Positions 1-64,000 of a stretch of 64,000 bases of DNA are shown here, one piece after another. Each line of letters opens with the position of its first letter. Positions within the stretch are counted from its first letter, which is position 1. The DNA comes from Altererythrobacter lutimaris (GTDB lineage: Bacteria > Pseudomonadota > Alphaproteobacteria > Sphingomonadales > Sphingomonadaceae). The notes below the pieces were generated by a model. It did no database searches. It was not told the DNA's origin and saw only the letters and a program-made list of their open reading frames with translations. The DNA lies in the NCBI RefSeq assembly GCF_013371495.1, contig NZ_JABWTA010000001.1, forward strand, positions 2,516,693 through 2,580,692, in the 5' to 3' direction. The position numbers and the translations under genes are program-made.

Positions 1-1
1 C

Positions 2-1459
2 CCAACGTTCTTGCAGCGGTACGGCTTCACCAACCAGACCGGCTACGACAATCTCGACGCATTGCAGCCACGTTTCGGCTTCCGTTACGATGCGGGCGAG
101 ACCTTTGCCGGGAACACCACGTTCCGCGGCGGTGTCGGCATCTTCTCCGGTGGCGACCCGTCCGTGATCTTCTCGAACAGCTACACCAACAATGGTGTAA
201 CGCTGGACGATGTCGACGAAGACGATCTGGCTGATGCAGGCATCCCGTTGGTCACCAACGGTTTCAGCCTGCCAACCGGGACAGAAGGCTTGCTTGTGGC
301 AGGTGATGGTGAAGTCAACGCGATTGATCCAAACTTCAATATTCCGACCTTCCTGCGGGCGAACCTGGGTCTCGACCATGAGTTCAACAACGGTTGGCGC
401 TTCATGGTCGATTACCTGTACTCGAAGTCATACGACCCGCTGTTTGTTCAGGATTTGACACTTGCACAGACCGGTACAGCGCCTGATGGCCGTCCGCTCT
501 ATCGCCAGGTTGATTTCCTTGACCCCGATTGCGCTACAACTCCGGGAGACTCCGATGAGCTGAGCCCGACATTCTGTGCAAGCCGTCCGACAAGTGATTA
601 TCTGCTAACGAACGGCAAGGGTGGTCGCGGTCATGTCATCAGCACCTCGCTCAGCAATCGCTGGAGCCAGGAAGCCGGGCCATTGGGCATCGGGGGTAGC
701 GTGCTGCTCGCCTACAGCTTCCAGGATGTGACGGAAATTCAGCCGCTTACATCGAGCCGCGCAGTGTCGAACTTCGGCAACTTCTCGAAAGCGGATGTGA
801 ACAACCCACTGGCTTCGACAGCGAACGCTTCGCGTAAGCATAACGCGGTTTTCCGCTTGAACCTTGAGAAAGATATCTTTGGAGACAACGAGACACAGTT
901 CACGTTCTTCCTGAAGTATCGCACCGGTCAACCGTTCAGCTACAACTATGAAACGTCATCGTTCCCTTGCAGTGATCCTGATGCTGGGCGTAACCCGTTC
1001 GGCGACAGCCGCTGCTTTGAAGATCGCGTACTTTTGTATGTTCCGACGCTCAACGACCCGAATGTTGTCTTCGCATCGCCTGACGTCGAGGCCGACTTCA
1101 ATGCATTCGTCGCTGACTTTGGACTGGAAGAGTTCCGTGGCCAAATTCTTGATCGCAACCAGTTCCGTTCAAGCGATTATTGGGACTTGGACCTTCGCTT
1201 CACGCAAGAGCTTCCAGGGTTCTTCGATCGTGACCGTTTCCGTCTGATCCTTGACGTTGAGAATGCCCTCAACCTGATTGACAGCAGCTGGAACACGCTC
1301 GAGCAAATCGGCTTTGAGTATAACCTTCCGGTTGTTGACACGACAATCAATGATGCTGGTCAGTACGTGTATGAGCGCGTTCGTTCACCGAACACAGAAC
1401 GTTTCTCGACCTTCCCATCTGTCTGGCAGATCCAAGTGGGTATCACTTACGACTTCTAA
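2..1459 (+). CDS. TonB-dependent receptor, C-terminal part (partial)
   Basis: Outer-membrane TonB-dependent receptor of the Oar-like type, cut by the left edge; the reading frame is open from base 2, so the signal peptide and plug lie outside. What is visible is beta-barrel sequence: alternating aromatic and polar strands and long polar loops. The end, VGITYDF, has the terminal aromatic residue recognised by the BAM machinery. A Cys-containing loop (FPCSDPDAGRNPFGDSRCF) and another with DCATTPGDSDELSPTFC resemble extracellular loops of Oar-like receptors. The substrate cannot be told from this part. A hairpin terminator follows the stop. Confidence 0.85.
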   Translation, partial: PTFLQRYGFTNQTGYDNLDALQPRFGFRYDAGETFAGNTTFRGGVGIFSGGDPSVIFSNSYTNNGVTLDDVDEDDLADAGIPLVTNGFSLPTGTEGLLVAGDGEVNAIDPNFNIPTFLRANLGLDHEFNNGWRFMVDYLYSKSYDPLFVQDLTLAQTGTAPDGRPLYRQVDFLDPDCATTPGDSDELSPTFCASRPTSDYLLTNGKGGRGHVISTSLSNRWSQEAGPLGIGGSVLLAYSFQDVTEIQPLTSSRAVSNFGNFSKADVNNPLASTANASRKHNAVFRLNLEKDIFGDNETQFTFFLKYRTGQPFSYNYETSSFPCSDPDAGRNPFGDSRCFEDRVLLYVPTLNDPNVVFASPDVEADFNAFVADFGLEEFRGQILDRNQFRSSDYWDLDLRFTQELPGFFDRDRFRLILDVENALNLIDSSWNTLEQIGFEYNLPVVDTTINDAGQYVYERVRSPNTERFSTFPSVWQIQVGITYDF

Positions 1460-1490
1460 TCCTCACCGATTAGGTATCGCAGAAGAGAGC

Positions 1491-1523
1491 GGCGGGGCTT
1501 CAACACGAAGCTCCGCCGTTTTC
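1491..1523 (+). terminator. Rho-independent terminator after the TonB receptor
   Basis: An 11-bp stem GGCGGGGCTTC / GAAGCTCCGCC (one G-T wobble) with loop AACAC is followed by G and a short T run. It lies 31 bases after the receptor stop and just before the end of the convergent histidine kinase gene, so it may serve both strands. Confidence 0.75.
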
Positions 1524-1538
1524 ATTTGCAACGCGGTG

Positions 1539-4394
1539 TTATTCTTTGTCCGCCGTCTGACCCTTGAGCGATGAGGCCGTACGCGCTGTCTCCAGCAATT
1601 GCTTTGCCAGACCTCGCCGCTCACCAGACTGCGCATCGTTCTTGAGTGACCTTTCCAGTTCAGAGGCACATTCGCCGAGCTTCGCTTCGCCAAACATGCC
1701 GGCAGTGCCTGCAAGTGTATGGACAAGGTTGGCGAGCGCTTCGGCATCTTCCCCTCTCAGGGCATCGTCTCTCAGAGCAGCGCTCACAGCATCGAGCGTT
1801 TCGCGCCGGCGGACTTGCCATTTCTCGACCAAAGAAGGCGAATGCACTGTGCCTGCCGGATCGTTTCCAGGAGCCTGGTGGGCAGAGGGAGTCGCTAGCT
1901 CGCTCGTCTCTTCAACAATACGAACGGGTAGCCATCGCTGCAGCGCTTGCACGAGGTCCGCAAACGCCAGCGGTTTGGCGAGATGACCTTGCATGCCCGC
2001 TTCGCGTGCCGCAGCTATGTCTTCAGGATAGGCGTTTGCAGTCAGCGCAATAATTGGCAGGTCGCTCGCTCGGATCCCTTCTGCTCTGATGGTACGCGTT
2101 GCAAAATATCCATCGCAACCGGGCATCTGGATGTCCATGAGAACGAGATCGAAAGGCGCGCTCTCGCTGAACGCCCCCAACACTGCTTCAATTGCCTCCT
2201 CCCCATCGCGCGCAACGGTTACCCGCTGTCCGCAACGCTCCAGCATCGCGGTCACGAGCATCCGGTTTATGTCATGATCTTCGGCCAGCAGGATATGCGC
2301 GGGCTGGATAGGAATGTCGGTATGCACGGCGGCCTCCTTCGGTGCGGCAGGCTGAGGCATATCCGGCGCTCTGTCATAGGGTATGCGAAGCATAAAGTGG
2401 CTACCAACGCCTGGCGCCGAGGCAACATCGAGCTGACCTTCAAGCAATTCTGCCAGCTGTCGGCTGATCGTCAGGCCGAGCCCTGTCCCGCCAAACCGGC
2501 GCGCCGTGTCGCTTTCGGCTTGTTCGAACGGATCGAAGATTGTGGCGAGGCGCTCTTCATCGATTCCGATCCCCGTATCCTCGATTTCGATATTAACAAA
2601 ATTGTCGCGGATCGAATGCCGCAATGTAATCGATCCGGTTTCAGTAAATTTGACAGCATTGCTCAGGAGATTGAGCAAGATCTGGCGCAGCCGTAAATCG
2701 TCGGTGATGATGTAGGGGCCTTGGCGTGCACCTTCGCACGTCAGAGCGAGCCCCTTCTTCTGCGCGCTTGCTTGATGCAGCCGCACACAATCGCGTATCA
2801 GCTCGCCCAAATCCGTTGCTTCGCGCTCGATTGTGACATGGCCGGCTTCGATCTTGGCCAAGTCCAGGATGTCATTGAGCAACATCATCATGGAGCGGCC
2901 GGACTGGACAATCAGTTTGGCATGATGCTGCTGCTCGGGCGGCAAGCCGGATTCCGACAGAAGCTCTGCGAAACCCAGCACGCCGTTCATGGGTGTTCGG
3001 ATTTCGTGGCTCATATTGGCGAGGAATTCAGATTTGCCTCGTGCTGCTTCCTCGGCAATCCGGCGGGCGCGGGTGAGCTGCATTTCGAGCTCGACCCGAT
3101 CGGTCACTTCGCGTGCTGACACCACTATGCCTGTCGCAGGACCCCCCGCCTCTTCGCGCACGACCGCGCAATCAGCTTCGATATAGACGGGGCGGCCTTC
3201 TTCATCGTCTTGCTGCCGGCGGAAAACGATGCGTTCCTGTTCGCTTTCCCCTCTCAGCAACCTCTCTTCGACTGCTGTCACCTGGGATTCAGATTCGGGA
3301 TGCGCGCGCTGCACGCTGATTTGACCTATCAGGTCTTCAGGTTGGCTTCCCAATACTTGCTGAACAGAACGCGAGGCATAGGTACAGCGACGCTCGCGGT
3401 CAAAATGAAGGACGGCGTCCGTGATGCTGTCGGTAAGCAGCGAAATCTCGGACTGCTTTGCCGCCAGTTCTTCCAATGCGCGGTCTCGTCCGGCCAGCAT
3501 GGCGGCAACGGGCAACCCCATCAGGAAAGCCGCTGCGAGATAGACCTGTAAGACGATCAGCTTGATAGTGTCAGACGCATCAAGCGCACTTATGGGTCCC
3601 AGTCCTGCAGCGGTAAACTCGATCGCTATGAAGGCTGCGGTGGCTATACCTATTGCCGTGCCTGCCGCCCCTAGCCGGAACGCATGTAGGACAATGATAG
3701 GAAGGGCCATGAACAGGACAGGCACTGCGCTCTGACCGAAGATCGCCATCATCGCGATCGCACCGCCGACGAGGATCACGCTCCATTCCGCAAGGCGCTT
3801 GCTGTTCGGCTTCGTGAAATCCCGGAGCGCATCGATCAGGATCATCAGACTGGGGGCGATTATAGCCATACCCAAGCCATCGGTTGCCGCCCATTTTGCC
3901 CATGTTGCCAAAGGGCCGATCGGCTGATCTTGCAGCGCAAGCATGGCGAGAGTGGCTGCCGACATCGGCGCAATAATCGCAGCTGCCGCAAGAAAGCAGG
4001 CCAGGTCGCCAATCTTTTGCATGTCGGGCCTTGGGCCGCACCATGCGCGGGTTAGCGACACTGCCAACTGGATCTCGATGGCATTACAGGCGGCAAGTGA
4101 GGCGGCTGAAAACGGTGTATCGCCGCCGACCATATTGGCGATCGAATTGCCGATCCAAAGCGATAGAAGGAAAAGATGCTCCTTTGGAATTGAGAAACGT
4201 AGCAGCAGAGCGACAGCGACGGCATTAGGGACCCAAACCGCAGCGATACGGCTGTCCATCCGTGTAAACTCGAGGCTGACCCATGCCAGCCCTCCGAACA
4301 GCAGCATACCGCACACGCAGGCGAACAGCACGACGCTGTAGCCGCCTGACCGCGCCCATGCGCGCCAGCTCTGCTCCTTTTCTTGCATGACCAT
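1539..4394 (-). CDS. MASE1 hybrid sensor histidine kinase / response regulator with HPt
   Basis: Membrane hybrid histidine kinase of 951 residues. Domains in order: MASE1-type sensor with about eight membrane helices (residues 15-300), PAS (about 310-430), HisKA with phosphoacceptor His463 in FLANMSHEIRTPMNG, HATPase with the N box NLLSNAVKF and G boxes DTGIGI and GGTGLGL. A receiver follows with Asp754 (LVLMDIQMPG) and Lys807, then a C-terminal HPt with His892 (NLVHTLAGTAG). All key residues of a full phosphorelay are present, so it probably passes phosphate to a separate response regulator encoded elsewhere. The start MVMQ follows an AGAAGA-type ribosome site. It is divergent from the TonB-like gene. 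The signal sensed is unknown. Confidence 0.9.
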   Translation of the reverse strand: MVMQEKEQSWRAWARSGGYSVVLFACVCGMLLFGGLAWVSLEFTRMDSRIAAVWVPNAVAVALLLRFSIPKEHLFLLSLWIGNSIANMVGGDTPFSAASLAACNAIEIQLAVSLTRAWCGPRPDMQKIGDLACFLAAAAIIAPMSAATLAMLALQDQPIGPLATWAKWAATDGLGMAIIAPSLMILIDALRDFTKPNSKRLAEWSVILVGGAIAMMAIFGQSAVPVLFMALPIIVLHAFRLGAAGTAIGIATAAFIAIEFTAAGLGPISALDASDTIKLIVLQVYLAAAFLMGLPVAAMLAGRDRALEELAAKQSEISLLTDSITDAVLHFDRERRCTYASRSVQQVLGSQPEDLIGQISVQRAHPESESQVTAVEERLLRGESEQERIVFRRQQDDEEGRPVYIEADCAVVREEAGGPATGIVVSAREVTDRVELEMQLTRARRIAEEAARGKSEFLANMSHEIRTPMNGVLGFAELLSESGLPPEQQHHAKLIVQSGRSMMMLLNDILDLAKIEAGHVTIEREATDLGELIRDCVRLHQASAQKKGLALTCEGARQGPYIITDDLRLRQILLNLLSNAVKFTETGSITLRHSIRDNFVNIEIEDTGIGIDEERLATIFDPFEQAESDTARRFGGTGLGLTISRQLAELLEGQLDVASAPGVGSHFMLRIPYDRAPDMPQPAAPKEAAVHTDIPIQPAHILLAEDHDINRMLVTAMLERCGQRVTVARDGEEAIEAVLGAFSESAPFDLVLMDIQMPGCDGYFATRTIRAEGIRASDLPIIALTANAYPEDIAAAREAGMQGHLAKPLAFADLVQALQRWLPVRIVEETSELATPSAHQAPGNDPAGTVHSPSLVEKWQVRRRETLDAVSAALRDDALRGEDAEALANLVHTLAGTAGMFGEAKLGECASELERSLKNDAQSGERRGLAKQLLETARTASSLKGQTADKE

Positions 4395-4480
4395 GTTTCT
4401 TCTTCCACTTGAGTTTTAGAAAGAAGCTCTACGTTTCGGGCGGCATTGGCCTTCCTTCAAACCTGTCGTAGAGAGATCCT

Positions 4481-5206
4481 ATGGCTCGCAGCTCACGATA
4501 TGCATCACAGCGCCGTCCGACCCGTTGGGGAGTGATCGCAATACTCGCTTTGCTGCACGTCTTGGCGCTCTACGCGTTTGCGCGGATGCTGGCGCCTGAT
4601 TTGACTGCATCGGTAGAACGCAGCGTCGTTTCAGCTTTCACGGTGACTATTACGGCGCCCGACGAGCCTATTCCTCCGGAGAACACGCCAGAACCCGATG
4701 AAGGTGCACAAGGGGAGGCCGGCGAGCGAGCCGTTCCCAAGCCTGTGACCGCACCAACACCGAAGATCCCTATCAAGCAAGACGATCCGATGCCCCGTGC
4801 ATCTTCTACCGGTGCAGCAAATACGTCGGGCGCGCGTGATAGTGGTGACGGGACGGGGGCAAGTGGCTCCGGTCTCGGCACAGGAAGTGGCCGGGAAGGT
4901 GGCGGTATGGGCGGGGTCGCTGTGACGAAGCCGGTCCATATTGCGGGTGCCATCAACAGTGCGCGTGATTATCCGATCCCAGAAGGCGGACGCAATGCGC
5001 GCAAGGGCAGTGAAGTGATCGTTCGGATGATTGTCGGCGTTGATGGACGAGCGCGCAATTGCACCGTCTATCGCGCGAGCCCGTTTCCTGATGCTGACCG
5101 GATAACCTGCCAGCTGGTGGAAGAGCGCTTGCGTTTTCGGCCCGCGCAGGATTCACGGGGCAATGCGACACCTGCACCGTTCTATTGGCGGCAGCGCTGG
5201 TTTTAA
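4481..5206 (+). CDS. TonB family protein
   Basis: A 241-residue periplasm-spanning protein with TonB architecture: short cytoplasmic N terminus, one membrane helix (residues about 17-37), a Pro/Glu-rich then Gly/Ser-rich linker (residues about 55-150), and a C-terminal TonB-like domain with VIVRMIVGVDGRARNC and the ending RLRFRPAQDSRG...FYWRQRWF. TonB carries proton-motive energy from an ExbBD complex to outer-membrane receptors; three such receptors lie in this window, but no exbB or exbD does. The Gly/Ser-rich linker is unlike the usual Pro/Lys one. Start chosen at ATG 4481 after AGAGAG. Confidence 0.8.
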   Translation: MARSSRYASQRRPTRWGVIAILALLHVLALYAFARMLAPDLTASVERSVVSAFTVTITAPDEPIPPENTPEPDEGAQGEAGERAVPKPVTAPTPKIPIKQDDPMPRASSTGAANTSGARDSGDGTGASGSGLGTGSGREGGGMGGVAVTKPVHIAGAINSARDYPIPEGGRNARKGSEVIVRMIVGVDGRARNCTVYRASPFPDADRITCQLVEERLRFRPAQDSRGNATPAPFYWRQRWF

Positions 5207-5264
5207 TGCTAGGTTTTGACCCCGGGTTGGATTGTAACACTTTCCCGCTATGACGCTGGAGATT

Positions 5265-6305
5265 ATGAGCGAGCCCTTGATCTATCCGGTGATTTTGTGT
5301 GGCGGCAGCGGAACACGCCTGTGGCCGCGCAGCAGACGCAGTGCGCCTAAACCCTTTATCCCTTTAGTGGGAGAACGCACGCTGTTTCGTGCGGCGATTG
5401 AACGGGCCAGCGATCCGGCGGTTTTTGGTGCGCCGGTAATCGTGGCTGGGGCTGCGCATGTTGGGCTCATCGAAGCGCAATTGCCGGAATCGACAAGCGC
5501 GCAGATTGTAGTAGAGCCCGCTGCGAAAAATACAGCGCCTGCCATCGCTTTGGCAGCGGCTGTGCTTGATCCTGATGCAATCATGCTGGTCTGTCCAAGT
5601 GATCACCATATTGCCGATGACAATAGCTTTGTCGCGGCCGCAAGGAATGCTGCTCAGCTGGCGCGCGAGGATTGGTTGGTGGCGATCGGCATCGCGCCTG
5701 AACGACCTGAGACAGGCTATGGCTATATCAAGCGCGGCGAAGCGCTTGAAGGCGGGCATCAGGTCGCACAGTTCGTGGAGAAACCGGAACTCGCGCGCGC
5801 TGAAGCATTCCTCGCGGAAGGAGGATATGCCTGGAATGGTGGGATTTTCGCCTTCCGTGCCGGCGCATTGCTCGATGAATTAGCCGCACATCGCCCGGCG
5901 ATGGCGGAAGCTGTGAAACTGGCTGTCGCTGAAGGCAAGCGGGATGGGCTGCAATTCCATCCTGATGCTGACAGCTTTCAGGCTATCGAAGGCGACTCTA
6001 TCGACTATGCCGTAATGGAAAATACTGCTCGTGCAGCTGTCGTTGAAGCGAGCATGGGGTGGTCCGACATCGGCAATTGGGCAGCGCTGCAAGATGCTCT
6101 GCCGAAAGACAGCGATGGCAATCATGCGGTTGGTGCAGCCGAGTTCAAGGAAGCTCGCCAAGTGCTCGCGATGAGCGATGGCCCTCGCATTTCTGTTGTC
6201 GGTCTCGATGACATCTGTGTGATTGTTGACGGTAATGAAGTGCTGGTGACAAGCCGTGATGGCGCGCAATTGGTTGGTAAGTTGCAAGGCCCGGCTGAAG
6301 GATGA
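5265..6305 (+). CDS. manC: Mannose-1-phosphate guanylyltransferase
   Basis: Makes GDP-mannose from mannose-1-phosphate and GTP for surface polysaccharide. The nucleotidyltransferase signature GGSGTRLWPRSR is near the N terminus, followed by KPFIPLVGE, CPSDHHI, ETGYGYI, FVEKPE, WNGGIFAF and a C-terminal hexapeptide-like part. At about 346 residues it is the short form without a fused isomerase domain; the isomerase is instead the next gene, joined by an ATGA overlap. The start MSEPLIYP (5265) fits the family better than the ATG at 5250, which is also possible. Confidence 0.9.
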   Translation: MSEPLIYPVILCGGSGTRLWPRSRRSAPKPFIPLVGERTLFRAAIERASDPAVFGAPVIVAGAAHVGLIEAQLPESTSAQIVVEPAAKNTAPAIALAAAVLDPDAIMLVCPSDHHIADDNSFVAAARNAAQLAREDWLVAIGIAPERPETGYGYIKRGEALEGGHQVAQFVEKPELARAEAFLAEGGYAWNGGIFAFRAGALLDELAAHRPAMAEAVKLAVAEGKRDGLQFHPDADSFQAIEGDSIDYAVMENTARAAVVEASMGWSDIGNWAALQDALPKDSDGNHAVGAAEFKEARQVLAMSDGPRISVVGLDDICVIVDGNEVLVTSRDGAQLVGKLQGPAEG

Positions 6306-7153
6306 GCGCAAGAGGCGCCTTTGAGCCCGGCGCGGGCGGACAGGGTATTCTGCCCACTCGTGCGGTCGAGAAGGTTTGGGGCAGGCGGGAATTGCCTGAA
6401 CCCTTTGCCAGCGAAGTGCGTGGACGCGTTGCAGAAGGTGAGCCAGTAGGCGAAATCTGGTTTGCATCGCCAGCCGAACTCGATGACATCCTCGTCAAAT
6501 ACCTCTTCACCAGCGACAAGCTGTCTGTCCAGGTCCATCCGTCTGATGTGCAAGCGCATGACGGTGAGGACGGCAAGGAAGAGTGTTGGCTGATCCTTGA
6601 CGCAGACCCGGATGCCAAACTGGCGATCGGGTTCAAACAGGAGCTTTCAGCGGACGCGATGCGCGAGGCCGCGCTAGATGGCTCTATCGAAGACTTACTG
6701 GAATGGCATTCTGTTCAAGCAGGCGATTTTTTCTACCTTCCTGCAGGAACGGTCCATGCCATCGGTGCAGGTATCTCGCTGGTCGAAGTCCAGCAATCAA
6801 GCGACACAACGTTCCGCTTGTATGATTATGGTCGCCCGCGCGACCTGCATCTGGAGCGCGCAATTGCGGTAGCCGATCGCGGATCTTATTCAGCTGCGTA
6901 TCGCTCAAGAGTACCCGATCAGACGTGTGCGCTGGTTGGCGGACCGCATTTTCAGCTAACCCGAATGATTGGATCGCCTGATCCTGCACTCACCGATCAG
7001 TTCGCGCGGCCTTGCATGGTGCTGCCTCTGGAAGGCGAGGTCAGCCTGAACGGCAGTCCGGTCTCAGCAGGTAGCTGTGCTTATGCCGGGAGCCTCTCGG
7101 CCTTTCGCTTCAGAGAAGAAGCGGTTGCTTTGCTCGTCGCGAGCGCCAGCTAG
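6302..7153 (+). CDS. manA: Class I mannose-6-phosphate isomerase
   Basis: Interconverts fructose-6-phosphate and mannose-6-phosphate, feeding manC. Zinc-binding motifs of type I isomerases are visible: VQVHPSD near residue 78, ECWLIL, and AGTVHAIGAGISLVEVQQ followed by TFRLYDYGR. It is 283 residues, the short bacterial form. It overlaps manC by four bases (ATGA), so the two are translationally coupled. A phosphomannomutase is not in the window. Confidence 0.88.
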   Translation: MSARGAFEPGAGGQGILPTRAVEKVWGRRELPEPFASEVRGRVAEGEPVGEIWFASPAELDDILVKYLFTSDKLSVQVHPSDVQAHDGEDGKEECWLILDADPDAKLAIGFKQELSADAMREAALDGSIEDLLEWHSVQAGDFFYLPAGTVHAIGAGISLVEVQQSSDTTFRLYDYGRPRDLHLERAIAVADRGSYSAAYRSRVPDQTCALVGGPHFQLTRMIGSPDPALTDQFARPCMVLPLEGEVSLNGSPVSAGSCAYAGSLSAFRFREEAVALLVASAS

Positions 7154-7161
7154 CTCGAAGC

Positions 7162-9756
7162 CTAGTCGCTCAAGCCAGGCACTACTCGAAGTATATCGCT
7201 GAGATCATAGGGCTTTTGCAGAACGCCCGCTGCGCCCAGTTCCGAGGCCTGCTCGCTTACATCGCCATACCCGGTTGCCAGCACAAACGGGATACCGCGG
7301 CCGCGCAGCTCTGAAATGATGGGCTCGCTGGTCTCCGCTCCAAGATTGAAATCGACAAGCGCAAAATCAGGCTTAGCGCTTTCGATCGCTTCGATTGCGC
7401 CAGCCACGGTGCTGCAGGTCGAAACTCTATCAATGCCATGGCCGCGCAGGATTTCCGCTGTGTCGAGCGCGATGATCATGCTGTCTTCAACAAGCAGCAC
7501 ATGGTTAGGCTTGAGCGATGATGCATCGCCAGACGAGGCCGCATTTAACGCACCACGCTGAGGGATGCTGACTTCTCCCGCATCGACTGCGAGAAGTGCG
7601 CCACCTTCTTCGATATAAGTCGCAGGAATGCGGAAATGCGCTTCTAATCCCGACGGTTTGAAGTCGACTTTCGTCTCGCCTTTCAACTCGAACGGGATCG
7701 AGCGTTCGATGATGGTCGAGCCGAAACCGCGCCGTGTAGGCTCCTTCACCGGCGGGCCCCCGATCTCTTTCCAGTCAATAACCAAATCACCGTCATGGCT
7801 GCGGGTGAGAGCGATTTCGAGTTCGCCGCGCCGGTCGCACAGGCTGCCATATTTGGCAGAATTGGTGACCATTTCGTGCAAGACGAGCGCGAGAACGGTG
7901 TACGCTTGCGGAGATACAAGCACATCTTCGCCGCTTAAACGCAGACGGTCGCTCTTGCCGTTGAGGTAGGCTTTTGCTTCAGCTTCGATCAGCTTGGAAA
8001 CCGGGGCAGGGGCCCAGTTCTCACGCGTGATGTTCTCATGTGCAGTCGCAAGCGCGCTGATCCTGCCGCGGACGATATCGACAAACTGCGTGACATCGAT
8101 CGCTTCATGCTTTGACTGGTCCACCAGACTGCGGATCAGATTGAGGATGTTGCGCACGCGGTGATTGAGTTCCGCGATCAGCAGCGATTGCTGCTCTTGT
8201 GATTTGCGACGCTCGCGTTCAGCGTCGTCAGTCATCTTGAGGATGATTTCCAGCAGGCTCGTTCTCAGGCCCTCAGCAATCTGCAAATCATCGGAATTCC
8301 AGCGCTCGGAATGATTGGAGACACGCTGCTCCCACGCGGCAAAGCTGCTTCGCGGCGTCAGTGTATCGCTGCGTTTGTCTTTGGTGACGGCTTTGTCAGG
8401 GTTGCCACCCCACACGACTTTCTGTGGCAGCTCTCGCCGCCAAAGGACGAGATAATCCCTCGGATTGCGCGAGATCGGAATAATGAGAGCGCCCGCCACA
8501 CGATCGGCAAATGCGCTTGCCGTCGAAATATGCTTCGCAATCGAATCTGACGAAATGATCTTGCCGGGCGGCGAGCCATTAAGCGCAGGCAGCATGGCTT
8601 CGAATTCCTCGCGGTCGGGCGCTGCACCACGCGCGCGATAAACGCCGTCGGCAAAGATGGACATGCCGTCATGCGCGATGGTTTCAGTCAGCATTTCGTC
8701 GAGCATCGGCAGATTCTCGATAAGCGTGCGCCCTTGTGCCAGCCGCACCATCAGCTGGTCATGCAAGCGTCGGCCTTCCTCGCGGATGGTTTCGCTCTTG
8801 CGCAGCAAAGCCCGATCGAGAGCGAGTGAAAACAGTTGCGAGAAAAGCTCTGCAGTGGTGCGGGTCGCAAAAGGCAGCGGCTTCGCGCTGTAATGGTGGC
8901 AGGCGAAGAGGCCCCACAACTTCCCTTGATGGACGATGGATATCGATAGAGACGCGCCGACACCCATATTCTTGAGGTATTGAATGTGGATCGGCGAGAC
9001 CGCGCGTAGTGTGCTCATGGAAAGGTCGAGCGGTTCTGCCCCAAAGCGGCCTTTAGGCAAAATCGCGACCGGCTCTGCTTCAATGTCTGCGATGATCCGG
9101 AATCGGTTGCGCAGATAGAGCGCGCGTGCTTGCTCAGGTATATCGGTGCGCGGATAGCGCAGTCCGAGGAAGCTCTCCAATTCTGCCTCGCGCTCTTCCG
9201 CGATCACTTCGCCGGTGCCGTCTGCATGGAAACGATAGACCATAACCCTGTCGTACCCGAGGATGCTCTTCAGCTTGGCAGCGCCGATCCGGCATATCTT
9301 CAGAAGGTCATGCGTCGTTTCGAGCTGCGATGTTAGCGGGCCGAGCAAGTCGAACGGGCGTTCCTGCCCCGCGCTCGTCGAATGCGGTTCGAAATCGATG
9401 ACGATTGTGGAGCCGGTGCGATGAATGGCGCAGTCAAACAGAAGGTCATTCACGAGTTCGACGGCGAAAATGCGTTCGACTGAATCGTCCGTTTCGAGCG
9501 CGAAGAGGCTCGACTTGATCCGCTCCAGAGCTGATGGCCGTAGGACCTTATCAAGACCCGCTCCCAAACGGATGATTGATTTCCCTGCCGCATCATCGGC
9601 AAATCCGAGCATGTCGGAGGCATTGTCCGAGTGATAAGCGATCGTCCAATCAAGGTTCGCCGCAAGCAGGCCTCCAAAGGGCTGAATGTAATTGAGGATA
9701 TGGATCGGCTCGCGATCACAATCGGTCAGCTCATAGCGGCGAGGACCTTCACTCAT
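7162..9756 (-). CDS. bphP: Bacteriophytochrome histidine kinase with C-terminal receiver
   Basis: Red/far-red photoreceptor of 864 residues. PAS domain with the biliverdin-binding Cys13 (TDCDREPIHI), GAF domain with the DIP motif (Asp205-Pro207) and His257 in SPIHIQYLKNMGV, and PHY domain with tongue motif PRSSF at 468-472. An HWE/HisKA_2-type kinase follows, with His532 in ELNHRVRNILN and ATPase box LHEMVTNSAKYGSL, then a fused receiver with Asp802 (FALVDFNLG). The Cys in the N-terminal extension and none in the GAF pocket marks a biliverdin-type phytochrome. The fused receiver may act as a phosphate sink or output switch. Start ATG overlaps the heme oxygenase stop (ATGA). Confidence 0.93.
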   Translation of the reverse strand: MSEGPRRYELTDCDREPIHILNYIQPFGGLLAANLDWTIAYHSDNASDMLGFADDAAGKSIIRLGAGLDKVLRPSALERIKSSLFALETDDSVERIFAVELVNDLLFDCAIHRTGSTIVIDFEPHSTSAGQERPFDLLGPLTSQLETTHDLLKICRIGAAKLKSILGYDRVMVYRFHADGTGEVIAEEREAELESFLGLRYPRTDIPEQARALYLRNRFRIIADIEAEPVAILPKGRFGAEPLDLSMSTLRAVSPIHIQYLKNMGVGASLSISIVHQGKLWGLFACHHYSAKPLPFATRTTAELFSQLFSLALDRALLRKSETIREEGRRLHDQLMVRLAQGRTLIENLPMLDEMLTETIAHDGMSIFADGVYRARGAAPDREEFEAMLPALNGSPPGKIISSDSIAKHISTASAFADRVAGALIIPISRNPRDYLVLWRRELPQKVVWGGNPDKAVTKDKRSDTLTPRSSFAAWEQRVSNHSERWNSDDLQIAEGLRTSLLEIILKMTDDAERERRKSQEQQSLLIAELNHRVRNILNLIRSLVDQSKHEAIDVTQFVDIVRGRISALATAHENITRENWAPAPVSKLIEAEAKAYLNGKSDRLRLSGEDVLVSPQAYTVLALVLHEMVTNSAKYGSLCDRRGELEIALTRSHDGDLVIDWKEIGGPPVKEPTRRGFGSTIIERSIPFELKGETKVDFKPSGLEAHFRIPATYIEEGGALLAVDAGEVSIPQRGALNAASSGDASSLKPNHVLLVEDSMIIALDTAEILRGHGIDRVSTCSTVAGAIEAIESAKPDFALVDFNLGAETSEPIISELRGRGIPFVLATGYGDVSEQASELGAAGVLQKPYDLSDILRVVPGLSD

Positions 9757-10367
9757 GCGGCAGCCTCAAGCTGGCTGGTCTCCGCAGCGCGCAGGAAATG
9801 TGCAAAGACGGCATTGGCCCCTCGGCATGATGCTTGCGCTTTCTCACGGCTGCATGTCGAGTTGAGGACTGGCAAAAGGCTTTTCCAGAAGCGGTGCATG
9901 GACTGATCGGTCAGAAAGCTCTGCGGCAAGTGAGCACAAGAGCTCGAGGCAGCGACCTGACGTTGGATCATGGCATTGCCAAGCGAGGAGCCAGCAAGTG
10001 CCCAAACTGCTCCAAGGGGGTCGGCACCCTGTGGCAAATCGAACGTGCCGATGGGTGCCGCCGCACTTGCCTCCATTGCGGCAAGATCTTGCTCCAGCAG
10101 ATGTGACTGACGAGGCGGCTGAAATTCTGTCGGACAGCGCTCCGCGATCCAGAGCTCAATCGGCGCGCGCGCAGCATGCTGCACTTGCAGGAATTGCGTA
10201 TACCCAGCCGCGCTCGTCCAGCCACCATGCGACATCACAGCATCAAGCCGATCATGCGCTGCACGCGTGCTTGCGCGAAGAATATCGCGCAGCTTGGTCT
10301 GGGTTTGCTGATAGCTGATAGTTCGCCCGCTCCCTCTGCTCCAATGGTTCGCATTCGCTCGACGCAA
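9753..10367 (-). CDS. bphO: Biliverdin-producing heme oxygenase
   Basis: Opens heme to biliverdin, the chromophore of the phytochrome encoded four bases downstream. The proximal-His helix is seen in LRASTRAAHDRLDAVM and the distal Gly-rich helix in ALAGSSLGNAMI. It is 204 residues, usual for the family; the first 15 or so residues up to ISYQQ may not be translated. Gene order bphO-bphP with an ATGA overlap ties chromophore supply to the photoreceptor. Confidence 0.88.
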   Translation of the reverse strand: MRRANANHWSRGSGRTISYQQTQTKLRDILRASTRAAHDRLDAVMSHGGWTSAAGYTQFLQVQHAARAPIELWIAERCPTEFQPPRQSHLLEQDLAAMEASAAAPIGTFDLPQGADPLGAVWALAGSSLGNAMIQRQVAASSSCAHLPQSFLTDQSMHRFWKSLLPVLNSTCSREKAQASCRGANAVFAHFLRAAETSQLEAAA

Positions 10368-10515
10368 TAACCAAGCGCTCAGAGAGCACTCAGCAAATTA
10401 TCAGCGATTGTCGACCAAATCAGCGAGAGCACGCCAATTCCGTGAGCCGTTTGGGCGCAATTGGCATAGTTTGTAAAGGCTTAGGGCGAGATTTCGCTCT
10501 CACGAAGCGCCAAAT

Positions 10516-10818
10516 TCATCCGTTTTCGAGCAGTTTGGTGCCGTTTTTGCGGATCGCGCCTTCCAGCATCCCGCGAATGAAACCCAATGCAGCGGGTAAT
10601 TCGACGATGAAGATAACCTGATCGTCTTCAATTTCGACTTGGCCATCAATAGACTGCCCCATGGCCGCCACATGCAATGTCATGCAGTTATCATGTGCCC
10701 AACCGGTCTCAACCTGAGCCATGCCGCCAGGAATGTAATCCGCGATCTCGTGACTGCGTTCTTTCAAGCGGCGTCGGACTTCATCCTTGCCAAGTTCATG
10801 GGGCAGAGCGACGCGCAT
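10516..10818 (-). CDS. Polyhydroxyalkanoic acid system family protein
   Basis: A 100-residue protein of the PHA-system family (PF09650 type), recognised by the start MRVALPHELGKDEVRRRLKER, the central GWAHDNCMTLHVAAMGQSIDG and the end FIRGMLEGAIRKNGTKLL. The family was named from PHA-granule gene clusters; its biochemical role is not established. It shares a base with the stop of the preceding gene (TAATG), so it is the last gene of the telA operon. No PHA synthase is in the window. Confidence 0.75.
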   Translation of the reverse strand: MRVALPHELGKDEVRRRLKERSHEIADYIPGGMAQVETGWAHDNCMTLHVAAMGQSIDGQVEIEDDQVIFIVELPAALGFIRGMLEGAIRKNGTKLLENG

Positions 10819-11564
10819 TACCGGTGATCCTCCAGGGCTTCAGGTCCGCCGAAGCGATAATCCAGATAGCGGGACTTGATCGCAAGATCATCGAGCGCGC
10901 CTTCAGCCAAGCGGCGGGTCACACGGTCGACTTCACCGCTGATCTTCGTGAGGCTTTCTGTGAGCCGCTCATCCGCAGTTTTGCCGGCGTGTTTCTCCTT
11001 GCGAAGCTGCTCGGGGATCTTGCGGTAATTGTCGATTGTCTCCGGGATATATTCGCCGACGAGCTCGCGCACTTCGTTTACCGCGGGATTGTTCTGATCC
11101 ATCGTCTCAAGCTGCAGGCCGAGAGCGTCCAACTGCACACCAAGCTGATCGACCACTTGTACCGCTGGCGGGGGCAGAGCAGGGCGCTGCGCTTCCAGCC
11201 AAAGTTCCGTCCGGCCAACCATTTGCCGCGCGTCCCCCTTTTTGAGGTCGGCACGCTTGGGGATCTTGATTTTGGGATATTTCGACAGAACACCGACTGC
11301 GACGATTGCGGCCAATACCGTCAGCATAATGCCGGTGAAGCCGATCCCATCAATGATCAGGCCTATGGCCACGGCGGCGGCCCAAATGCCAGCAAAAGCG
11401 ATCAGTATGCGCTTGATGCGGCTCTTCCAATGACGTGCTTTCAAATCTGCAGAACCCCGCCCGATGCTTTGCGCAGGGCGATGCGTTCCGCCATCGCGCT
11501 GCACTGCGAGGCTCTTGCCAGCAGCGCTCAGGATTTGATCGGATTCGCGGGTACTATCGACCAT
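10818..11564 (-). CDS. XpaC-like membrane protein (tentative)
   Basis: A 248-residue protein with a basic N-terminal segment, two close membrane helices (about residues 50-92) and a helical C-terminal part with coiled-coil character. It sits 13 bases after a telA gene, where a gene of the 5-bromo-4-chloroindolyl-phosphate hydrolysis (XpaC) family is often found. The layout (two helices, then PKIKIPKR and a helical cytoplasmic tail) agrees, but I do not see a clear family signature. Function unknown; probably works with TelA at the membrane. Confidence 0.5.
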   Translation of the reverse strand: MVDSTRESDQILSAAGKSLAVQRDGGTHRPAQSIGRGSADLKARHWKSRIKRILIAFAGIWAAAVAIGLIIDGIGFTGIMLTVLAAIVAVGVLSKYPKIKIPKRADLKKGDARQMVGRTELWLEAQRPALPPPAVQVVDQLGVQLDALGLQLETMDQNNPAVNEVRELVGEYIPETIDNYRKIPEQLRKEKHAGKTADERLTESLTKISGEVDRVTRRLAEGALDDLAIKSRYLDYRFGGPEALEDHR

Positions 11565-11577
11565 CTGTTGTCAGGCC

Positions 11578-12786
11578 TCAGCTATCGAGCGCCAGCAAGG
11601 AAGGCTCGGATGCGACCTTGGCTTGTGCCTGCGCCTGACCCTCAGCACGCGCGATGTAGCCTTTCGATTTCTCAACTTCGCCAGACAGCGTCTCAACAGT
11701 CTGCTTCATGCTGGCGAGAGCACGAACCTTGAAATCGTCCACTTCATCCATCGTGTCATAGATGTTCTGGAAAGCGCGTTGCAGCGTCTCCAGCGGGATG
11801 GTGCTGGCAGCCGCCTGCTCGTGAATTTGACCAGTTTGTTCGCGCAGCAGCGTGCTGGTTGAATCGATGATGTCGCTGGTCGTCTGGTTCAGAGATGTGA
11901 TCTGGCCGAGCACCAGACGCTGATTGGTCATGGCCTGCGCAACTGTCACAGCTGTACGCAGCGCGCCCACCGTTGTGGTCGAAGCACGATCCACGCCTTT
12001 GACCAGTTCGACATTGTTCTTCTTGACGAGATCGAGCGCGAGGTAACCCTGCACGCTCACCGCCATTTGTGTGAGAAGATCCTGCGTGCGCTGACGAACA
12101 TAGAACAGCGCGCTTTCACGCAGCGCCTTTGCCTTCGCCGGGTCCGTGCTGTCGAGTTCAGCGGCCTTGTCTTCGAGCTTGCCGTCAAGCGTCTTGGCGA
12201 TATGGATCATCTGCTCCAGCTCGCCCATCGCTTCCCATAGCTTCTGGCGTTCGACATCGATTGCTGCATTGTCTTCGTGCAGCTCTTTCTTGCCTGAAGC
12301 CAAGCGTTCGAGGATCGATTGAATGTGGCCTTGCGAGCTAGTGTAGCTGTCAAAATAGCGCTGTAGCTTGTTGCCGAAAGGAATGATTCCGAACAGCTTG
12401 CGTCCCCGCAGCTTGCCTTTGCGGCCCGGATCGAGCTCTTCGACCGTCTTGCGCAGTTCAAGCAGATCATTGCCGACACCATTGTCCTGATCCATTGCGC
12501 GTACCGGACGATCCAGGAAACGGTTCGACATGGCCGCGGCTGCGCGGATCTGTTCCTGACCCATGCGGGTGATCTGATCGACTTTTTCGCCAAACGCGGG
12601 CGAGTTCGCATCTTCGGCAACCAAGTCCGCGACGAAGCTGTCGACTTTCTCGTCCAGCTTGGATTTCTTCTCTTCGGCCACTGGGACGAGGCCTGCTGCC
12701 TTCTCAGCCGCGACCACTGGTACCGGATCAGGCGGCGTCAGGTCGAAATCGGTTGCAGTCTTAGTCGTCGTTTCTTGCGTGCTCAT
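11578..12786 (-). CDS. telA: Toxic anion resistance protein TelA family
   Basis: A 402-residue, largely helical cytoplasmic protein of the TelA/KlaA family. Landmarks: the central GKLRGRKLFGIIPFGNKLQRYFDSY, then a long helical stretch with SGKKELHEDNAAIDVERQKLW, and YVRQRTQDLLTQMAVSVQGYLALDLVKKNNVELVKGVDRASTTTVGALRTAV split over helices. The family is linked to tellurite and stress resistance, but the mechanism is unknown. It is first in a three-gene minus-strand operon with the XpaC-like and PHA-system genes. It diverges from the DUF389 gene. Confidence 0.88.
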   Translation of the reverse strand: MSTQETTTKTATDFDLTPPDPVPVVAAEKAAGLVPVAEEKKSKLDEKVDSFVADLVAEDANSPAFGEKVDQITRMGQEQIRAAAAMSNRFLDRPVRAMDQDNGVGNDLLELRKTVEELDPGRKGKLRGRKLFGIIPFGNKLQRYFDSYTSSQGHIQSILERLASGKKELHEDNAAIDVERQKLWEAMGELEQMIHIAKTLDGKLEDKAAELDSTDPAKAKALRESALFYVRQRTQDLLTQMAVSVQGYLALDLVKKNNVELVKGVDRASTTTVGALRTAVTVAQAMTNQRLVLGQITSLNQTTSDIIDSTSTLLREQTGQIHEQAAASTIPLETLQRAFQNIYDTMDEVDDFKVRALASMKQTVETLSGEVEKSKGYIARAEGQAQAQAKVASEPSLLALDS

Positions 12787-12992
12787 ATCTTCGCGTATCG
12801 CTCCCTCAGGCAGCCCGGATGGGACGGGCGCATGGCTCTCTTTACTGTATTAGTGTTCTAAGACACAATCTTCAAGGGAATGTGCCCTAAGCGCGGGCGA
12901 ACGTCCAGCGAAAGCGAGGCTGCAAACGGTAGCCTTGCGTGGCTGGCGAATCCGCGTAAATCAAACCCTTGAGTAAGTGGGGGATGCCAAGC

Positions 12993-14609
12993 ATGGCAGA
13001 CGACAACACGCCGAGTGCAAGCGACGCGATCCCGAGCCCGGCGGATATAGAAGGACGGGTATCGCAAGACGCAGTGCCAAAAGGTGAGGCACCGCGCCCG
13101 TCAATTTCAAGCGTGAAATTCAGTCTGCTGCGTTGGTGGCGACAGGAAGTGACCGGTACAGTTGATCAGCCGGCCGTGATCGAGAAACGCCGCGATGAGT
13201 GTGCGCTGTCCGAACGCTATCTGTTCATGACGGCGATGTCAGGCGGCATTGCGATCCTCGGCCTGTTGCTGTCTTCACCAGCGGTCGTGATCGGGGCGAT
13301 GCTTTTGTCACCGCTCATGGGGCCAATCATGGGATTGGGCTTTGCGCTGGCGATCGGGGACTACCGCTGGCTTAAACAGTCAGCACGCTCGCTGGCCTGG
13401 GGCTCGGCGATGGCGATCCTGTTGTGCGCTTTGATCGTGTTCTTCTCGCCGATCCAGACGATTACGCCTGAGATTGCCGCCCGAACCCGGCCTAACCTTT
13501 TTGATTTGCTCGTCGCGCTGTTTTCAGCGCTGGCAGGTGCCTATGCGATGATCCGCGGGCGTGAGGGTACAATTGTTGGCGTGGCTATTGCGACAGCATT
13601 GATGCCGCCTTTGGCCGTGGTCGGATATGGCGCTGCGACGCTTAACTGGACGGTCTTTTCTGGCGCACTGCTGCTATATGTGACGAACCTTCTCACGATC
13701 GCTATTACAGCGTGGGGCATGGCGCGCCTCTATGGCTTCCGCACAATATTGAGCGAGCGCAATACGTTATTCCAGAACCTCGCCATCGTCTCAGTCGTGA
13801 TAGCCCTTGCGATACCGCTGTTTATCTCGCTTCAGAATATTGCCTGGGAAACCAACGCGCAGCGCATTGTTCGCAACGAGCTTCAGGATGCGTTCGGCCC
13901 GAGCGCGCGGATCGACCAGTTCGACATCGACTTCGCCAATGACCCGATGGTTGTCGATGCAACGGTCTTGACGCCGCGATTACAGGACGATGCCGATGCG
14001 GAAATCAGCGCCGCGCTGGAGCGACGCCTCGGACAGAGTGTAGAGCTGCTGCTCACGCAATTCCAGGTCGGGACCAGTGCAAGCGCGGCGGAGCAAGCGC
14101 AATTGTCTGCCGCACGCGAACGAGAGGAAGCCAACGCGCGCGAGCAGGCTGAGGATCTGGCAAAGCGTCTGGCGCTTGTCGCGGGCGTCACGGAAGATGA
14201 TGTTCTGGTCGACCGCAGCCGCAAGCGCGCATTGGTCCGCGCCCTTGATCTCGAAGGGGCGACACTTGCGACATACAATGTGCTCGAGGCTCGCATCGCA
14301 GCGACTGAACCTGACTGGACTGTCGAACTTCTTCCGCCTGCAAAGCCATTGCCCTCTATCACGTTCCGACGTGGCCGTGACGAGGAGGGAATGCCGACCA
14401 TTGCCCTGACTGAACAAGGCGAGGTCTCGCGCGATCTGGCAATCTGGTCTGCGCGGCGTCTCGGCTTCCCGCTCGTCGTCTCTGGACCTCTGGATTTGGT
14501 CGAACGCATAGAAGCCGAGCTGGCCGATGCTGGCATCGAGCGCGTGCAACGGGGGTTGATCACGCGCAATGGGTCAGAAGTGACTTTGCGCTGGGGCGAT
14601 GTCGATTAG
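12993..14609 (+). CDS. DUF389 family membrane protein (TIGR00341-like)
   Basis: Inner-membrane protein of about 538 residues with the DUF389 core: SGGIAILGLLLSSPAVVIGAMLLSPLMGPIMG, then further helices containing GREGTIVGVAIATALMPPLAVVGYG and an Asn-rich LYVTNLLTIAITAWG. A long soluble C-terminal half follows (from about residue 280) with a Glu/Ala-rich coiled stretch, QLSAAREREEANAREQAEDL. The family has no known function. ATG 12993 is preferred because the GGGGG at 12979-12983 is properly spaced; a TTG at 12969 and an ATG at 12984 are also in frame. Confidence 0.85.
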   Translation: MADDNTPSASDAIPSPADIEGRVSQDAVPKGEAPRPSISSVKFSLLRWWRQEVTGTVDQPAVIEKRRDECALSERYLFMTAMSGGIAILGLLLSSPAVVIGAMLLSPLMGPIMGLGFALAIGDYRWLKQSARSLAWGSAMAILLCALIVFFSPIQTITPEIAARTRPNLFDLLVALFSALAGAYAMIRGREGTIVGVAIATALMPPLAVVGYGAATLNWTVFSGALLLYVTNLLTIAITAWGMARLYGFRTILSERNTLFQNLAIVSVVIALAIPLFISLQNIAWETNAQRIVRNELQDAFGPSARIDQFDIDFANDPMVVDATVLTPRLQDDADAEISAALERRLGQSVELLLTQFQVGTSASAAEQAQLSAAREREEANAREQAEDLAKRLALVAGVTEDDVLVDRSRKRALVRALDLEGATLATYNVLEARIAATEPDWTVELLPPAKPLPSITFRRGRDEEGMPTIALTEQGEVSRDLAIWSARRLGFPLVVSGPLDLVERIEAELADAGIERVQRGLITRNGSEVTLRWGDVD

Positions 14610-14616
14610 GTAAAGC

Positions 14617-16350
14617 TCAAGCCGCCATTTCAAGCGGAGCGATCTCGCCCGAGAGATAGAGCTTTTTCGCCTTTGCGCGGGAGAGCTTGCCAGAACTCGT
14701 CCGCGGCAAAGTGCGCGGCGGCACGAGTTCGACCACGCAGCTCATTCCCGTGACAGACCGGACCTTGTCAGCGATCTGATCGCGCAAACGGACACGCTCT
14801 TCAGGGTCGGACACGCGGCAATGGACGAGCACAGCGGGCGCTTCCTCGCCATTCTCGGTCTCGACAGAGAAAGCCGCGATATCGCCATGGTTGAAGCCGG
14901 GCAATTGCTCGACCGCCCACTCGATATCTTGAGGCCAGTGGTTCTTGCCATTGATGATGATCATGTCCTTGGCGCGGCCGACAATGAACAGATAGCCATC
15001 GGCAAGATAGCCCATGTCACCTGTGTCGAGCCAGCCGTCTTCAAGGCAATCTTCCGTCGCTTCCGGATTGCGGAAATAGGAATGCATCACGCTTGGTCCG
15101 CTGCACCAGACCTTGCCGATATGGTGGTCGGGCCGCGCATCGCCGTTTTCGCCGCGAATTTCGACTTTCATGTCAGGCAAGGCTTTGCCGCAATTGACGA
15201 TCGCACGGTAACGCGCAGGGCGCGAAAGGTCGCGCGGTGTGCCGGACAAGCGCTCTTCTTCGACCAGCTCTACCCGAATACCTTCGCCTGGTGGCATCAC
15301 TGTGACAGCGAGCACCGCTTCCGCCAGGCCATAGCTGGGTGTAAACGCGCTTGCCTTGAAGCCGGCATCTGCGAACGCGTTTACGAATTGCTGCATCACA
15401 TCTGGGCGGATCATGTCCGCGCCATTGCCGGCTATGCGCCAGCGCGAGAGGTCAAACCGCTCGGCAACATTGGTCTGGCTGGAGATACGCCGCGCGCAGA
15501 TGTCATAGCCGAAGGTTGGCGAGTAGGACGCAGTGTTGCCTTTGTTGCGGCTGATCATGTCGAGCCAAGCCAGCGGACGGCGGGCAAACGCATCGGGCTT
15601 GAGCAGATCAACTGAGAACTGGTTTGCGATCAGCGACAGGAAACAGCCCACTAGACCCATATCGTGATACCAGGGCAGCCAGCTAACGCAGCGGTCATTC
15701 TCGCCCAGATTCATCGATACTGCGTGACCATAAAGGTTATGCAGGAGCGCGCGATGCGTTACGGCAACACCGGTCGGGAAGCGGGTCGAGCCAGAGGAAT
15801 ATTGCAGGTAGCAAATGTCTTCCGGATCGGCTTCAGGCAGCTCGCATTCTGGAGCTTCGCGGGTTGCAAAGTCCTCCCAGCTTGTCCCTGGACAGCCTTG
15901 CTTGGCAGCGGCAGCGCTAGCCATCTCGCCGATTTCATCAGGGTAGATGAGGATCGCTGGATCTGAGCTGCTCAGCTGAACCGCCAGCTGGTCGATGTAG
16001 CTTTCCTTGCCACCAAAGCTGGTCGGCAAAGGCAATGGAACAGGCCATGCACCGACATAAACGCAAGCGCAAAACAGAGCGGCAAATTCAGGACAAGTCT
16101 CCGCGATCAACGCGACTCGGTCTTCCTTCTTGATCCCTGCGGCAATGAGGCGGCGCGCCATGACCAGCGCGTCTTCACGCATCTCTGCATAGGTATAAAC
16201 CCGTGCGAGTTGTCCACGCATGTCGTGAAAATTAAGGCCCTTTTCGCTGCGCGCAGCGTAATCGATGGCTTCATTGAAGGTCGCGAAGTCAGCCCGCTTA
16301 CGTGGTAGGGGACAATCATTCGGCGTCGGCGTCAAAGCGGCGTCGGTCAT
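14617..16350 (-). CDS. Fatty acyl-AMP ligase
   Basis: Adenylate-forming enzyme of the FAAL type, about 577 residues. The P-loop-like motif LQYSSGSTRFPTGVAVTH, the family motif SWLPWYHDMGLVG, the SYGLAEA motif and the late GWLDTGDMGYL plus GRAKDMIIINGKNHWPQDIE are all present. FAALs activate fatty acids as acyl-adenylates and pass them to acyl carrier proteins or polyketide/NRPS systems rather than to CoA. No such partner lies nearby, so the product is unknown. The start MTDAALTPTP (16350) is preferred over the upstream ATG at 16470, whose extra 40 residues do not look like protein of this family. Confidence 0.87.
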   Translation of the reverse strand: MTDAALTPTPNDCPLPRKRADFATFNEAIDYAARSEKGLNFHDMRGQLARVYTYAEMREDALVMARRLIAAGIKKEDRVALIAETCPEFAALFCACVYVGAWPVPLPLPTSFGGKESYIDQLAVQLSSSDPAILIYPDEIGEMASAAAAKQGCPGTSWEDFATREAPECELPEADPEDICYLQYSSGSTRFPTGVAVTHRALLHNLYGHAVSMNLGENDRCVSWLPWYHDMGLVGCFLSLIANQFSVDLLKPDAFARRPLAWLDMISRNKGNTASYSPTFGYDICARRISSQTNVAERFDLSRWRIAGNGADMIRPDVMQQFVNAFADAGFKASAFTPSYGLAEAVLAVTVMPPGEGIRVELVEEERLSGTPRDLSRPARYRAIVNCGKALPDMKVEIRGENGDARPDHHIGKVWCSGPSVMHSYFRNPEATEDCLEDGWLDTGDMGYLADGYLFIVGRAKDMIIINGKNHWPQDIEWAVEQLPGFNHGDIAAFSVETENGEEAPAVLVHCRVSDPEERVRLRDQIADKVRSVTGMSCVVELVPPRTLPRTSSGKLSRAKAKKLYLSGEIAPLEMAA

Positions 16351-16482
16351 AATAGTCAGCGATACCCGTGGTTTACAGTGCTTTTGAATGCACCCATGCG
16401 TGTGTCCATGGCGGGAATATCCCTCCCCCGCAAGTTTAGAAGGTTTACCAATTCCCAAGGAGTGTGGCACGAATAAGGCATT

Positions 16483-17076
16483 ATGGTTTCTGATGAAACT
16501 AATATGCGGTCAACGCGCAAGCGTCAAAGACGAGTGGCAAAACCGCTTGATCAGACGCGATTGCGCGATCTGGCGCTGTCCTATGCCGCGCGTTATGCGA
16601 CCAGTGCAGCCAAGCTAGAGAGCTATCTGCAGCGCAAAATTCGCGAGCGCGGGGTGGCTGAAGGCGAAGAATTGAACCCGCGTGCAATTGTCGAGCGGCT
16701 GGTCGAACTCAACTATGTCGATGACGAAGCTTATGCGCGCGCTCGCTCCGGATCGTTGATGCGGCGCGGCTATGGCGCGCGACGCGTGGAAGAGACCTTG
16801 CGGCATTCCGGCATATCGCAAGAACTGCGCGAGGAGATCGCGCCAGGTGAATATGCCAAGCGCGAAGCAGCGATCCGGCTCGCACAAAAACGCGGCTTCG
16901 GCCCATATGCTAAACTGGCTGTCGATCCGGCACGCCGCGAAAAGCAGATTGCAGCTATGGCGCGGGCGGGGCATGATTTTGGAAGCGCGCGCTTCATCGT
17001 CGAAGCTGCCCGCGAGGAAGAGCTCGATCAATGGCTCGCAGAAGCAGCGGACGAAGAGGATAACACATCATGGTGA
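16483..17076 (+). CDS. recX: RecX family regulatory protein
   Basis: A 197-residue helical protein with RecX repeats: LRDLALSYAARYATSAAKLESYLQRK, RAIVERLVELNYVDDEAYARARSGSLMRRGYGARRV and KRGFGPYA...ARAGHDFGSARFIV. RecX proteins bind RecA filaments and limit recombinase activity. recA is not adjacent here, as is common in sphingomonads. It overlaps the next gene by seven bases, which suggests co-transcription with the DUF192 lipoprotein gene. Confidence 0.85.
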   Translation: MVSDETNMRSTRKRQRRVAKPLDQTRLRDLALSYAARYATSAAKLESYLQRKIRERGVAEGEELNPRAIVERLVELNYVDDEAYARARSGSLMRRGYGARRVEETLRHSGISQELREEIAPGEYAKREAAIRLAQKRGFGPYAKLAVDPARREKQIAAMARAGHDFGSARFIVEAAREEELDQWLAEAADEEDNTSW

Positions 17077-17576
17077 GAGCACTCGGTCTGTTTTTTGCGC
17101 TCCTGCTTGCAGCATGCTCGGCCGCAGACACCGGCAGTGCGAGCGCACAGACCACTTCACAAAGTGCCGCCGATCAGAACAGGCATCCTGTTTCCGGCCT
17201 CGAAATTATCGAAGTCACTGTCCAGTCGGGTGAGAACACCTATGTCTTCGATACTGAGCTTGCCGCCAGCTCGAACGAACAAGCTCAAGGCCTGATGTTC
17301 CGCACCGAGCTAGGCGAGTTTGAAGGCATGCTTTTCCCATCGAGAGGCGCGCAAATGCGCAGCTTCTGGATGAAGAATACGCCCTTGCCGCTTGATATTA
17401 TCTTCATCGGCCCGGACAACCGCATCATCAATATCGGCGCAATGGCGGAGCCCTATTCGCTAGATTCTGTGCCTTCAGCTGCTCCTGCAATCGCCGTATT
17501 TGAAATCATTGGCGGACGCGCGGAAGAGCTTGGCATCAAGCCGGGTGATCTCGTGACGTGGGAATTACCTGAGTAG
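17070..17576 (+). CDS. DUF192 domain lipoprotein
   Basis: A 168-residue exported protein. The start MVRALGLFFALLLAACSA is a lipoprotein signal with lipobox LLAAC (Cys16). The mature part carries the DUF192 fold: ELAASSNEQAQGLMFRTEL, MLFPSRGAQMRSFWMKNTPLPLDIIFIG and the ending GGRAEELGIKPGDLV. Its function is unknown. Start overlaps recX. Confidence 0.87.
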   Translation: MVRALGLFFALLLAACSAADTGSASAQTTSQSAADQNRHPVSGLEIIEVTVQSGENTYVFDTELAASSNEQAQGLMFRTELGEFEGMLFPSRGAQMRSFWMKNTPLPLDIIFIGPDNRIINIGAMAEPYSLDSVPSAAPAIAVFEIIGGRAEELGIKPGDLVTWELPE

Positions 17577-17625
17577 ATTTTCTTCCACTTGGCCTTGCCG
17601 CGCGAATCCGCTAATCGCGTCGCCC

Positions 17626-18021
17626 ATGGGAATCTTCGGAAAAATATTCACTTGGTGGGATGGTGCGACCATCGGCACGATGCTTTGGTCAGCGCGCAAG
17701 GGCGAGCATGTCGGCACTGACGCGCAAGGGAACAAATATTACCGCTCCAAGCAAAAGGAAGCGGGCAAAGAGCGCCGCTGGGTGATTTATGACGGCGCTA
17801 ATGATGCAAGCCGCGTGCCTGCCGAATGGCATGGCTGGCTGCACGGCTCCGGCGAAGATGTGCCGGAAAGTTTCCTGCCTGCGCCACGCATCTGGGAAGC
17901 CGACTACACCCCGAATGCGACCGGCACAGCCCATGCCTATCGCCCGCAAGGCGCATTGGAGCGGGGCGGCAAGCGCGCGGCGGCCGTGGGCGATTACGAA
18001 GCCTGGTCTCCGGAAAGCTGA
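17626..18021 (+). CDS. NADH:ubiquinone oxidoreductase subunit NDUFA12
   Basis: Accessory subunit of respiratory complex I (mitochondrial B17.2 homologue), found in alphaproteobacteria. Recognised by KIFTWWDGATIGTMLWSARKGEHVGTD, RRWVIYDGANDASRVPAEWHGWLH and YTPNATGTAHAYRPQGALERGGKR (read across the protein). Length 131 residues is usual. It lies apart from the nuo operon, directly before a DUF2155 gene. Confidence 0.93.
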   Translation: MGIFGKIFTWWDGATIGTMLWSARKGEHVGTDAQGNKYYRSKQKEAGKERRWVIYDGANDASRVPAEWHGWLHGSGEDVPESFLPAPRIWEADYTPNATGTAHAYRPQGALERGGKRAAAVGDYEAWSPES

Positions 18022-18023
18022 GC

Positions 18024-18530
18024 ATGACCCGCGCATTCGCGCTCTCTGGCTTTACGGCACTTGCCGCGCTGACGCTTTCAGCTTGCAGCGAGGACACTGC
18101 TGAGCCTGATCCAGAAGTAGCAGAAGATGCCGAACAATCAGCCGCAGCGCCTGCCGAAGACGAAGCGCCTGAGCAATTGAGCGAGCAAGTCGCCGGCGCA
18201 ACGCCGATGGAAGAGCGCGTCGCAACGCTTGGTCTCATCAACAAACGCAACAATGTCTCGCAGGATCTGGAGCTGCGCCCGGGCGAATCGCAAGAAATCG
18301 GCCCAGTCATCGTACGGCTTTCCGCCTGCGAACGCACGGCTCCGTGGGAAATGCCGCAGGAAACAGGCGCATTCGTTCAAGTCGATGTGCAGAACCGAGG
18401 CTCGGATGAATTCAGCCGCGTCTTTTCAGGGTGGCTCTTCAAGAACTCGCCCAGCGTCAACGTCGTCGAGCACCCGATCTATGACGTTTGGGTCAAAGAC
18501 TGCGCGATGAATTTCCCCGGCGAGGAATGA
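18024..18530 (+). CDS. DUF2155 domain lipoprotein
   Basis: A 168-residue exported protein beginning MTRAFALSGFTALAALTLSACSE, a lipoprotein signal with Cys21. An acidic Ala/Glu linker follows, then the DUF2155 domain with LGLINKRNNVSQDLELRPGES, RLSACERTAPWEMPQE and FSGWLFKNSPSVNVVEHPIYDVWVKDC. The function of DUF2155 is unknown. Start ATG lies two bases after the NDUFA12 stop. Its 3' end overlaps the convergent aat gene by 52 bases, so the two share coding DNA on both strands. Confidence 0.87.
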   Translation: MTRAFALSGFTALAALTLSACSEDTAEPDPEVAEDAEQSAAAPAEDEAPEQLSEQVAGATPMEERVATLGLINKRNNVSQDLELRPGESQEIGPVIVRLSACERTAPWEMPQETGAFVQVDVQNRGSDEFSRVFSGWLFKNSPSVNVVEHPIYDVWVKDCAMNFPGEE

Positions 18531-19177
18531 TGCGCTTGCGCGTCGATCAGGATTTCCTGATACGCGCGCGGCAAAGACATTTGTGCTGAGCCTCGGGAGG
18601 TCGCGAGGCGTTCAAGATAGTCGCCTTGCGGCAGTTCCAGCGCCCCTAACCGCGCCAGATGATCCGTCATAAACTGGCAATCGAGCAGCTGGAACCCGGC
18701 ATAGCGCATCAATGCGACGAGCCAGCACAAGGCGACTTTGCTCGCGTCCGCTTCGCGGCTGAACATGCTTTCCCCGCAAAATACGCGGTCAAAGCTGACG
18801 CCATAGAGACCGCCGACCAGCTCACCTTCGCGCCAGCATTCGATGGAATGCGCGTGGCCTGCTTCGTGCAATTGACGATAGCTCGCCTGGATACGCATGC
18901 TGATCCAGCTTTCCGGATGACCCGGGCGCGGAGCAGCGCAGGCCGCGATCACTTCATCAAAGGCTTTGTCTATGGTGACGGAAAAGCGTTCTTGCCGCAA
19001 AGCCTTGCGCAGGCTCTTGGAAATTCGCAGTCCGTCCAAAGGAATGATGGCACGCTCGCGCGGTTCGACCCAAAATAGCTCGGGATCATCGCGCCTGTCA
19101 GCCATGGGAAATATGCCGCTGCGATAAGCAAGCAGCAGCATTTCTACCGGAATTGGCTCAGGCAACGGCGCGTGCAT
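18479..19177 (-). CDS. aat: Leucyl/phenylalanyl-tRNA--protein transferase
   Basis: Adds Leu or Phe from tRNA to proteins with N-terminal Lys or Arg, marking them for ClpS/ClpAP (N-degron pathway). Clear motifs: LLAYRSGIFPMADRRDDPELFWVEPRERAIIP split over the N terminus, SWISMRIQASYRQLHEAGHAHSIECW, and GGLYGVSFDRVFCGESMFS. It is 232 residues, the usual length. The order NDUFA12 - DUF2155 - aat (convergent) is common in alphaproteobacteria. Confidence 0.95.
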   Translation of the reverse strand: MHAPLPEPIPVEMLLLAYRSGIFPMADRRDDPELFWVEPRERAIIPLDGLRISKSLRKALRQERFSVTIDKAFDEVIAACAAPRPGHPESWISMRIQASYRQLHEAGHAHSIECWREGELVGGLYGVSFDRVFCGESMFSREADASKVALCWLVALMRYAGFQLLDCQFMTDHLARLGALELPQGDYLERLATSRGSAQMSLPRAYQEILIDAQAHHSSPGKFIAQSLTQTS

Positions 19178-19278
19178 AGCGTAAGCTTTAGCAGAGAGCG
19201 TCAGAATTCCATTGCATGAATTCGCAACTCACCGGTTGCGCTGCGTCGCGCTTCGCATTAGAGGGCGGCCCTTGCTGC

Positions 19279-19354
19279 AGGGGTGTAGCTCAGTTGGTAG
19301 AGCATCGGTCTCCAAAACCGAGGGCCACGGGTTCGAATCCTGTCACCCCTGCCA
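19279..19354 (+). tRNA. trnW: tRNA-Trp (CCA anticodon)
   Basis: A 76-base cloverleaf: acceptor stem AGGGGTG / CACCCCT, D arm with AGCTCAGTTGGTAGAGC, anticodon stem TCGGT / ACCGA with loop CTCCAAA (anticodon CCA at 19312-19314), T arm with GGGTTCGAATCC, discriminator G and encoded CCA end. In many bacteria tRNA-Trp lies just before secE-nusG; here 5.5 kb of other genes lies between. Confidence 0.97.
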
Positions 19355-19407
19355 TTTTCCTGACAACGACGTTTAGACTTATTGCGCCAACGATCGAGGC
19401 TGTCCGG

Positions 19408-21420
19408 TTATGCGTTTACTGCATGTGGCGGCAAGTCGCGCGGCTGTGCGGCTCGCAATCGATGCAGTTCCTCATCTGCCATGGGCTCGCCGGTATAATA
19501 GCCCTGGATTAGCTCCACTCCGGAGCGCTTGGCGATTAGCAGGTCAATCTCGTCTTCGACGCCTTCGATGAGACAGCAGAGCCCCAAGACTCGCGACATC
19601 CCTACCAGTGAATTGAGGATCTGGCTGGTTAGGGGATCGCTTGGATTGTCCAGGAACGAGCGATCAATCTTCAGCTTCTGGATCGGCAATGCGCGCAGAT
19701 AGGAGAAGTTTGAGTATCCTGTGCCGAAATCATCAAGCGCGATAGTAAAGCCGTGCGCCGTCAGTTTGCGCAGATTGGCGTTCGCTTTGTCGAAATCGGC
19801 CATCATGGCGGTCTCAGTCACTTCAAATTCGACCAATGATGGGTCGGTCGCATAGTCGTCAGCCAGCTTGATGATCTGCGATATTGTCGGGTCTGACATC
19901 AAGTCAAAGCTCGAAAGGTTGATGGAGACAGGCAGGGGATCGGCCCAATCGCGAAGAGCGGCAAATGCCTTTTGCGCGACTGTTAGCGTAATGCCTGTAA
20001 TGAGCCCGCTTTCTTCGGCTATCCTAATGAACCGGCGCGGTTCTACATTCCCGATCGACGGGCTTTCCCATCGCGCGAGCGCTTCTGCGCGAACAATCTG
20101 GTTCTTTGCGAGATCGAACTGCGGTTGGAACACAAGGGTGATCTCGTCCGCTAGGCTCGCATTGCGCAATGCCCGCTCCACTTCATGCTGCGCTTCTGCT
20201 TGCAAAGCATGATCGTCATTGAAGATGACAACACGGTTCTTGCCTTGCTTCTTTGCGACCATCAATGCGTAGTCAGCTTGGCTGATTTGCGCACGGCTGC
20301 TGATGCCTGGTTCGAGCTCCTTGCACCCGATCGAAGCGGAAATCTGCACATGCCGACCATCGATGGCATAAGGCTTTGAGATGGCCATTAGCCACTCTTC
20401 GCAGCGGGCTCTGATCGCATCTTCGTATTGCGAGCTGGTAAGCAACACGTTGAATTCATCACCGCCCATTCGGCTCACATGTGTTCCCTGACCGGTGCAA
20501 AGTTTGAGTCGCTGCGAGACTTCCTGCAGCAGTGCGTCGCCGGTCATGTGGCCGTGGATGTCGTTCACCGCCTTGAAGCCATCGAGATCGATGAGAATCA
20601 GCCAGCCGCGCTCAGCACCTTCATCGGTGTCCTGCGAAGCGCCCACGCGCGTCAAGGTGTTGCGCAGGGCGCCGAAGAATGCGCGGCGATTTGGCAGTTT
20701 TGTCAGGCTGTCAGATAGCGATTTCTCGCGTAGCTCCTGCCCGATAACCTTGGCTTCTTCGAGCTGACCCTGTGCGGCCAGTTTGGCCTTGGCGATATCC
20801 ATGATCGATTTGCGAAGGAGGTATGCGATGGAAAGCGATGCCAGCGCCGCAGCAAAAGTCAGGAAGGCATAGACAAGATCGGTGCTCGCATCTGCGCGCG
20901 GCAGGAAATACAGCATCGCGAGAAGAGCGAGGCCAATGGACAAAAGCGATTGGCGAAGGTTTGAACTTGCCAGACCGAATACCATCACCATCATGACGAA
21001 ATAGGTGAGTTTTTCCGGCTGAAAATTGATAGTAAGCGCGGCCATCACATTGAAGACAACACTGATATTCATGACCATGAAGATGGCGGCTGAATGGTCG
21101 GGGTGAGCGCGCTTGCGCAGCCGTAAGAATCCGTAAGTCCCAATCAGTCCCGCGATGAACGAAAGGCTGCCCATCTGGATGCGCTCAAGCCCTGTGAAAT
21201 ACAGCAAATGGGTCGGGAACATCGCGAAGTAATACAGCGCGAACGCCGCGAAATACCCCCGTAGGATCGGACGATAAATCTCATGCAGGATCGACTCAGC
21301 TTTCTTGTGAGCTGTCGATTGTGATCGAAACACCTGTTGCCCCTTCGCGATAACGCGAAACCTGTTTAGTTTGAGCGCGTTAAAACCTGTTAAACGCGGC
21401 GTTACCGCAGCGTTTACCAT
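19408..21420 (-). CDS. Membrane GGDEF/EAL cyclic-di-GMP protein
   Basis: Protein of about 670 residues with five or six membrane helices (about residues 50-205), then GGDEF and EAL domains. The diguanylate cyclase motif GGDEF is intact (SRMGGDEFNVLL), but no RxxD inhibitory site precedes it. The phosphodiesterase domain has AEALARW, the DDFGTGYSNFSYL loop and the late IEGVEDE, so both activities are possible. Such proteins make or break cyclic di-GMP to control surface growth and motility. The start MVNAAV (21420) follows GGTGGGCGGG; an ATG at 21450 is also in frame. Confidence 0.9.
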   Translation of the reverse strand: MVNAAVTPRLTGFNALKLNRFRVIAKGQQVFRSQSTAHKKAESILHEIYRPILRGYFAAFALYYFAMFPTHLLYFTGLERIQMGSLSFIAGLIGTYGFLRLRKRAHPDHSAAIFMVMNISVVFNVMAALTINFQPEKLTYFVMMVMVFGLASSNLRQSLLSIGLALLAMLYFLPRADASTDLVYAFLTFAAALASLSIAYLLRKSIMDIAKAKLAAQGQLEEAKVIGQELREKSLSDSLTKLPNRRAFFGALRNTLTRVGASQDTDEGAERGWLILIDLDGFKAVNDIHGHMTGDALLQEVSQRLKLCTGQGTHVSRMGGDEFNVLLTSSQYEDAIRARCEEWLMAISKPYAIDGRHVQISASIGCKELEPGISSRAQISQADYALMVAKKQGKNRVVIFNDDHALQAEAQHEVERALRNASLADEITLVFQPQFDLAKNQIVRAEALARWESPSIGNVEPRRFIRIAEESGLITGITLTVAQKAFAALRDWADPLPVSINLSSFDLMSDPTISQIIKLADDYATDPSLVEFEVTETAMMADFDKANANLRKLTAHGFTIALDDFGTGYSNFSYLRALPIQKLKIDRSFLDNPSDPLTSQILNSLVGMSRVLGLCCLIEGVEDEIDLLIAKRSGVELIQGYYTGEPMADEELHRLRAAQPRDLPPHAVNA

Positions 21421-21517
21421 GTCATCACCCGCCCACCTTGCGTGGAGCATGAGCTGAGAGCGAAAAGTGTTTGTTTTGCACTCGATCGGTTAACCTTGAT
21501 TGCTTACAGGCACGGTC

Positions 21518-22705
21518 ATGAAGGAAGACAACGTTGTAGTGCCAATGCGCAAGCCAAGCATGATTTCGCACATCCGCGATGCCAGTTGGCTCGATAAAGA
21601 ACGGGTCCGGGCTTACGCAGTCATATATTTCCTCGGCTCGCTCGGCATGATCGCGAACACTTATGTGAAAGCGATGGGCGGCGTGGGCAGTGACTTCCTC
21701 GCCTTCTGGGGCGCTGCAAAGATTACGCTGACGGAAGGGGCCGCGGCAACTTACGATATTGCGCTCCAGAAAGCGGTGCAGGCCTCGACCGGTTTTGATG
21801 AAGTCTTCGCATTCGTGAACCCGCCTCCATTCCTGTTTGCAGTTACACCGTTCGGCGCGCTTCCCTATCCGATCGCGTGGATCGCTTGGGTGGTAACGAC
21901 CTTTGCGATCTGGTTTGCGATCAGCTGGAAAGTCTATCCGCGCTTCTGGCCTCTCATACTTGCCTATCCAGGCGCGATGATTGCCGCGAGCCACGCGCAG
22001 AATGGATTGCTTACAGGTGCGTTGTTGGTCGGCGGTGTAGCCTTCGCAAGCAAGCGTCCGATAATCGGCGGAGCGATGATAGGCGCGCTGGTGATCAAGC
22101 CGCATCTGGCGGTCCTCTTGCCGTTCTGGCTAGCAGCAGGCGGCAAGTGGAAAGCCTTCATTGCGGCGGGTATCTCTGCAATTGGCTTGCTCGCGTTTTC
22201 ATGGGCTGTTTTCGGCACCGAGACGATGCTAGCCTACACGACCAGCTGGGAGAAAAGCGCAATCCTGATGGCGCAGGATGACGACGACTTCTTCCTGCGC
22301 ATGGCAACACTTTACAGCCAGCTGCGTATCTGGGGCGGCCATGAAATTGCGCTCGGCGTCAATATCCTGACAGCGCTCGGTATGATCGTTCTCGTGTGGC
22401 TCAGCTGGAAGCGTTTCGGCGGCGATATGGCGGCATCCGGCGCGCTAGCATTGGCGGCGACACCGCTCGCATCGCCTTACCTGTTCAATTACGATCTTGC
22501 CTTCCTCATTCTGCCAACCCTGTGGCTGGTTGCAGAAGCGCGCGATCGGGAAGGCGGCTTCCGTCCGTGGGACAAGCTCATCCTGCTGGTTCTCTGGCTA
22601 TCGCCGTTTGCAACGCGGGCGATCGCGCTCCCGCTCCATGTAAACCTTATGCCGCTTGCGAGCGCTGCGATGGTCTGGTTGATCTGGCAGCGCGGCAAGG
22701 CCTGA
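21518..22705 (+). CDS. GT87-like (DUF2029) membrane glycosyltransferase
   Basis: Polytopic membrane protein of 395 residues. The N-terminal SDFLAFWGAAKI and the loop FAFVNPPPFLFAVTPFG are typical of DUF2029 / GT87 mannosyltransferase-like proteins that use lipid-linked sugars; GALVIKPHLAVLLPFWL also fits. About ten hydrophobic helices follow. Acceptor and sugar are unknown. The ATG at 21518 is preferred over the TTG at 21500. Confidence 0.75.
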   Translation: MKEDNVVVPMRKPSMISHIRDASWLDKERVRAYAVIYFLGSLGMIANTYVKAMGGVGSDFLAFWGAAKITLTEGAAATYDIALQKAVQASTGFDEVFAFVNPPPFLFAVTPFGALPYPIAWIAWVVTTFAIWFAISWKVYPRFWPLILAYPGAMIAASHAQNGLLTGALLVGGVAFASKRPIIGGAMIGALVIKPHLAVLLPFWLAAGGKWKAFIAAGISAIGLLAFSWAVFGTETMLAYTTSWEKSAILMAQDDDDFFLRMATLYSQLRIWGGHEIALGVNILTALGMIVLVWLSWKRFGGDMAASGALALAATPLASPYLFNYDLAFLILPTLWLVAEARDREGGFRPWDKLILLVLWLSPFATRAIALPLHVNLMPLASAAMVWLIWQRGKA

Positions 22706-22820
22706 CTACCATTCAGAAAAATCATCTCCAATATTAACAATGGTAGAACGCTGAATTCAGCTTCGCGCGACCCTTGGCGTGCCAATCCTGCTCTAACGAC
22801 TACCGCGATGGAGCAGTATA

Positions 22821-22970
22821 ATGTGTGTGCATTCCTACCGTTCAAGCCAGCCTGACCATTGGGTTCAGCCGCGTCCGCATCGTGACGCGTCGCTGCGCCG
22901 TCAGGCTTATGGCAAAGTGCGCCCGATGCACGAGCCAAGCTGGTTCGAGCGGTTGTTGGGCAGGGCGTGA
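22821..22970 (+). CDS. Small protein, 49 residues, unknown
   Basis: A short ORF beginning MCVHSYRSSQPDHWVQPRP and ending EPSWFERLLGRA. It has a GGAG ribosome site seven bases before the ATG, sits alone in the 295-base gap between the GT87-like gene and the AGCS gene, and is rich in Arg, His and aromatic residues with no hydrophobic segment. I do not recognise a family with certainty. The overlapping longer frame (22825-23037) runs into the AGCS gene and lacks such a ribosome site. No other gene is seen in this gap. Confidence 0.5.
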   Translation: MCVHSYRSSQPDHWVQPRPHRDASLRRQAYGKVRPMHEPSWFERLLGRA

Positions 22971-23000
22971 GCGGTTCAGCCACTCACGCCTCGTGACCCA

Positions 23001-24548
23001 TCAATACTCGTTCGGCTCTTCCGGTGTGTCGACCTGATGATCTGGCCCGGCATCCTTCTCGCCCCGCGCCAATTTGAACACCACACCTGAAAGCAGCGCA
23101 AGCGCCAGCAGGTTGGGCAGAGCCATCGCCGCATTGGAGATGTCACCAAGTCGCCAGACCAATTGCGATGGTTGGGTTGCGCCAACAAAGATCGCCACGC
23201 ACCAGATGACCCGCCAGATAATGTGGAGGATCTTTTCCCCGCCGCGGGTCGAACCCGGCACACGGTCGTAGATGAAGGTGATGGCGCGCTCACCATAATA
23301 ACTCCACGTGAGTAGGGTGGTGAACACGAACAGGATCAGGGCAACGCTCACCACGAGGGTGCCTAGCGGGACACCCGCAATCAACGTCGGAAACGCTGCA
23401 CTGTAGGCAGCGATTGTGGTTGCAACGCCAGCGGTTTCAACCGTGCTGAGGTCGGACTGCCAGACATGTTCGACAGCTTGTCCGCCTCCGGTGAAATCAC
23501 CCTGCACGGTCAGGATGACCAATGCCGTCATGGTGCAGATCACGATGGTATCGATGAACGTACCGAGCATTGCCATGCGGCCCTGCTGCTCGGGATCATT
23601 GGTCTGAGCTACCGCGTGAGCAATCGGGGTTGAGCCTTGACCGGCCTCGTTCGAGAACAGCCCGCGCGCAACACCGGCTCGGATCGCGATGATGATTGCT
23701 GCGCCGACAAAGCCACCCTCGGCTGCCTGATTGTTGAACGCGCCTGCAAAGATGCGGGAGAAAGTCTCTGGAAGGTCGCCGAAGTTTAGAATCAACGCGA
23801 TGATCGCCATAACGATATATGCGCTCGCCATGATCGGAACGACCTTTTCCGCCACATTGCCGATCGATTTGATCCCTCCGATAATCACGATGAATACCGC
23901 AATCGCAACAATCAGACCGCCGACCCAGCGCTCGATTCCGAACAGTTCATTGAGGCCGGTGGCGACCTCGTTTGCCTGGATCGAGTTCCCAGTTACTAGG
24001 GCAGAGAACAGCGTTCCGATACAGAAAATTATAGCGAGCCAGGTGTATTTCGGTCCCAGTCCCATCATGATGTAGCTCATCGGGCCGCCACGCTTCACAC
24101 CGTCGCTGGTAGTTTCGCGGTAGCGGATAGCGAGCGATCCTTCGGCAAAGGCCAAAGCCATGCCGATCAGTGCTGTGACCCACATCCAGAACACAGCACC
24201 CGGACCACCCCACGCGATTGCAAAGGCGACACCAGCTAAATTACCGGTTCCCACTTGACCCGAAAGCGCGGTTGAAAGTGCAGCGAAGGGGGAAATTTCG
24301 CCTGAGCCTGAACCCTTGCGTCCCGCAAACAATCCTTTGACCGCGGAGCCAAATCTGACGATCGGATAGAACCGCAATCCGATCATCATCCATAAGCCGA
24401 TCCCTAAAAGGATAATCGTCATCGGCGGGACAGGTATGCCAGCGATTTCGAGAACTTGCTCGCCCCGCCATTCGCCGCCCCAAATGAAATCCGAAACGTT
24501 TACGACCTCGTCAACAATAGTGGTCGTACCTGCTTCTGTTACAGCCAT
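23001..24548 (-). CDS. Alanine/glycine:cation symporter (AGCS family)
   Basis: Sodium-coupled amino-acid carrier of 515 residues with about eleven membrane helices. The family signature is visible in LSGQVGTGNLAGVAFAIAWGGPGA (split by helices), in the GGPMSYI loop and above all in GVARGLFSNEAGQGSTPIAH. These carriers import alanine or glycine with Na+. The gene stands alone, on the minus strand, divergent from secE. Confidence 0.92.
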   Translation of the reverse strand: MAVTEAGTTTIVDEVVNVSDFIWGGEWRGEQVLEIAGIPVPPMTIILLGIGLWMMIGLRFYPIVRFGSAVKGLFAGRKGSGSGEISPFAALSTALSGQVGTGNLAGVAFAIAWGGPGAVFWMWVTALIGMALAFAEGSLAIRYRETTSDGVKRGGPMSYIMMGLGPKYTWLAIIFCIGTLFSALVTGNSIQANEVATGLNELFGIERWVGGLIVAIAVFIVIIGGIKSIGNVAEKVVPIMASAYIVMAIIALILNFGDLPETFSRIFAGAFNNQAAEGGFVGAAIIIAIRAGVARGLFSNEAGQGSTPIAHAVAQTNDPEQQGRMAMLGTFIDTIVICTMTALVILTVQGDFTGGGQAVEHVWQSDLSTVETAGVATTIAAYSAAFPTLIAGVPLGTLVVSVALILFVFTTLLTWSYYGERAITFIYDRVPGSTRGGEKILHIIWRVIWCVAIFVGATQPSQLVWRLGDISNAAMALPNLLALALLSGVVFKLARGEKDAGPDHQVDTPEEPNEY

Positions 24549-24666
24549 ACCGGCTATCCCCTTTGCGTACCCGTCAATTCCCCCAGGCCAGACCCGACCT
24601 GTGCGTTAAGCGACGCACGCTAGTGGGCGCGGTGCGCGTGCACAAGCCGAAACCCGGTTTCTCCCA

Positions 24667-24695
24667 CTTGCTTTTGCCGTGCTGTGATCCTAGAT
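24667..24695 (+). promoter_or_regulatory. Candidate promoter of secE-nusG
   Basis: CTTGCT and CTAGAT are separated by 17 bases. Nearly the same pair (CTTGCA, 16 bases, CTAGAC) precedes rplK. A 7-bp hairpin CCCGAAC / GTTCGGG with loop ACTT (24736-24753) lies in the presumed leader before secE. Confidence 0.5.
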
Positions 24696-24827
24696 GCCTA
24701 GCCGTCTTCCGACATTGGAATCACGTAGAGCCCCTCCCGAACACTTGTTCGGGGCGGCGAGAAGCCCTACCTGAAACACAAGGTTGCTGAAGGCACGACA
24801 CTTTATCGAGGACGGTAGGCTCGCATC

Positions 24828-25037
24828 ATGGCCGAAGAGAAAAAGCGCAAGACATCGCCGGCGGAATTCGTCAATCAGGTCCGCACGGAAACCAGCAAGG
24901 TTGTGTGGCCGACGCGCGAAGAAACCGTGCGCACTGCGATTTTCGTGTTCATCATGATGATCATCCTCTCGTTGTTCTTCCTTGGTGTCGATACCGTATT
25001 CAATGGGATCGTTCGCTGGCTGCTGACGCTGGCGTAA
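24828..25037 (+). CDS. secE: Preprotein translocase subunit SecE
   Basis: Small subunit of the SecYEG channel, 69 residues. Short charged N terminus, the conserved FVNQVRTETSKVVWPTREETVRTA, and one membrane helix (about residues 42-66). It is the single-helix form usual in alphaproteobacteria. nusG follows after 40 bases. Confidence 0.96.
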   Translation: MAEEKKRKTSPAEFVNQVRTETSKVVWPTREETVRTAIFVFIMMIILSLFFLGVDTVFNGIVRWLLTLA

Positions 25038-25077
25038 TCGGGCTCACACAGACTTTCAGGGACTAAAGGATACCCAC

Positions 25078-25614
25078 ATGGCTCGCTGGTATATCATCCA
25101 CGCCTATTCCGGTTTTGAGAACAAGGTTCGCGATCAGATCATTTCTGAAGCGGAGCGCCTTGGCCTGTCTGATGGGGTCGAGGCCGTGGAAGTCCCGACT
25201 GAAACCGTAACGGAAGTAAAGCGCGGCAAGAAGGTTCAGGTCGAGCGCAAGTTCATGCCGGGCTATGTCCTCGCAAAGCTGAAGATGACCGACGACGTCT
25301 ATCACTTGGTCAAAAACACTCCGAAAGTGACGGGCTTCCTTGGCTCAGGCAACAAACCGCAACCGATCAGCGAAAAAGAAGCTGCGCGTTACTTCGGGGG
25401 TGTCGAAGAAGCGAAGGCTGCGCCCAAGCAACAGATCAGCGTCGACTATGAAATCGGCGATCAGGTCAAAGTGCTCGACGGCCCGTTTGCAAGCTTCAAC
25501 GGCGTTGTCGAAGAACTCGATTTCGACAAGCAGAAGGTCAAGGTCTCAGTCTCGATCTTTGGCCGCGCAACGCCGGTCGAGCTCGACTTCGAACAGGTCG
25601 AACTGGTCAAGTAA
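25078..25614 (+). CDS. nusG: Transcription termination/antitermination protein NusG
   Basis: A 178-residue RNA-polymerase factor. The NGN domain starts [17 protein letters not shown] and includes [16 protein letters not shown]; the C-terminal KOW domain is seen in [21 protein letters not shown]. Ribosome site GGGACTAAAGGA precedes the ATG. rplK, usually next, is here 4.9 kb downstream. Confidence 0.97.
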
Positions 25615-25746
25615 GCAATTTAGGCTCCATTCATCTTTTAGCCATCCGATACGACTTAGCGCTAACCCTTTAGATTAAAGAGCGTTTTATGGTGCGCGCT
25701 TCAGACCCACATTAAACCGTCCGGCAACTGCAAGATCGGGGGGATC

Positions 25747-26850
25747 ATGCTCAGATTCATTACAGGCCTCATCACAACACTGTGCGCGTTCGTGTCGCTG
25801 AGCGTGACGACGGCTCATGCAGCTGATGCAAAACAGCAAGATCGGATCATTGCTGAATACAGCGAGGCGGTTGTGCTGTTTGCGACCATGGATCACGTGA
25901 GCGGATGGTGGAAAGGCTTCGTCGAGCCGGCCTATCGTGAAGACTGGGAGAAGCGCTTCGGATGGTCAGAAGAGGACCAGCAATGGGCTGATCGGTATGC
26001 CGAGTACCGCCACCGTACCTATTCCGACCCGTCTCAAGATGTCGATATCGCAACCTCACCGCAAGGGATCTTCCCCGGTAGTACAGCCAGCGCCAAAAGC
26101 ACTGACCCGCTCGCCACTTTCATGGTCAGCCAAACGGGTGCAGAGCAAGCACTTGCAGGCCTTGAAGGAATGGCAAGTAAACAGGATGCTGCAATGTTGC
26201 GCGGTTTTTACCGTCATTTTGAGTCTAAATGGCAGCAGATCCTGAGCGAGACCGAAGTTCTTGCTAAGCATCCCGAAGCGCTGCAAGCGGACATGTCAGG
26301 GCCAGAAGTTGGTCAGTTTCTCGATCGTGTCGAGACATTCTACAATGTTGAAAACACTGGTTCTTTCCGGGTTTTCTTTACTCGCTTCCCGTCTCGCACA
26401 CGAACAAGGGCTGAACTTGTCGCAGGAGGGAATCTGATCCTCCATACGCCGCTTGAATGGGCTTATGAGGACGGCGATTGGGCTTCAATTGTCGCCCATG
26501 AGATCGTTCACCACATCTCGTCGCAGCAAGCCGATTCAGCCAAGCGTGCGATGAGCGACCGGTTTCTGGCAATTTGTCCTCTCGAGCGCCGCTCGCGCCG
26601 GTTGTGGGTTCTTGAAGAGCCTTTGGCCGTCGCCATTGGACAAGCCGCATTCTCACAATTCGTGAAAGGCGAGCGGCTCGATCCCGGCGACAATTGGTAC
26701 GGCAATCCGTGGATCGACATCACAGCGCGCACGTTGGCAAGTAGTGTCGTAGAAGCTCTGGACCAGGGCGTAGCGCTGGAAAAGACGCGGATCGTCGAGG
26801 AAGCCGCGGATAGATGCTCGACGCTGTCTTTCATTGCCGAGAATATGTAA
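25747..26850 (+). CDS. Putative secreted zinc metallopeptidase
   Basis: A 367-residue protein with a signal peptide (cleavage likely after TTAHA, residue 25). The zinc motif HEIVH at 251-255 in SIVAHEIVHHISS, with a Glu near 290 in VLEEPLAVAIGQ as possible third ligand, suggests a gluzincin-type metallopeptidase. I do not recognise the rest, including the N-terminal half with WWKGFVEPAYREDWEKRFGW and a Ser/Thr/Pro-poor helical part. It may act in the periplasm. It lies between nusG and repeat copy A, without a clear operon partner. Confidence 0.55.
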   Translation: MLRFITGLITTLCAFVSLSVTTAHAADAKQQDRIIAEYSEAVVLFATMDHVSGWWKGFVEPAYREDWEKRFGWSEEDQQWADRYAEYRHRTYSDPSQDVDIATSPQGIFPGSTASAKSTDPLATFMVSQTGAEQALAGLEGMASKQDAAMLRGFYRHFESKWQQILSETEVLAKHPEALQADMSGPEVGQFLDRVETFYNVENTGSFRVFFTRFPSRTRTRAELVAGGNLILHTPLEWAYEDGDWASIVAHEIVHHISSQQADSAKRAMSDRFLAICPLERRSRRLWVLEEPLAVAIGQAAFSQFVKGERLDPGDNWYGNPWIDITARTLASSVVEALDQGVALEKTRIVEEAADRCSTLSFIAENM

Positions 26851-26877
26851 GCAGGTTGTTGAACGCAGAAGCGCCGC

Positions 26878-27150
26878 ATTTCCTACATTGGCATCGCCAG
26901 TTACATCGGCGAGCGCTGCTGGGCGGCTGATATCCGTTCATGAAGTTTTGAAAAAGCAGGAAAAGTGTCAACTTTGTTGGAAAGGCCGAAAATGGCAGAT
27001 TTCTGAGGTGTTGAGGCGGATTTGGCCCGGTTGACAGGTGTCAATTGTGTCAAGTCTGTTGGAAGGGTGGAGGGCGCGGGTGGTCCTGCCTCACCTGCAA
27101 CCCCAAAACCCTTGCATTTCCGCAGGGAATCGCTAGCCGGCCCGCTTCTC
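26878..27150 (+). repeat. Direct repeat copy A (~270 bp)
   Basis: Imperfect copy of the sequence at 30155-30425. Shared blocks in order: ATTTCCTACATTGGC, GGAAAAGTGTCAACTTTGTT, GGCAGA-TTCTG, GTTGACAGGTGTCAA, ACCCCAAAAC, CTTGCATTTCCG and AATCGCTAG ending at CGCTTCTC. It starts 27 bases after the peptidase gene and ends at a permease remnant. It also holds GGAAGGGTGGAGGG, the core of the palindromes near 39.7 and 41 kb, and a promoter-like pair CTTGCA-N16-CTAGCC (27111-27138). Confidence 0.8.
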
Positions 27151-27381
27151 GCAGAATTCTATCTTAACCGGCGCAAGCGATTTGACGCTGAAGCGCTTGC
27201 CAATGCGCCAGTCATCAACCCGCTTGCCTTTATCGCCTATGCGATCGGGGTTATCGCAGCGCTCAACGCTCCTGACACGGTTGCGAGTTTGCTGGTCGGC
27301 CTGATCGCTTCAGTTATCGCCTACTGGCTTTTGAGTTTGGCTTTCGGTTCGAAGCGCGAACTGCATTCGGCAACGCAGTAA
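27142..27381 (+). pseudogene. C-terminal remnant of an NCS1-type permease (probable)
   Basis: The frame reads LLAEFYLNRRKRFDAEAL, then PVINPLAFIAYAIGVIAAL and two membrane segments ending at SLAFGSKRELHSATQ. This resembles the last part of nucleobase:cation symporter (NCS1) permeases, which have an ADYFL-R-R-YD loop before two final helices. About 80 residues remain of the 450-500 expected. There is no ATG in frame; only a TTG at 27022 and a GTG at 27067 inside the repeat could start it. It begins where repeat copy A ends. A small intact membrane protein is the alternative. Confidence 0.5.
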
Positions 27382-27423
27382 GCTCTCTCACAGGGCTCAA
27401 TAGCAATACCATAGGATATACGC

Positions 27424-28548
27424 ATGCACGTCAAAGCCGCCATCCTGAAAGAAGCCGGACTAGCCGCACCTTATGCGCAATCAATGCCGCTGTCCGTCGA
27501 GACGGTAAAGCTGGGCGGCCCAGGTGCGAATGAGATCCTGGTCGAAGTCAAGGCGGCCGGACTTTGCCATTCCGACCTCTCCGTGATCGACAACAATCGC
27601 CCGCGCCCCTTGCCAATGGCTTTAGGTCACGAAGCGGCAGGAATCGTGCGTGAGATCGGCAGCAATGTATCCGGCCTCGTCTCTGGCGACCACGTGGCCT
27701 TGGTCTTCGTGCCAAGCTGCGGTAGTTGCTTGCCATGCGCGACCGGACGTCAAGCGCTGTGCGAGCCGGGCGCTGCTGCCAATGCGCAAGGCACATTGTT
27801 GTCAGGCGAGCGCCGGATCGAAGCCGGAGGATCGCTCGTCAATCACCATCTCGGCGTGTCTGCTTTCGCTGAGCATATTGTGGTCGATCATCGCTCTGCA
27901 GTGAAGATCGATCCGGAACTGCCGCTGGAGGTAGCGGCGTTGTTCGGCTGCGCAGTCCTTACCGGCGTGGGCGCGGTGTTCAACACTGCCCAGGTGGAGC
28001 CAGGCTCTACTGTCGCAGTGATTGGGCTCGGTGGTGTCGGGATGAGCTCAGTGCTCGGCGCACGCGCTGCCGGGGCGCGCCAAATCATCGCGGTCGACAT
28101 CCAGCCGGAGAAGTTGGAACTGGCCTCTAGTCTCGGTGCCAGTGCAACCTTTGATGCAAAGGATCCGGACTGCGCAGACCAGATTCGCGCGTTCACCCAA
28201 GGGGGCGTTGATTATGCGATAGACATGACCGGGGTTGCTTCTGCGCTGGAGCTTGCCTGGAAGATCACCATTCGCGGCGGGACTACAGTGACCGGCGGTC
28301 TCCCGCATCCCGATGCGCGTATGTCGATACCGCCGGTTGTGCTGGTAGGCGAGGAACGCACACTCAAGGGAAGTTACCTCGGGGGCGCCGTCCCGACCCG
28401 CGATGTGCCGCGCTACATCGCCATGCACCAGGCTGGATTGCTTCCAGTCGAGAAGCTGATGGGCGAAGCGATGCCGCTTGAAGAGATCAATCGTGGCTTC
28501 GATGCCTTGGCCAGTGGTTCTGCATTACGGCAGCTGATTGTTTTCTAG
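27424..28548 (+). CDS. Zinc-dependent alcohol dehydrogenase
   Basis: Medium-chain dehydrogenase/reductase of 374 residues. Catalytic zinc site Cys48 and His69-Glu70 (AGLCHSDLS, ALGHEAAG), structural zinc cysteines 99, 102, 105 and 113 (CGSCLPCATGRQALC), and NAD(P)-binding motif GLGGVG in VAVIGLGGVGMSSVLGA. The layout is that of class III-like ADHs, but the substrate cannot be told. It begins 42 bases after the permease remnant. Confidence 0.9.
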   Translation: MHVKAAILKEAGLAAPYAQSMPLSVETVKLGGPGANEILVEVKAAGLCHSDLSVIDNNRPRPLPMALGHEAAGIVREIGSNVSGLVSGDHVALVFVPSCGSCLPCATGRQALCEPGAAANAQGTLLSGERRIEAGGSLVNHHLGVSAFAEHIVVDHRSAVKIDPELPLEVAALFGCAVLTGVGAVFNTAQVEPGSTVAVIGLGGVGMSSVLGARAAGARQIIAVDIQPEKLELASSLGASATFDAKDPDCADQIRAFTQGGVDYAIDMTGVASALELAWKITIRGGTTVTGGLPHPDARMSIPPVVLVGEERTLKGSYLGGAVPTRDVPRYIAMHQAGLLPVEKLMGEAMPLEEINRGFDALASGSALRQLIVF

Positions 28549-28636
28549 CAGCGCCTCGGCGCGGCAATTTTTACCATTCGCTAACCCTGTTTCCTTTAGG
28601 TCGTTTGCCAGACCTGCGAAGGGGGCGGGCACGCGC

Positions 28637-29479
28637 ATGGAATACACTCGCGAAAGCTTGGCGGACCTGATTGTCGCGCGGCTTGAAGCCGAAGCAAAGC
28701 GCATGGCCGAGCAATGGCACACGCCTGGCCAGATCCGCAGCTGCTGGATCGACAATTTGCTCCCCGCGGACATTGTTCACGAAATCAACCGCGTGTTTCC
28801 TGTTCCGGACCGCATGGTGCTGAAAAAGAGCATGCGCGAGAACAAGCATGTCGCAGCGCAAATGGACCAGTACCATCCGGTGCTCGAAGAGATTGTCTAC
28901 GCCTTTCAGGACCAGCGGATTGTAGACCTGGTCGCGAAGATTACCGGACTTGAGGCGATGGAGCCGGACAGCGAGCTCTATGCCGGCGGGATCAGCGCGA
29001 TGCGCAAGGGCGCTTATCTGCGCCCGCATCTCGACAATTCGCATGATGCGAAACGCGAGCGCTATCGTGTGCTGAACCTGCTTTATTACGTCACACCGGA
29101 TTGGAGCAAGGCCGATGGCGGCGCGCTGCAGCTGTGGGACAATGGCCCTGACGGCGAGCCGCGCACGATCGCCAGCCTGTGCAATCGGCTGGTGCTGATG
29201 GCGACGGACAAGACCAGTTGGCACTCGGTCAATGAAGTGACCAAGGACGGTGTGCGTTCATGTATCTCGAACTACTACTTCTCGAAGGTCTCGCCTGAGG
29301 AACAGGACTACTTCCATGCGACCAGTTTCCGCCAGGAGCATGGTGAAGGACTGTCCGACCTGGTGATGCAAGCAGACAACGCACTGCGAACCGCGATCCT
29401 GAAGCTGACCGGTGACAAGCTATACAAGAACCCGCATGTCTATAAGCGCGATGGCGCAGACGAGGACAAAGCGGCTTGA
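28637..29479 (+). CDS. 2-oxoglutarate/Fe(II)-dependent oxygenase
   Basis: A 280-residue non-heme iron oxygenase of the prolyl-4-hydroxylase-like superfamily. The facial triad is His131 and Asp133 (LRPHLDNSHD) and His196 (TSWHSVNEV), with Arg207 (DGVRSCISNYYFS) placed to bind 2-oxoglutarate; GALQLWDNGPDG is the typical strand between. Substrate unknown; a protein or polysaccharide side chain is possible. Start chosen at ATG 28637 after an AAGGGGGCGGG ribosome site; an upstream in-frame start at 28538 overlaps the ADH gene. Confidence 0.85.
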   Translation: MEYTRESLADLIVARLEAEAKRMAEQWHTPGQIRSCWIDNLLPADIVHEINRVFPVPDRMVLKKSMRENKHVAAQMDQYHPVLEEIVYAFQDQRIVDLVAKITGLEAMEPDSELYAGGISAMRKGAYLRPHLDNSHDAKRERYRVLNLLYYVTPDWSKADGGALQLWDNGPDGEPRTIASLCNRLVLMATDKTSWHSVNEVTKDGVRSCISNYYFSKVSPEEQDYFHATSFRQEHGEGLSDLVMQADNALRTAILKLTGDKLYKNPHVYKRDGADEDKAA

Positions 29480-29544
29480 AGCGTCGAAGCTGTCAGGAAT
29501 TGACAGCACTTTGATCAAAGACCGGTTTGATATAGGCTCGCTGC

Positions 29545-30117
29545 ATGCTTCGGTCTTCAATTCTCGCTATTCTGTTCGCTTTTGGCCTTTCTCTTACAAG
29601 CATTGCCAATGCGCAAAGTACGCTGCCGGACGAGGTTGTAGAGACGTCCGCTCCCAAGACTGGCGATCTTGAGATACTCTACCTCTACTATCGGGGGCCA
29701 TCGGAAGGACGTCCGTTTCGCACTGCGGAAATGGCAATCAACAGCGCCGACTTGAAAGGCGACGACCTTGAGCGCGCCAAGACCGAGATGCGCTTCCAGC
29801 TCGCTGCGATGGCGCTCGATGCGGGCTGGCGCTATATCGAAGTGAACGATCTGGTCCCGTACTATCACCGCAAGCCACCGCCTGATCGTGGGGTTCTTGG
29901 CTCGCAGCTCTCGGGTCTTTTCACGAAGAAGCAGCGCACAACATCGCGGTTGAGCGGCAAGGTAAGGTTTCGCGACGAAGCAAATGCCAGAACCGTGGAC
30001 GCGCTGGAAAGCTTTAACCGGCTGGGCAAGCGTCTGTTCGGTGAAGCATTCCAAGAACGCACGAGTTGGGCTGACGAGAAACTCATCAAGCCTGTGAAAG
30101 CAGCGGAAGACTGGTAA
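29545..30117 (+). CDS. Secreted protein of unknown function
   Basis: A 190-residue protein with a signal peptide (MLRSSILAILFAFGLSLTSIANA, cleavage after residue 23). The mature part has LEILYLYYRGPSEGRPFRTAEMAINSADL, LAAMALDAGWRYIEVNDL and a basic C-terminal half. I do not recognise a family. It stands between the oxygenase and repeat copy B. Confidence 0.6.
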   Translation: MLRSSILAILFAFGLSLTSIANAQSTLPDEVVETSAPKTGDLEILYLYYRGPSEGRPFRTAEMAINSADLKGDDLERAKTEMRFQLAAMALDAGWRYIEVNDLVPYYHRKPPPDRGVLGSQLSGLFTKKQRTTSRLSGKVRFRDEANARTVDALESFNRLGKRLFGEAFQERTSWADEKLIKPVKAAEDW

Positions 30118-30154
30118 CTCCGGCCAAAATCCGCCTTCGAGCGGCCTTGCAGAC

Positions 30155-30425
30155 ATTTCCTACATTGGCGCTACCGATTAGATCGGGGGGCGATTCCGGG
30201 CGGGCGGTTTCCCTCATGGAGTTTGCCAAAAATAGGAAAAGTGTCAACTTTGTTGGAAGGGCCAAAGACGGCAGAATTCTGCGAGGTTGAGGCCGATTAA
30301 GCGAAGTTGACAGGTGTCAACTTTGTCAACTTTGTTGGAATGGAGGGTTCGGGTGGCCAGGCCTCTAAAACGAAACCCCAAAACGCTTGCATTTCCGGGC
30401 AGAATCGCTAGACGCGCCGCTTCTC
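30155..30425 (+). repeat. Direct repeat copy B (~270 bp), upstream of rplK
   Basis: Partner of copy A (26878-27150), same orientation, 3.3 kb downstream. It begins 37 bases after the preceding gene, as copy A does (27 bases), and ends at CGCTTCTC, past the CTTGCA-N16-CTAGAC promoter of rplK. Inside it TGTCAACTTTGT is doubled (TGTCAACTTTGTCAACTTTG), while copy A has a diverged single form. The 430-base gap before rplK holds this repeat and the rplK leader; no gene is seen there. Confidence 0.8.
30386..30413 (+). promoter_or_regulatory. Candidate promoter of rplK-rplA
   Basis: CTTGCA and CTAGAC separated by 16 bases, matching the secE promoter (CTTGCT-N17-CTAGAT). It would give a leader of about 130 bases that contains TTCTCA / TGAGAA (30421-30440) and the near-perfect palindrome GGTTTGCATATGCAAGCC (30453-30470). 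These could be part of ribosomal-protein feedback control, for example by L1, which is known to act on the rplK leader in enterobacteria; this is inference. Confidence 0.5.
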
Positions 30426-30547
30426 ATCCAAAAGTGAGAAATCCGCGCGGGAGGTTTGCATATGCAAGCCGCTGGACCGCTTAACATGAGAGCCGCATCA
30501 AACGGGCGCTGAGCCTGGCGGTTCGATAGTGAGAAAGGAGGCCATTC

Positions 30548-30979
30548 GTGGCCAAGAAAATCGAAGGCTATATCAAGCTGATGGTGCCTGCTGGCACCGC
30601 CAATCCTTCGCCCCCGCTGGGCCCGGCACTGGGTCAGCGCGGCGTGAACATCATGGAATTCTGTAAAGCGTTCAACGCTGCGACAGACGACATTGAAAAG
30701 AACGCTCCGGTCCCGACGGTCATCACTGTCTATGCTGACCGTTCGTTCAGCTTCATCACCAAGCAGCCAACTGCGACTTACCTCATCAAGAAAGCTGCGA
30801 AGCTCAAGTCAGGCTCTGGCGAGCCAGGCAAGGTTTCTGCCGGCACGATCAAGTCGAGCCAGGTCAAGGAAATCGCAGAGGCGAAGATGAAGGACCTCAA
30901 CGCAAACGATATCGATCAGGCGATGAAGATCATCGAAGGCTCATGCCGTTCGATGGGCCTCGACGTGGTGGAGGGCTAA
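30548..30979 (+). CDS. rplK: 50S ribosomal protein L11
   Basis: A 143-residue ribosomal protein of the GTPase-associated centre. Conserved [26 protein letters not shown] (read across), MEFCKAFNA and [23 protein letters not shown] start with strong ribosome site AAAGGAGG. rplA follows four bases later. Confidence 0.98.
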
Positions 30980-30983
30980 GCAG

Positions 30984-31679
30984 ATGGCAAAGCTGACAAA
31001 GAAGCAGAAGGTGCTGGCTGAACTCGATAGCGAGAAGCTGTACACCGTCGACGATGCGATCAAGACGCTGAAGGAACATGGTTCGAAGAAGTTCGACGAG
31101 ACCGTTGAGCTGGCGATGAACCTGGGCGTTGACCCGCGTCACGCTGACCAGATGGTTCGCGGTATGGTTTCGCTGCCATCGGGCACCGGCAAGGACGTGA
31201 AGGTCGCTGTGTTCGCCAAGGGCGATAATGCGGACAAGGCACTGGCTGCAGGCGCTGACAAGGTTGGCGCAGAAGACCTCATGGAAGACATGCAGGCTGG
31301 CAATCTTGACTATGACCGCGTGATCGCGACCCCTGACATGATGGGTGTTGTTGGTCGTTTGGGTAAGGTTCTGGGTCCCAAGGGCCTGATGCCAAACCCG
31401 AAGCTGGGCACGGTTACGCCGAATGTGGAGCAGGCCGTTAAGGACGCCAAGGGCGGCCAGGTCGAATTCCGCGTCGAGAAGATGGGCATCATCCACTCCG
31501 GCATCGGCAAGCTCTCTTTCAAGGACGAAGACCTTAAGGCGAACTTCGAAGCGTTGACGCAAGCGATCGTGAAGGGCAAACCTTCCGGCGCCAAGGGAAA
31601 GTATGTGAAGCGCATCTCGCTGACCTCGACGATGGGCCCGGGCCTGAAGATTGATTTGGGTGAAGTAGAGGGGGCGTAA
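30984..31679 (+). CDS. rplA: 50S ribosomal protein L1
   Basis: A 231-residue protein of the L1 stalk. Conserved [43 protein letters not shown] (split at the Gly) and [15 protein letters not shown]. It is followed by a terminator, and rplJ-rplL do not follow, so this is a two-gene operon. Confidence 0.98.
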
Positions 31680-31708
31680 GCCACTTTCCTACTCGAATAA
31701 GAATTGCG

Positions 31709-31736
31709 AAGGGCCGGGGGAAACCTCGGCCCTTTC
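31709..31736 (+). terminator. Rho-independent terminator after rplA
   Basis: Stem GGGCCGGGG / CCTCGGCCC (with one mismatch) and loop GAAA, followed by TTTCTC, 30 bases after the rplA stop. Confidence 0.8.
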
Positions 31737-31782
31737 TCATTGTTGTGCGCGAATGTCGGTGTGTGGGCTTGGGCGGATGGGA

Positions 31783-32292
31783 TCATACATGTTCGCTCAA
31801 ACCCGCCTCCTTTTCTAAGAGTTCGAGAATTTCGTTGAGATGATGCTCAGCTCGCCTGTTAAAAATGAAATGAAGAACCGGAAACAAAAGCCAAAAAACA
31901 GGAATGACCACCCAAAACGTCCACACGTCTCCTTCCCGAGGCGCATCTGTGATTAATGCATATATGAACGAGCAGGTAAAAAGGCTGAGGAACACGTACC
32001 AGATCGAAAAGAATGCCAGTACGAAAACGGGCGCACCGAACCGGCCGCTCACCTGTGTGCGGCCTAGGCTTTCTGAAAGTCGTCCAACGAAAATTGGGCG
32101 AAAACCGTTGTTGAAGATTGGCGTACTCCAGCCCAATCTAATTTGGCCGAGATACACGCCTCCGGTCACGCCATGAGCAAATGGCGAAAAGGCCGATCCG
32201 GCTGCGTTGTCTATCTTTTCTTTGATTTCCAACCGCGGAAGGTTCGAATGGAGATTAATTCTTCTGCCAAGGATGTAATCTTTGAGTGTCAT
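31783..32292 (-). CDS. Small membrane protein of unknown function
   Basis: A 169-residue protein starting [18 protein letters not shown]. The N-terminal half is soluble, with [29 protein letters not shown] (residues about 40-70). Two membrane helices follow (about 88-110 and 122-143), then a charged tail [16 protein letters not shown] recognise no family. The frame is open to 32520, but that extension is antisense-like to the end of the CinA gene; ATG 32292 is preferred. Confidence 0.5.
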
Positions 32293-32356
32293 ACGCTTTA
32301 TTGAGCGAATTGTGCTTGGAGCGCCATGGAGTGGGACACCATCCCCAATGCCCCGC

Positions 32357-33118
32357 TCAAATGCCGCCCACAGTGTATCCGAAGCCTTCGTTTTCGAGGC
32401 CCTTGCAAAGGTCCGCCATGCACGCATCAAGCGCAGCCTGGTCGGTTGAGCGCACAACAAAGTTGGAGCCAACTTTGCCTTCCTTGAAGAAGGGATAGCT
32501 CCCGATCTGGCATTGCTCATGAGCTTGCTCGACTTTGCGGAGCATCACAGCCACTTCGCTTTCCGGAATGAAGCCGCCGACCGTTTCTGCGATTAGCGGT
32601 GCGCCGCCTTCCAGCTCCCCTGTCAGGGAATCGAGCATGCCCGCAGTGATGTGCGGCACGCCTGCCATCAGGAAGATGTTGCCTAGCCGGATACCCGGCG
32701 CACCCGACATGCGGTTGCGGATCAGCTCTGCTCCTTGCGGCACACGCGCCATGCGCAAGCGGCCTTCATTCACGCCGCCTTTATCGGCGTAGTACTTTTC
32801 AAGGATTGCTCGCGCTTCAGGATGGACAATGACCTCGACACCGAGCGCCTTGGCAATCGCATCGACAGTGATGTCATCATGCGTCGGGCCAATCCCGCCG
32901 GTTGTGAAAACATAGTCATTGTCAGCACGAAGCGCGTTGAAGGCGGCGACAATTCTGTCTTCGTCATCGGCCACGACGCGAACCTCAGCCAAGCGAATAC
33001 CTTGTACCTGCAGCCAGCTTGCGACTTGCGCGATGTTCTTGTCATGCGTGCGACCGGACAGGATCTCGTCACCGATGATGACCAGTCCTGCGGTCCAGAT
33101 TTTCTCAGGAGAATTCAT
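32357..33118 (-). CDS. CinA-like molybdopterin-binding protein
   Basis: A 253-residue protein matching the N-terminal domain of CinA: GLVIIGDEILSGRTHDKN, VVADDEDRIVAAF, FTTGGIGPTHDDITVDAIAKALG and GAPGIRLGNIFLMAGVPHI. It lacks the C-terminal amidase (PncC) domain of full CinA. Possible roles are a pyrophosphatase or nucleotide clean-up function, as proposed for this domain. The monooxygenase gene lies 39 bases further along the + strand on the same strand, upstream in transcription. Confidence 0.88.
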   Translation of the reverse strand: MNSPEKIWTAGLVIIGDEILSGRTHDKNIAQVASWLQVQGIRLAEVRVVADDEDRIVAAFNALRADNDYVFTTGGIGPTHDDITVDAIAKALGVEVIVHPEARAILEKYYADKGGVNEGRLRMARVPQGAELIRNRMSGAPGIRLGNIFLMAGVPHITAGMLDSLTGELEGGAPLIAETVGGFIPESEVAVMLRKVEQAHEQCQIGSYPFFKEGKVGSNFVVRSTDQAALDACMADLCKGLENEGFGYTVGGI

Positions 33119-33157
33119 GACCCTTCGGTTAGGACAGAGGGCAACCAGAAGAAACCC

Positions 33158-34666
33158 CTATTCGGCGGCTTCCAGCTGTTCAGCCTTGCCTTGCGCTGTG
33201 TCAGCGCCCGCAGGCAGGAATGCCAGCAGGCCGTCTTCTATCTCGCCATCGCGCATTATCTTGCGGTCGAACCGGTATTCCTGGTTGAGACGCCAAGGGT
33301 ACTCGGTCGCGCTTTTGGGCATGATATGCTTGCCGCGCTGGATGTAGCCGGAGGAGAAATCGAACAGATCGTCTTCTTCCAGCTTGGCTTCTGCTTGTGG
33401 CGGCAAGTACGGCATGGCGATCTTGCTGCCCTTGGCTTGCATCGTGTTGAGGACGCGGCAAACATATTCGGAGTTCAGGTCCGCGCGAAGGGTCCAGCTC
33501 GCATTGAGATAGCCGAACACAACCGCGAGGTTGGGCAGGTTCGAGAACATGCAGCCCTTGTAATAATAGCGCTCGCTGAAATTGACCGGCGCACCATCAT
33601 GGCTGATCGCGATCTTTCCCGCGATCGCAAGGCTGAGGCCTGTTGCCGTGACGACAATGTCCGCTTCCAGCAACTCGCCGGATTTCAGCCGAACACCGCC
33701 TGCTTCGAATGCTTTGATGTGGCCGGTCTTGATCGAAGCATTGCCTGTCTTGATCGCTTCGAAGAAATCGCCGTCGGGTACCAAGCAGAGGCGCTGATCC
33801 CAAGGGTTGTAAGGCGGCGTGAAATCCGCTTCGTCATACTGGCCCGCACCCAGGTGTTCATCGACACCTTTCTTAAGCGCATTCTTGACCTTGTCCGGCT
33901 TGTTGCGCGCCATCTTGAAAGCGAAATCCTGGAACCAGATGTTCTTCGCTCGCGTGATCTTGTAAGCGAGACCTTCCGGCAAAACCTTGCGCATGAAGTT
34001 CGCTATCCCGTCTTTCGCAGGGCGACTGATCATCCAGGTCGGCGTGCGCTGCAGCATGGTCACATGAGCGGCCTTTTCCGCCATCGCAGGGACGATCGTG
34101 ACTGCGGTTGCGCCGGATCCGATGACTACAACCTTCTTGCCTGAGTAGTCGAGATCCTCCGGCCAGAATTGCGGGTGGATGACCTCGCCGTCAAACGCGC
34201 TGAAATCGAATCCGGCATTGTAAGGATCATCATAATCGTAATAGCCCGAGCCGAGATAGAGGAAGCCTGCCGTCAGCGTTTTGCGCTGGCCATCACTGGT
34301 TTCGACCGTCACGTTCCATTGAGCGGCGTCTGTGTCGAAATCGGCAGCGATCACTTTGGTGTCAAACTGGATGTGTTGACGGATATCGCGCTCATCGACG
34401 ATGCGGTTCAGATATTCGATGATGGAAGGGCCATCGGCGATGGATTTTTCATGCTTCCAAGGCTCGAACACAAAGCCAAGTGTATGCATGTCGCTGTCCG
34501 AACGAATGCCGGGATATTGGAAGAGGTCCCAAGTCCCGCCGAGATTCTCGCGCTGCTCGACAAGCGCGAATGTCCGGCCGGGACTGTGCATCTGCATGTG
34601 CGCGGCCATGCCGATGCCGGAAATCCCTGCGCCTACAATCAGAACGTCTGTGTCTGGTGCTTGCAT
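33158..34666 (-). CDS. Flavin-containing (Baeyer-Villiger type) monooxygenase
   Basis: FAD- and NADPH-dependent monooxygenase of 502 residues. FAD motif GAGISGIGMA at the N terminus, the Baeyer-Villiger fingerprint in FDGEVIHPQFWPE (FxGxxxHxxxWP), NADPH motif GSGATAVT and the late VVTATGL. It inserts oxygen into ketones or oxidises heteroatoms; the substrate is unknown. It diverges from a TonB receptor gene and may share a 115-base control region with it. Confidence 0.88.
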   Translation of the reverse strand: MQAPDTDVLIVGAGISGIGMAAHMQMHSPGRTFALVEQRENLGGTWDLFQYPGIRSDSDMHTLGFVFEPWKHEKSIADGPSIIEYLNRIVDERDIRQHIQFDTKVIAADFDTDAAQWNVTVETSDGQRKTLTAGFLYLGSGYYDYDDPYNAGFDFSAFDGEVIHPQFWPEDLDYSGKKVVVIGSGATAVTIVPAMAEKAAHVTMLQRTPTWMISRPAKDGIANFMRKVLPEGLAYKITRAKNIWFQDFAFKMARNKPDKVKNALKKGVDEHLGAGQYDEADFTPPYNPWDQRLCLVPDGDFFEAIKTGNASIKTGHIKAFEAGGVRLKSGELLEADIVVTATGLSLAIAGKIAISHDGAPVNFSERYYYKGCMFSNLPNLAVVFGYLNASWTLRADLNSEYVCRVLNTMQAKGSKIAMPYLPPQAEAKLEEDDLFDFSSGYIQRGKHIMPKSATEYPWRLNQEYRFDRKIMRDGEIEDGLLAFLPAGADTAQGKAEQLEAAE

Positions 34667-34781
34667 CGCTTCTGTGTCCTCTCGCCTGCTGACAGTTGTG
34701 TAAGCGAGCTGCGATAAAAATGCGAGTCACCATTGCATTTTGCAACTGACTATGTGGCTTGAGTCGGTTAGGGCGCGCGCG

Positions 34782-36812
34782 ATGCATATTCCTACACGCT
34801 TGTTTATTGCCGCTTCTTTGGTCCCGTTCGCAACGCCGCTTATGGCGCAGGACGTGATGGAGGACGAAGCTGACGCGCTAGATGATGTCATAGTCGTGAC
34901 CGGTCAGGGCTTGGAGCAAGCTCCGTCTGTCGCCGCCTACGCTGTAAGCGAGGTGGAGCGGGACGACTTGCTGTCTGTGCCATCAGGACGGATTGAAGAA
35001 GCGCTCGGTTCGGTCGCAGGCTTCCAGCAATTCCGGCGCTCTGACAGCCGCTCGTCAAACCCGAGCGCGCAAGGCGTGACATTAAGGGCGCTCGGCGGAA
35101 ACGCGACAAGCCGCGCGCTTGTCCTGCTCGATGGCGTGCCAATGGCGGATCCGTTTTTCGGCTATATTCCGTTGAGCGCGCTGGCGCCTGAAAGGCTTGC
35201 GAGCATTCGTGTGACGCGCGGCGGCGGCTCCGGTCCGTTTGGGGCAGGCGCCTTGTCGGGCACCATTGAACTGGTAAGCGCGAGCGCTGCAACGCTCTCT
35301 CCGTTCCAGGCAAGCGCGCTGATCAATGATCGCGGCGAGACGGAAGCGAGTGCGACTGTCGCTCAGCGGCTTGGCAGCGGCGAAGTGACGGCGTTTGGCC
35401 GGTGGGATCGAGGGCAAGGCTTCTTCACGACGCCTGAAGACCAGCGTGTGCCTGCAAGCGCGAGAGCCGCTTTCGACAGCTGGTCTGCGGGGCTTCGCTC
35501 AGTCGTTCCAGTCAGCCCGGATGTCGAGCTCCAAGCGCGAATATTGGCCTTTCGCGATGAACGCACGCTGCGGTTCGATGGAGCGGATTCCTCTAGCGAA
35601 GGGCAAGATGCGAGCGTGCGACTGGTTGGGCGCGGCGACTGGCAGTTCGATGCGCTTGCCTATGTCCAAGCGCGCAACTTCTCCAACATCGTGATCAGTT
35701 CGACGCGCTTTGTACGTGTGCTCGATCAGCGCAACACGCCTTCGACCGGCCTTGGCGGTAAGCTTGAGCTGCGCCCTCCGGTCGGCGACGAGCACACCCT
35801 GCGGCTGGGCGCGGACTATCGCCGCGCCAATGGTGAGCTGCAGGAAGAGGCATACAGTGCGTTCACCGGAGCCTTGCGAGAGAGGCGCCGCGCTGGCGGC
35901 ATAAACAGCAATCTCGGCTTCTTCATTGAAGATGACTGGCGGGCGGGGCGCTTGCTTCTCACTGGGGGCCTTCGGGCAAACTACACGCGCATTGCAGATG
36001 GTTTCTTCCGCGCTGAGAACGCAGGCGGCGACGTGGTAGCTGAGACAATCGCGCCGACGCGCAGCGATTGGAGTGTCAGCTGGCGTGCGGGTGCAAACTA
36101 TCAGCTGAGCGAAAATGCGTCCCTGCGTGCGGCGGCCTATACCGGCCTTCGTTTGCCGACTTTGAACGAGCTCTACCGGCCCTTTGTTGTTTTTCCGGTT
36201 GTTACGCAGGCGAACGCGGCTCTCGAGAATGAACGTCTCGAAGGCTACGAGATCGGCGCAGACTTGTCGCTCGCGCCCGGTGTGTCCTTCTCGCTCACCG
36301 CGTTTGATAATGAAGTCGAAGGCGCAATCGCTAATGTGACGTTGGAGCCGAACTTGCGTGAGCGGCAGAACCTTCCGGCAGTATCTTCGCAAGGCCTGGA
36401 AGCGGCAGCGCAGGTCGAGATGGGGCGATTCTTAGTGCAAGCAAGCGCTGTCTGGAGCGATGCGAAAATCAAAGGCGAGGGCGCTTCACTCGCGCTTGAT
36501 GGCAACAGGCCGCCTCAAGTCCCTCGCTTTGCTGCTGCAGCAACAGCAAGCTGGCAAAATGAACAGGGCTGGCAGATTGCAGCACAACTGCGTCACACGG
36601 CGAAACAGTTTGAAGACGATAGGGAAACAGATGCTTTGCCATCAGCCACCACACTGTCTGGATTTGCGCAAATCCCGTTGGATGGAGGACTGCAGTTAGT
36701 TCTCCGCGGAGAGAATTTGACTGACGAGACCATCGTCACTCGAAACGCCAATGGCGCGATTGACCTCGGCGCTCCCAGAACTTTCTGGATTGGCTTACGC
36801 TACGGCATCTGA
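34782..36812 (+). CDS. TonB-dependent receptor (676 residues)
   Basis: Outer-membrane receptor with signal peptide (MHIPTRLFIAASLVPFATPLMA), a TonB box-like DDVIVVTG, plug domain (SVAGFQQFRRSDSRSSNPSAQGVTLRALGGN across the plug, VLLDGVPMADPFFGYIP) and a 22-strand barrel ending in FWIGLRYGI. The size and plug resemble vitamin or siderophore receptors, but no neighbour names the substrate. ATG 34782 is preferred; an in-frame TTG at 34740 would add 14 residues before the signal. Confidence 0.88.
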   Translation: MHIPTRLFIAASLVPFATPLMAQDVMEDEADALDDVIVVTGQGLEQAPSVAAYAVSEVERDDLLSVPSGRIEEALGSVAGFQQFRRSDSRSSNPSAQGVTLRALGGNATSRALVLLDGVPMADPFFGYIPLSALAPERLASIRVTRGGGSGPFGAGALSGTIELVSASAATLSPFQASALINDRGETEASATVAQRLGSGEVTAFGRWDRGQGFFTTPEDQRVPASARAAFDSWSAGLRSVVPVSPDVELQARILAFRDERTLRFDGADSSSEGQDASVRLVGRGDWQFDALAYVQARNFSNIVISSTRFVRVLDQRNTPSTGLGGKLELRPPVGDEHTLRLGADYRRANGELQEEAYSAFTGALRERRRAGGINSNLGFFIEDDWRAGRLLLTGGLRANYTRIADGFFRAENAGGDVVAETIAPTRSDWSVSWRAGANYQLSENASLRAAAYTGLRLPTLNELYRPFVVFPVVTQANAALENERLEGYEIGADLSLAPGVSFSLTAFDNEVEGAIANVTLEPNLRERQNLPAVSSQGLEAAAQVEMGRFLVQASAVWSDAKIKGEGASLALDGNRPPQVPRFAAAATASWQNEQGWQIAAQLRHTAKQFEDDRETDALPSATTLSGFAQIPLDGGLQLVLRGENLTDETIVTRNANGAIDLGAPRTFWIGLRYGI

Positions 36813-36913
36813 GGGTTAGCAAACGCTTCTGTGGCAAATTTGCACCGCGAATAGGACAAGTCGCGGTTCAGGCTTGTAACTTTAAGACTTTCATGGATAC
36901 TCTCATGGAATAA

Positions 36914-36931
36914 AGCACCAAAATAGGTGCT
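36914..36931. promoter_or_regulatory. Inverted repeat before TonB receptor gene
   Basis: AGCACC / GGTGCT with a six-base AT loop, 20 bases before the ATG of the large receptor gene and just before its ribosome site GGAGAGGG. It could be an operator or a leader hairpin affecting translation. Confidence 0.35.
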
Positions 36932-36951
36932 AACCTGTGGAGAGGGAAATA

Positions 36952-39534
36952 ATGGAACGTAAGCTCGCATCTTATGCGGCAGGACTGCTTGTCGGCACCT
37001 GCCTTGCAACCCCCGCATTTGCGCAAGACGATGGCTCGGAGCCTCAAGCGCCTGAAGCGCGCGATGATGTTATCATCGTAACGGCAACACGCCGCGCTGA
37101 AGACGTGCAGGATATTCCAATCGCTGTGACCGCTGTCACGCCTGAAACGCTGGACAAGCAAGGCGTCGTCAACGTTCAGAATATTACTTCGGTCAGCCCG
37201 AGCTTCTCGACCTCGAACGCTCAGATCGCGTCGGGCTCGGTCGTTCTGCGTATCCGCGGTGTTGGTACGACTTCCAACAATATCGGTTTTGAAAGTGCTG
37301 TCGGTATCTTCGTCGATGGCGCTTATCAGTCGCGTCCGGGCGTTGCGCTTTCCGAATTCGTCGATGTCGAACGCGTTGAAGTTCTGCGTGGCCCGCAAGG
37401 CACATTGTTTGGCCGCAATACGTCGGCCGGTGCCTTGAACATCACCAATCGCCGTCCTGATGTGACGGAGTTTGGCGGCTTTGCGAACGTAACTTATGGC
37501 AACCACGATCTGATCAGCGTGCAGGGCGCCATCAACGCGCCGCTGGTTGAAGACACGCTCGCGCTGCGCGTCACCGGCGCCTACCGCGAACGCGATGGTT
37601 ACGTCGATGTGCTCGACAACACTGTCACGAAGTTTGGCGAATCCAACACAATCGACCAGTTCCTGGTCCGCGGCCAACTGGGCTATGAAGGTGATAGCGG
37701 CATTCGTGCTCGCTTGATCTTCGACTACAGCGAAGCTGAAAACCAGTGCTGTGCAGCAGTTGAGATGCTGGCTGACTCCACGATTGATGCGACGCTGCTT
37801 GCGTTGGGCGCTTCAGGCCCGCGTGGGGGTATGTCTGCGCCAATCGTAGCAACCAGCCCATTCGATTCTGCTACTGGCCGCGATGTCATGCGCCAGCGTG
37901 TGGCTTCGGCAACCCGTCTACCCCTTGCGAATGTTGATCAGTGGGGCGTCACGGGTGAGATCGAAGTTCCACTCGGAGACAATGCCGACATTATCTATAT
38001 CGGCTCCTATCGTGATTTCAGTTCGTCTGAGAATTACGACTCCGACTTCTCGACGCTGGATGTGTTCGATGTTGACCGGCTGGATACGCAAATCCAGACA
38101 ATGACACACGAGCTGCGCGTACAGGGTGACGCGATGGATGGCCGTTTGTCCTGGATGATCGGTGGATATTATGCCGATGAGGACATCGATTCCGACATCG
38201 ATTTCGTTCTTGGGTCGGACTATGATCTCCTGATCGGCGGCGTTTTTGGCGGCCTCCTTGGTCCCGCACCGCTCACATTCCTGACAGACTTGATTGTGGA
38301 CGGCGTCCCGAATGGCAATGGTATCAACCCAGCCGGCACAACTGCGACCAATGTTTATGCGCAAAGCAGTGAAAGCTGGTCGATCTTTACGCATAACACG
38401 TTCGATATCACGGACAGCTTGGCTCTGACGGTCGGCCTTCGTTACTCGGACGAGAGCAAAACGGGCGGTTTCCAGCAGACTGAGAGTACAAATCCAACCT
38501 GTCTGACATTGCTTGGCGGTACGGCAACCATTGCTGGCGTCGTGGGCCCTGACTTGGTTGGCAGTGTGCTGGGCACAGGCTGCTTTGCATTCACTGCACC
38601 AGCAATCGGCAACGACATGATCGCATTCCCGCTGCCGCGAGAATTCGAAGTGCCGTTCAGCGATAGCGAGCTGATCTACACCGGTAAGCTGACCTATCAG
38701 TTCGCTGCTCCGGTTACCGCATATGCCAGCTTTACCCATGGCTATAAGTCAGGCGGTATCAACCTGGATATCACCGCCAACTCAGGTGGCGCAGATCCGA
38801 CGTTCGCCTCGGAAGAAGTCGACGCATACGAGATCGGTATCAAAGCGAAGATGCTGGACGATGCAGTGACCTTGAACGTCGCTGCCTTCCACGAGGAATT
38901 CTCGGACTTCCAGGTTCTGGAATTCACTGGCGCTCAGTTCACGACGTTCAACGTGGCAAGCGCGAAGTCGACAGGTCTTGAGATCGAGTCAATCATTCGA
39001 CCTGATCAGAACTTCACCTTCAATCTTGGTCTGACGTATACCGATGCGCGCTATCCGAGCGATTGCGCCGGCGACCTCACGGACTCAGTCAACGTGGTTG
39101 CACTGTGCGGCAATTCGCTCACGAATGCGCCTAAGTGGGTTGGCATTGTTGGAGCGAACTATGATCGCGACATCGGCAACGACTTCCGTATGTTCCTGGC
39201 TGGCCAGGTCCGCACGGAAAGCGATCGTCGCACCTCAACGCAGGCGATTGTTCTACCAAACGCAGCAGCGATTACCGCTGCCGGAAGCTTGCAGGCTGCG
39301 GTCGATGCAGCGCCGCTGCTTCCGTTCGATGTTCAGGACGGCAACACAAAGATCAACCTGCGTGCAGGCTTTGGTGCAGCTGACAAGCGCTGGACGTTGG
39401 AAGCATGGGTCAACAATCTGACCAACGTCACGACACGCGGCGTTACCTTTAACACAGTGCTTCGCGGCGGTTCGCGCTCGGCCTTTATTCAAGAGCCGCG
39501 CACTTCTGGTGTGACACTACGCGTAGAGTTCTAA
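36952..39534 (+). CDS. TonB-dependent receptor (860 residues)
   Basis: Large outer-membrane receptor of the sphingomonad type. Signal peptide ending ATPAFA (residue 24), TonB box region DDVIIVTATRRAEDVQDIPIAVTAV, plug motifs VRGVGTTSNNIGFESAVGIFVDGAY (seen as RIRGVGTT...VGIFVDGAYQSR) and VLRGPQGTLFGRNTSAGALNI. The barrel ends in GVTLRVEF. This group is greatly expanded in sphingomonads and takes up varied carbon sources and iron compounds. Start ATG 36952 after GGAGAGGG. A hairpin terminator follows. Confidence 0.92.
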   Translation: MERKLASYAAGLLVGTCLATPAFAQDDGSEPQAPEARDDVIIVTATRRAEDVQDIPIAVTAVTPETLDKQGVVNVQNITSVSPSFSTSNAQIASGSVVLRIRGVGTTSNNIGFESAVGIFVDGAYQSRPGVALSEFVDVERVEVLRGPQGTLFGRNTSAGALNITNRRPDVTEFGGFANVTYGNHDLISVQGAINAPLVEDTLALRVTGAYRERDGYVDVLDNTVTKFGESNTIDQFLVRGQLGYEGDSGIRARLIFDYSEAENQCCAAVEMLADSTIDATLLALGASGPRGGMSAPIVATSPFDSATGRDVMRQRVASATRLPLANVDQWGVTGEIEVPLGDNADIIYIGSYRDFSSSENYDSDFSTLDVFDVDRLDTQIQTMTHELRVQGDAMDGRLSWMIGGYYADEDIDSDIDFVLGSDYDLLIGGVFGGLLGPAPLTFLTDLIVDGVPNGNGINPAGTTATNVYAQSSESWSIFTHNTFDITDSLALTVGLRYSDESKTGGFQQTESTNPTCLTLLGGTATIAGVVGPDLVGSVLGTGCFAFTAPAIGNDMIAFPLPREFEVPFSDSELIYTGKLTYQFAAPVTAYASFTHGYKSGGINLDITANSGGADPTFASEEVDAYEIGIKAKMLDDAVTLNVAAFHEEFSDFQVLEFTGAQFTTFNVASAKSTGLEIESIIRPDQNFTFNLGLTYTDARYPSDCAGDLTDSVNVVALCGNSLTNAPKWVGIVGANYDRDIGNDFRMFLAGQVRTESDRRTSTQAIVLPNAAAITAAGSLQAAVDAAPLLPFDVQDGNTKINLRAGFGAADKRWTLEAWVNNLTNVTTRGVTFNTVLRGGSRSAFIQEPRTSGVTLRVEF

Positions 39535-39573
39535 GCTCTACGCTCGTCCTATCGGGGGAGAGGACGAAAGAAG

Positions 39574-39610
39574 AGGGCGGTGGGTCACTGACCTGCCGCC
39601 CTTTTGTTTT
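39574..39610 (+). terminator. Rho-independent terminator after the TonB receptor
   Basis: Stem AGGGCGGTGGGTCA / TGACCTGCCGCCCT (two mismatches) with a one-base gap, then TTTTGTTTT. It lies 40 bases after the receptor stop. Confidence 0.8.
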
Positions 39611-39697
39611 GGGATCGTCGTCAGAGTATCCATTCTGACCATTCCTAAGCCGTCCTTACTCCCGCCCAGTCTTGTCGTGTTTCGAAGGTCAGGCCGA

Positions 39698-39775
39698 GCC
39701 ACCCGATCCCTCCACCCTTCCACCAGGAGCCTGCCGGGATACTATCCGGGTGGAAGGGTGGAGGGAGCAGGTGGC
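39698..39775. repeat. Long palindrome 1 (27-bp arms)
   Basis: Arms at 39698-39724 and 39749-39775 are inverted copies with two mismatches in 27. An inner stem (GGAT / ATCC) lies between. The arms share CCCTCCACCCTTCCACC with palindrome 2. It sits just downstream of the acyl-CoA dehydrogenase gene and has no T run, so it does not look like an ordinary terminator. Confidence 0.85.
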
Positions 39776-39797
39776 TATGGCATTGAGCGTAACCCCC

Positions 39798-40961
39798 CTA
39801 CATGCTTCTCGCGATCAGCATTTTCATGATCTCGTTTGAACCGCCATAGATACGCGCAATTCGGGTGTCGCGGTACATCCGAGCGATCGCATAATCATTG
39901 ATGTAGCCAGCACCACCATGGAATTGCAGGCACTTGTCGACAACTTCGCTTTGTAGTTCCGTGACCCAGTATTTAGCCATGCTCGCAGTTGCGACATCAA
40001 GCTTGCCTTCCAGCAACTTTGCGATGCAGTCATTCACGAAAACCCGAGCTGCTGTGCCGCGCGCTTTCAGGTCCGCTAGCGTGAACTGGGTGTTCTGAAA
40101 GTCCCAGATCGTCTTGCCAAAAGCCTTGCGGTTCTTGACGTAATCAACGGTGACTTCGAGCGCTTTCTCAATGCCGGTCATCGCGCCCATCGCAATCACC
40201 AGGCGCTCTTGCGGCAGCTCACCCATCAACTGGTAGAAGCCCTTGCCTTCAACTCCGCCCAAGATGTTGTCGCTTGGCACGAACACGTCGTCAAAGAACA
40301 GCTCTGAGGTGTCCTGCGCATCGAGCCCGATCTTGTCGAGCTTCTTGCCGCGCTGGAAGCCTTCGGCCCCTTCTGTCTCCAGCAACATGAGCGAAATGCC
40401 TTTCGCGCCCTCGCTGGGATCGGTCTTGGCAACGACGATAATGAAATCAGCTGATTGGCCGTTGGAGATCCAGGTCTTGGAACCATTCAAGCGGTAGCCA
40501 TTGCCGTCCTTGAGCGCAGTCGTCTTGATGCTCTGCAAGTCAGAGCCGGCGTCCGGTTCGCTCATAGCGATTGCGCTGACCAGCTCACCGGTGACGAGCT
40601 TGGGCAGATATTTCTTCTTCTGCTCCTCGGTGCCATGACGCACGAGATAGGGCAGGATGATGGTGTTGTGCAGGCTCGCTGCAAAGCCTTCGACGCCATG
40701 TTTGGCCTGTTGGTCAATGACGACCATGTCGTGGCGGAAATCGCCACCATGGCCGCCATACTCTTCCGGAACGGATACGCCCAGCAGGCCGGCTTCGCCC
40801 GCTTCATTCCAGAACTCGCGTTCCACCTGGCCGTCTTCGCGCCATTTCAGAATACGCTTTTCCGGCGCGTGTTGCTGATAGAACTTGCCCACGGCATCGG
40901 CGAAGATCGAAATCTCCTCGTCTTCCATAAAGGCGGGTTGGGGTACGTCGATAACGGGCAT
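39798..40961 (-). CDS. Acyl-CoA dehydrogenase
   Basis: FAD-dependent dehydrogenase of 387 residues that makes the 2,3 double bond in acyl-CoA. Signatures: AIAMSEPDAGSDLQSIKTTA, the FAD-binding LNGSKTWISNGQSAD, QFTLADLKARGTAARVF and the C-terminal QFHGGAGYINDYAIARMYRD. The late sequence ARIYGGSNEIMKMLIARSM is typical, and the position of the catalytic Glu fits YGGSNEI. It belongs to the same minus-strand catabolic set as the enoyl-CoA hydratase, but two large palindromes bracket it. Confidence 0.93.
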   Translation of the reverse strand: MPVIDVPQPAFMEDEEISIFADAVGKFYQQHAPEKRILKWREDGQVEREFWNEAGEAGLLGVSVPEEYGGHGGDFRHDMVVIDQQAKHGVEGFAASLHNTIILPYLVRHGTEEQKKKYLPKLVTGELVSAIAMSEPDAGSDLQSIKTTALKDGNGYRLNGSKTWISNGQSADFIIVVAKTDPSEGAKGISLMLLETEGAEGFQRGKKLDKIGLDAQDTSELFFDDVFVPSDNILGGVEGKGFYQLMGELPQERLVIAMGAMTGIEKALEVTVDYVKNRKAFGKTIWDFQNTQFTLADLKARGTAARVFVNDCIAKLLEGKLDVATASMAKYWVTELQSEVVDKCLQFHGGAGYINDYAIARMYRDTRIARIYGGSNEIMKMLIARSM

Positions 40962-40981
40962 TACTCTCTCCTGATTTCCGT

Positions 40982-41059
40982 GCCTCCCGCACCCTCCACC
41001 CTTCCACCCGGATTGTGTCCCGGAAGGCTCCGGGTGGAAGGGTGGAGGGTGCGGGAGGC
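40982..41059. repeat. Perfect long palindrome 2 (30-bp arms)
   Basis: Arms at 40982-41011 and 41030-41059 are perfect inverted copies over 30 bases, with an 18-base spacer. The arms start GCCTCCCGCACCC and include CTCCACCCTTCCACCCGG. It lies between the enoyl-CoA hydratase and acyl-CoA dehydrogenase genes, both on the minus strand, so the mRNA of any joint operon would carry a very stable hairpin. Confidence 0.92.
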
Positions 41060-41085
41060 CAAGGCTTCCTTACAAAGGCGCCAGA

Positions 41086-41847
41086 TTACTTCCCCTTCCA
41101 GTTGGGCTTGCGCTTCTCGGCAAAGGCGGCCGCGCCCTCGCGCGCATCTTCTGAGACGAAGACCGGCGCGATGAGCTTGGCTTGCTCGTTATAGCGTTCA
41201 TCCATCGCCCAACCGCGCGATTCCTTCATGATCTGCTTGGAGACACGCACGGCAAGCGGACCATTGGTCGCGATGCTGGCAGCGAGCTCCAATGCTCCAT
41301 CGAGTGCAGAGCCATCGGTCACGCGGTTGATCAGGCCTAGCTCGTAAGCGCGATCCGCGCCGATAAAGTCGCCTGTGAGCGCAAGTTCCATGGCCACGCG
41401 CTCAGGGATCTGGTCGGGCAGCATCATTACACCGCCGGCAGCCGCGACGAGGCCGCGCTTCGCCTCGGGAATGCCGAATTTCGCATCCTTGTGCGCCACA
41501 ACCAGATCACACGCAATCATCAGCTCAAGACCGCCAGCCAGCGCGTAGCCTTCAACCGCTGCAATCAGCGGCTTTGCAGGCGGTGCCTGTACCACACCGC
41601 CAAAGCCGCGTCCTTCGACCGTCGGCGACTCGCCGCGCAAGAACCCCTTGAGGTCCATGCCCGAGCAAAATGTTCCGCCCGCACCAGTGAGGATGCCGAC
41701 GCGCAGATCGTCTTCGCTGTCCAAGCGATCCATCGCCGCCGCAATCCCTTCAGCAGCCGCTTTGGTCATTGCGTTCTTGGCTTCTGGTCGGTTGATCGTG
41801 ACAATCAACACGCCGTCGCGGACTTCAGTAAGAACTTCTTCGGCCAT
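41086..41847 (-). CDS. Crotonase / enoyl-CoA hydratase family protein
   Basis: A 253-residue crotonase-fold enzyme. The oxyanion-hole strands are in TFCSGMDLKGF and AVEGYALAGGLELMIACDL, and the two Glu positions of hydratases are kept in GLELM and GIPEAKRG. It likely hydrates enoyl-CoA in fatty-acid or side-chain breakdown. It diverges from a thiolase gene with a 100-base gap. Confidence 0.9.
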   Translation of the reverse strand: MAEEVLTEVRDGVLIVTINRPEAKNAMTKAAAEGIAAAMDRLDSEDDLRVGILTGAGGTFCSGMDLKGFLRGESPTVEGRGFGGVVQAPPAKPLIAAVEGYALAGGLELMIACDLVVAHKDAKFGIPEAKRGLVAAAGGVMMLPDQIPERVAMELALTGDFIGADRAYELGLINRVTDGSALDGALELAASIATNGPLAVRVSKQIMKESRGWAMDERYNEQAKLIAPVFVSEDAREGAAAFAEKRKPNWKGK

Positions 41848-41948
41848 CAGGCACTCCCATTTTCTTTAGCAACTCAATTCTTGTGCAAGTGGTGCGCACC
41901 GTTTACGGAAACGTCAACTCCATTTTGAGTCTGAGAGAGGAAATTGCA

Positions 41949-43217
41949 GTGGCAGAAGCCTATATCGTTGACGCAGTGCGCACTCCGCGCGGGATCGGAA
42001 AGCAAGGCAAGGGCGCGCTGGCCGCTGAACACCCGCAGCATCTAGCCGCGACTGTGCTGAAAGCGATTGCCGAGCGCAATTCGCTCGATACAGCGACTGT
42101 CGACGATGTAATCTGGTCGGTGTCTACGCAAGACGGCATGCAGGGCGGTGACCTGGGCCGGATGGCGGCGCTGGATGCAGGTTATGACGTGACCAGCTCC
42201 GGCATGACGCTTGATCGCTTCTGCGGCGGCGGCATCACTTCTGTGAATCTTGCGGCGGCTCAAGTGATGAGCGGCATGGCCGATTGCGTGGTTGCAGGCG
42301 GAACCGAGATGATGAGCCTCACCGCCGCGATGACGAAGGAGAAGATGCAGGCAGGCATCAAGCCGATGATGATGGGCAGCTATAATGAGCGGCTGCAAAA
42401 GGTTCATCCTCAGAGCCACCAGGGCATTTGCGGCGATGCGATAGCGACCATCGAAGGTTTCACGCGCGAAGAGCTGGATGAAGTGGGCTATCGCAGTCAG
42501 CAACGCGCCGCTGAAGCGATCAGCGAAGGGCGTTTCGACAAATCGGTCGTGCCGGTCGTCGCGGATGATGGTTCAGTCATCCTCGACAAAGAGGAATATC
42601 CACGTCCGCAGACGACGCTGGAGGGGCTCGGCGAGTTGGAGCCTGCTTTCACGAAAATTGCGGACGTTCCGCTCGATGCCAATGGCACGACTTTCCGCGG
42701 CTTGATCAATCAGAAATACCCCGACGTCGAGATCCAGCATTTCCACCATGCGGGTAACTCGTCCGGCGTGGTCGATGGCGCAGCGGCGGTTCTCGTCGCG
42801 AGCAAGGAATATTGCGAAGCGAACGGGTTGAAGCCGCGCGCGCGGGTCGTCCAGACCGCCAATATGGGCGATGATCCGACGCTAATGCTCAATGCGCCGG
42901 TCCCTGCGGCCAAGCGCGTGCTGGAGAAGGCTGGGATGAGTATCGAGGACATTGACCTGTTCGAGATCAACGAGGCCTTTGCAGTCGTTGCGGCCAAGTT
43001 CGTGCGCGACCTTGAGCTCGATTGGGACAAGGTCAACGTCAATGGCGGCTCGATTGCCTTGGGCCACCCGATTGGCGCAACCGGATCGATCCTGATCGGC
43101 ACAATGGTTGACGAGCTCGAGCGTCAGGACAAGCGCTATGGCCTTGTCACTATGTGTGCAGCAGGCGGTATGGCCCCGGCGATCATCGTCGAGCGGGTCA
43201 GCGACTTCGTCGACTGA
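41949..43217 (+). CDS. Acetyl-CoA C-acetyltransferase (thiolase)
   Basis: Thiolase of 422 residues. Starts MAEAYIVDAVRTPRGIGKQGKG. The nucleophile Cys is in LDRFCGGGITSVNLAAAQV, the His in NVNGGSIALGHPIGATG and the second Cys in TMCAAGGMAPA. It cleaves 3-ketoacyl-CoA or joins acetyl-CoA units. GTG start at 41949 after AGAGAGGAAA; the frame extends upstream to 41883 without support. Divergent from the enoyl-CoA hydratase gene; together they supply the last beta-oxidation steps. Confidence 0.93.
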   Translation: MAEAYIVDAVRTPRGIGKQGKGALAAEHPQHLAATVLKAIAERNSLDTATVDDVIWSVSTQDGMQGGDLGRMAALDAGYDVTSSGMTLDRFCGGGITSVNLAAAQVMSGMADCVVAGGTEMMSLTAAMTKEKMQAGIKPMMMGSYNERLQKVHPQSHQGICGDAIATIEGFTREELDEVGYRSQQRAAEAISEGRFDKSVVPVVADDGSVILDKEEYPRPQTTLEGLGELEPAFTKIADVPLDANGTTFRGLINQKYPDVEIQHFHHAGNSSGVVDGAAAVLVASKEYCEANGLKPRARVVQTANMGDDPTLMLNAPVPAAKRVLEKAGMSIEDIDLFEINEAFAVVAAKFVRDLELDWDKVNVNGGSIALGHPIGATGSILIGTMVDELERQDKRYGLVTMCAAGGMAPAIIVERVSDFVD

Positions 43218-43225
43218 GCGCGCAA

Positions 43226-44755
43226 ATGATCGCTGGCAACACGCCCGTTATTATCGGGGTAGGGCAGGCTTCCGAGCGGCTCGATCACCCGGGCTACGAG
43301 GCTCTGTCCTATATGGACCTGGCAGGACGGGCGTTAGCGGCTGCCATAGCCGATGCTAATGCCGCTGGTGATGTTGCTGGAGCTATTGATACGATCTGCG
43401 CCATCCGCCAATTCGAGATTTCCTATCCGGGCGCGATGGTGCCGTTTGGCAAATCCGATAATCCGCCGCGTTCGATAGGCAAGCGGGTTGGTGCGGACCC
43501 GCGCAGGGCGATCCTCGAAGTCACAGGTGGCCAAAGCAATCAGAAAATGGTTGGCGAACTCGCTAGCGACATCGCTCTTGGTGAAAGCGATATGGCCGTC
43601 GTGGTTGGATCGGAAGCAATTTCGACAGTTCGACATTTGCTTCAGTCGGGTGAACAGCCCGATTGGTCCGAGGAAGTCGGTGGCCAGTTGGAAGATCGCG
43701 GTTTTGGCCTTGAACGCTATGCTGAGCCCGGTGTCCTTGAACACTTCGGGGGTAGGCCCATTGAAGGCTATGCAGTTAATGAGAATGCCAGGCGAGCGCG
43801 GCTAGGGCTTTCGCTCGAAGACTACCGCAAGCAAATCGGCGAATTGTTCGCGCCTTTCACGGAAGTTGCGGCGAATAATCCTCATGCCGCAGCACCGGTC
43901 GCGCGATCAGCGGACGAGCTTGCAGAGGTCACAGAGCGTAATCGGATCATCGCTGAACCTTATCCTCGCATGGTCGTGTCGCGTGACCAAGTGAACCAAG
44001 GCGCTGCCATAATCCTGGCAAGTGCCGCAAAGGCGCGCGAGCTGGGTGTGCCGGAAGAGCGCTGGGTCCACATTCACGCTGTGTCAGCGGCGCAGGAACT
44101 GCCGACGATGCAACGCCCGGACCTAGCCCGCAGCGAGGCCGCGGAGCGCTCGCTTGATATTGCGCTGGGAAGGGCAGGGAGGTTTGCTGACGGCATCACC
44201 TATTTCGACCTGTATAGCTGTTTCGCGGTTCCGGTCTTCAATGTGATCGAACACTTGCTGATCGAGCCCGATGACCCGCGCGGGCTTACTTTAACAGGCG
44301 GCCTGCCCTTCTTCGGTGGCCCCGGCAACAACTACTCCGCTCACGCGATCGCAGAAGCAGTGCAGCGGGTTCGTGATGATCGAGGAGCCTTTGCGCTAGT
44401 TGGCGCCAATGGCGGGGTCATGGGCAAATATGCGACCGGGATCTATTCAGCGGTACCGGCCGATTGGTCGTCGAATGACCGCTATATGGTTGTGCCGATG
44501 TCCCGCAAACGCGAGAAATACAGCACTGATCCGCACGATACCTGCACGGTCGAGACCTACACCATTGCGCACCTCAAGAAAGGGCCTCGCATAATGTATG
44601 TTGGCCGCAACAGTGCCGGTGAACGCGTGGCGGGCAATGGCGATTGGGAGCATGAGCCGACCCGCGCTCTGTTCGAAAGCGGAGAACCATTCGGTGCAAA
44701 GCTGACGGTCAGGCAGGATGAACGCGGGCGCAATATTGGGCGTGTCGCGGCCTAG
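43226..44755 (+). CDS. Thiolase-like acetyl-CoA acetyltransferase, active-site variant
   Basis: A 509-residue protein of the thiolase superfamily, begun at ATG 43226, eight bases after the upstream thiolase stop. The fold is visible from NTPVIIGVGQASERLDHPGYEALSYMDLAGRAL through the late GGLPFFGGPGNNYSAHAIAE and VGANGGVMGKYATGIYS. The place of the nucleophile Cys reads GGQSNQKMVGELA and that of the second Cys reads GANGG, so both cysteines appear absent. A C-terminal 90-residue extension (RKREKYSTDPHD onward) is present. It may bind acyl-CoA or act in a partner complex instead of as a normal thiolase. Confidence 0.75.
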   Translation: MIAGNTPVIIGVGQASERLDHPGYEALSYMDLAGRALAAAIADANAAGDVAGAIDTICAIRQFEISYPGAMVPFGKSDNPPRSIGKRVGADPRRAILEVTGGQSNQKMVGELASDIALGESDMAVVVGSEAISTVRHLLQSGEQPDWSEEVGGQLEDRGFGLERYAEPGVLEHFGGRPIEGYAVNENARRARLGLSLEDYRKQIGELFAPFTEVAANNPHAAAPVARSADELAEVTERNRIIAEPYPRMVVSRDQVNQGAAIILASAAKARELGVPEERWVHIHAVSAAQELPTMQRPDLARSEAAERSLDIALGRAGRFADGITYFDLYSCFAVPVFNVIEHLLIEPDDPRGLTLTGGLPFFGGPGNNYSAHAIAEAVQRVRDDRGAFALVGANGGVMGKYATGIYSAVPADWSSNDRYMVVPMSRKREKYSTDPHDTCTVETYTIAHLKKGPRIMYVGRNSAGERVAGNGDWEHEPTRALFESGEPFGAKLTVRQDERGRNIGRVAA

Positions 44756-45396
44756 TCTTTCTTGCGATTGCCGCCAAGGAAATCGAGCGCATCAAAGCCT
44801 TCAGGCGCAGGCACCTCGGTAATCGGATCATCGCGATCATCGAACTCTGTGCGCAGCGCGCGGCTCATCACCGCATGCATGAGGTACATGCATGTTGTGT
44901 AAGTGAGCTCGAGAATTTCCTCGTCGGAAAATTGCTCCTTCAGCTCCGCAAACAAAGCATCGGGCACGCGGCCCTGATGCGTCACCAGCCGGTCCGCATA
45001 GGCGAGCACCAACCGCTCTTTCGCGTCGAACAGCTCGGAAGTCTGCCAAACAGGGATGGCTTCGATCTTGTCGTCTGGGTAGGCGAGGCCGCGCAAGCTC
45101 TTGCAATGCTGCGAGAAAACGAATTGGCTGCCCGTCGCCCATCCAGCCCAGGTCTGGCCAAGCTCGCGAAGCACGGGATTAAGCTTGCGGCTTGGGTCCC
45201 TGTAATAGGCAAAGCCTTGCGCCGCATGCTTGAGCGTTGCGGGCGAGTTCGCAAATACCGTCCACCAGTCGCCGGGCGTGCCCGTCGCGGTGCCAGGCTC
45301 TGCGACCGGGTCGCGCTCGCCGAAGAGCAACATGTAGAGCGGGATTGCGACTTCTTTGTCCGCTTCATCGCGCGACACTTCTCTCAAGCGTGGCAT
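44752..45396 (-). CDS. Carboxymuconolactone decarboxylase family protein
   Basis: A 214-residue AhpD/CMD-fold protein. The helical core is seen in RELGQTWAGWATGSQFVFSQHCKSLRG and FDAKERLVLAYADRLVTHQGRVPDALF, followed by DEEILELTYTTCMYLMHAVMSRAL. The usual CxxC or ExxxCxxH pair is replaced by SQHCKSLRG, so redox activity of the AhpD type is unlikely. Its 3' end overlaps the thiolase-like gene by four bases on the other strand. It follows the VOC gene closely (3-base gap), so the two probably form one minus-strand operon. Confidence 0.7.
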   Translation of the reverse strand: MPRLREVSRDEADKEVAIPLYMLLFGERDPVAEPGTATGTPGDWWTVFANSPATLKHAAQGFAYYRDPSRKLNPVLRELGQTWAGWATGSQFVFSQHCKSLRGLAYPDDKIEAIPVWQTSELFDAKERLVLAYADRLVTHQGRVPDALFAELKEQFSDEEILELTYTTCMYLMHAVMSRALRTEFDDRDDPITEVPAPEGFDALDFLGGNRKKD

Positions 45397-45399
45397 GGA

Positions 45400-45933
45400 T
45401 CAGGCCTCCACTCGGTCGGCGGCGGTCGCAGGTTCGTGCGCGATATCTTCAGGGCCGAAGCTCTTTGTCGTCGCGGCAAACTCCAGCATGATGCCGTTGG
45501 GATCGGTGAAATAGACCGAACGGACGAATACGCCCTCGTGCAATTCGCGGCTCATCCCCATCGGGCTGTCATCGTGATTGACCACCGCATGTGTATGCTC
45601 GACCCCTGCTTCTTCCAGCCGCTCGAGCGCTGCTTCCAGCTCGTCCTCCTCCATGTCGAAAGCCAGATGGTTCATTGAGCCAATCGCAGTCTTGGCCTCG
45701 TAAGGGAACTTCTTGACCGAGGCGATGCCGGGGGCTGCAGGCGGGCCGTCCGCCCACCAGAAGAATGCGACGGCATTGCCATTGCCGCAATCAAAGAAGA
45801 AATGCTGTCCGCCGCCGGGCAGCTCGACTGTCTTGAACAGCGGCATGTTGAGGACCTTGGTGTAGAACTCGACCGTTTCCTTCATGTCGCGGCACACCAG
45901 CGCGACGTGGTTGATCCCGGCGGTCTTGATCAT
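45400..45933 (-). CDS. VOC family (glyoxalase/dioxygenase-like) protein
   Basis: A 177-residue VOC-fold protein starting MIKTAGINHVALVCRDMKETVEFYTKVLNM across its first strand and helix. Possible metal ligands are His10 and the residues in IGSMNHLAFDME and the late GIMLEFAATT. Substrate unknown. Start chosen at 45933, preceded by a clear AAGGAGA ribosome site; the upstream in-frame extension to 45984 is not supported. Divergent from the hppD operon. Confidence 0.82.
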   Translation of the reverse strand: MIKTAGINHVALVCRDMKETVEFYTKVLNMPLFKTVELPGGGQHFFFDCGNGNAVAFFWWADGPPAAPGIASVKKFPYEAKTAIGSMNHLAFDMEEDELEAALERLEEAGVEHTHAVVNHDDSPMGMSRELHEGVFVRSVYFTDPNGIMLEFAATTKSFGPEDIAHEPATAADRVEA

Positions 45934-46018
45934 GGGCTGCTCTCCTTGAGCGATGAGCCTGCCCGCATCTCCGCGCGATTGCAATCATGCGAGGCGCCTG
46001 CTCTGCCTTCGCAGACCT

Positions 46019-46047
46019 TTGACAAAACATGCAGATTGACCTATTTA
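46019..46047 (+). promoter_or_regulatory. Promoter of the hppD operon
   Basis: TTGACA and TATTTA separated by exactly 17 bases. The -10 lies inside the left arm of the inverted repeat at 46040-46069. The ATG of hppD is about 75 bases downstream of the expected start of transcription. Confidence 0.65.
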
Positions 46048-46069
46048 GTTACAAAAGAAACTAAATAGG
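46040..46069. promoter_or_regulatory. Probable operator in the hppD control region
   Basis: Perfect 11-bp inverted repeat CCTATTTAGTT / AACTAAATAGG with an 8-base spacer ACAAAAGA. It covers the -10 and start region of the hppD promoter, so a dimeric repressor bound there would block the operon. No regulator gene is adjacent. Confidence 0.7.
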
Positions 46070-46129
46070 GATTCGGGTGTTTGTTCATGGCTCGTCTCCG
46101 TATGTACTTAGCCAATAAAGGTATCGCTC

Positions 46130-47236
46130 ATGCCCGATCTGTTTGAGAACCCTGCTGGCCTCGATGGCTTTGAATTTGTCGAGTTCTGTGCACCTGAAAA
46201 AGGCCAGCTTGAACCGGTGTTTGAAGCAATGGGCTTCACGCATGTCGCAACTCACCGCTCAAAGGATGTGCACCTTTGGCGTCAGGGCGGGATCAATCTG
46301 ATCGCGAATTACGAGCCGCGCTCGGCAGCTTGGTATTTTGCGCGCGAGCACGGTCCATCGGCGTGCGGCATGGCTTTTCGTGTGCGCAATGCAGCCGCGG
46401 CTTGGGATCATCTGATGGAGCAAGGCGCGGAGCCTGTCGCGGTTGAAACCGGCCCGATGGAACTCGCAATCCCGGCAATCCGCGGCATTGGCGGCGCGAT
46501 CCTTTATCTCGTCGATCGGTATGAAGACGAGAATGGCGAGGGCCTTTCAATCTATGATATCGATTTTGAGTATCTGCCCGGCGTTGAAAAGCGTCCGGAA
46601 GGTGCTGGCTTCAAGCTGATCGATCACTTGACGCACAACGTTTACACGGGCCGGATGAAATACTGGGCGGATTATTACGAGACGCTCTTCAACTTCAAGG
46701 AAATCCGCTTCTTCGATATCAAAGGCGAATATACCGGCCTCACTTCCAAGGCTCTGACGGCGCCCGACGGCAAGATTCGCATCCCGCTCAACGAAGAAGG
46801 CGAAGGCGGCAAAGGCCAGATCGAAGAGTTCCTGCGCGATTTCAATGGCGAGGGCATTCAGCACATCGCGCTGATCTGCGATGACCTAGTGGCGTGCTGG
46901 GACCGTCTGAAGAGCTTCGGCGTGCCGTTCATGACAGCTCCGCCTGCGACCTATTACGAGATGCTGGACGAGCGTCTACCGGGTCACGGCGAGAATGCCG
47001 AGGAGCTCAAGATGCGCGGTATCCTGCTCGATGGCACGACGGAAGGCGGCCAGCCGCGTCTGCTGCTACAGATCTTTGCAGAAGCACAGGTCGGTCCGGT
47101 GTTCTTCGAGTTCATCCAGCGCAAAGGCGATGATGGCTTTGGCGAAGGCAACTTCAAGGCGCTGTTCGAAAGCATTGAGCGCGACCAGATCGCGCGCGGT
47201 GTGCTTGACACGAAAACTGCAGAGCCAGCCGAATGA
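46130..47236 (+). CDS. hppD: 4-hydroxyphenylpyruvate dioxygenase
   Basis: Converts 4-hydroxyphenylpyruvate to homogentisate in tyrosine breakdown. Two-domain VOC-fold enzyme of 368 residues. Iron ligands are His166 ([10 protein letters not shown]), His245 ([10 protein letters not shown]) and Glu327 ([20 protein letters not shown]), with the conserved [16 protein letters not shown]. The ribosome site AAAGGT precedes ATG 46130. Overlaps the next gene by four bases (ATGA). Confidence 0.95.
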
Positions 47237-47793
47237 CCGCGGTCGTCAAACCTTCAGGCATTCACCACGCCGCCTATCGCTGCAAGGACGCGAAAGAAAC
47301 CGTCGAATGGTACGGCCGCGTGCTCGGTATGGAATACACCACGGCCTTTGCTGAGGATCATGTGCCGTCAACGGGCGAATATGATCCGTACATGCATGTC
47401 TTCCTCGATGCGGGGAACGGCAACATCCTCGCCTTTTTTGAGCTGCCCAATCAGCCGGATATGGGCCGCGATGAGAACACCCCGCAATGGGTGCAGCACT
47501 TGGCCTTTCGGGTCGCATCGGAAGACGAATTGCTCGCGGCAAAGGCACATATCGAAGCGCAGGGCATCGACGTCCTCGGCCCAACGCATCACGGTATATT
47601 CAAGTCGATCTACTTCTTCGATCCCAACGGTCACCGCGTCGAGCTTGCTGCCGATATCGGCACACAGGACCAATATGACGAATTGAAGCGGGTTGCTCCG
47701 CTCATGCTCGACGAATGGAGCGAGACCAAGAAAGCGCCGCGTCATGCGGACTGGCTGCATGAGCTTGCGCGCAAGGAACACGGGGTGGACTGA
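47233..47793 (+). CDS. VOC family protein in the hppD operon
   Basis: A 186-residue VOC-fold protein: [28 protein letters not shown] with a first His ligand, [17 protein letters not shown] with a second, and [17 protein letters not shown] with a Glu. These three positions fit a metal-dependent VOC enzyme. Translational coupling to hppD suggests a role in aromatic amino-acid breakdown, but the reaction is unknown. C-terminal extension ends [13 protein letters not shown]. Confidence 0.8.
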
Positions 47794-47843
47794 TCGTGCA
47801 TTGGCGCGCATGACACTCTTGAAGACATCAGGATAGGAACCGC

Positions 47844-48854
47844 ATGAAACTCGCCACGCTGAAAGACGGCACGCGCGACGGCAAACTTGTCGTCGTTTCC
47901 ACGGATCTCACGCGTTACTGCGCGGCAGACAATATCGCTCCGACGCTTCAGTCAGCATTGGACGATTGGGAGAACATCGCTCCCAAGCTCGAAGTTCTCG
48001 CGCTTGATGTCGAACATGAGGCGGTGCCGTGCGAGCGTTTTCATGAGCGGGAAGCACATTCGCCACTGCCACGCGCTTACCAATGGGCGGATGGCTCGGC
48101 TTACATCAATCATGTCGAGCTTGTCCGGAAGGCGCGCGATGCTGAAGTTCCGGAAAGCTTTTATCACGACCCGCTGATGTATCAGGGCGGAAGTGACACT
48201 TTCCTTGCACCCCGCGATGACATCCCACTCGGCGATGTCGCCTGGGGTTGCGACATGGAGGGCGAAGTTGCGGTCATCACGGACGATGTGCCGATGGGTG
48301 TGAGCGCAGAAGATGCAGCAGGCCACATTAAGCTCATCATGCTTGTGAACGATGTGTCGCTGCGCGGCCTGATTCCGGGTGAGCTCGCAAAGGGCTTTGG
48401 CTTCTTCCAGTCGAAGCCATCCAGCGCTTTCTCCCCCGTTTGTGTGACACCTGACGAGCTTGGCGATGCGTGGAAAGACAGTCTGGTCCACTTGCCGCTG
48501 ATGGTGGACTATAACGGCGAAGCTTTTGGCCGCGCTGAAGTTGGCGCCGATGCGACCTTCAACATGGCACAGCTTGTGGCGCATGCGGCGAAGACTCGTA
48601 ATCTTGGTGCGGGCGCTATCATCGGTTCGGGCACGATCAGCAATAAGGGCGCGGATGGCGGGCCAGGCAAGCCTGTTTCAGAGGGCGGCTTGGGCTATTC
48701 CTGCATTGCCGAGATACGCATGATCGAAACCATCTATGACGGTGCACCTAAGACCAGCTTTATGAAAGCAGGCGATACTGTGCGCGTCGAAATGCGTGAC
48801 AAGGACAATCACTCGATATTTGGCGCTATCGAGCAGACGGTCGTCGCCGTTTGA
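47844..48854 (+). CDS. Fumarylacetoacetate hydrolase family protein
   Basis: A 336-residue FAH-family hydrolase that would split fumarylacetoacetate, the last step of the homogentisate pathway. Metal-binding acids are in CDMEGEVAVITDD and the core has LVNDVSLRGLIP, GFGFFQSKPSSAFSPVCVTPDEL and IIGSGTISNKGADG. It belongs to the bacterial FAH group that starts MKLATLKDGTRDGKLVVVS. It follows the VOC gene by 50 bases, with AGGATAGGAACC before the ATG. Homogentisate dioxygenase and maleylacetoacetate isomerase genes are not in this operon. Confidence 0.88.
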   Translation: MKLATLKDGTRDGKLVVVSTDLTRYCAADNIAPTLQSALDDWENIAPKLEVLALDVEHEAVPCERFHEREAHSPLPRAYQWADGSAYINHVELVRKARDAEVPESFYHDPLMYQGGSDTFLAPRDDIPLGDVAWGCDMEGEVAVITDDVPMGVSAEDAAGHIKLIMLVNDVSLRGLIPGELAKGFGFFQSKPSSAFSPVCVTPDELGDAWKDSLVHLPLMVDYNGEAFGRAEVGADATFNMAQLVAHAAKTRNLGAGAIIGSGTISNKGADGGPGKPVSEGGLGYSCIAEIRMIETIYDGAPKTSFMKAGDTVRVEMRDKDNHSIFGAIEQTVVAV

Positions 48855-48861
48855 ACGGCAC

Positions 48862-49575
48862 TTAGCAGTTGTTCTCCAACAGTGGTTCGAGCGCAGTTTC
48901 TTCCTCACCGATACCAGCTATCCGGGCTTGCTGACGCGCTGCATTTTGCAGCGGTGCGCAGCTGAGCTTCGCGCCCTTCTCATGAGCGGCGAGAAGCACA
49001 TCATTATAGGTCGGTGTGCTCAGATCGCGTACAGCGGTTCTGACAAATGCTGCCTCCCAGCGCGCTGGTCCTGCGAGCAATTCCGCCATTTGATCGCGTC
49101 CTTCGGGGTTGCTGAGCACTTCGTCCGCGAGCTCTTCTAAGACTGCGCTGTTCGGCTCACGGGCGTAAAGCGCAGCAAGCCTCCTCGCGCTCTCAGCGGC
49201 ATCCCCGCCTGCCCACGCAATCCGCGCCATTGCTTCTTGCGCGATCGGATCACGCCAACCGCGCTGCGCGGCAAGCTGCAAGGCGAGTAATCCTTGTTCC
49301 GCTGACCCTTCTTGAAGCGCGGCTTGCGCGTAGAGCCGCATGTTTTCAGCAGGAACAGAACGGCGAGAAAGGAGCGTACTCGCTGCGGCCTGTGCTGCCT
49401 CTGGGTCCTCGCTTTGCAGCGCTTGAGCGGTGACATGTGTCTGCGCAAAATAGCGCGCGGGCTCTGGAACATACTTTGCCCATTGCGGTACATAACGACT
49501 TTGGCGGTCAAGCTGGAATGCCGTCGTCACAGCCGCAATCAGCAGCAGAGAAAGGATCCACATGTCTTGCTTCAT
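48862..49575 (-). CDS. Membrane-anchored helical-repeat protein, unknown
   Basis: A 237-residue protein with one N-terminal membrane helix (MWILSLLLIAAVTTAF) and a periplasmic Ala-rich part of helical pairs like TPR/SEL1 repeats (for example AQAALQEGSAEQGLLALQLAAQRGW and AMARIAWAGGDAAESARRLAALYA). It ends with two cysteines (LSCAPL, LENNC). It overlaps the polymerase gene by four bases, so it may help polysaccharide assembly. Confidence 0.6.
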   Translation of the reverse strand: MKQDMWILSLLLIAAVTTAFQLDRQSRYVPQWAKYVPEPARYFAQTHVTAQALQSEDPEAAQAAASTLLSRRSVPAENMRLYAQAALQEGSAEQGLLALQLAAQRGWRDPIAQEAMARIAWAGGDAAESARRLAALYAREPNSAVLEELADEVLSNPEGRDQMAELLAGPARWEAAFVRTAVRDLSTPTYNDVLLAAHEKGAKLSCAPLQNAARQQARIAGIGEEETALEPLLENNC

Positions 49576-50912
49576 GCGCGGGTCCCTTCTTCTGACTTGA
49601 CCATGACAAGTAGCGCGAGCGCTGCGACTGCGAGGATAGTGAGATTGCGCAGCGGGTAGTCAGTTGCGCTCTGAAGCGCGATGACGGTAAGCACAGCGGA
49701 TCCGGACCACGCGCTCCATCGGTTCGCAAAGTTGCGTGCTGAGAATGTGACCCACAGGCAATAGGTGAACCAGGAAAGGAGCAGCAGGATCGCCGGCAAC
49801 CCGCCTTCAATTGCGAGCTCGAGGTAATCATTGTGAGCGCGCCCGGCCTTCTTGAGCGTCAAATTTTCCAAAGCTTCATCACTCTGGAAGACTTCATCGA
49901 AAGCGCCCAGTCCAGCGCCGACCGGCCAATATCTTTCAGCGCTGTATAGAGCGTCGCTCCAAAGATAAGTGCGCGCATCTCCGCTTTGCTGGAAGCGGTC
50001 CATTACCGTCTCGATCCGCGCGGACGAGCTCAATGCCACGCCCGCCACGAGAAGAGCTGTGAGAGCCGCTGCGCCGTTTGCCAGCCAAGCGGGACGACGG
50101 AAGATGCTGTGGTCATTGCTATCGCCACCAGCGAACTGAACGATTAGCCGTATGCCCGCTATACCCAACGGGATGAGCGCGAGCACGATTGCCGTGCGCG
50201 ATTGCGTCAAGAACACAGCAAGCAAAAGAAGTACGGTGATTGACCAGCGTGCGATCTGCTGGGCGCGCGAGAGCTTCTGCCAAAGTGGAATGATCGCGAA
50301 ACAAAGCAGAGCTACGCAAAACAGACCAGCGGAATTGCGGTTTGCAAAGGTACCGAAAAGCACGTTCGGCATCAGGTTTTCAGGATAGAAGAGTAGCGAT
50401 TGATCGCCTGAGAGCACTTGCGCGAAGCCAACAGCAACCACGAACAAGCTGATTCCGATCGTGGTTAAGACTAAGCTGTTCAGGTCTTCTCGCTTAAGCG
50501 ACCAGCCAAGAGTGAGGATGGTGAGCGGCACGATCAGAGCAGAGGCTGCGACGATAGTCCTATGAGGTGCCATGCTAAGCGGAGAGGCGTTCTCGATTTC
50601 AAGAAGCTGCGACGTCGCGATCAGATGATCACGACCGGGTAGGCCAGCGATCCAATCATAAGGGAGTGGAACCAAGTGCAGCAAAGGCAGCGCTAATGAC
50701 GCGCCTACTAGTAAGCGCAGCAATATCGGCGCTTGATTCCAGAAGGCGAGGAACGCAGCGCGATTGAACGCAAGAATAGCAAGCGCGACTAGCTGAACGA
50801 CCAGATTGTTAAGGCCGTAAGCGACACCGCCGCCTCCCAGCAAGACAGCGACGACTAGCAACAGTATCAGATGTTTGCCGACTAAAGATCCAGCTAGGAC
50901 TGACTGGCTCAC
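49572..50912 (-). CDS. O-antigen ligase / polymerase family protein
   Basis: Polytopic membrane protein of 446 residues with about twelve helices. The Wzy_C/O-antigen ligase signature is visible: FGTFANRNSAGLFCVALL in the middle, FLTQSRTAIVLALIPLG, and the periplasmic loop with WPVGAGLGAFDEVF and KAGRAHNDYLELAIEGGLPA. It either polymerises repeat units or joins O-antigen to lipid A. It is the first gene of a pair with the helical-repeat protein and stands close to the rhamnose operon. Confidence 0.85.
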   Translation of the reverse strand: MSQSVLAGSLVGKHLILLLVVAVLLGGGGVAYGLNNLVVQLVALAILAFNRAAFLAFWNQAPILLRLLVGASLALPLLHLVPLPYDWIAGLPGRDHLIATSQLLEIENASPLSMAPHRTIVAASALIVPLTILTLGWSLKREDLNSLVLTTIGISLFVVAVGFAQVLSGDQSLLFYPENLMPNVLFGTFANRNSAGLFCVALLCFAIIPLWQKLSRAQQIARWSITVLLLLAVFLTQSRTAIVLALIPLGIAGIRLIVQFAGGDSNDHSIFRRPAWLANGAAALTALLVAGVALSSSARIETVMDRFQQSGDARTYLWSDALYSAERYWPVGAGLGAFDEVFQSDEALENLTLKKAGRAHNDYLELAIEGGLPAILLLLSWFTYCLWVTFSARNFANRWSAWSGSAVLTVIALQSATDYPLRNLTILAVAALALLVMVKSEEGTRA

Positions 50913-51012
50913 AAATCACACTCGGCTGCCCGCGGTAAATCGCGCACAAAGCAATTTTCTATGATCGAGTGGTGAGGTGCCGAAACGGTCCGCCCCATTG
51001 TCGGGCTGACGC

Positions 51013-51378
51013 TTAATTGGCGCCGGGCGACTGGTTGTCTGAAGTCGCTGCAACAACTGCCAGAGCAGCGATTGCAGAAAGGAACAGGACCGGTAGCAGC
51101 CGCCCGCGGATCGGATACCACTTGCCGTCATCGAGCAACCAACGGCGGCCGTCTGCGTCGACCCATGCCCGCGCTTCGTCGCTCCACACTCGGCCGTCAC
51201 GCATGCGTCCGGCCGACCGCAATTCTTCATCAGAACGTTCGCCCTGCATCAGATTGCCTGAATTATTGAAGACCGGTGACGTTGCAGCACGCGTCTGGGC
51301 GCTCGCCGCAACAGGAGTAATTGCCATGCCAGCAAGAGCTGCGATGAGAACAGTTTTTGAAAACACGTTGACCATCAT
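51013..51378 (-). CDS. Exported protein with C-terminal membrane anchor, unknown
   Basis: A 121-residue protein with signal peptide (cleavage after VAASA, about residue 27), a charged middle part (MRDGRVWSDEARAWVDADGRRWLLDDGKWYPI) and a C-terminal hydrophobic helix LLPVLFLSAIAALAVVAA. I recognise no family. The 222 bases between this gene and the lasso kinase gene are AT-rich and show nothing firm beyond possible divergent promoters. Confidence 0.55.
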   Translation of the reverse strand: MMVNVFSKTVLIAALAGMAITPVAASAQTRAATSPVFNNSGNLMQGERSDEELRSAGRMRDGRVWSDEARAWVDADGRRWLLDDGKWYPIRGRLLPVLFLSAIAALAVVAATSDNQSPGAN

Positions 51379-51600
51379 AAAATCCTAAAAATCACCAGCT
51401 TTGCGTATCCCAGATGCGTCAGGTTCATGAAGCGCATGTCGGGGTCCCTACGCCAAACTACTTAGCAAACCGCTACCTTAGTACGCAACCACCGAAATTA
51501 TCTCAGAATTTCATGCATATCGCGGGATTGACGCTGCTGCAAAGGGGATGAGCGGGAAAATTAAGCGAAAAAGGGCGCCCCGTGCGCTTCTCAGGGCGGA

Positions 51601-52608
51601 TTGACACTGTTTTCAGTCGATGGGGCAAAAGACGGCGTGCTTAAGGGCTTGCACTGGTCCAGATTTCCTTCGAGTGCGCAATCTATGAGCGGTTTCCTGT
51701 CTTGGCTTAAACTACCTATGGATGAGGCAGCGCGTGAAGCACAGGACGTGGTCTCAGAGGCGATGGACTGCCGACTAGAAGAGGACGTCCGCATTGTTGG
51801 CCGTGATAGACTCGAAGGTCCGCTACTGTATGAGCAAGATGATTTTGCGCTAGCTCAGGACGCTTTCTGGTTTAAAACACCTGCTGGCGTGCAGTTCTCT
51901 TATCAGGTCGGCGAAACGGTCAGGGCTTGGCTTCCAGACCCACAAAGCGCAGCGGAGTATGAAATTTTCCTTTGGGGCACGGTTTATGGTGCAGTTGCTT
52001 GGCTGAACGGCTTGATCCCCCTGCATGCAAGCTGTGTGGTCATGGCTCACAAACAACATGATAATGCCTCTGTACTGCCTCAAGCGATTGCGTTCACTGG
52101 AGATTCTGGAGCTGGAAAGTCTACTCTGGCTGCTAGCCTCGCCGTGAATGGCGCAAGTCAGCTGTGTGACGATACACTGGTTGTAATTCCCGCATGCGAC
52201 GGTTTGGTCGCGCTGCCGGACAATAAGCCTCTGAAGTTGTGGGCGGATAGCCTTGCGCTTCTGCAATTGGACAGCCGCGCCGAGATTTCAGCTGTTCCCG
52301 GCAAGCACTATGCACACAGTGCGAGGCGAATGACGCGGCCATGTATGTTGGCTGATCTTATAGTGCTGCAAGTAGGCTCGGAATTCGTGCTTCAAACTGT
52401 TGAGGGTCGTCACAAGCTCGCATACCTGCCAGCTGCACTTTATCGCGACATAATCCATATCAAGCGAGCCGATCACAAGCTCCATGGCAGAGTATTGACT
52501 GAGCTTGCCACCAAACTTCGGATCTGGACGCTAACTCGTCCGAAAGAGCCAGGAGATTTCCGTGCTGAGCTCGGCGAAGTTGAAAGGCTGCTGCAGGCGA
52601 TTGAATGA
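51601..52608 (+). CDS. HPr-kinase-like protein of the lasso-peptide cluster
   Basis: A 335-residue protein whose C-terminal half has the HPr kinase fold: P-loop GDSGAGKST at 167-175, His142 in IPLHASCVV and the acidic pair Asp190-Asp191 in QLCDDTLVV. Relatives in lasso-peptide clusters (for example in Paenibacillus paeninodin and Sphingobium) are known to phosphorylate the C-terminal Ser of the precursor, and the precursor next to it ends in Ser. The N-terminal third is poorly conserved. Start is uncertain: TTG 51601 has AGGGCGGA very close, and ATG 51685 (MSGFLSWLKL) is an alternative. Confidence 0.8.
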   Translation: MTLFSVDGAKDGVLKGLHWSRFPSSAQSMSGFLSWLKLPMDEAAREAQDVVSEAMDCRLEEDVRIVGRDRLEGPLLYEQDDFALAQDAFWFKTPAGVQFSYQVGETVRAWLPDPQSAAEYEIFLWGTVYGAVAWLNGLIPLHASCVVMAHKQHDNASVLPQAIAFTGDSGAGKSTLAASLAVNGASQLCDDTLVVIPACDGLVALPDNKPLKLWADSLALLQLDSRAEISAVPGKHYAHSARRMTRPCMLADLIVLQVGSEFVLQTVEGRHKLAYLPAALYRDIIHIKRADHKLHGRVLTELATKLRIWTLTRPKEPGDFRAELGEVERLLQAIE

Positions 52609-52774
52609 TCGGAACGCTCGCGTCCAGCACCCCGCACGGTCCGAGGCTTAGAGCTGTATCGACGAATCGGGCATTTTCGGCGAGAGTCTGGGCGTGGATA
52701 CGCCTTGAGATTACGGTAATTTAAGTATATGCCACTAAGCGAAAGCTAGAACATTGCTCGGAGCACATAGAATA

Positions 52775-52915
52775 ATGACTGGTCACAACGACAAAATGTC
52801 GGATCGCAAAGCTTGGCAAGAGCCGAAGCTTGAGCAGCTGACTGTTGATTTGACAGCTGTTGCTCAGCGCCGCAGTGGTAATTCCGACGCACGTGGAGTT
52901 GGCGCCGTAAGCTGA
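52775..52915 (+). CDS. Lasso-peptide precursor (46 residues, probable)
   Basis: A short ORF just before the B1 gene, in the position of a lasso precursor. The leader has the recognition element WQEPKLEQL (residues 14-22; canonical YxxPxL with Trp for Tyr). The C-terminal part reads AQRRSGNSDARGVGAVS. Ala30 as residue 1 would place Asp38 at position 9, giving a nine-residue ring and an eight-residue tail ending in Ser46, the presumed kinase target. The Thr usually at -2 of the core would then be at -3 (Thr27); taking the family's usual spacing from the Pro would instead start the core at Gln31 with Asp at 8. A GGAG site lies 11 bases before the ATG; a weak TTGAGA/TATATG pair (52705-52731) may be its promoter. 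Confidence 0.75.
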   Translation: MTGHNDKMSDRKAWQEPKLEQLTVDLTAVAQRRSGNSDARGVGAVS

Positions 52916-52996
52916 TAGGGGCAAGCGGCCAGTGGAGCCGTTAAGCTCGACAATTTGTAGGTCCTGCTATGTCGACTTTCACAATCACCAATCACT

Positions 52997-53263
52997 ATGC
53001 CGCAGCTCAAGAAATCTTCGGAAAAATTCCTCGCTAGCGAAGTGGATGGCGAGCTAATTCTTGTGCATGGCGATACCGGTGCATTCTTCGCAGTGAAGGA
53101 CGTGGGGTTGGATATCTGGCGCAAGCTCGACGAAACCAGTGATCTTGCTATTATAAGCGAGAAACTCTGCCGCGAATATGAGGTCAGCAAAGAGCAATGC
53201 CATCAATCCGTCCAACGCTTTGCGCAAGAGCTGGTTGACGCTGGCTTTGCGGAGTTCTCGTGA
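52997..53263 (+). CDS. Lasso-peptide B1 protein (PqqD-like RRE)
   Basis: An 88-residue PqqD-like protein: VDGELILVHGDTGAFFAVKDVGLDIWRKLD, then an acidic helical C-terminal part. In lasso clusters this RRE protein binds the leader peptide and presents it to the B2 protease. It lies 81 bases after the precursor. The next gene follows in a different frame. Confidence 0.85.
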   Translation: MPQLKKSSEKFLASEVDGELILVHGDTGAFFAVKDVGLDIWRKLDETSDLAIISEKLCREYEVSKEQCHQSVQRFAQELVDAGFAEFS

Positions 53264-53360
53264 CACAAAGCTGACGCGTGCATCGGAGCACAGTCGCTCC
53301 ACGAGAACAACAGATGGTGCAGCTTCGACTATCAAGGCCCAATTGCAAACTCTTGGCCAA

Positions 53361-53825
53361 ATGGCGACCGTGCTGCGCGCGGAATGGCTCATACGCTTTC
53401 GATCAATGGCTGCGTGGCAGCACAGTCTTGGTGTTGTGAAATCCTCAGGATTTGAACGGTCGGAAGGCTCGTGCGCTGACGAGCCCGCTCTTCAATGCGC
53501 GAAGCAATGCGCCAAACGCGTCGAACGTGCTGCCTTTCGATTGCCTTACGAGCCTAGATGCCTGCCGAAGGCGATGGCACTGCAATGGTCACTAAGGCAC
53601 CATGGAATCCCTTCACGCTTGGTCGTTGCAATGCGCAAGCAGTACCAGGTGAGTGGCGAAGCAGAAATCGCGCGGTTGCTTGAGGATGGAAACCGCTTCC
53701 ATGCCTGGGTCGATCTCGGCGATGACATGCTCATCGGACATTGCGAGCGTTCGGAATATAGACCGATCTTTGCATTCGACCTGTCGCCGATAATCGCTCC
53801 GGCGGCTGGCGGCGCGCAAGGCTAG
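53361..53825 (+). CDS. Lasso-peptide B2 leader protease (transglutaminase-like)
   Basis: Cysteine protease that removes the leader. The catalytic triad fits Cys67 (EPRCLPKAMALQWSLRHHGI), His114 (RFHAWVDLGDDM) and Asp118 or Asp121, counted from ATG 53361 (154 residues, the usual B2 length). The frame is open upstream to 53178, overlapping B1, but that extension has no family resemblance. B1 and B2 are separate genes here. Confidence 0.85.
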   Translation: MATVLRAEWLIRFRSMAAWQHSLGVVKSSGFERSEGSCADEPALQCAKQCAKRVERAAFRLPYEPRCLPKAMALQWSLRHHGIPSRLVVAMRKQYQVSGEAEIARLLEDGNRFHAWVDLGDDMLIGHCERSEYRPIFAFDLSPIIAPAAGGAQG

Positions 53826-53838
53826 GCCAGCGAGCACC

Positions 53839-55785
53839 ATGGGGCATCTCCTTTTCGCATTTGCCGTGGATCTGGCGCATGATGGCGGGTTCTCGGAGCA
53901 GTCTCGGGGAATTGTGCAATCGCTTGAAGCGGGCAAAGGGGGTTTTGTATCCGCGTGTGCAATTCGGTCGGGAGTAGTCGCGGTTCGCGAGGAATACTCT
54001 TTCAAGCCTGCTGGGCGGCAATCAGAACAGTGGGAGCCAGCTGAAGGCCCGGATGGGTGGCACACCGTCCTGATCGGCCGATTACAGGAAAGAGCGGTTG
54101 CGGCGCGCTGTCTCTCGCTCCCGCCAGACACCTCAGACGCAGCGATTTACGCCGCGGCTTATGGAAAGTATGGCGAGAACTGCGACGAGCATTTGCTTGG
54201 CGATTATGCCGCTGTGCAATGGCACGAAGAGCGCGGGCAGGTGCGTTTCGCCCGGTCGTCGATGAGCCTGCAGCCACTACATGTCTGGCGCGACGGAAGC
54301 CGAATTGTCGCGGCGTCCTTGCCGCGCAGCTTGATCGCTGCCGGGCTCGAGCCCCGGATTGACCAGATAATGCTGGAAGACAGCCTCTTGCTGAACTTCA
54401 GCGATGCAAGACGCAGTTGGTATCAAGGCGCGCATCGCGTAGCGGCTGGTAGCTTCGAAGTGCACACTGTAGGGCGCTGTAGCACCAGAAGGTCCTTCTC
54501 GCTCAAATGTGTGAAGCCGGTCCGGTTCGTGCGTGACGAGGAATATGTGGAGGCCTTGGACGAGCACTTTCGCCGCGCGGTTGTCGCAGAAAGCGAAGGA
54601 ATTCATCGTCCGGCAATCTTGTTGTCTGGCGGCTTCGATTCTCAGTGCGTCACAAGCTATCTCGCGGGCGCTGGCCAATTTGAAAGTCCCATTGAGACGT
54701 TCACTTCCATCCCTCAAACCGGATATGTCGAACCTGAAAAACCCTATTCCTTCGGCGACGAAGCCCCCTATGTCCGGGCACTTGCAAAGCAATATCCGCA
54801 GCTCAATCCGCATTTTATTACTGGTGCGGATCGCCCCTTTGGCAGCGACCTGGCTGAAATCATGCGGTTGGGTGGGTGGCCCATGCGCAATGAAAGCAAT
54901 CTGCACTGGATTCACGGGTCATATGAGCAAGCGGCGGGTATTGGTTGTGACGCCATGTTTGCAGGTGCAGCAGGCAATGCCACTTTCAGCTATGACGGGC
55001 TGACCGGCTATCCGACTTGGCTGCGCGAAGGGGATCTTGGGCGCTTGGTTGTGGAGCTGCGGGCACGCCGCGATGACCCGCGTTCCTTGCTGCGAAAATT
55101 CCTCGCCTTAGCAGTCATGCCTCATCTACCGGCAAGCGTGCGGGATACGATCCAGCAAAGGCGCGGAAGGGATAGCGATCCGTTTGAGAGCTGGTGTCCG
55201 ATGAAAGCATCCCATGCCGAGTACAGCGGCGCATTGGATCGCGCCTTGGCAGCAGGCTTCGATCCGCGATTCCCTGCCTTGCGCAGCTCGCGCGAATGGC
55301 GAGCCAGTGCATTTGAAGAGATGCTCAATCAGGCAGCGGAAATCGAACTCGCGTTCCGCTTGCATCATGGGGTACCCTCCCGTGATCCCACTCTGTTTCA
55401 GCCACTGGTCGAGTTCACGACCGGGATAGCAGACGATCAGTATCTGCGCGATGGCGAGGATCGCTGGCTCGCGCGCCGGCTACTCAAGTGCCGGGTGCCC
55501 GAGATCGTTTGGCGCGAGCATCGCATTGGGAGGCAATCGCCTGACTGGGCTTTGCGCTTTCAGCGTGACCGCCAGGCATTGCTCGCCGAACTGCAAAGGT
55601 TGCGCAATGATAGCCAGCTTGCTGGCATTCTTGATCTGGATCGGCTGGAAGGCGATTTGCGGGATTGGGATGGCTCTGAGGACACCGCTGGCCTCTGGAA
55701 GCAAAAGGTCCACTCCGGCGTCAGCAGAGCGCTATCGACAGCCCGGTTCGTGCGCTATGTCGAGCGACGCAATGTCGGGGTCTGA
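53839..55785 (+). CDS. Lasso-peptide cyclase (asparagine synthase-like)
   Basis: A 648-residue protein with an N-terminal glutaminase-like domain that has lost the catalytic N-terminal Cys (it begins MGHLLFAF), and a C-terminal asparagine synthase domain with pyrophosphate loop SGGFDSQ at 263-269. In lasso clusters it activates the Asp side chain as an adenylate and closes the ring with the core N terminus. It begins 13 bases after B2 and overlaps the exporter gene. Confidence 0.9.
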   Translation: MGHLLFAFAVDLAHDGGFSEQSRGIVQSLEAGKGGFVSACAIRSGVVAVREEYSFKPAGRQSEQWEPAEGPDGWHTVLIGRLQERAVAARCLSLPPDTSDAAIYAAAYGKYGENCDEHLLGDYAAVQWHEERGQVRFARSSMSLQPLHVWRDGSRIVAASLPRSLIAAGLEPRIDQIMLEDSLLLNFSDARRSWYQGAHRVAAGSFEVHTVGRCSTRRSFSLKCVKPVRFVRDEEYVEALDEHFRRAVVAESEGIHRPAILLSGGFDSQCVTSYLAGAGQFESPIETFTSIPQTGYVEPEKPYSFGDEAPYVRALAKQYPQLNPHFITGADRPFGSDLAEIMRLGGWPMRNESNLHWIHGSYEQAAGIGCDAMFAGAAGNATFSYDGLTGYPTWLREGDLGRLVVELRARRDDPRSLLRKFLALAVMPHLPASVRDTIQQRRGRDSDPFESWCPMKASHAEYSGALDRALAAGFDPRFPALRSSREWRASAFEEMLNQAAEIELAFRLHHGVPSRDPTLFQPLVEFTTGIADDQYLRDGEDRWLARRLLKCRVPEIVWREHRIGRQSPDWALRFQRDRQALLAELQRLRNDSQLAGILDLDRLEGDLRDWDGSEDTAGLWKQKVHSGVSRALSTARFVRYVERRNVGV

Positions 55786-57511
55786 TGTGAACTTGGAGAG
55801 CAGCGAAGCAAGACATGCGCTTTCGCATGGCGACGCACTTCGCTTTATCCTCGGTTATGTGGGGCCGGGCCACTTGGCGCTGCTTGGGGCGCTTCTGGTT
55901 CTGACGTCGCTGAGCGAAGGCCTTGGCCTGCTTCTGCTTGTGCCGGTGACGCAACTCATCGTTGGAATAGATGCAACCAATCTGGAGCCCGCTTGGCTTG
56001 GCGATTGGGCGAATGTGCCGCCAGCCGTTTTGCTCGCAGGCGTGGTGGCATTGATCTGCGCGCGCGCGGCGCTGGTCTATGTGACGAATTATCTGCGTAC
56101 AGAGATTGATCTGTCATTCACTCGCGATCTGCGGCGCGATGCGCATCGTGCGCTCGTCAGAGCGGAATGGCGTTGGCTTGCAGGGCGGCATAGCGCTGAT
56201 CACGAGGCGCTATTGCTAGGTGAGGCCAACCGCGCTGGAATGCTGTTGGACCAAGCGCTCTTTCTGGCATCAGCAACGATTACGCTCTTGGTCTTGATCG
56301 CTGCAGCACTGCTCATTTCTCCAGACCTGACGCTCGGAGTTTTAGCCATAGCTGCCATTTTTGCCCTACCTTTCCTGATACTTAAAGGCCGCACCGCGCG
56401 TGATGCGGAAAGCTATGCGGATGCGTATGCCGGTCTGCACCGAGAGGTTTCGGGCGGATTGGCGCATCTGCGTTCTGCCCGTATCGCCGGGGCCGGTTCT
56501 GTAATGGAACAGCGCTTTTCGGATGCGAGCGAGCAGGTCCGCACCACTGAGCTTCGCTATGTGCGGCATGGCTTTATGCTTGTCGCCATCGTGCAAGCCG
56601 TGGCAGCCGCATTACTCGCCGGAATGGTCTATTTCGCGCTGATCAGAGGCGATGTTGCCTTGAGCATTTTTGTGCCCTTGCTGGCTCTGCTGGCGCGCTC
56701 GGCGCCGCTCGCGGGAGCGATCTTGCAAGGCATCCGGCAATGGCGTCACGCACAGCCTGCATTGGCGCGGCTCCGGGGCTTGATCGAAGAGGCGCGCGGT
56801 CATGCCGAAGTTGAATTTGTCGGTGCGGGATCGCGGCCGATACAGCTTGAACGAAGCATCGAATTGAAGGATGTAACTCTCAAGTTTGAAGGGCGCGAAG
56901 CACCTGTTTTTCATGCATTTTCCGCATCCATTGCCGCGAATTCTGTTACTGCAATTACGGGTCCATCAGGCTCTGGAAAAAGCTCTCTTGCAGACATTGT
57001 GAGCGGCCTGATCGAACCTGATGGCGGCACGGTGAGCGTCGATGACACACCGCTTGTCGGCCAAGCGCGCCTGCAGTGGAGAGCGCAAGTCGCTTATGCC
57101 GAGCAAGCCCCCTTCCTGTTTGCCGGAAGCATCGCCGAGAACATCGCTTGGGCTGCGCCGGACACGTCTTTTCACGAGGTTCAATCAGCGCTGGACGCGG
57201 CTTCTGCTGATTTCATAGATCGCTTGCCGGAGGGCGTGAACAGCGCTGTACAGGAAGAAGGACGGGGCTTTTCCGGCGGGGAGAAACAGCGGCTCGCTTT
57301 GGCACGCGCATTGCTGCGAAAACCGCAATTGCTAATCCTGGACGAGGTCACGGCATCGCTTGACCAGTCCAACAAGGATGCAATCATACAAAGTATCGAA
57401 ATGATGCGGTCAAAATGCACAATCCTCATCCTGACGCATGATGAACAGTTTGCCGCCCTCGCTGATAACGTCATCGACCTCAGTGGTTTAGCGGATGAAT
57501 CCAATGGCTGA
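55772..57511 (+). CDS. Lasso-peptide ABC exporter
   Basis: Half-size ABC transporter, about 579 residues, with six N-terminal membrane helices and an ATPase domain: Walker A GPSGSGKSS, signature FSGGEKQR and Walker B LLILDEV. It would export the mature peptide and give self-protection. The frame is open from 55451, inside the cyclase gene. ATG 55757, ATG 55772 and GTG 55787 are all possible starts; 55772 is taken. Confidence 0.87.
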   Translation: MSGSDVNLESSEARHALSHGDALRFILGYVGPGHLALLGALLVLTSLSEGLGLLLLVPVTQLIVGIDATNLEPAWLGDWANVPPAVLLAGVVALICARAALVYVTNYLRTEIDLSFTRDLRRDAHRALVRAEWRWLAGRHSADHEALLLGEANRAGMLLDQALFLASATITLLVLIAAALLISPDLTLGVLAIAAIFALPFLILKGRTARDAESYADAYAGLHREVSGGLAHLRSARIAGAGSVMEQRFSDASEQVRTTELRYVRHGFMLVAIVQAVAAALLAGMVYFALIRGDVALSIFVPLLALLARSAPLAGAILQGIRQWRHAQPALARLRGLIEEARGHAEVEFVGAGSRPIQLERSIELKDVTLKFEGREAPVFHAFSASIAANSVTAITGPSGSGKSSLADIVSGLIEPDGGTVSVDDTPLVGQARLQWRAQVAYAEQAPFLFAGSIAENIAWAAPDTSFHEVQSALDAASADFIDRLPEGVNSAVQEEGRGFSGGEKQRLALARALLRKPQLLILDEVTASLDQSNKDAIIQSIEMMRSKCTILILTHDEQFAALADNVIDLSGLADESNG

Positions 57512-58721
57512 CGCATTGCCTGCAGCATATGCAGCCATCCTCGGTATTTGTGCTGATCCCGAGGGTAACCACGAGAATTTGCTCTCGAGATTACCCCTAG
57601 ATCAGTGGCAGATGATGCGAGATCTCGCCATCAGAAGCCGGGTTGCGCCGCTTGTCGTGCAGACGCTCGACCGATGGAAAGCCGTTCCGAAAGACGCAGC
57701 GGAACCCATCGCAGACCTGCGCGAGCAAGCCCGGTTTCATGCGCTCGCTGCGCTTCAGACAGCCTCCGATGTCGGCCATGTGCTCTCCGTGCTTGCGGAG
57801 GATGGGCTGGAGCCGATTGTGCTGAAAGGCACGCCGCTCGCTTTCCAGATCTATCCCGATCCGGCGCTTAGACCGCTGCGCGATATCGACTTGCTCCTGA
57901 GCGCGGAAGAAACGCTTGCAGCGCAGGCCCTGCTCCTCGCTCATTCCGATTTCGAGCGTGTGCCAGGGGTTGCGCAATATGGCGTCGAGCACAGTCATCA
58001 GCTTCCGGAAATCCGCTATCGCAAGTCTGGCCTTGTGATCGAGTTGCATCACCGCTTGAATGCGCGCGGCTGGCCGCAAGAGCCTGAACTTGTCCAGGCA
58101 ATGCGAACCAATGCCGAGGTCACCTCAGTCCTTGGCCAAGAAGTCCGCGTTCCCAGCCGGCAGGACAATTTTCTCCATCTGCTCGAACATGCAACGTTGC
58201 ATCACCTGTTCGCAAACGGCCCGCTGGTGTTGGCTGATCTGCATTACCTCACCTCCGCCAGCGAGTGGGACTGGGATGCTATCATGGAGCGTGTAGATGC
58301 GCTCGCTCTCACGCGCAGCCTTGAGCTGGTTTGCGCGCTTGCTTCAGAACACGGCGCTACATGGGTTCCCGCCGCGCTTCTCGGCAAGAACACCGTTCCC
58401 AAATCACACTGCGCAGCAGCACGCGATGCGATGCTGGCGAGCGAGGACGATACACAGCAGCAGGCGATGCTTGGTCGGCTGGCTGAGCGGTCCGATGGCC
58501 GCATGGGCTGGAGCGCCGCTTTCTCGCGTGTTTTCCAGCCGGATGCCGCTCAGCTCAGCATGCTCTCGGGGCATCCCAAAAGCAGCGTCTTCAGATGGCT
58601 CGGCTACCCGAAATGGCTCTGGCGCAAAGCAAAACTATTCGCCGACGCGAAGGCTTCTGACGCATCGCGCAAAGCGGCCACTGATCGTCTGGCACTCTCG
58701 CGCTGGCTCGAAGGTGCCTGA
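57495..58721 (+). CDS. Nucleotidyltransferase family protein (lasso cluster)
   Basis: A 408-residue protein of the NTP_transf_5 (PF14907) type, recognised by VLKGTPLAFQIYPDPALRPLRDIDLLLS with the acidic DID triad. Similar genes occur in lasso clusters that carry the HPr-kinase-like gene; they are thought to modify the peptide, perhaps after phosphorylation, but the reaction is unknown to me. It overlaps the ABC exporter gene, so it belongs to the same operon. Start at ATG 57495 or 57504. Confidence 0.75.
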   Translation: MNPMADALPAAYAAILGICADPEGNHENLLSRLPLDQWQMMRDLAIRSRVAPLVVQTLDRWKAVPKDAAEPIADLREQARFHALAALQTASDVGHVLSVLAEDGLEPIVLKGTPLAFQIYPDPALRPLRDIDLLLSAEETLAAQALLLAHSDFERVPGVAQYGVEHSHQLPEIRYRKSGLVIELHHRLNARGWPQEPELVQAMRTNAEVTSVLGQEVRVPSRQDNFLHLLEHATLHHLFANGPLVLADLHYLTSASEWDWDAIMERVDALALTRSLELVCALASEHGATWVPAALLGKNTVPKSHCAAARDAMLASEDDTQQQAMLGRLAERSDGRMGWSAAFSRVFQPDAAQLSMLSGHPKSSVFRWLGYPKWLWRKAKLFADAKASDASRKAATDRLALSRWLEGA

Positions 58722-58826
58722 AAGAGGTTGAAAGCCTGTCGAACTCGCGGGCTCTGCGATTGAAGGCGAACCGGGATTGCGCCATAGCTCGAACCGTCGG
58801 CGATTGGATGGAATAGGGAGCAGTAA

Positions 58827-59711
58827 GTGGCAGGGACACAGCGCAAAGGGATCATCCTTGCGGGCGGGTCCGGCACGCGGCTTTATCCTTTGACCCAAGG
58901 CGTGTCGAAGCAGCTGATGCCGGTGTTTGACAAGCCGATGATTTATTACCCGCTGAGCACGCTGATGCTGGCGGGCATTCGCGATATCCTCGTCATAACG
59001 ACGCCGGAGGACGCGGAGCAGTTTCAGCGCGTGCTGGGTGATGGCTCGCAGTTCGGGGTCAGCATTTCCTATGCCGAGCAGCCCAAGCCTGAAGGCCTCG
59101 CGCAGGCCTATCATATCGGAGCTGATTTCGTTGCAGGCCATCCAAGCGCGCTCGTTCTGGGTGACAATATCTTTTACGGCCACGGCCTGCCCCAAGTCCT
59201 GCAAGCCGCCGACGCGCAAAGCACTGGTGCGTCGGTCTTCGCCTACCGCGTCAACAATCCGCAGGCTTACGGCGTGGTTGCATTCGATGGTGCTGGTCAG
59301 GCGGTGTCCATCGAAGAGAAGCCTGCAAACCCCAAGTCCAACTATGCCGTCACAGGCCTCTATTTCTATGACAAGACAGTCGTCGACCGCGCGCGCGATC
59401 TTGCCCCGTCCAGCCGCGGCGAGCTGGAGATTACTGACCTCAACCGGCTTTATATGGATGATGGCACGCTAAGCGTCCAAATCATGGGGCGCGGCTTTGC
59501 CTGGCTCGACACCGGCACGCATGGCAGTCTGCTTGATGCAGCCAGCTATGTCCGCATCACGGAAGAGCGGCAGGGTCTGAAGATCTGCTGCCCTGAAGAA
59601 ATCGCGTGGCGCCAAGGTTTTATCGATGATGCGCGGCTGGAAGAGATCGCACAGCCGCTGAGGAAATCCGGCTATGGCGAGTACCTCCTTTCGCTGCTGA
59701 GCGGAGCCTGA
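58827..59711 (+). CDS. rfbA: Glucose-1-phosphate thymidylyltransferase
   Basis: First step of dTDP-L-rhamnose synthesis. A 294-residue enzyme with [51 protein letters not shown] and [25 protein letters not shown] start with ATAGGGAG before it. First gene of the operon rfbA-C-D-B. Confidence 0.96.
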
Positions 59712-59717
59712 TCAGCG

Positions 59718-60263
59718 ATGCAAGTGATCGAATGCGATATTCCAGGGCCACTGATTATCGAGCCTCGCGTCTTCGGCGACGAGCGGGGCTTCTTCATGGA
59801 AAGCTGGAATGAAGCTGCTTTTGCCGAGGCAGGCCTCGATCTCACATTCGTGCAGGACAATCACAGCCGCTCGCAAAAGGGTGTGCTGCGCGGGATGCAT
59901 TTCCAGAACCCGGGCGCGCAAGGCAAGCTGGTGCGCGTCACAGCAGGCGCAGTCTTTGATGTCGCCGTCGATTTGCGGAAGTCTTCGCCGCATTTCGGTG
60001 AATGGGTGGGGGTAGAGCTGAGCGCTGCAAACAAGCGGATGTTCTGGGTGCCTGAAGGCTTCGCACACGGCTTCCTGACGCTCGAAGACAATACGGATTT
60101 CCTCTACAAATGCACTGCGCCATACGCGCCGGCGCACGAGCATTCGCTGGCGTGGGATGATCCGGCAGTCGGGATCGACTGGCCGCTCGCGGGCCTGGAT
60201 GTGCAATTGAGCGCGAAGGATCGCGCCGGCAAGCGACTGAACGAGATCGGGGCTTTCTCATGA
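59718..60263 (+). CDS. rfbC: dTDP-4-dehydrorhamnose 3,5-epimerase
   Basis: A 181-residue cupin-fold epimerase. Conserved EPRVFGDERGFFMESWNE, NHSRSQKGVLRGMHFQ with the catalytic His, VFDVAVDLRKSSP and WVPEGFAHGFLTLED. Six bases after rfbA; ends with an ATGA overlap with rfbD. Confidence 0.95.
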   Translation: MQVIECDIPGPLIIEPRVFGDERGFFMESWNEAAFAEAGLDLTFVQDNHSRSQKGVLRGMHFQNPGAQGKLVRVTAGAVFDVAVDLRKSSPHFGEWVGVELSAANKRMFWVPEGFAHGFLTLEDNTDFLYKCTAPYAPAHEHSLAWDDPAVGIDWPLAGLDVQLSAKDRAGKRLNEIGAFS

Positions 60264-61117
60264 AGGTGCTGATCTTCGGTGCGGGTGGTCAGGTCGGGGC
60301 TTCGCTCCTCGCTACAGCGCCTGCGAAATACACCCTTGAGGGGGCCGCCCGCGCGGACTGCGATCTTTCCAGCGAGACCGCCCTCGAAGATTTCATCGCG
60401 GCGCGGGAGCCCGCGCTCATCATCAATGCGGCTGCCTACACCGCCGTTGACGCAGCCGAGAGCCATATCGAAGAATGCTATGCCATAAATCGTGATGCGG
60501 TAGGAATCATGGCGCACGCCTTGCAACGATGGGAAGGTAAGCTGGTTCACTTGTCGACCGATTATGTCTTCGATTGTCGATCGAGTCGCCCCTATCTCCC
60601 GGACGACCACAGGCATGCGCTCGGCGTGTACGGAAAGTCCAAAGCAGCTGGCGAGGATGCGCTGCGCAGGGGCGACCTGCTGGTCCGCGGGTCGTGGATC
60701 TATTCTGCTGGCGGAGCCAATTTCGTCACCACTATGCTGCGTCTGATGTCCGAGCGAGACGAAGTCCGCGTCGTGGCCGACCAGATCGGCGCACCGACAT
60801 GGGCTACTGGGCTTGCCAAGACGATATGGGGCCTCATTGCCGCAGAGGCGAACGGCACATTCCATCATAGCGATGCGGGCGTGGCCAGCTGGTACGATTT
60901 CGCCGTCGCAATCCAGGAAGAGGCGCGAGCCATCGGCCTGCTCGAAAGAAGCATCCCGATCATTCCCATCGCCAGCAGCGAGTATCCCACCGCTGCCCGG
61001 CGTCCTGCCTTCTCGCTGCTCGACAGCAGCGCAACTCGCGATCTGCTGGGCGATGGATACACGCATTGGCGCGATAATCTTCGCAAAATGCTGAAAGAGG
61101 AACAGGCTCTTGGCTAA
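60260..61117 (+). CDS. rfbD: dTDP-4-dehydrorhamnose reductase
   Basis: NAD(P)H-dependent short-chain reductase of 285 residues, last step to dTDP-L-rhamnose. GAGGQVG cofactor motif, INAAAYTAVDAAE, LSTDYVFD and the active-site YGKSKAAGE. Variant: DYVFDCRSSRPYLPDDHRH replaces the more usual FDG..  P-Y. Shares eight bases with rfbB. Confidence 0.95.
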   Translation: MKVLIFGAGGQVGASLLATAPAKYTLEGAARADCDLSSETALEDFIAAREPALIINAAAYTAVDAAESHIEECYAINRDAVGIMAHALQRWEGKLVHLSTDYVFDCRSSRPYLPDDHRHALGVYGKSKAAGEDALRRGDLLVRGSWIYSAGGANFVTTMLRLMSERDEVRVVADQIGAPTWATGLAKTIWGLIAAEANGTFHHSDAGVASWYDFAVAIQEEARAIGLLERSIPIIPIASSEYPTAARRPAFSLLDSSATRDLLGDGYTHWRDNLRKMLKEEQALG

Positions 61118-62171
61118 TCTGATGGTCACTGGCGGTGCCGGCTTTATTGGCGGCAATTTCGTCCATTACTGGGCGGAAAAGCACCCGGATGACGCGCTGA
61201 TCGTGCTCGATGCGCTGACCTATGCGGGGAATGAATCTACGATTGCGGGGGTCGAACAAGCAGAGCTGGTTGTCGGCGATATTTGCGATACGGAGCTGGT
61301 CGAAAAACTGCTGCGCGAGCGCGACATTTCGACGATCGTGCACTTTGCAGCGGAAAGCCATGTCGACCGATCGATTACCGGGCCTGACGCATTCATCGAG
61401 ACCAACATTCTCGGCACGAACAGCTTGCTGAAGGCGGCGCGCAAGGTCTGGCTCGATGAAGGTACAGGCCAGCCGCACCGCTTCCATCACATATCAACTG
61501 ACGAAGTGTTCGGCTCGCTCGGACCCGAAGACCCGGCTTTCCACGAGGCGACGCCCTATGCACCAAACTCGCCTTATTCGGCATCCAAGGCGTCGTCCGA
61601 TCATCTGGTGCGCGCCTATCATCACACCTTCGGGTTGGAAGTGACGACAAGCAATTGCTCGAACAATTACGGGCCCTATCAGTACCCTGAGAAGCTGATC
61701 CCGCTATTTCTCTTGAACGCGCTCTGCGGCAAGCCGCTGCCGATCTATGGCGACGGTATGAATGTGCGCGACTGGCTCCATGTCGAGGATCATTGCCGCG
61801 GGATCGAGGCATGCCTGGATCGAGGAACGCCGGGTGAGACCTACAATATAGGCGGCGGGGCAGAGCTGCCCAACATGGCGGTCATCGATACCGTTTGTGC
61901 AGAAGTGGATTTGGCATTTGCGCATGTAGAAGGGCTCGCTGATCGTTATCCCGATGCGCCCGCAGCGCAGGGCCGAAACAGCTGGGAGCTCAAGACTTTC
62001 GTGGAAGACCGTGCAGGGCATGACCGTCGTTATGCGATCGACGAGACAAAAGCGCGCGCTGAGCTTGGCTATGCGCCTGCGCGCGGGTTTGATGAAGGCT
62101 TGCGCAGTACGCTACGCTGGTATCTGGACCGCGAGGATTGGTGGAAGCCTTTGCTGAAGGAAATCAGATGA
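61110..62171 (+). CDS. rfbB: dTDP-glucose 4,6-dehydratase
   Basis: Second step of the pathway; NAD-dependent enzyme of 353 residues. VTGGAGFIGGNFV cofactor motif, HFAAESHVDRSI, STDEVFGSLG and YSASKASSDHLVRAY. TTG 61110 is taken as start because GAGGA lies eight bases before it; the ATG at 61122 is too far from that site. It overlaps the methyltransferase gene (ATGA). Confidence 0.95.
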   Translation: MANLMVTGGAGFIGGNFVHYWAEKHPDDALIVLDALTYAGNESTIAGVEQAELVVGDICDTELVEKLLRERDISTIVHFAAESHVDRSITGPDAFIETNILGTNSLLKAARKVWLDEGTGQPHRFHHISTDEVFGSLGPEDPAFHEATPYAPNSPYSASKASSDHLVRAYHHTFGLEVTTSNCSNNYGPYQYPEKLIPLFLLNALCGKPLPIYGDGMNVRDWLHVEDHCRGIEACLDRGTPGETYNIGGGAELPNMAVIDTVCAEVDLAFAHVEGLADRYPDAPAAQGRNSWELKTFVEDRAGHDRRYAIDETKARAELGYAPARGFDEGLRSTLRWYLDREDWWKPLLKEIR

Positions 62172-63169
62172 CTGCTGAGGCATGGCCGAAGGACTGGCTA
62201 GAACCAGTGCATGCCTGCCTCTTTTGCGGCTCCAGCGAGCTGGAGCCATTTCTCGATGGAGTGCGCGATTGGTACTTTGAGGCTGTACCCGGCGAGTTTA
62301 CCTTCTCGCGTTGCCTTCGCTGCCAATCACTGGTGTTAGACAATCGTCCGCGACCTGAGCACATTGCGAAGGCCTATGCCGGATATTACACAACGGCAGA
62401 GCACCCCCCCGATGACGAAGCTCTTTCTGTCAAAGGGGCGCTCAGGCAAAGGGTCAGGATTGGTTATGCAAGGGCGAGATTTGGGGCTTCGTCTGACGTC
62501 ATAGATCAAGGCATCGCCTTCGCGACACGCTTCTTGCCGGCCCGCAAACGCTCGATTGAAATCCAGTACCGTTTCCTTCCCGAGGCTCAGGACAGGCAGC
62601 TTCAAGTGCTTGATTATGGCTGCGGCAATGGCGACTATTTGGAGCGTGTTGCAGAGATTGGTCATGAGGCTTTGGGTGTCGATTTCGATCCCGATGCCGT
62701 CAGCCTTGCCCGCTCGCGCGGTCTAAACGTGATCGAGAATGACGCTATTGATGAGGGTGCGTTCAAGCAACGCTTTCACCATATTACTGCCAATCATGTG
62801 CTAGAGCATGTCGATGATCCTGTGCGGCTGTTGAAGCGCTTCCACGCTTGGCTGAAGCCAGGTGGTAATTTGTTTCTGGAATTGCCTAATGCCCGATCTC
62901 GCGGGCTCAGCGCAGATGGCAGGTTCTGGCGCGGGCTGGAGGCTCCGCGTCATTTTGCACTGCCTTCCAAGTCGGGATTAGATAGTGCGCTTGCTCGAAG
63001 CGGCTTTGTGGACTTCGATCAAATCGAACGGCCGGAGCTCGAAGAGGCTATGGCGAACCATGCACTCGCAATCAAAAAGCGCTTTCCGCAAGTTAGTTCA
63101 GGTGTGGGACTTCCAGGGGACCCGTCCGAAGGCGAATTCATTACTGCTATTGCCCGCAAGGGTGCATAA
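62168..63169 (+). CDS. Zinc-ribbon class I SAM methyltransferase
   Basis: A 333-residue protein with an N-terminal zinc ribbon (HACLFCGSSE and CLRCQSL, Cys pairs) and a class I methyltransferase domain with VLDYGCGNGDYLERVAEIGHEALGVDFD and TANHVLEHVDDPVRLLKRFHAWLKPGG. It probably modifies a nucleotide sugar or polysaccharide. ATG 62168 overlaps the rfbB stop. Confidence 0.87.
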   Translation: MTAEAWPKDWLEPVHACLFCGSSELEPFLDGVRDWYFEAVPGEFTFSRCLRCQSLVLDNRPRPEHIAKAYAGYYTTAEHPPDDEALSVKGALRQRVRIGYARARFGASSDVIDQGIAFATRFLPARKRSIEIQYRFLPEAQDRQLQVLDYGCGNGDYLERVAEIGHEALGVDFDPDAVSLARSRGLNVIENDAIDEGAFKQRFHHITANHVLEHVDDPVRLLKRFHAWLKPGGNLFLELPNARSRGLSADGRFWRGLEAPRHFALPSKSGLDSALARSGFVDFDQIERPELEEAMANHALAIKKRFPQVSSGVGLPGDPSEGEFITAIARKGA

Positions 63170-63212
63170 GCGCTTATCCCGTTTGCACCTCACGGCTTTA
63201 GGAGCGTTGGCA

Positions 63213-63806
63213 TTGCGCGGACTAACATTTCTCAAACGCTTGTTCGGCCTGAAACAAGGCCCGGTTATGCTTGCGAACAAATACCCGCAGTATGAAATTG
63301 GGAGGGGCAGCTACGGAGAGCTAAAGATCGTTGACTATGGCGAGGGCACAAAGCTCCGGATGGGGGCGTACTGCTCCGTCGCGCAAAACTGCACCATTCA
63401 CCTTGGCGGCGGCCATCGTAGCGACTGGGTGACGACCTATCCATTTTCTGTTCTTGAGCCGAGCTTGTCCGATATCCCCGGGCATCCGATTTCGCGCGGT
63501 GACGTCAATATCGGGAGCGATGTATGGATCGCCAGCGATGTGACAATCCTTTCGGGGGTCACCATAGGTCACGGAGCCGTGATCATGACGGGAGCAGTCG
63601 TTACTCGCGACGTGCCTCCATATGGGATCGTCGGTGGCGTTCCCGCAAAGCTTATCCGTTCCCGGTTCGAAAACCAGATCATTGAGCAGCTTTTGGAAAT
63701 TGCTTGGTGGGATTGGCCAGCTGATCGGATCACGGCGGCAGGACCGCTCCTTCTTTCCGATGATATTTCTGAGTTCATCGAAAAGGCAAAGCGAAACGAG
63801 GTCTAG
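63213..63806 (+). CDS. Hexapeptide-repeat acetyltransferase
   Basis: Left-handed beta-helix acetyltransferase of the CatB/WbbJ type, about 197 residues. Hexapeptide turns are seen in MGAYCSVAQNCTIHLGGGHR, VNIGSDVWIASDVTILSGVTIG and HGAVIMTGAVVTRDVPPYGIVGGVPAKLI. It likely acetylates a sugar of the surface polysaccharide. TTG 63213 with AGGAG eight bases before it is preferred; GTG 63162, overlapping the methyltransferase, is an alternative. Confidence 0.82.
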   Translation: MRGLTFLKRLFGLKQGPVMLANKYPQYEIGRGSYGELKIVDYGEGTKLRMGAYCSVAQNCTIHLGGGHRSDWVTTYPFSVLEPSLSDIPGHPISRGDVNIGSDVWIASDVTILSGVTIGHGAVIMTGAVVTRDVPPYGIVGGVPAKLIRSRFENQIIEQLLEIAWWDWPADRITAAGPLLLSDDISEFIEKAKRNEV

Positions 63807-63837
63807 GCGACGTAGACCATTACAAATTGTGCGATGC

Positions 63838-64000
63838 TTAGGCGTGAGCCGCCTCGTTCGCGCGAACAAACTTTTGCAGCAGAATGGTCGAAACAACGTT
63901 CCGCAAGATCGCGATGGTCAAAATTCCCATCGCAGCACCAACGATGCCCAATCGAGAGATTGCGTAGGCACCGATGCAGATGCCCATCAGAGTTGCAAAG
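63838..64000 (-). CDS. Membrane protein, C-terminal end (partial; possibly a flippase)
   Basis: Frame open from the right edge to a TAA at 63838-63840. The visible 53 residues hold two hydrophobic segments (FATLMGICIGAYAIS and LGIVGAAMGILTIAILRNVVS) and end KFVRANEAAHA. This and the context suit the end of an oligosaccharide flippase (Wzx-like), but the part is too short to be sure. It is convergent with the acetyltransferase gene. Confidence 0.5.
   Translation of the reverse strand, partial: FATLMGICIGAYAISRLGIVGAAMGILTIAILRNVVSTILLQKFVRANEAAHA

Follow-up and report, generated by a model that had tools for sequence, protein, structure and literature searches.

Gene content and order at the locus

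We analyzed a 64,000-nt stretch of the Altererythrobacter lutimaris genome, referred to here as the window. Between positions 51601 and 58721, on the plus strand, it encodes a kinase, a precursor, B1, B2, a cyclase, an ABC exporter and an NTP_transf_5 protein. The original prediction of seven lasso-cluster ORFs in a fixed order on a single strand was borne out, each lying at its predicted position:

51601..52608, plus strand: K, HPrK-like precursor kinase (candidate starts TTG 51601 or ATG 51685)
52775..52915, plus strand: A, precursor of 46 aa (assessed by NF033524 score, shuffles and sister-locus conservation)
52775..52864, plus strand: leader, W(-17)..P(-14).L(-12) with V(-2) A(-1) (11 clade precursors in a common register, which is the one proven for BsfA in PMC10368454)
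52865..52912, plus strand: predicted core QRRSGNSDARGVGAVS (Q1, D8, S16), with the boundary placed by the register
52997..53263, plus strand: B1, PqqD-like leader-binding protein (RRE) (PF05402, 1.1e-15)
53178..53825, plus strand: B2, transglutaminase-fold leader peptidase (NF033537; candidate starts 53178 or 53361)
53839..55785, plus strand: C, Asn-synthetase-like macrolactam cyclase without an N-terminal Cys (PF00733, NF033535)
55772..57511, plus strand: D, ABC exporter (ABC_tran, PF00005, 1.2e-28; PF00664, 2.1e-9)
57495..58721, plus strand: N, NTP_transf_5 protein (PF14907, 3.9e-41)

All seven reading frames are open and the catalytic motifs are intact. For the exporter the likeliest start is 55772, where it overlaps the cyclase, and the position of N suggests that it is the counterpart of PsmN/BsfN. 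The order K-A-B1-B2-C-D-N is kept in six of the 11 clade loci (the window, L031, L032, L050, L051 and L053); in the other five D or N is absent, inverted or located elsewhere, which we counted against the product assignment proposed below.

The kinase was weakly matched by TIGR04352 (3.1e-7, 29.8 bits, cut-off 200) and Hpr_kinase_C (0.085), and its AF2 model (pLDDT 85.7) matched PEPCK (1.4e-5) and HprK/P (2.2e-5) in the PDB. H142, SG.GKST (169-175) and D190-D191 are invariant across 10 aligned clade kinases including that of the window, which has the His, P-loop GKS and Asp-Asp of the bsf-type class; the first Gly of the published bsf kinase motif is Ala in several clade kinases. Both lasso B1 and lasso B2 are present, the former by its PF05402 match, with 38-56% identity in 7/7 sister loci, and the latter by a score of 43.4 bits against lasso_biosyn_B2 NF033537 (cut-off 33), together with Transglut_core3 (1.4e-14) and the motifs CL[PS][KQR]A and HAWV[DE] in 11/11 aligned clade B2s. 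The cyclase is Asn-synthetase-like (Asn_synthase, 1.5e-16) and lacks the glutaminase Cys; it matched the lasso cyclase model NF033535 at 2e-30 (106 bits, below the cut-off of 525), its SGG.DS motif is invariant in 10 clade cyclases, and its AF2 model (pLDDT 88.5) matched TsnB9 (6.5e-20), beta-lactam synthetase (1.8e-18) and AsnB. No Met-Cys was found among residues 1-140 of the open cyclase frame in 55 precursor-bearing loci, and we therefore think glutamine-dependent amidation by the cyclase unlikely; 17 of these loci have a Val-Cys or Leu-Cys pair there. The gene set is real, complete and of a known kind, and most likely makes a small ring-shaped, phosphate-tagged peptide.

The precursor and its core

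A precursor ORF of 46 residues had been predicted. The ORF itself stood, while its length depends on the start codon: ATG 52775 gives 46 aa, ATG 52796 gives 39 and TTG 52754 gives 53. When the 388-nt gap between kinase and B1 was dinucleotide-shuffled, the strict pattern arose in 0/20,000 shuffles and a loose W..P.L ORF in 50. We compared the 45 short ORFs of 20-110 aa between 50901 and 53900 with seven sister loci (E<=0.01) and found that, on the plus strand, only the precursor ORF and B1 matched all seven, leaving no rival conserved short ORF on that strand. One minus-strand ORF, antisense to B2, also matched 7/7. We rejected the other short ORFs as precursor candidates, the minus-strand matches being antisense to K, the precursor, B1 or B2.

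Homologues occupy the same position in sister loci, the nearest being L031 and L032, with the leader, Asp8 and C-terminal Ser conserved; this agrees with the original view that the leader WQEPKLEQL and a core with an Asp and a terminal Ser fit the cluster type. Compared with L031 and L032, 24/40 precursor codons, counting the stop, are read identically, of which 12 and 14 differ in their bases, and third-position changes amount to 19/46 and 21/49, a modest excess. The leader contains the motif [YW]..P.L as WQEPKL. Against the paeninodin family model NF033524 the precursor scored 21.1 bits, below the curated cut-off of 27, so that NF033524 alone would miss it.

The 11 clade precursors share one register; the pattern with which they were gathered included W..P and V/I(-2). 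Thr is absent from position -2, which is Val in the window and Ile in L031 and L032. We did not treat this as disqualifying for a lasso cluster, since the natural Ile(-2) of BsfA is cleaved, as the available text of PMC10368454 reports. With Val at -2, Gln becomes core position 1 and Asp8 supplies the acid at core positions 7-9. Asp8 occurs in nine clade precursors, Asp9 in one and Gln8 in one; the last (L056) has a core without any acid, which makes Asp8 a common but not universal feature of the clade. The C-terminal residue is Ser in 11/11 clade precursors and in 55/56 across these and the sister class described below, the remaining one being Thr. The window core has additional serines at positions 4 and 7; L031 has Ala at position 4, and both L031 and L032 have Thr at position 7. 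A Thr(-2) reading, using the Thr at W+13, was rejected: it would give a ten-residue ring, and this Thr is not conserved.

The same enzymes might instead cleave one residue earlier, to give a nine-residue Ala1-Asp9 ring (AQRRSGNSD). Nine-residue lasso rings are common, and we counted this in favor of the earlier boundary. Also in its favor, Ala is an established lasso first residue (PMC12670498, available text). However, the Ala is replaced by Arg in L031 and L032 and by Glu or Leu in L055 and L057, and V/I holds position -2 in 11/11 clade precursors (V/I being part of the search pattern). We consider this boundary improbable. Against the product assignment proposed below, we counted that Gln1 could close on itself to pyroglutamate and that it is absent from the proven lasso first residues found. 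Our literature search found no proven Gln1 lasso peptide; a relative with Gln at position 1 is described in PMC12670498, where it was left unassayed.

Predicted product and comparison with known systems

From the genes, their order and conservation, the register, Asp8 and the terminal Ser, all taken from the data presented here, we infer the reactions, threading, exact phosphate site and sugar of a possible route. B1 would bind the W..P.L leader and the kinase would phosphorylate the precursor, most likely at the C-terminal Ser16. The phosphate site is uncertain, because BsfK acts on Ser3 and not on a terminal Ser (PMC10368454, available text), and the window core offers Ser4 and Ser7 as well. 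B2, with B1, would cleave after V(-2)-A(-1), a site suggested by the alignment, to release the Gln1-Ser16 core. The cyclase would then adenylate Asp8 and join it to the Gln1 amine, giving an 8-residue ring and an 8-residue tail. The phosphate may be further decorated by the N protein with a sugar or nucleotide, and the ABC protein would export the product, with predicted monoisotopic masses of 1597.8033 (cyclised) and 1677.7696 (with one phosphate). We regard a phosphorylated lasso-type peptide of the Ile/Val(-2) class as the probable product of the cluster.

The short predicted tail lacks an aromatic plug residue, and sequence cannot reveal threading; the product could therefore be an unthreaded cyclic or branched-cyclic phosphopeptide. 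We think this unlikely, as the full gene set is a lasso set and such sets yield phosphorylated lassos, e.g., paeninodin (PMC9266682, available text).

The gene content supports a phosphorylated lasso-type product, being that of the bsf cluster of Bradymonas sediminis (BsfA/K/B1/B2/C/D/N). As the available text of PMC10368454 describes it, bsf also shares with the window an aromatic(-17)..P(-14).L(-12) leader, a branched residue at -2 and Asp8, but has Gly1, a C-terminal Asp and phosphate on Ser3, whereas the window has Gln1 and a C-terminal Ser16. That study demonstrated kinase activity in vitro, as well as cleavage after Ile(-2), and also reported Ile/Val(-2) precursors from Sphingomonadales (Duan 2023, PMC10368454). 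It never detected the mature lasso, which we counted against the product assignment. The window precursor fits this published class of phosphorylated lasso peptides. Paeninodin and pseudomycoidin (PadeK; PsmK, PsmN) likewise have a kinase acting on a C-terminal Ser and a nucleotidyltransferase gene, psmN (PMC9266682, available text), and the window leader matches NF033524 weakly. They differ in coming from Firmicutes and in their leaders with Thr(-2), the residue that PMC10368454 gives for earlier precursors, while the window precursor lies under the NF033524 cut-off. Metanodin resembles the window in its non-canonical first ring residue, and its precursor was missed by antiSMASH; it has Asn1, shown by MS, and Thr(-2), as opposed to Gln1 and Val(-2) (PMC12670498, available text).

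A decaying or silent cluster without product would be consistent with the lack of a cyclase match (E<=1e-25) in 10/10 other genomes of the genus examined, and the related bsf cluster was silent in the laboratory (PMC10368454, available text). The seven open frames, the intact catalytic motifs and the conserved meaning of precursor codons relative to L031 and L032, despite the modest third-position excess, make this very improbable. At the same genomic site, congeners carry a different lasso cluster (Thr-2) or none. A plasmid search returned two distant records only.

A sister class with Gln8

A sister class from the same bacterial family shares V/I(-2), the C-terminal Ser or Thr and, in part, K, B1, B2, D and N with the window. 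Its precursors lie beside lasso-type cyclases and have Gln8 in 35/45 and Asn9 in 2/45; in 24/45 the core contains no Asp or Glu, as in the cluster L094 (core GNGTVQNQGRSTGSVANS). The class differs from the window in having Gln at the place of the ring-closing acid, a precursor that adjoins the cyclase and a leader one residue shorter. Cyclases of the W-16 Gln8 loci are homologous to that of the window, with 27-32% identity. The cyclase tree implies five or more switches between acid and amide. We searched 55 cyclases for a column tracking this state across four sister contrasts; two variable columns agreed in 4/4, and neither separates the classes.

One tentative explanation is that the ring-closing side chain in this family may be either an acid or an amide, with Asp8 in the window and Gln8 or Asn9 in the sister class. 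If Gln8 closes the ring, whether the transglutaminase-fold B2 or the cyclase carries out a transamidation or a dedicated deamidation comes first, lasso-type macrolactams would be built from an amide. Our literature search, including the available part of a 2026 review (PMC13352647), returned nothing relevant on Gln as a ring-closing residue; it covered subscription literature thinly, so Gln8 may be in print.

The window thus belongs, as a sound if slightly unusual member, to a family in which rings may close without Asp or Glu. It provides a clean Asp8 reference cluster with a predicted Gln1, within a family in which both ends of the ring bond depart from the textbook residues. Two questions become testable, namely the freedom of lasso position 1 and ring closure on Gln by an Asn-synthetase-like cyclase system. 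Mining tools that insist on Thr(-2), Gly1 or Asp/Glu would overlook precursors of this kind.

The absence of B2 was considered as a hallmark of the Gln8 class and rejected, as several Gln8 loci carry B2 within the cluster. In all 10 genomes without a B2 match in the fetched cluster, a B2 was found elsewhere, though part of these B2s may act in a different lasso cluster.

The lasso cluster and its precursor

The window carries a genuine cluster of the phosphorylated lasso type. Its class has been published, while its core sequence and Gln1 are new. It lies in a 2.95-Mb genome (33 contigs, 99.95% complete). Among clusters with a named source, the nearest come from uncultured Erythrobacter, which points to the Erythrobacter/Sphingomonas family. 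All seven genes of the original prediction were recovered on one strand from ORFs and family matches, and the cluster is probably working:

51601-58721, + strand: HPrK-like kinase (K), precursor, PqqD-like leader binder (B1), leader peptidase (B2), cyclase (C), ABC exporter (D), NTP_transf_5 protein (N)

Sequence matches of the kinase were weak; its predicted model (pLDDT 85.7) matched PEP carboxykinase (1.4e-5) and HprK/P (2.2e-5), and the cyclase model (pLDDT 88.5) matched TsnB9, beta-lactam synthetase and asparagine synthetase.

The short ORF proposed as the precursor encodes MTGHNDKMSDRKAWQEPKLEQLTVDLTAVAQRRSGNSDARGVGAVS and is real. A comparison with seven sister loci found it in every one (E 9.8e-13 to 8.8e-4), and in 20,000 dinucleotide shuffles of the 388-nt kinase-B1 gap a strict pattern (W..P.[LVIM], V/I at W+14 or W+15, Asp/Glu at core 7-9, final Ser) never arose, while a loose motif arose in 50. 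In each comparison with the nearest sister loci, L031 and L032, the meaning of 24 of 40 codons, counting the stop, is preserved; bases differ in 12 of these against L031 and in 14 against L032. First, second and third codon positions show 14/13/19 and 16/12/21 changes, respectively, with the third position in modest excess. The model NF033524 scored 21.1 bits on the window peptide, under its cut-off of 27, and among 10 other precursors gave a weaker match in three and none in seven.

BsfA, the precursor of the Bradymonas sediminis cluster bsf, is cut by B1/B2 after Ile(-2) and has Tyr(-17), Pro(-14) and Leu(-12), and Ile/Val(-2) precursors occur in Sphingomonadales, as reported by Duan et al. 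(2023; PMC10368454). Applied to the window peptide, this cleavage pattern gives a putative register of W(-17), P(-14), L(-12) and V(-2), with core Q1RRSGNSD8ARGVGAVS.

Kinases of the paeninodin type place the phosphate on the terminal Ser, and PsmN has been linked to a hexose on that phosphate (PMC9266682), whereas BsfK of bsf acts on Ser3. Since the terminal Ser is conserved, Ser16 is the favoured candidate phosphate site in the window.

Predicted ring residues in two precursor classes

Cyclase matches (E ≤ 1e-25) occurred in 70 of 397 family genomes searched. In 80 loci (77 fetched cyclase-match places, L031, L032 and the window), we looked for tails that carry W..P and have V/I at W+14 or W+15, leaving position 8 outside the pattern, and obtained 56 precursors in 55 loci. 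A further 21 W..P tails (20 that did not fit the register and one of excessive length) were left out before counting, as were Tyr- or Phe-initial tails; most of those left out look like chance. Likely precursors of other types are found among them at L114, L121 and L122.

In the window clade (W-17 class, n = 11), the expected conserved Asp was found: D8 in nine members and D9 in one (L053, with G8), the remaining member having Q8 (L056). All 11 end in Ser. Position 1 is Q in three, N and G in two each, and A, T, L and S in one each. Lassos with Trp1 and with Leu1 are known. The metanodin paper (PMC12670498) presents Asn1 as without precedent, names Gly, Cys, Ser and Ala among the first residues already observed and mentions a relative with a putative Gln at position 1; our literature search and passages of a 2026 review (PMC13352647) yielded no proven Gln1 lasso.

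The Gln8-rich sister class (W-16, n = 45), whose leader is one residue shorter, is more surprising than the window cluster itself. At position 8, these putative lasso precursors have Q in 35 cases, E in two and D in one, and the other seven have D9 (three), Q9 (two) or N9 (two); the last residue is Ser in 44 and Thr in one. Cores without any Asp or Glu, beside lasso-type cyclases, make up 24 of the 45. One cluster (L102:5572-5876) has two Gln8 precursors, one acid-free and one with Asp9. A Pro1, Glu8 core (L061:5718-5816) is odd for ring closure on the N-terminal amine. In the Asn9 cores of L110 and L116, Asp14 is the sole acid, and the cyclases of these two loci make up one long branch with good support.

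All of K, B1, B2, C, D and N were matched in 7 of 36 Gln8 rows (tblastn, window proteins as queries), including L056, where D is far away on the other strand; the fewer matches in the remaining rows may reflect low tblastn sensitivity. Two acid-free cores, at L088 and L094, lie in loci with matches to all seven genes, the N match at L094 being short. Ten clusters with precursor and cyclase had no nearby B2 match (L068, L075, L079, L080, L093, L097, L100, L105, L107, L110), and all ten genomes carry B2 elsewhere.

In a tree of 55 cyclases (IQ-TREE quick, support as SH-aLRT only), the window grouped with L031 and L032 (99), L056 (Gln8) was nested in the Asp clade, L069 (Asp8) joined L071/L073 (Gln8; 99) and L112 (Glu8) fell among Gln8 rows (97), giving at least five acid/amide changes. 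This repeated switching suggests that Gln8 stands in for Asp8, and is no proof of ring closure by Gln8. No cyclase column was found to follow the switch convincingly.

A lasso-cluster site between the O-antigen ligase and rml genes

The cluster is flanked by an O-antigen ligase (Wzy_C) on one side and rmlACDB on the other:

49572-50912 to 58827: ligase-to-rml stretch

This stretch is a lasso-cluster site, which in congeners holds a Thr(-2) cluster (the usual lasso leader residue) or none. The ligase lies within the fetched stretch at 6 of 10 sister loci (L031, L032, L050, L051, L053, L056). Among the family genomes searched, the 10 other congeners all lacked a cyclase match at E ≤ 1e-25. Seven congener stretches were fetched (L127-L133). 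In four of them (L127, L129, L130, L133) the space from ligase to rml genes is occupied by another kind of cluster, which has an Asn-synthase-like protein and Thr(-2) precursors identified by eye; L128 has the same kind of genes and no precursor by the Thr(-2) motif. A methyltransferase (Pfam) is present in four of these five clusters, being absent from L127. In L131 the ligase lies less than 0.9 kb from RmlA, and in L132 the 2.7-kb ligase-rml gap holds a phage integrase (L132:2896-4200).
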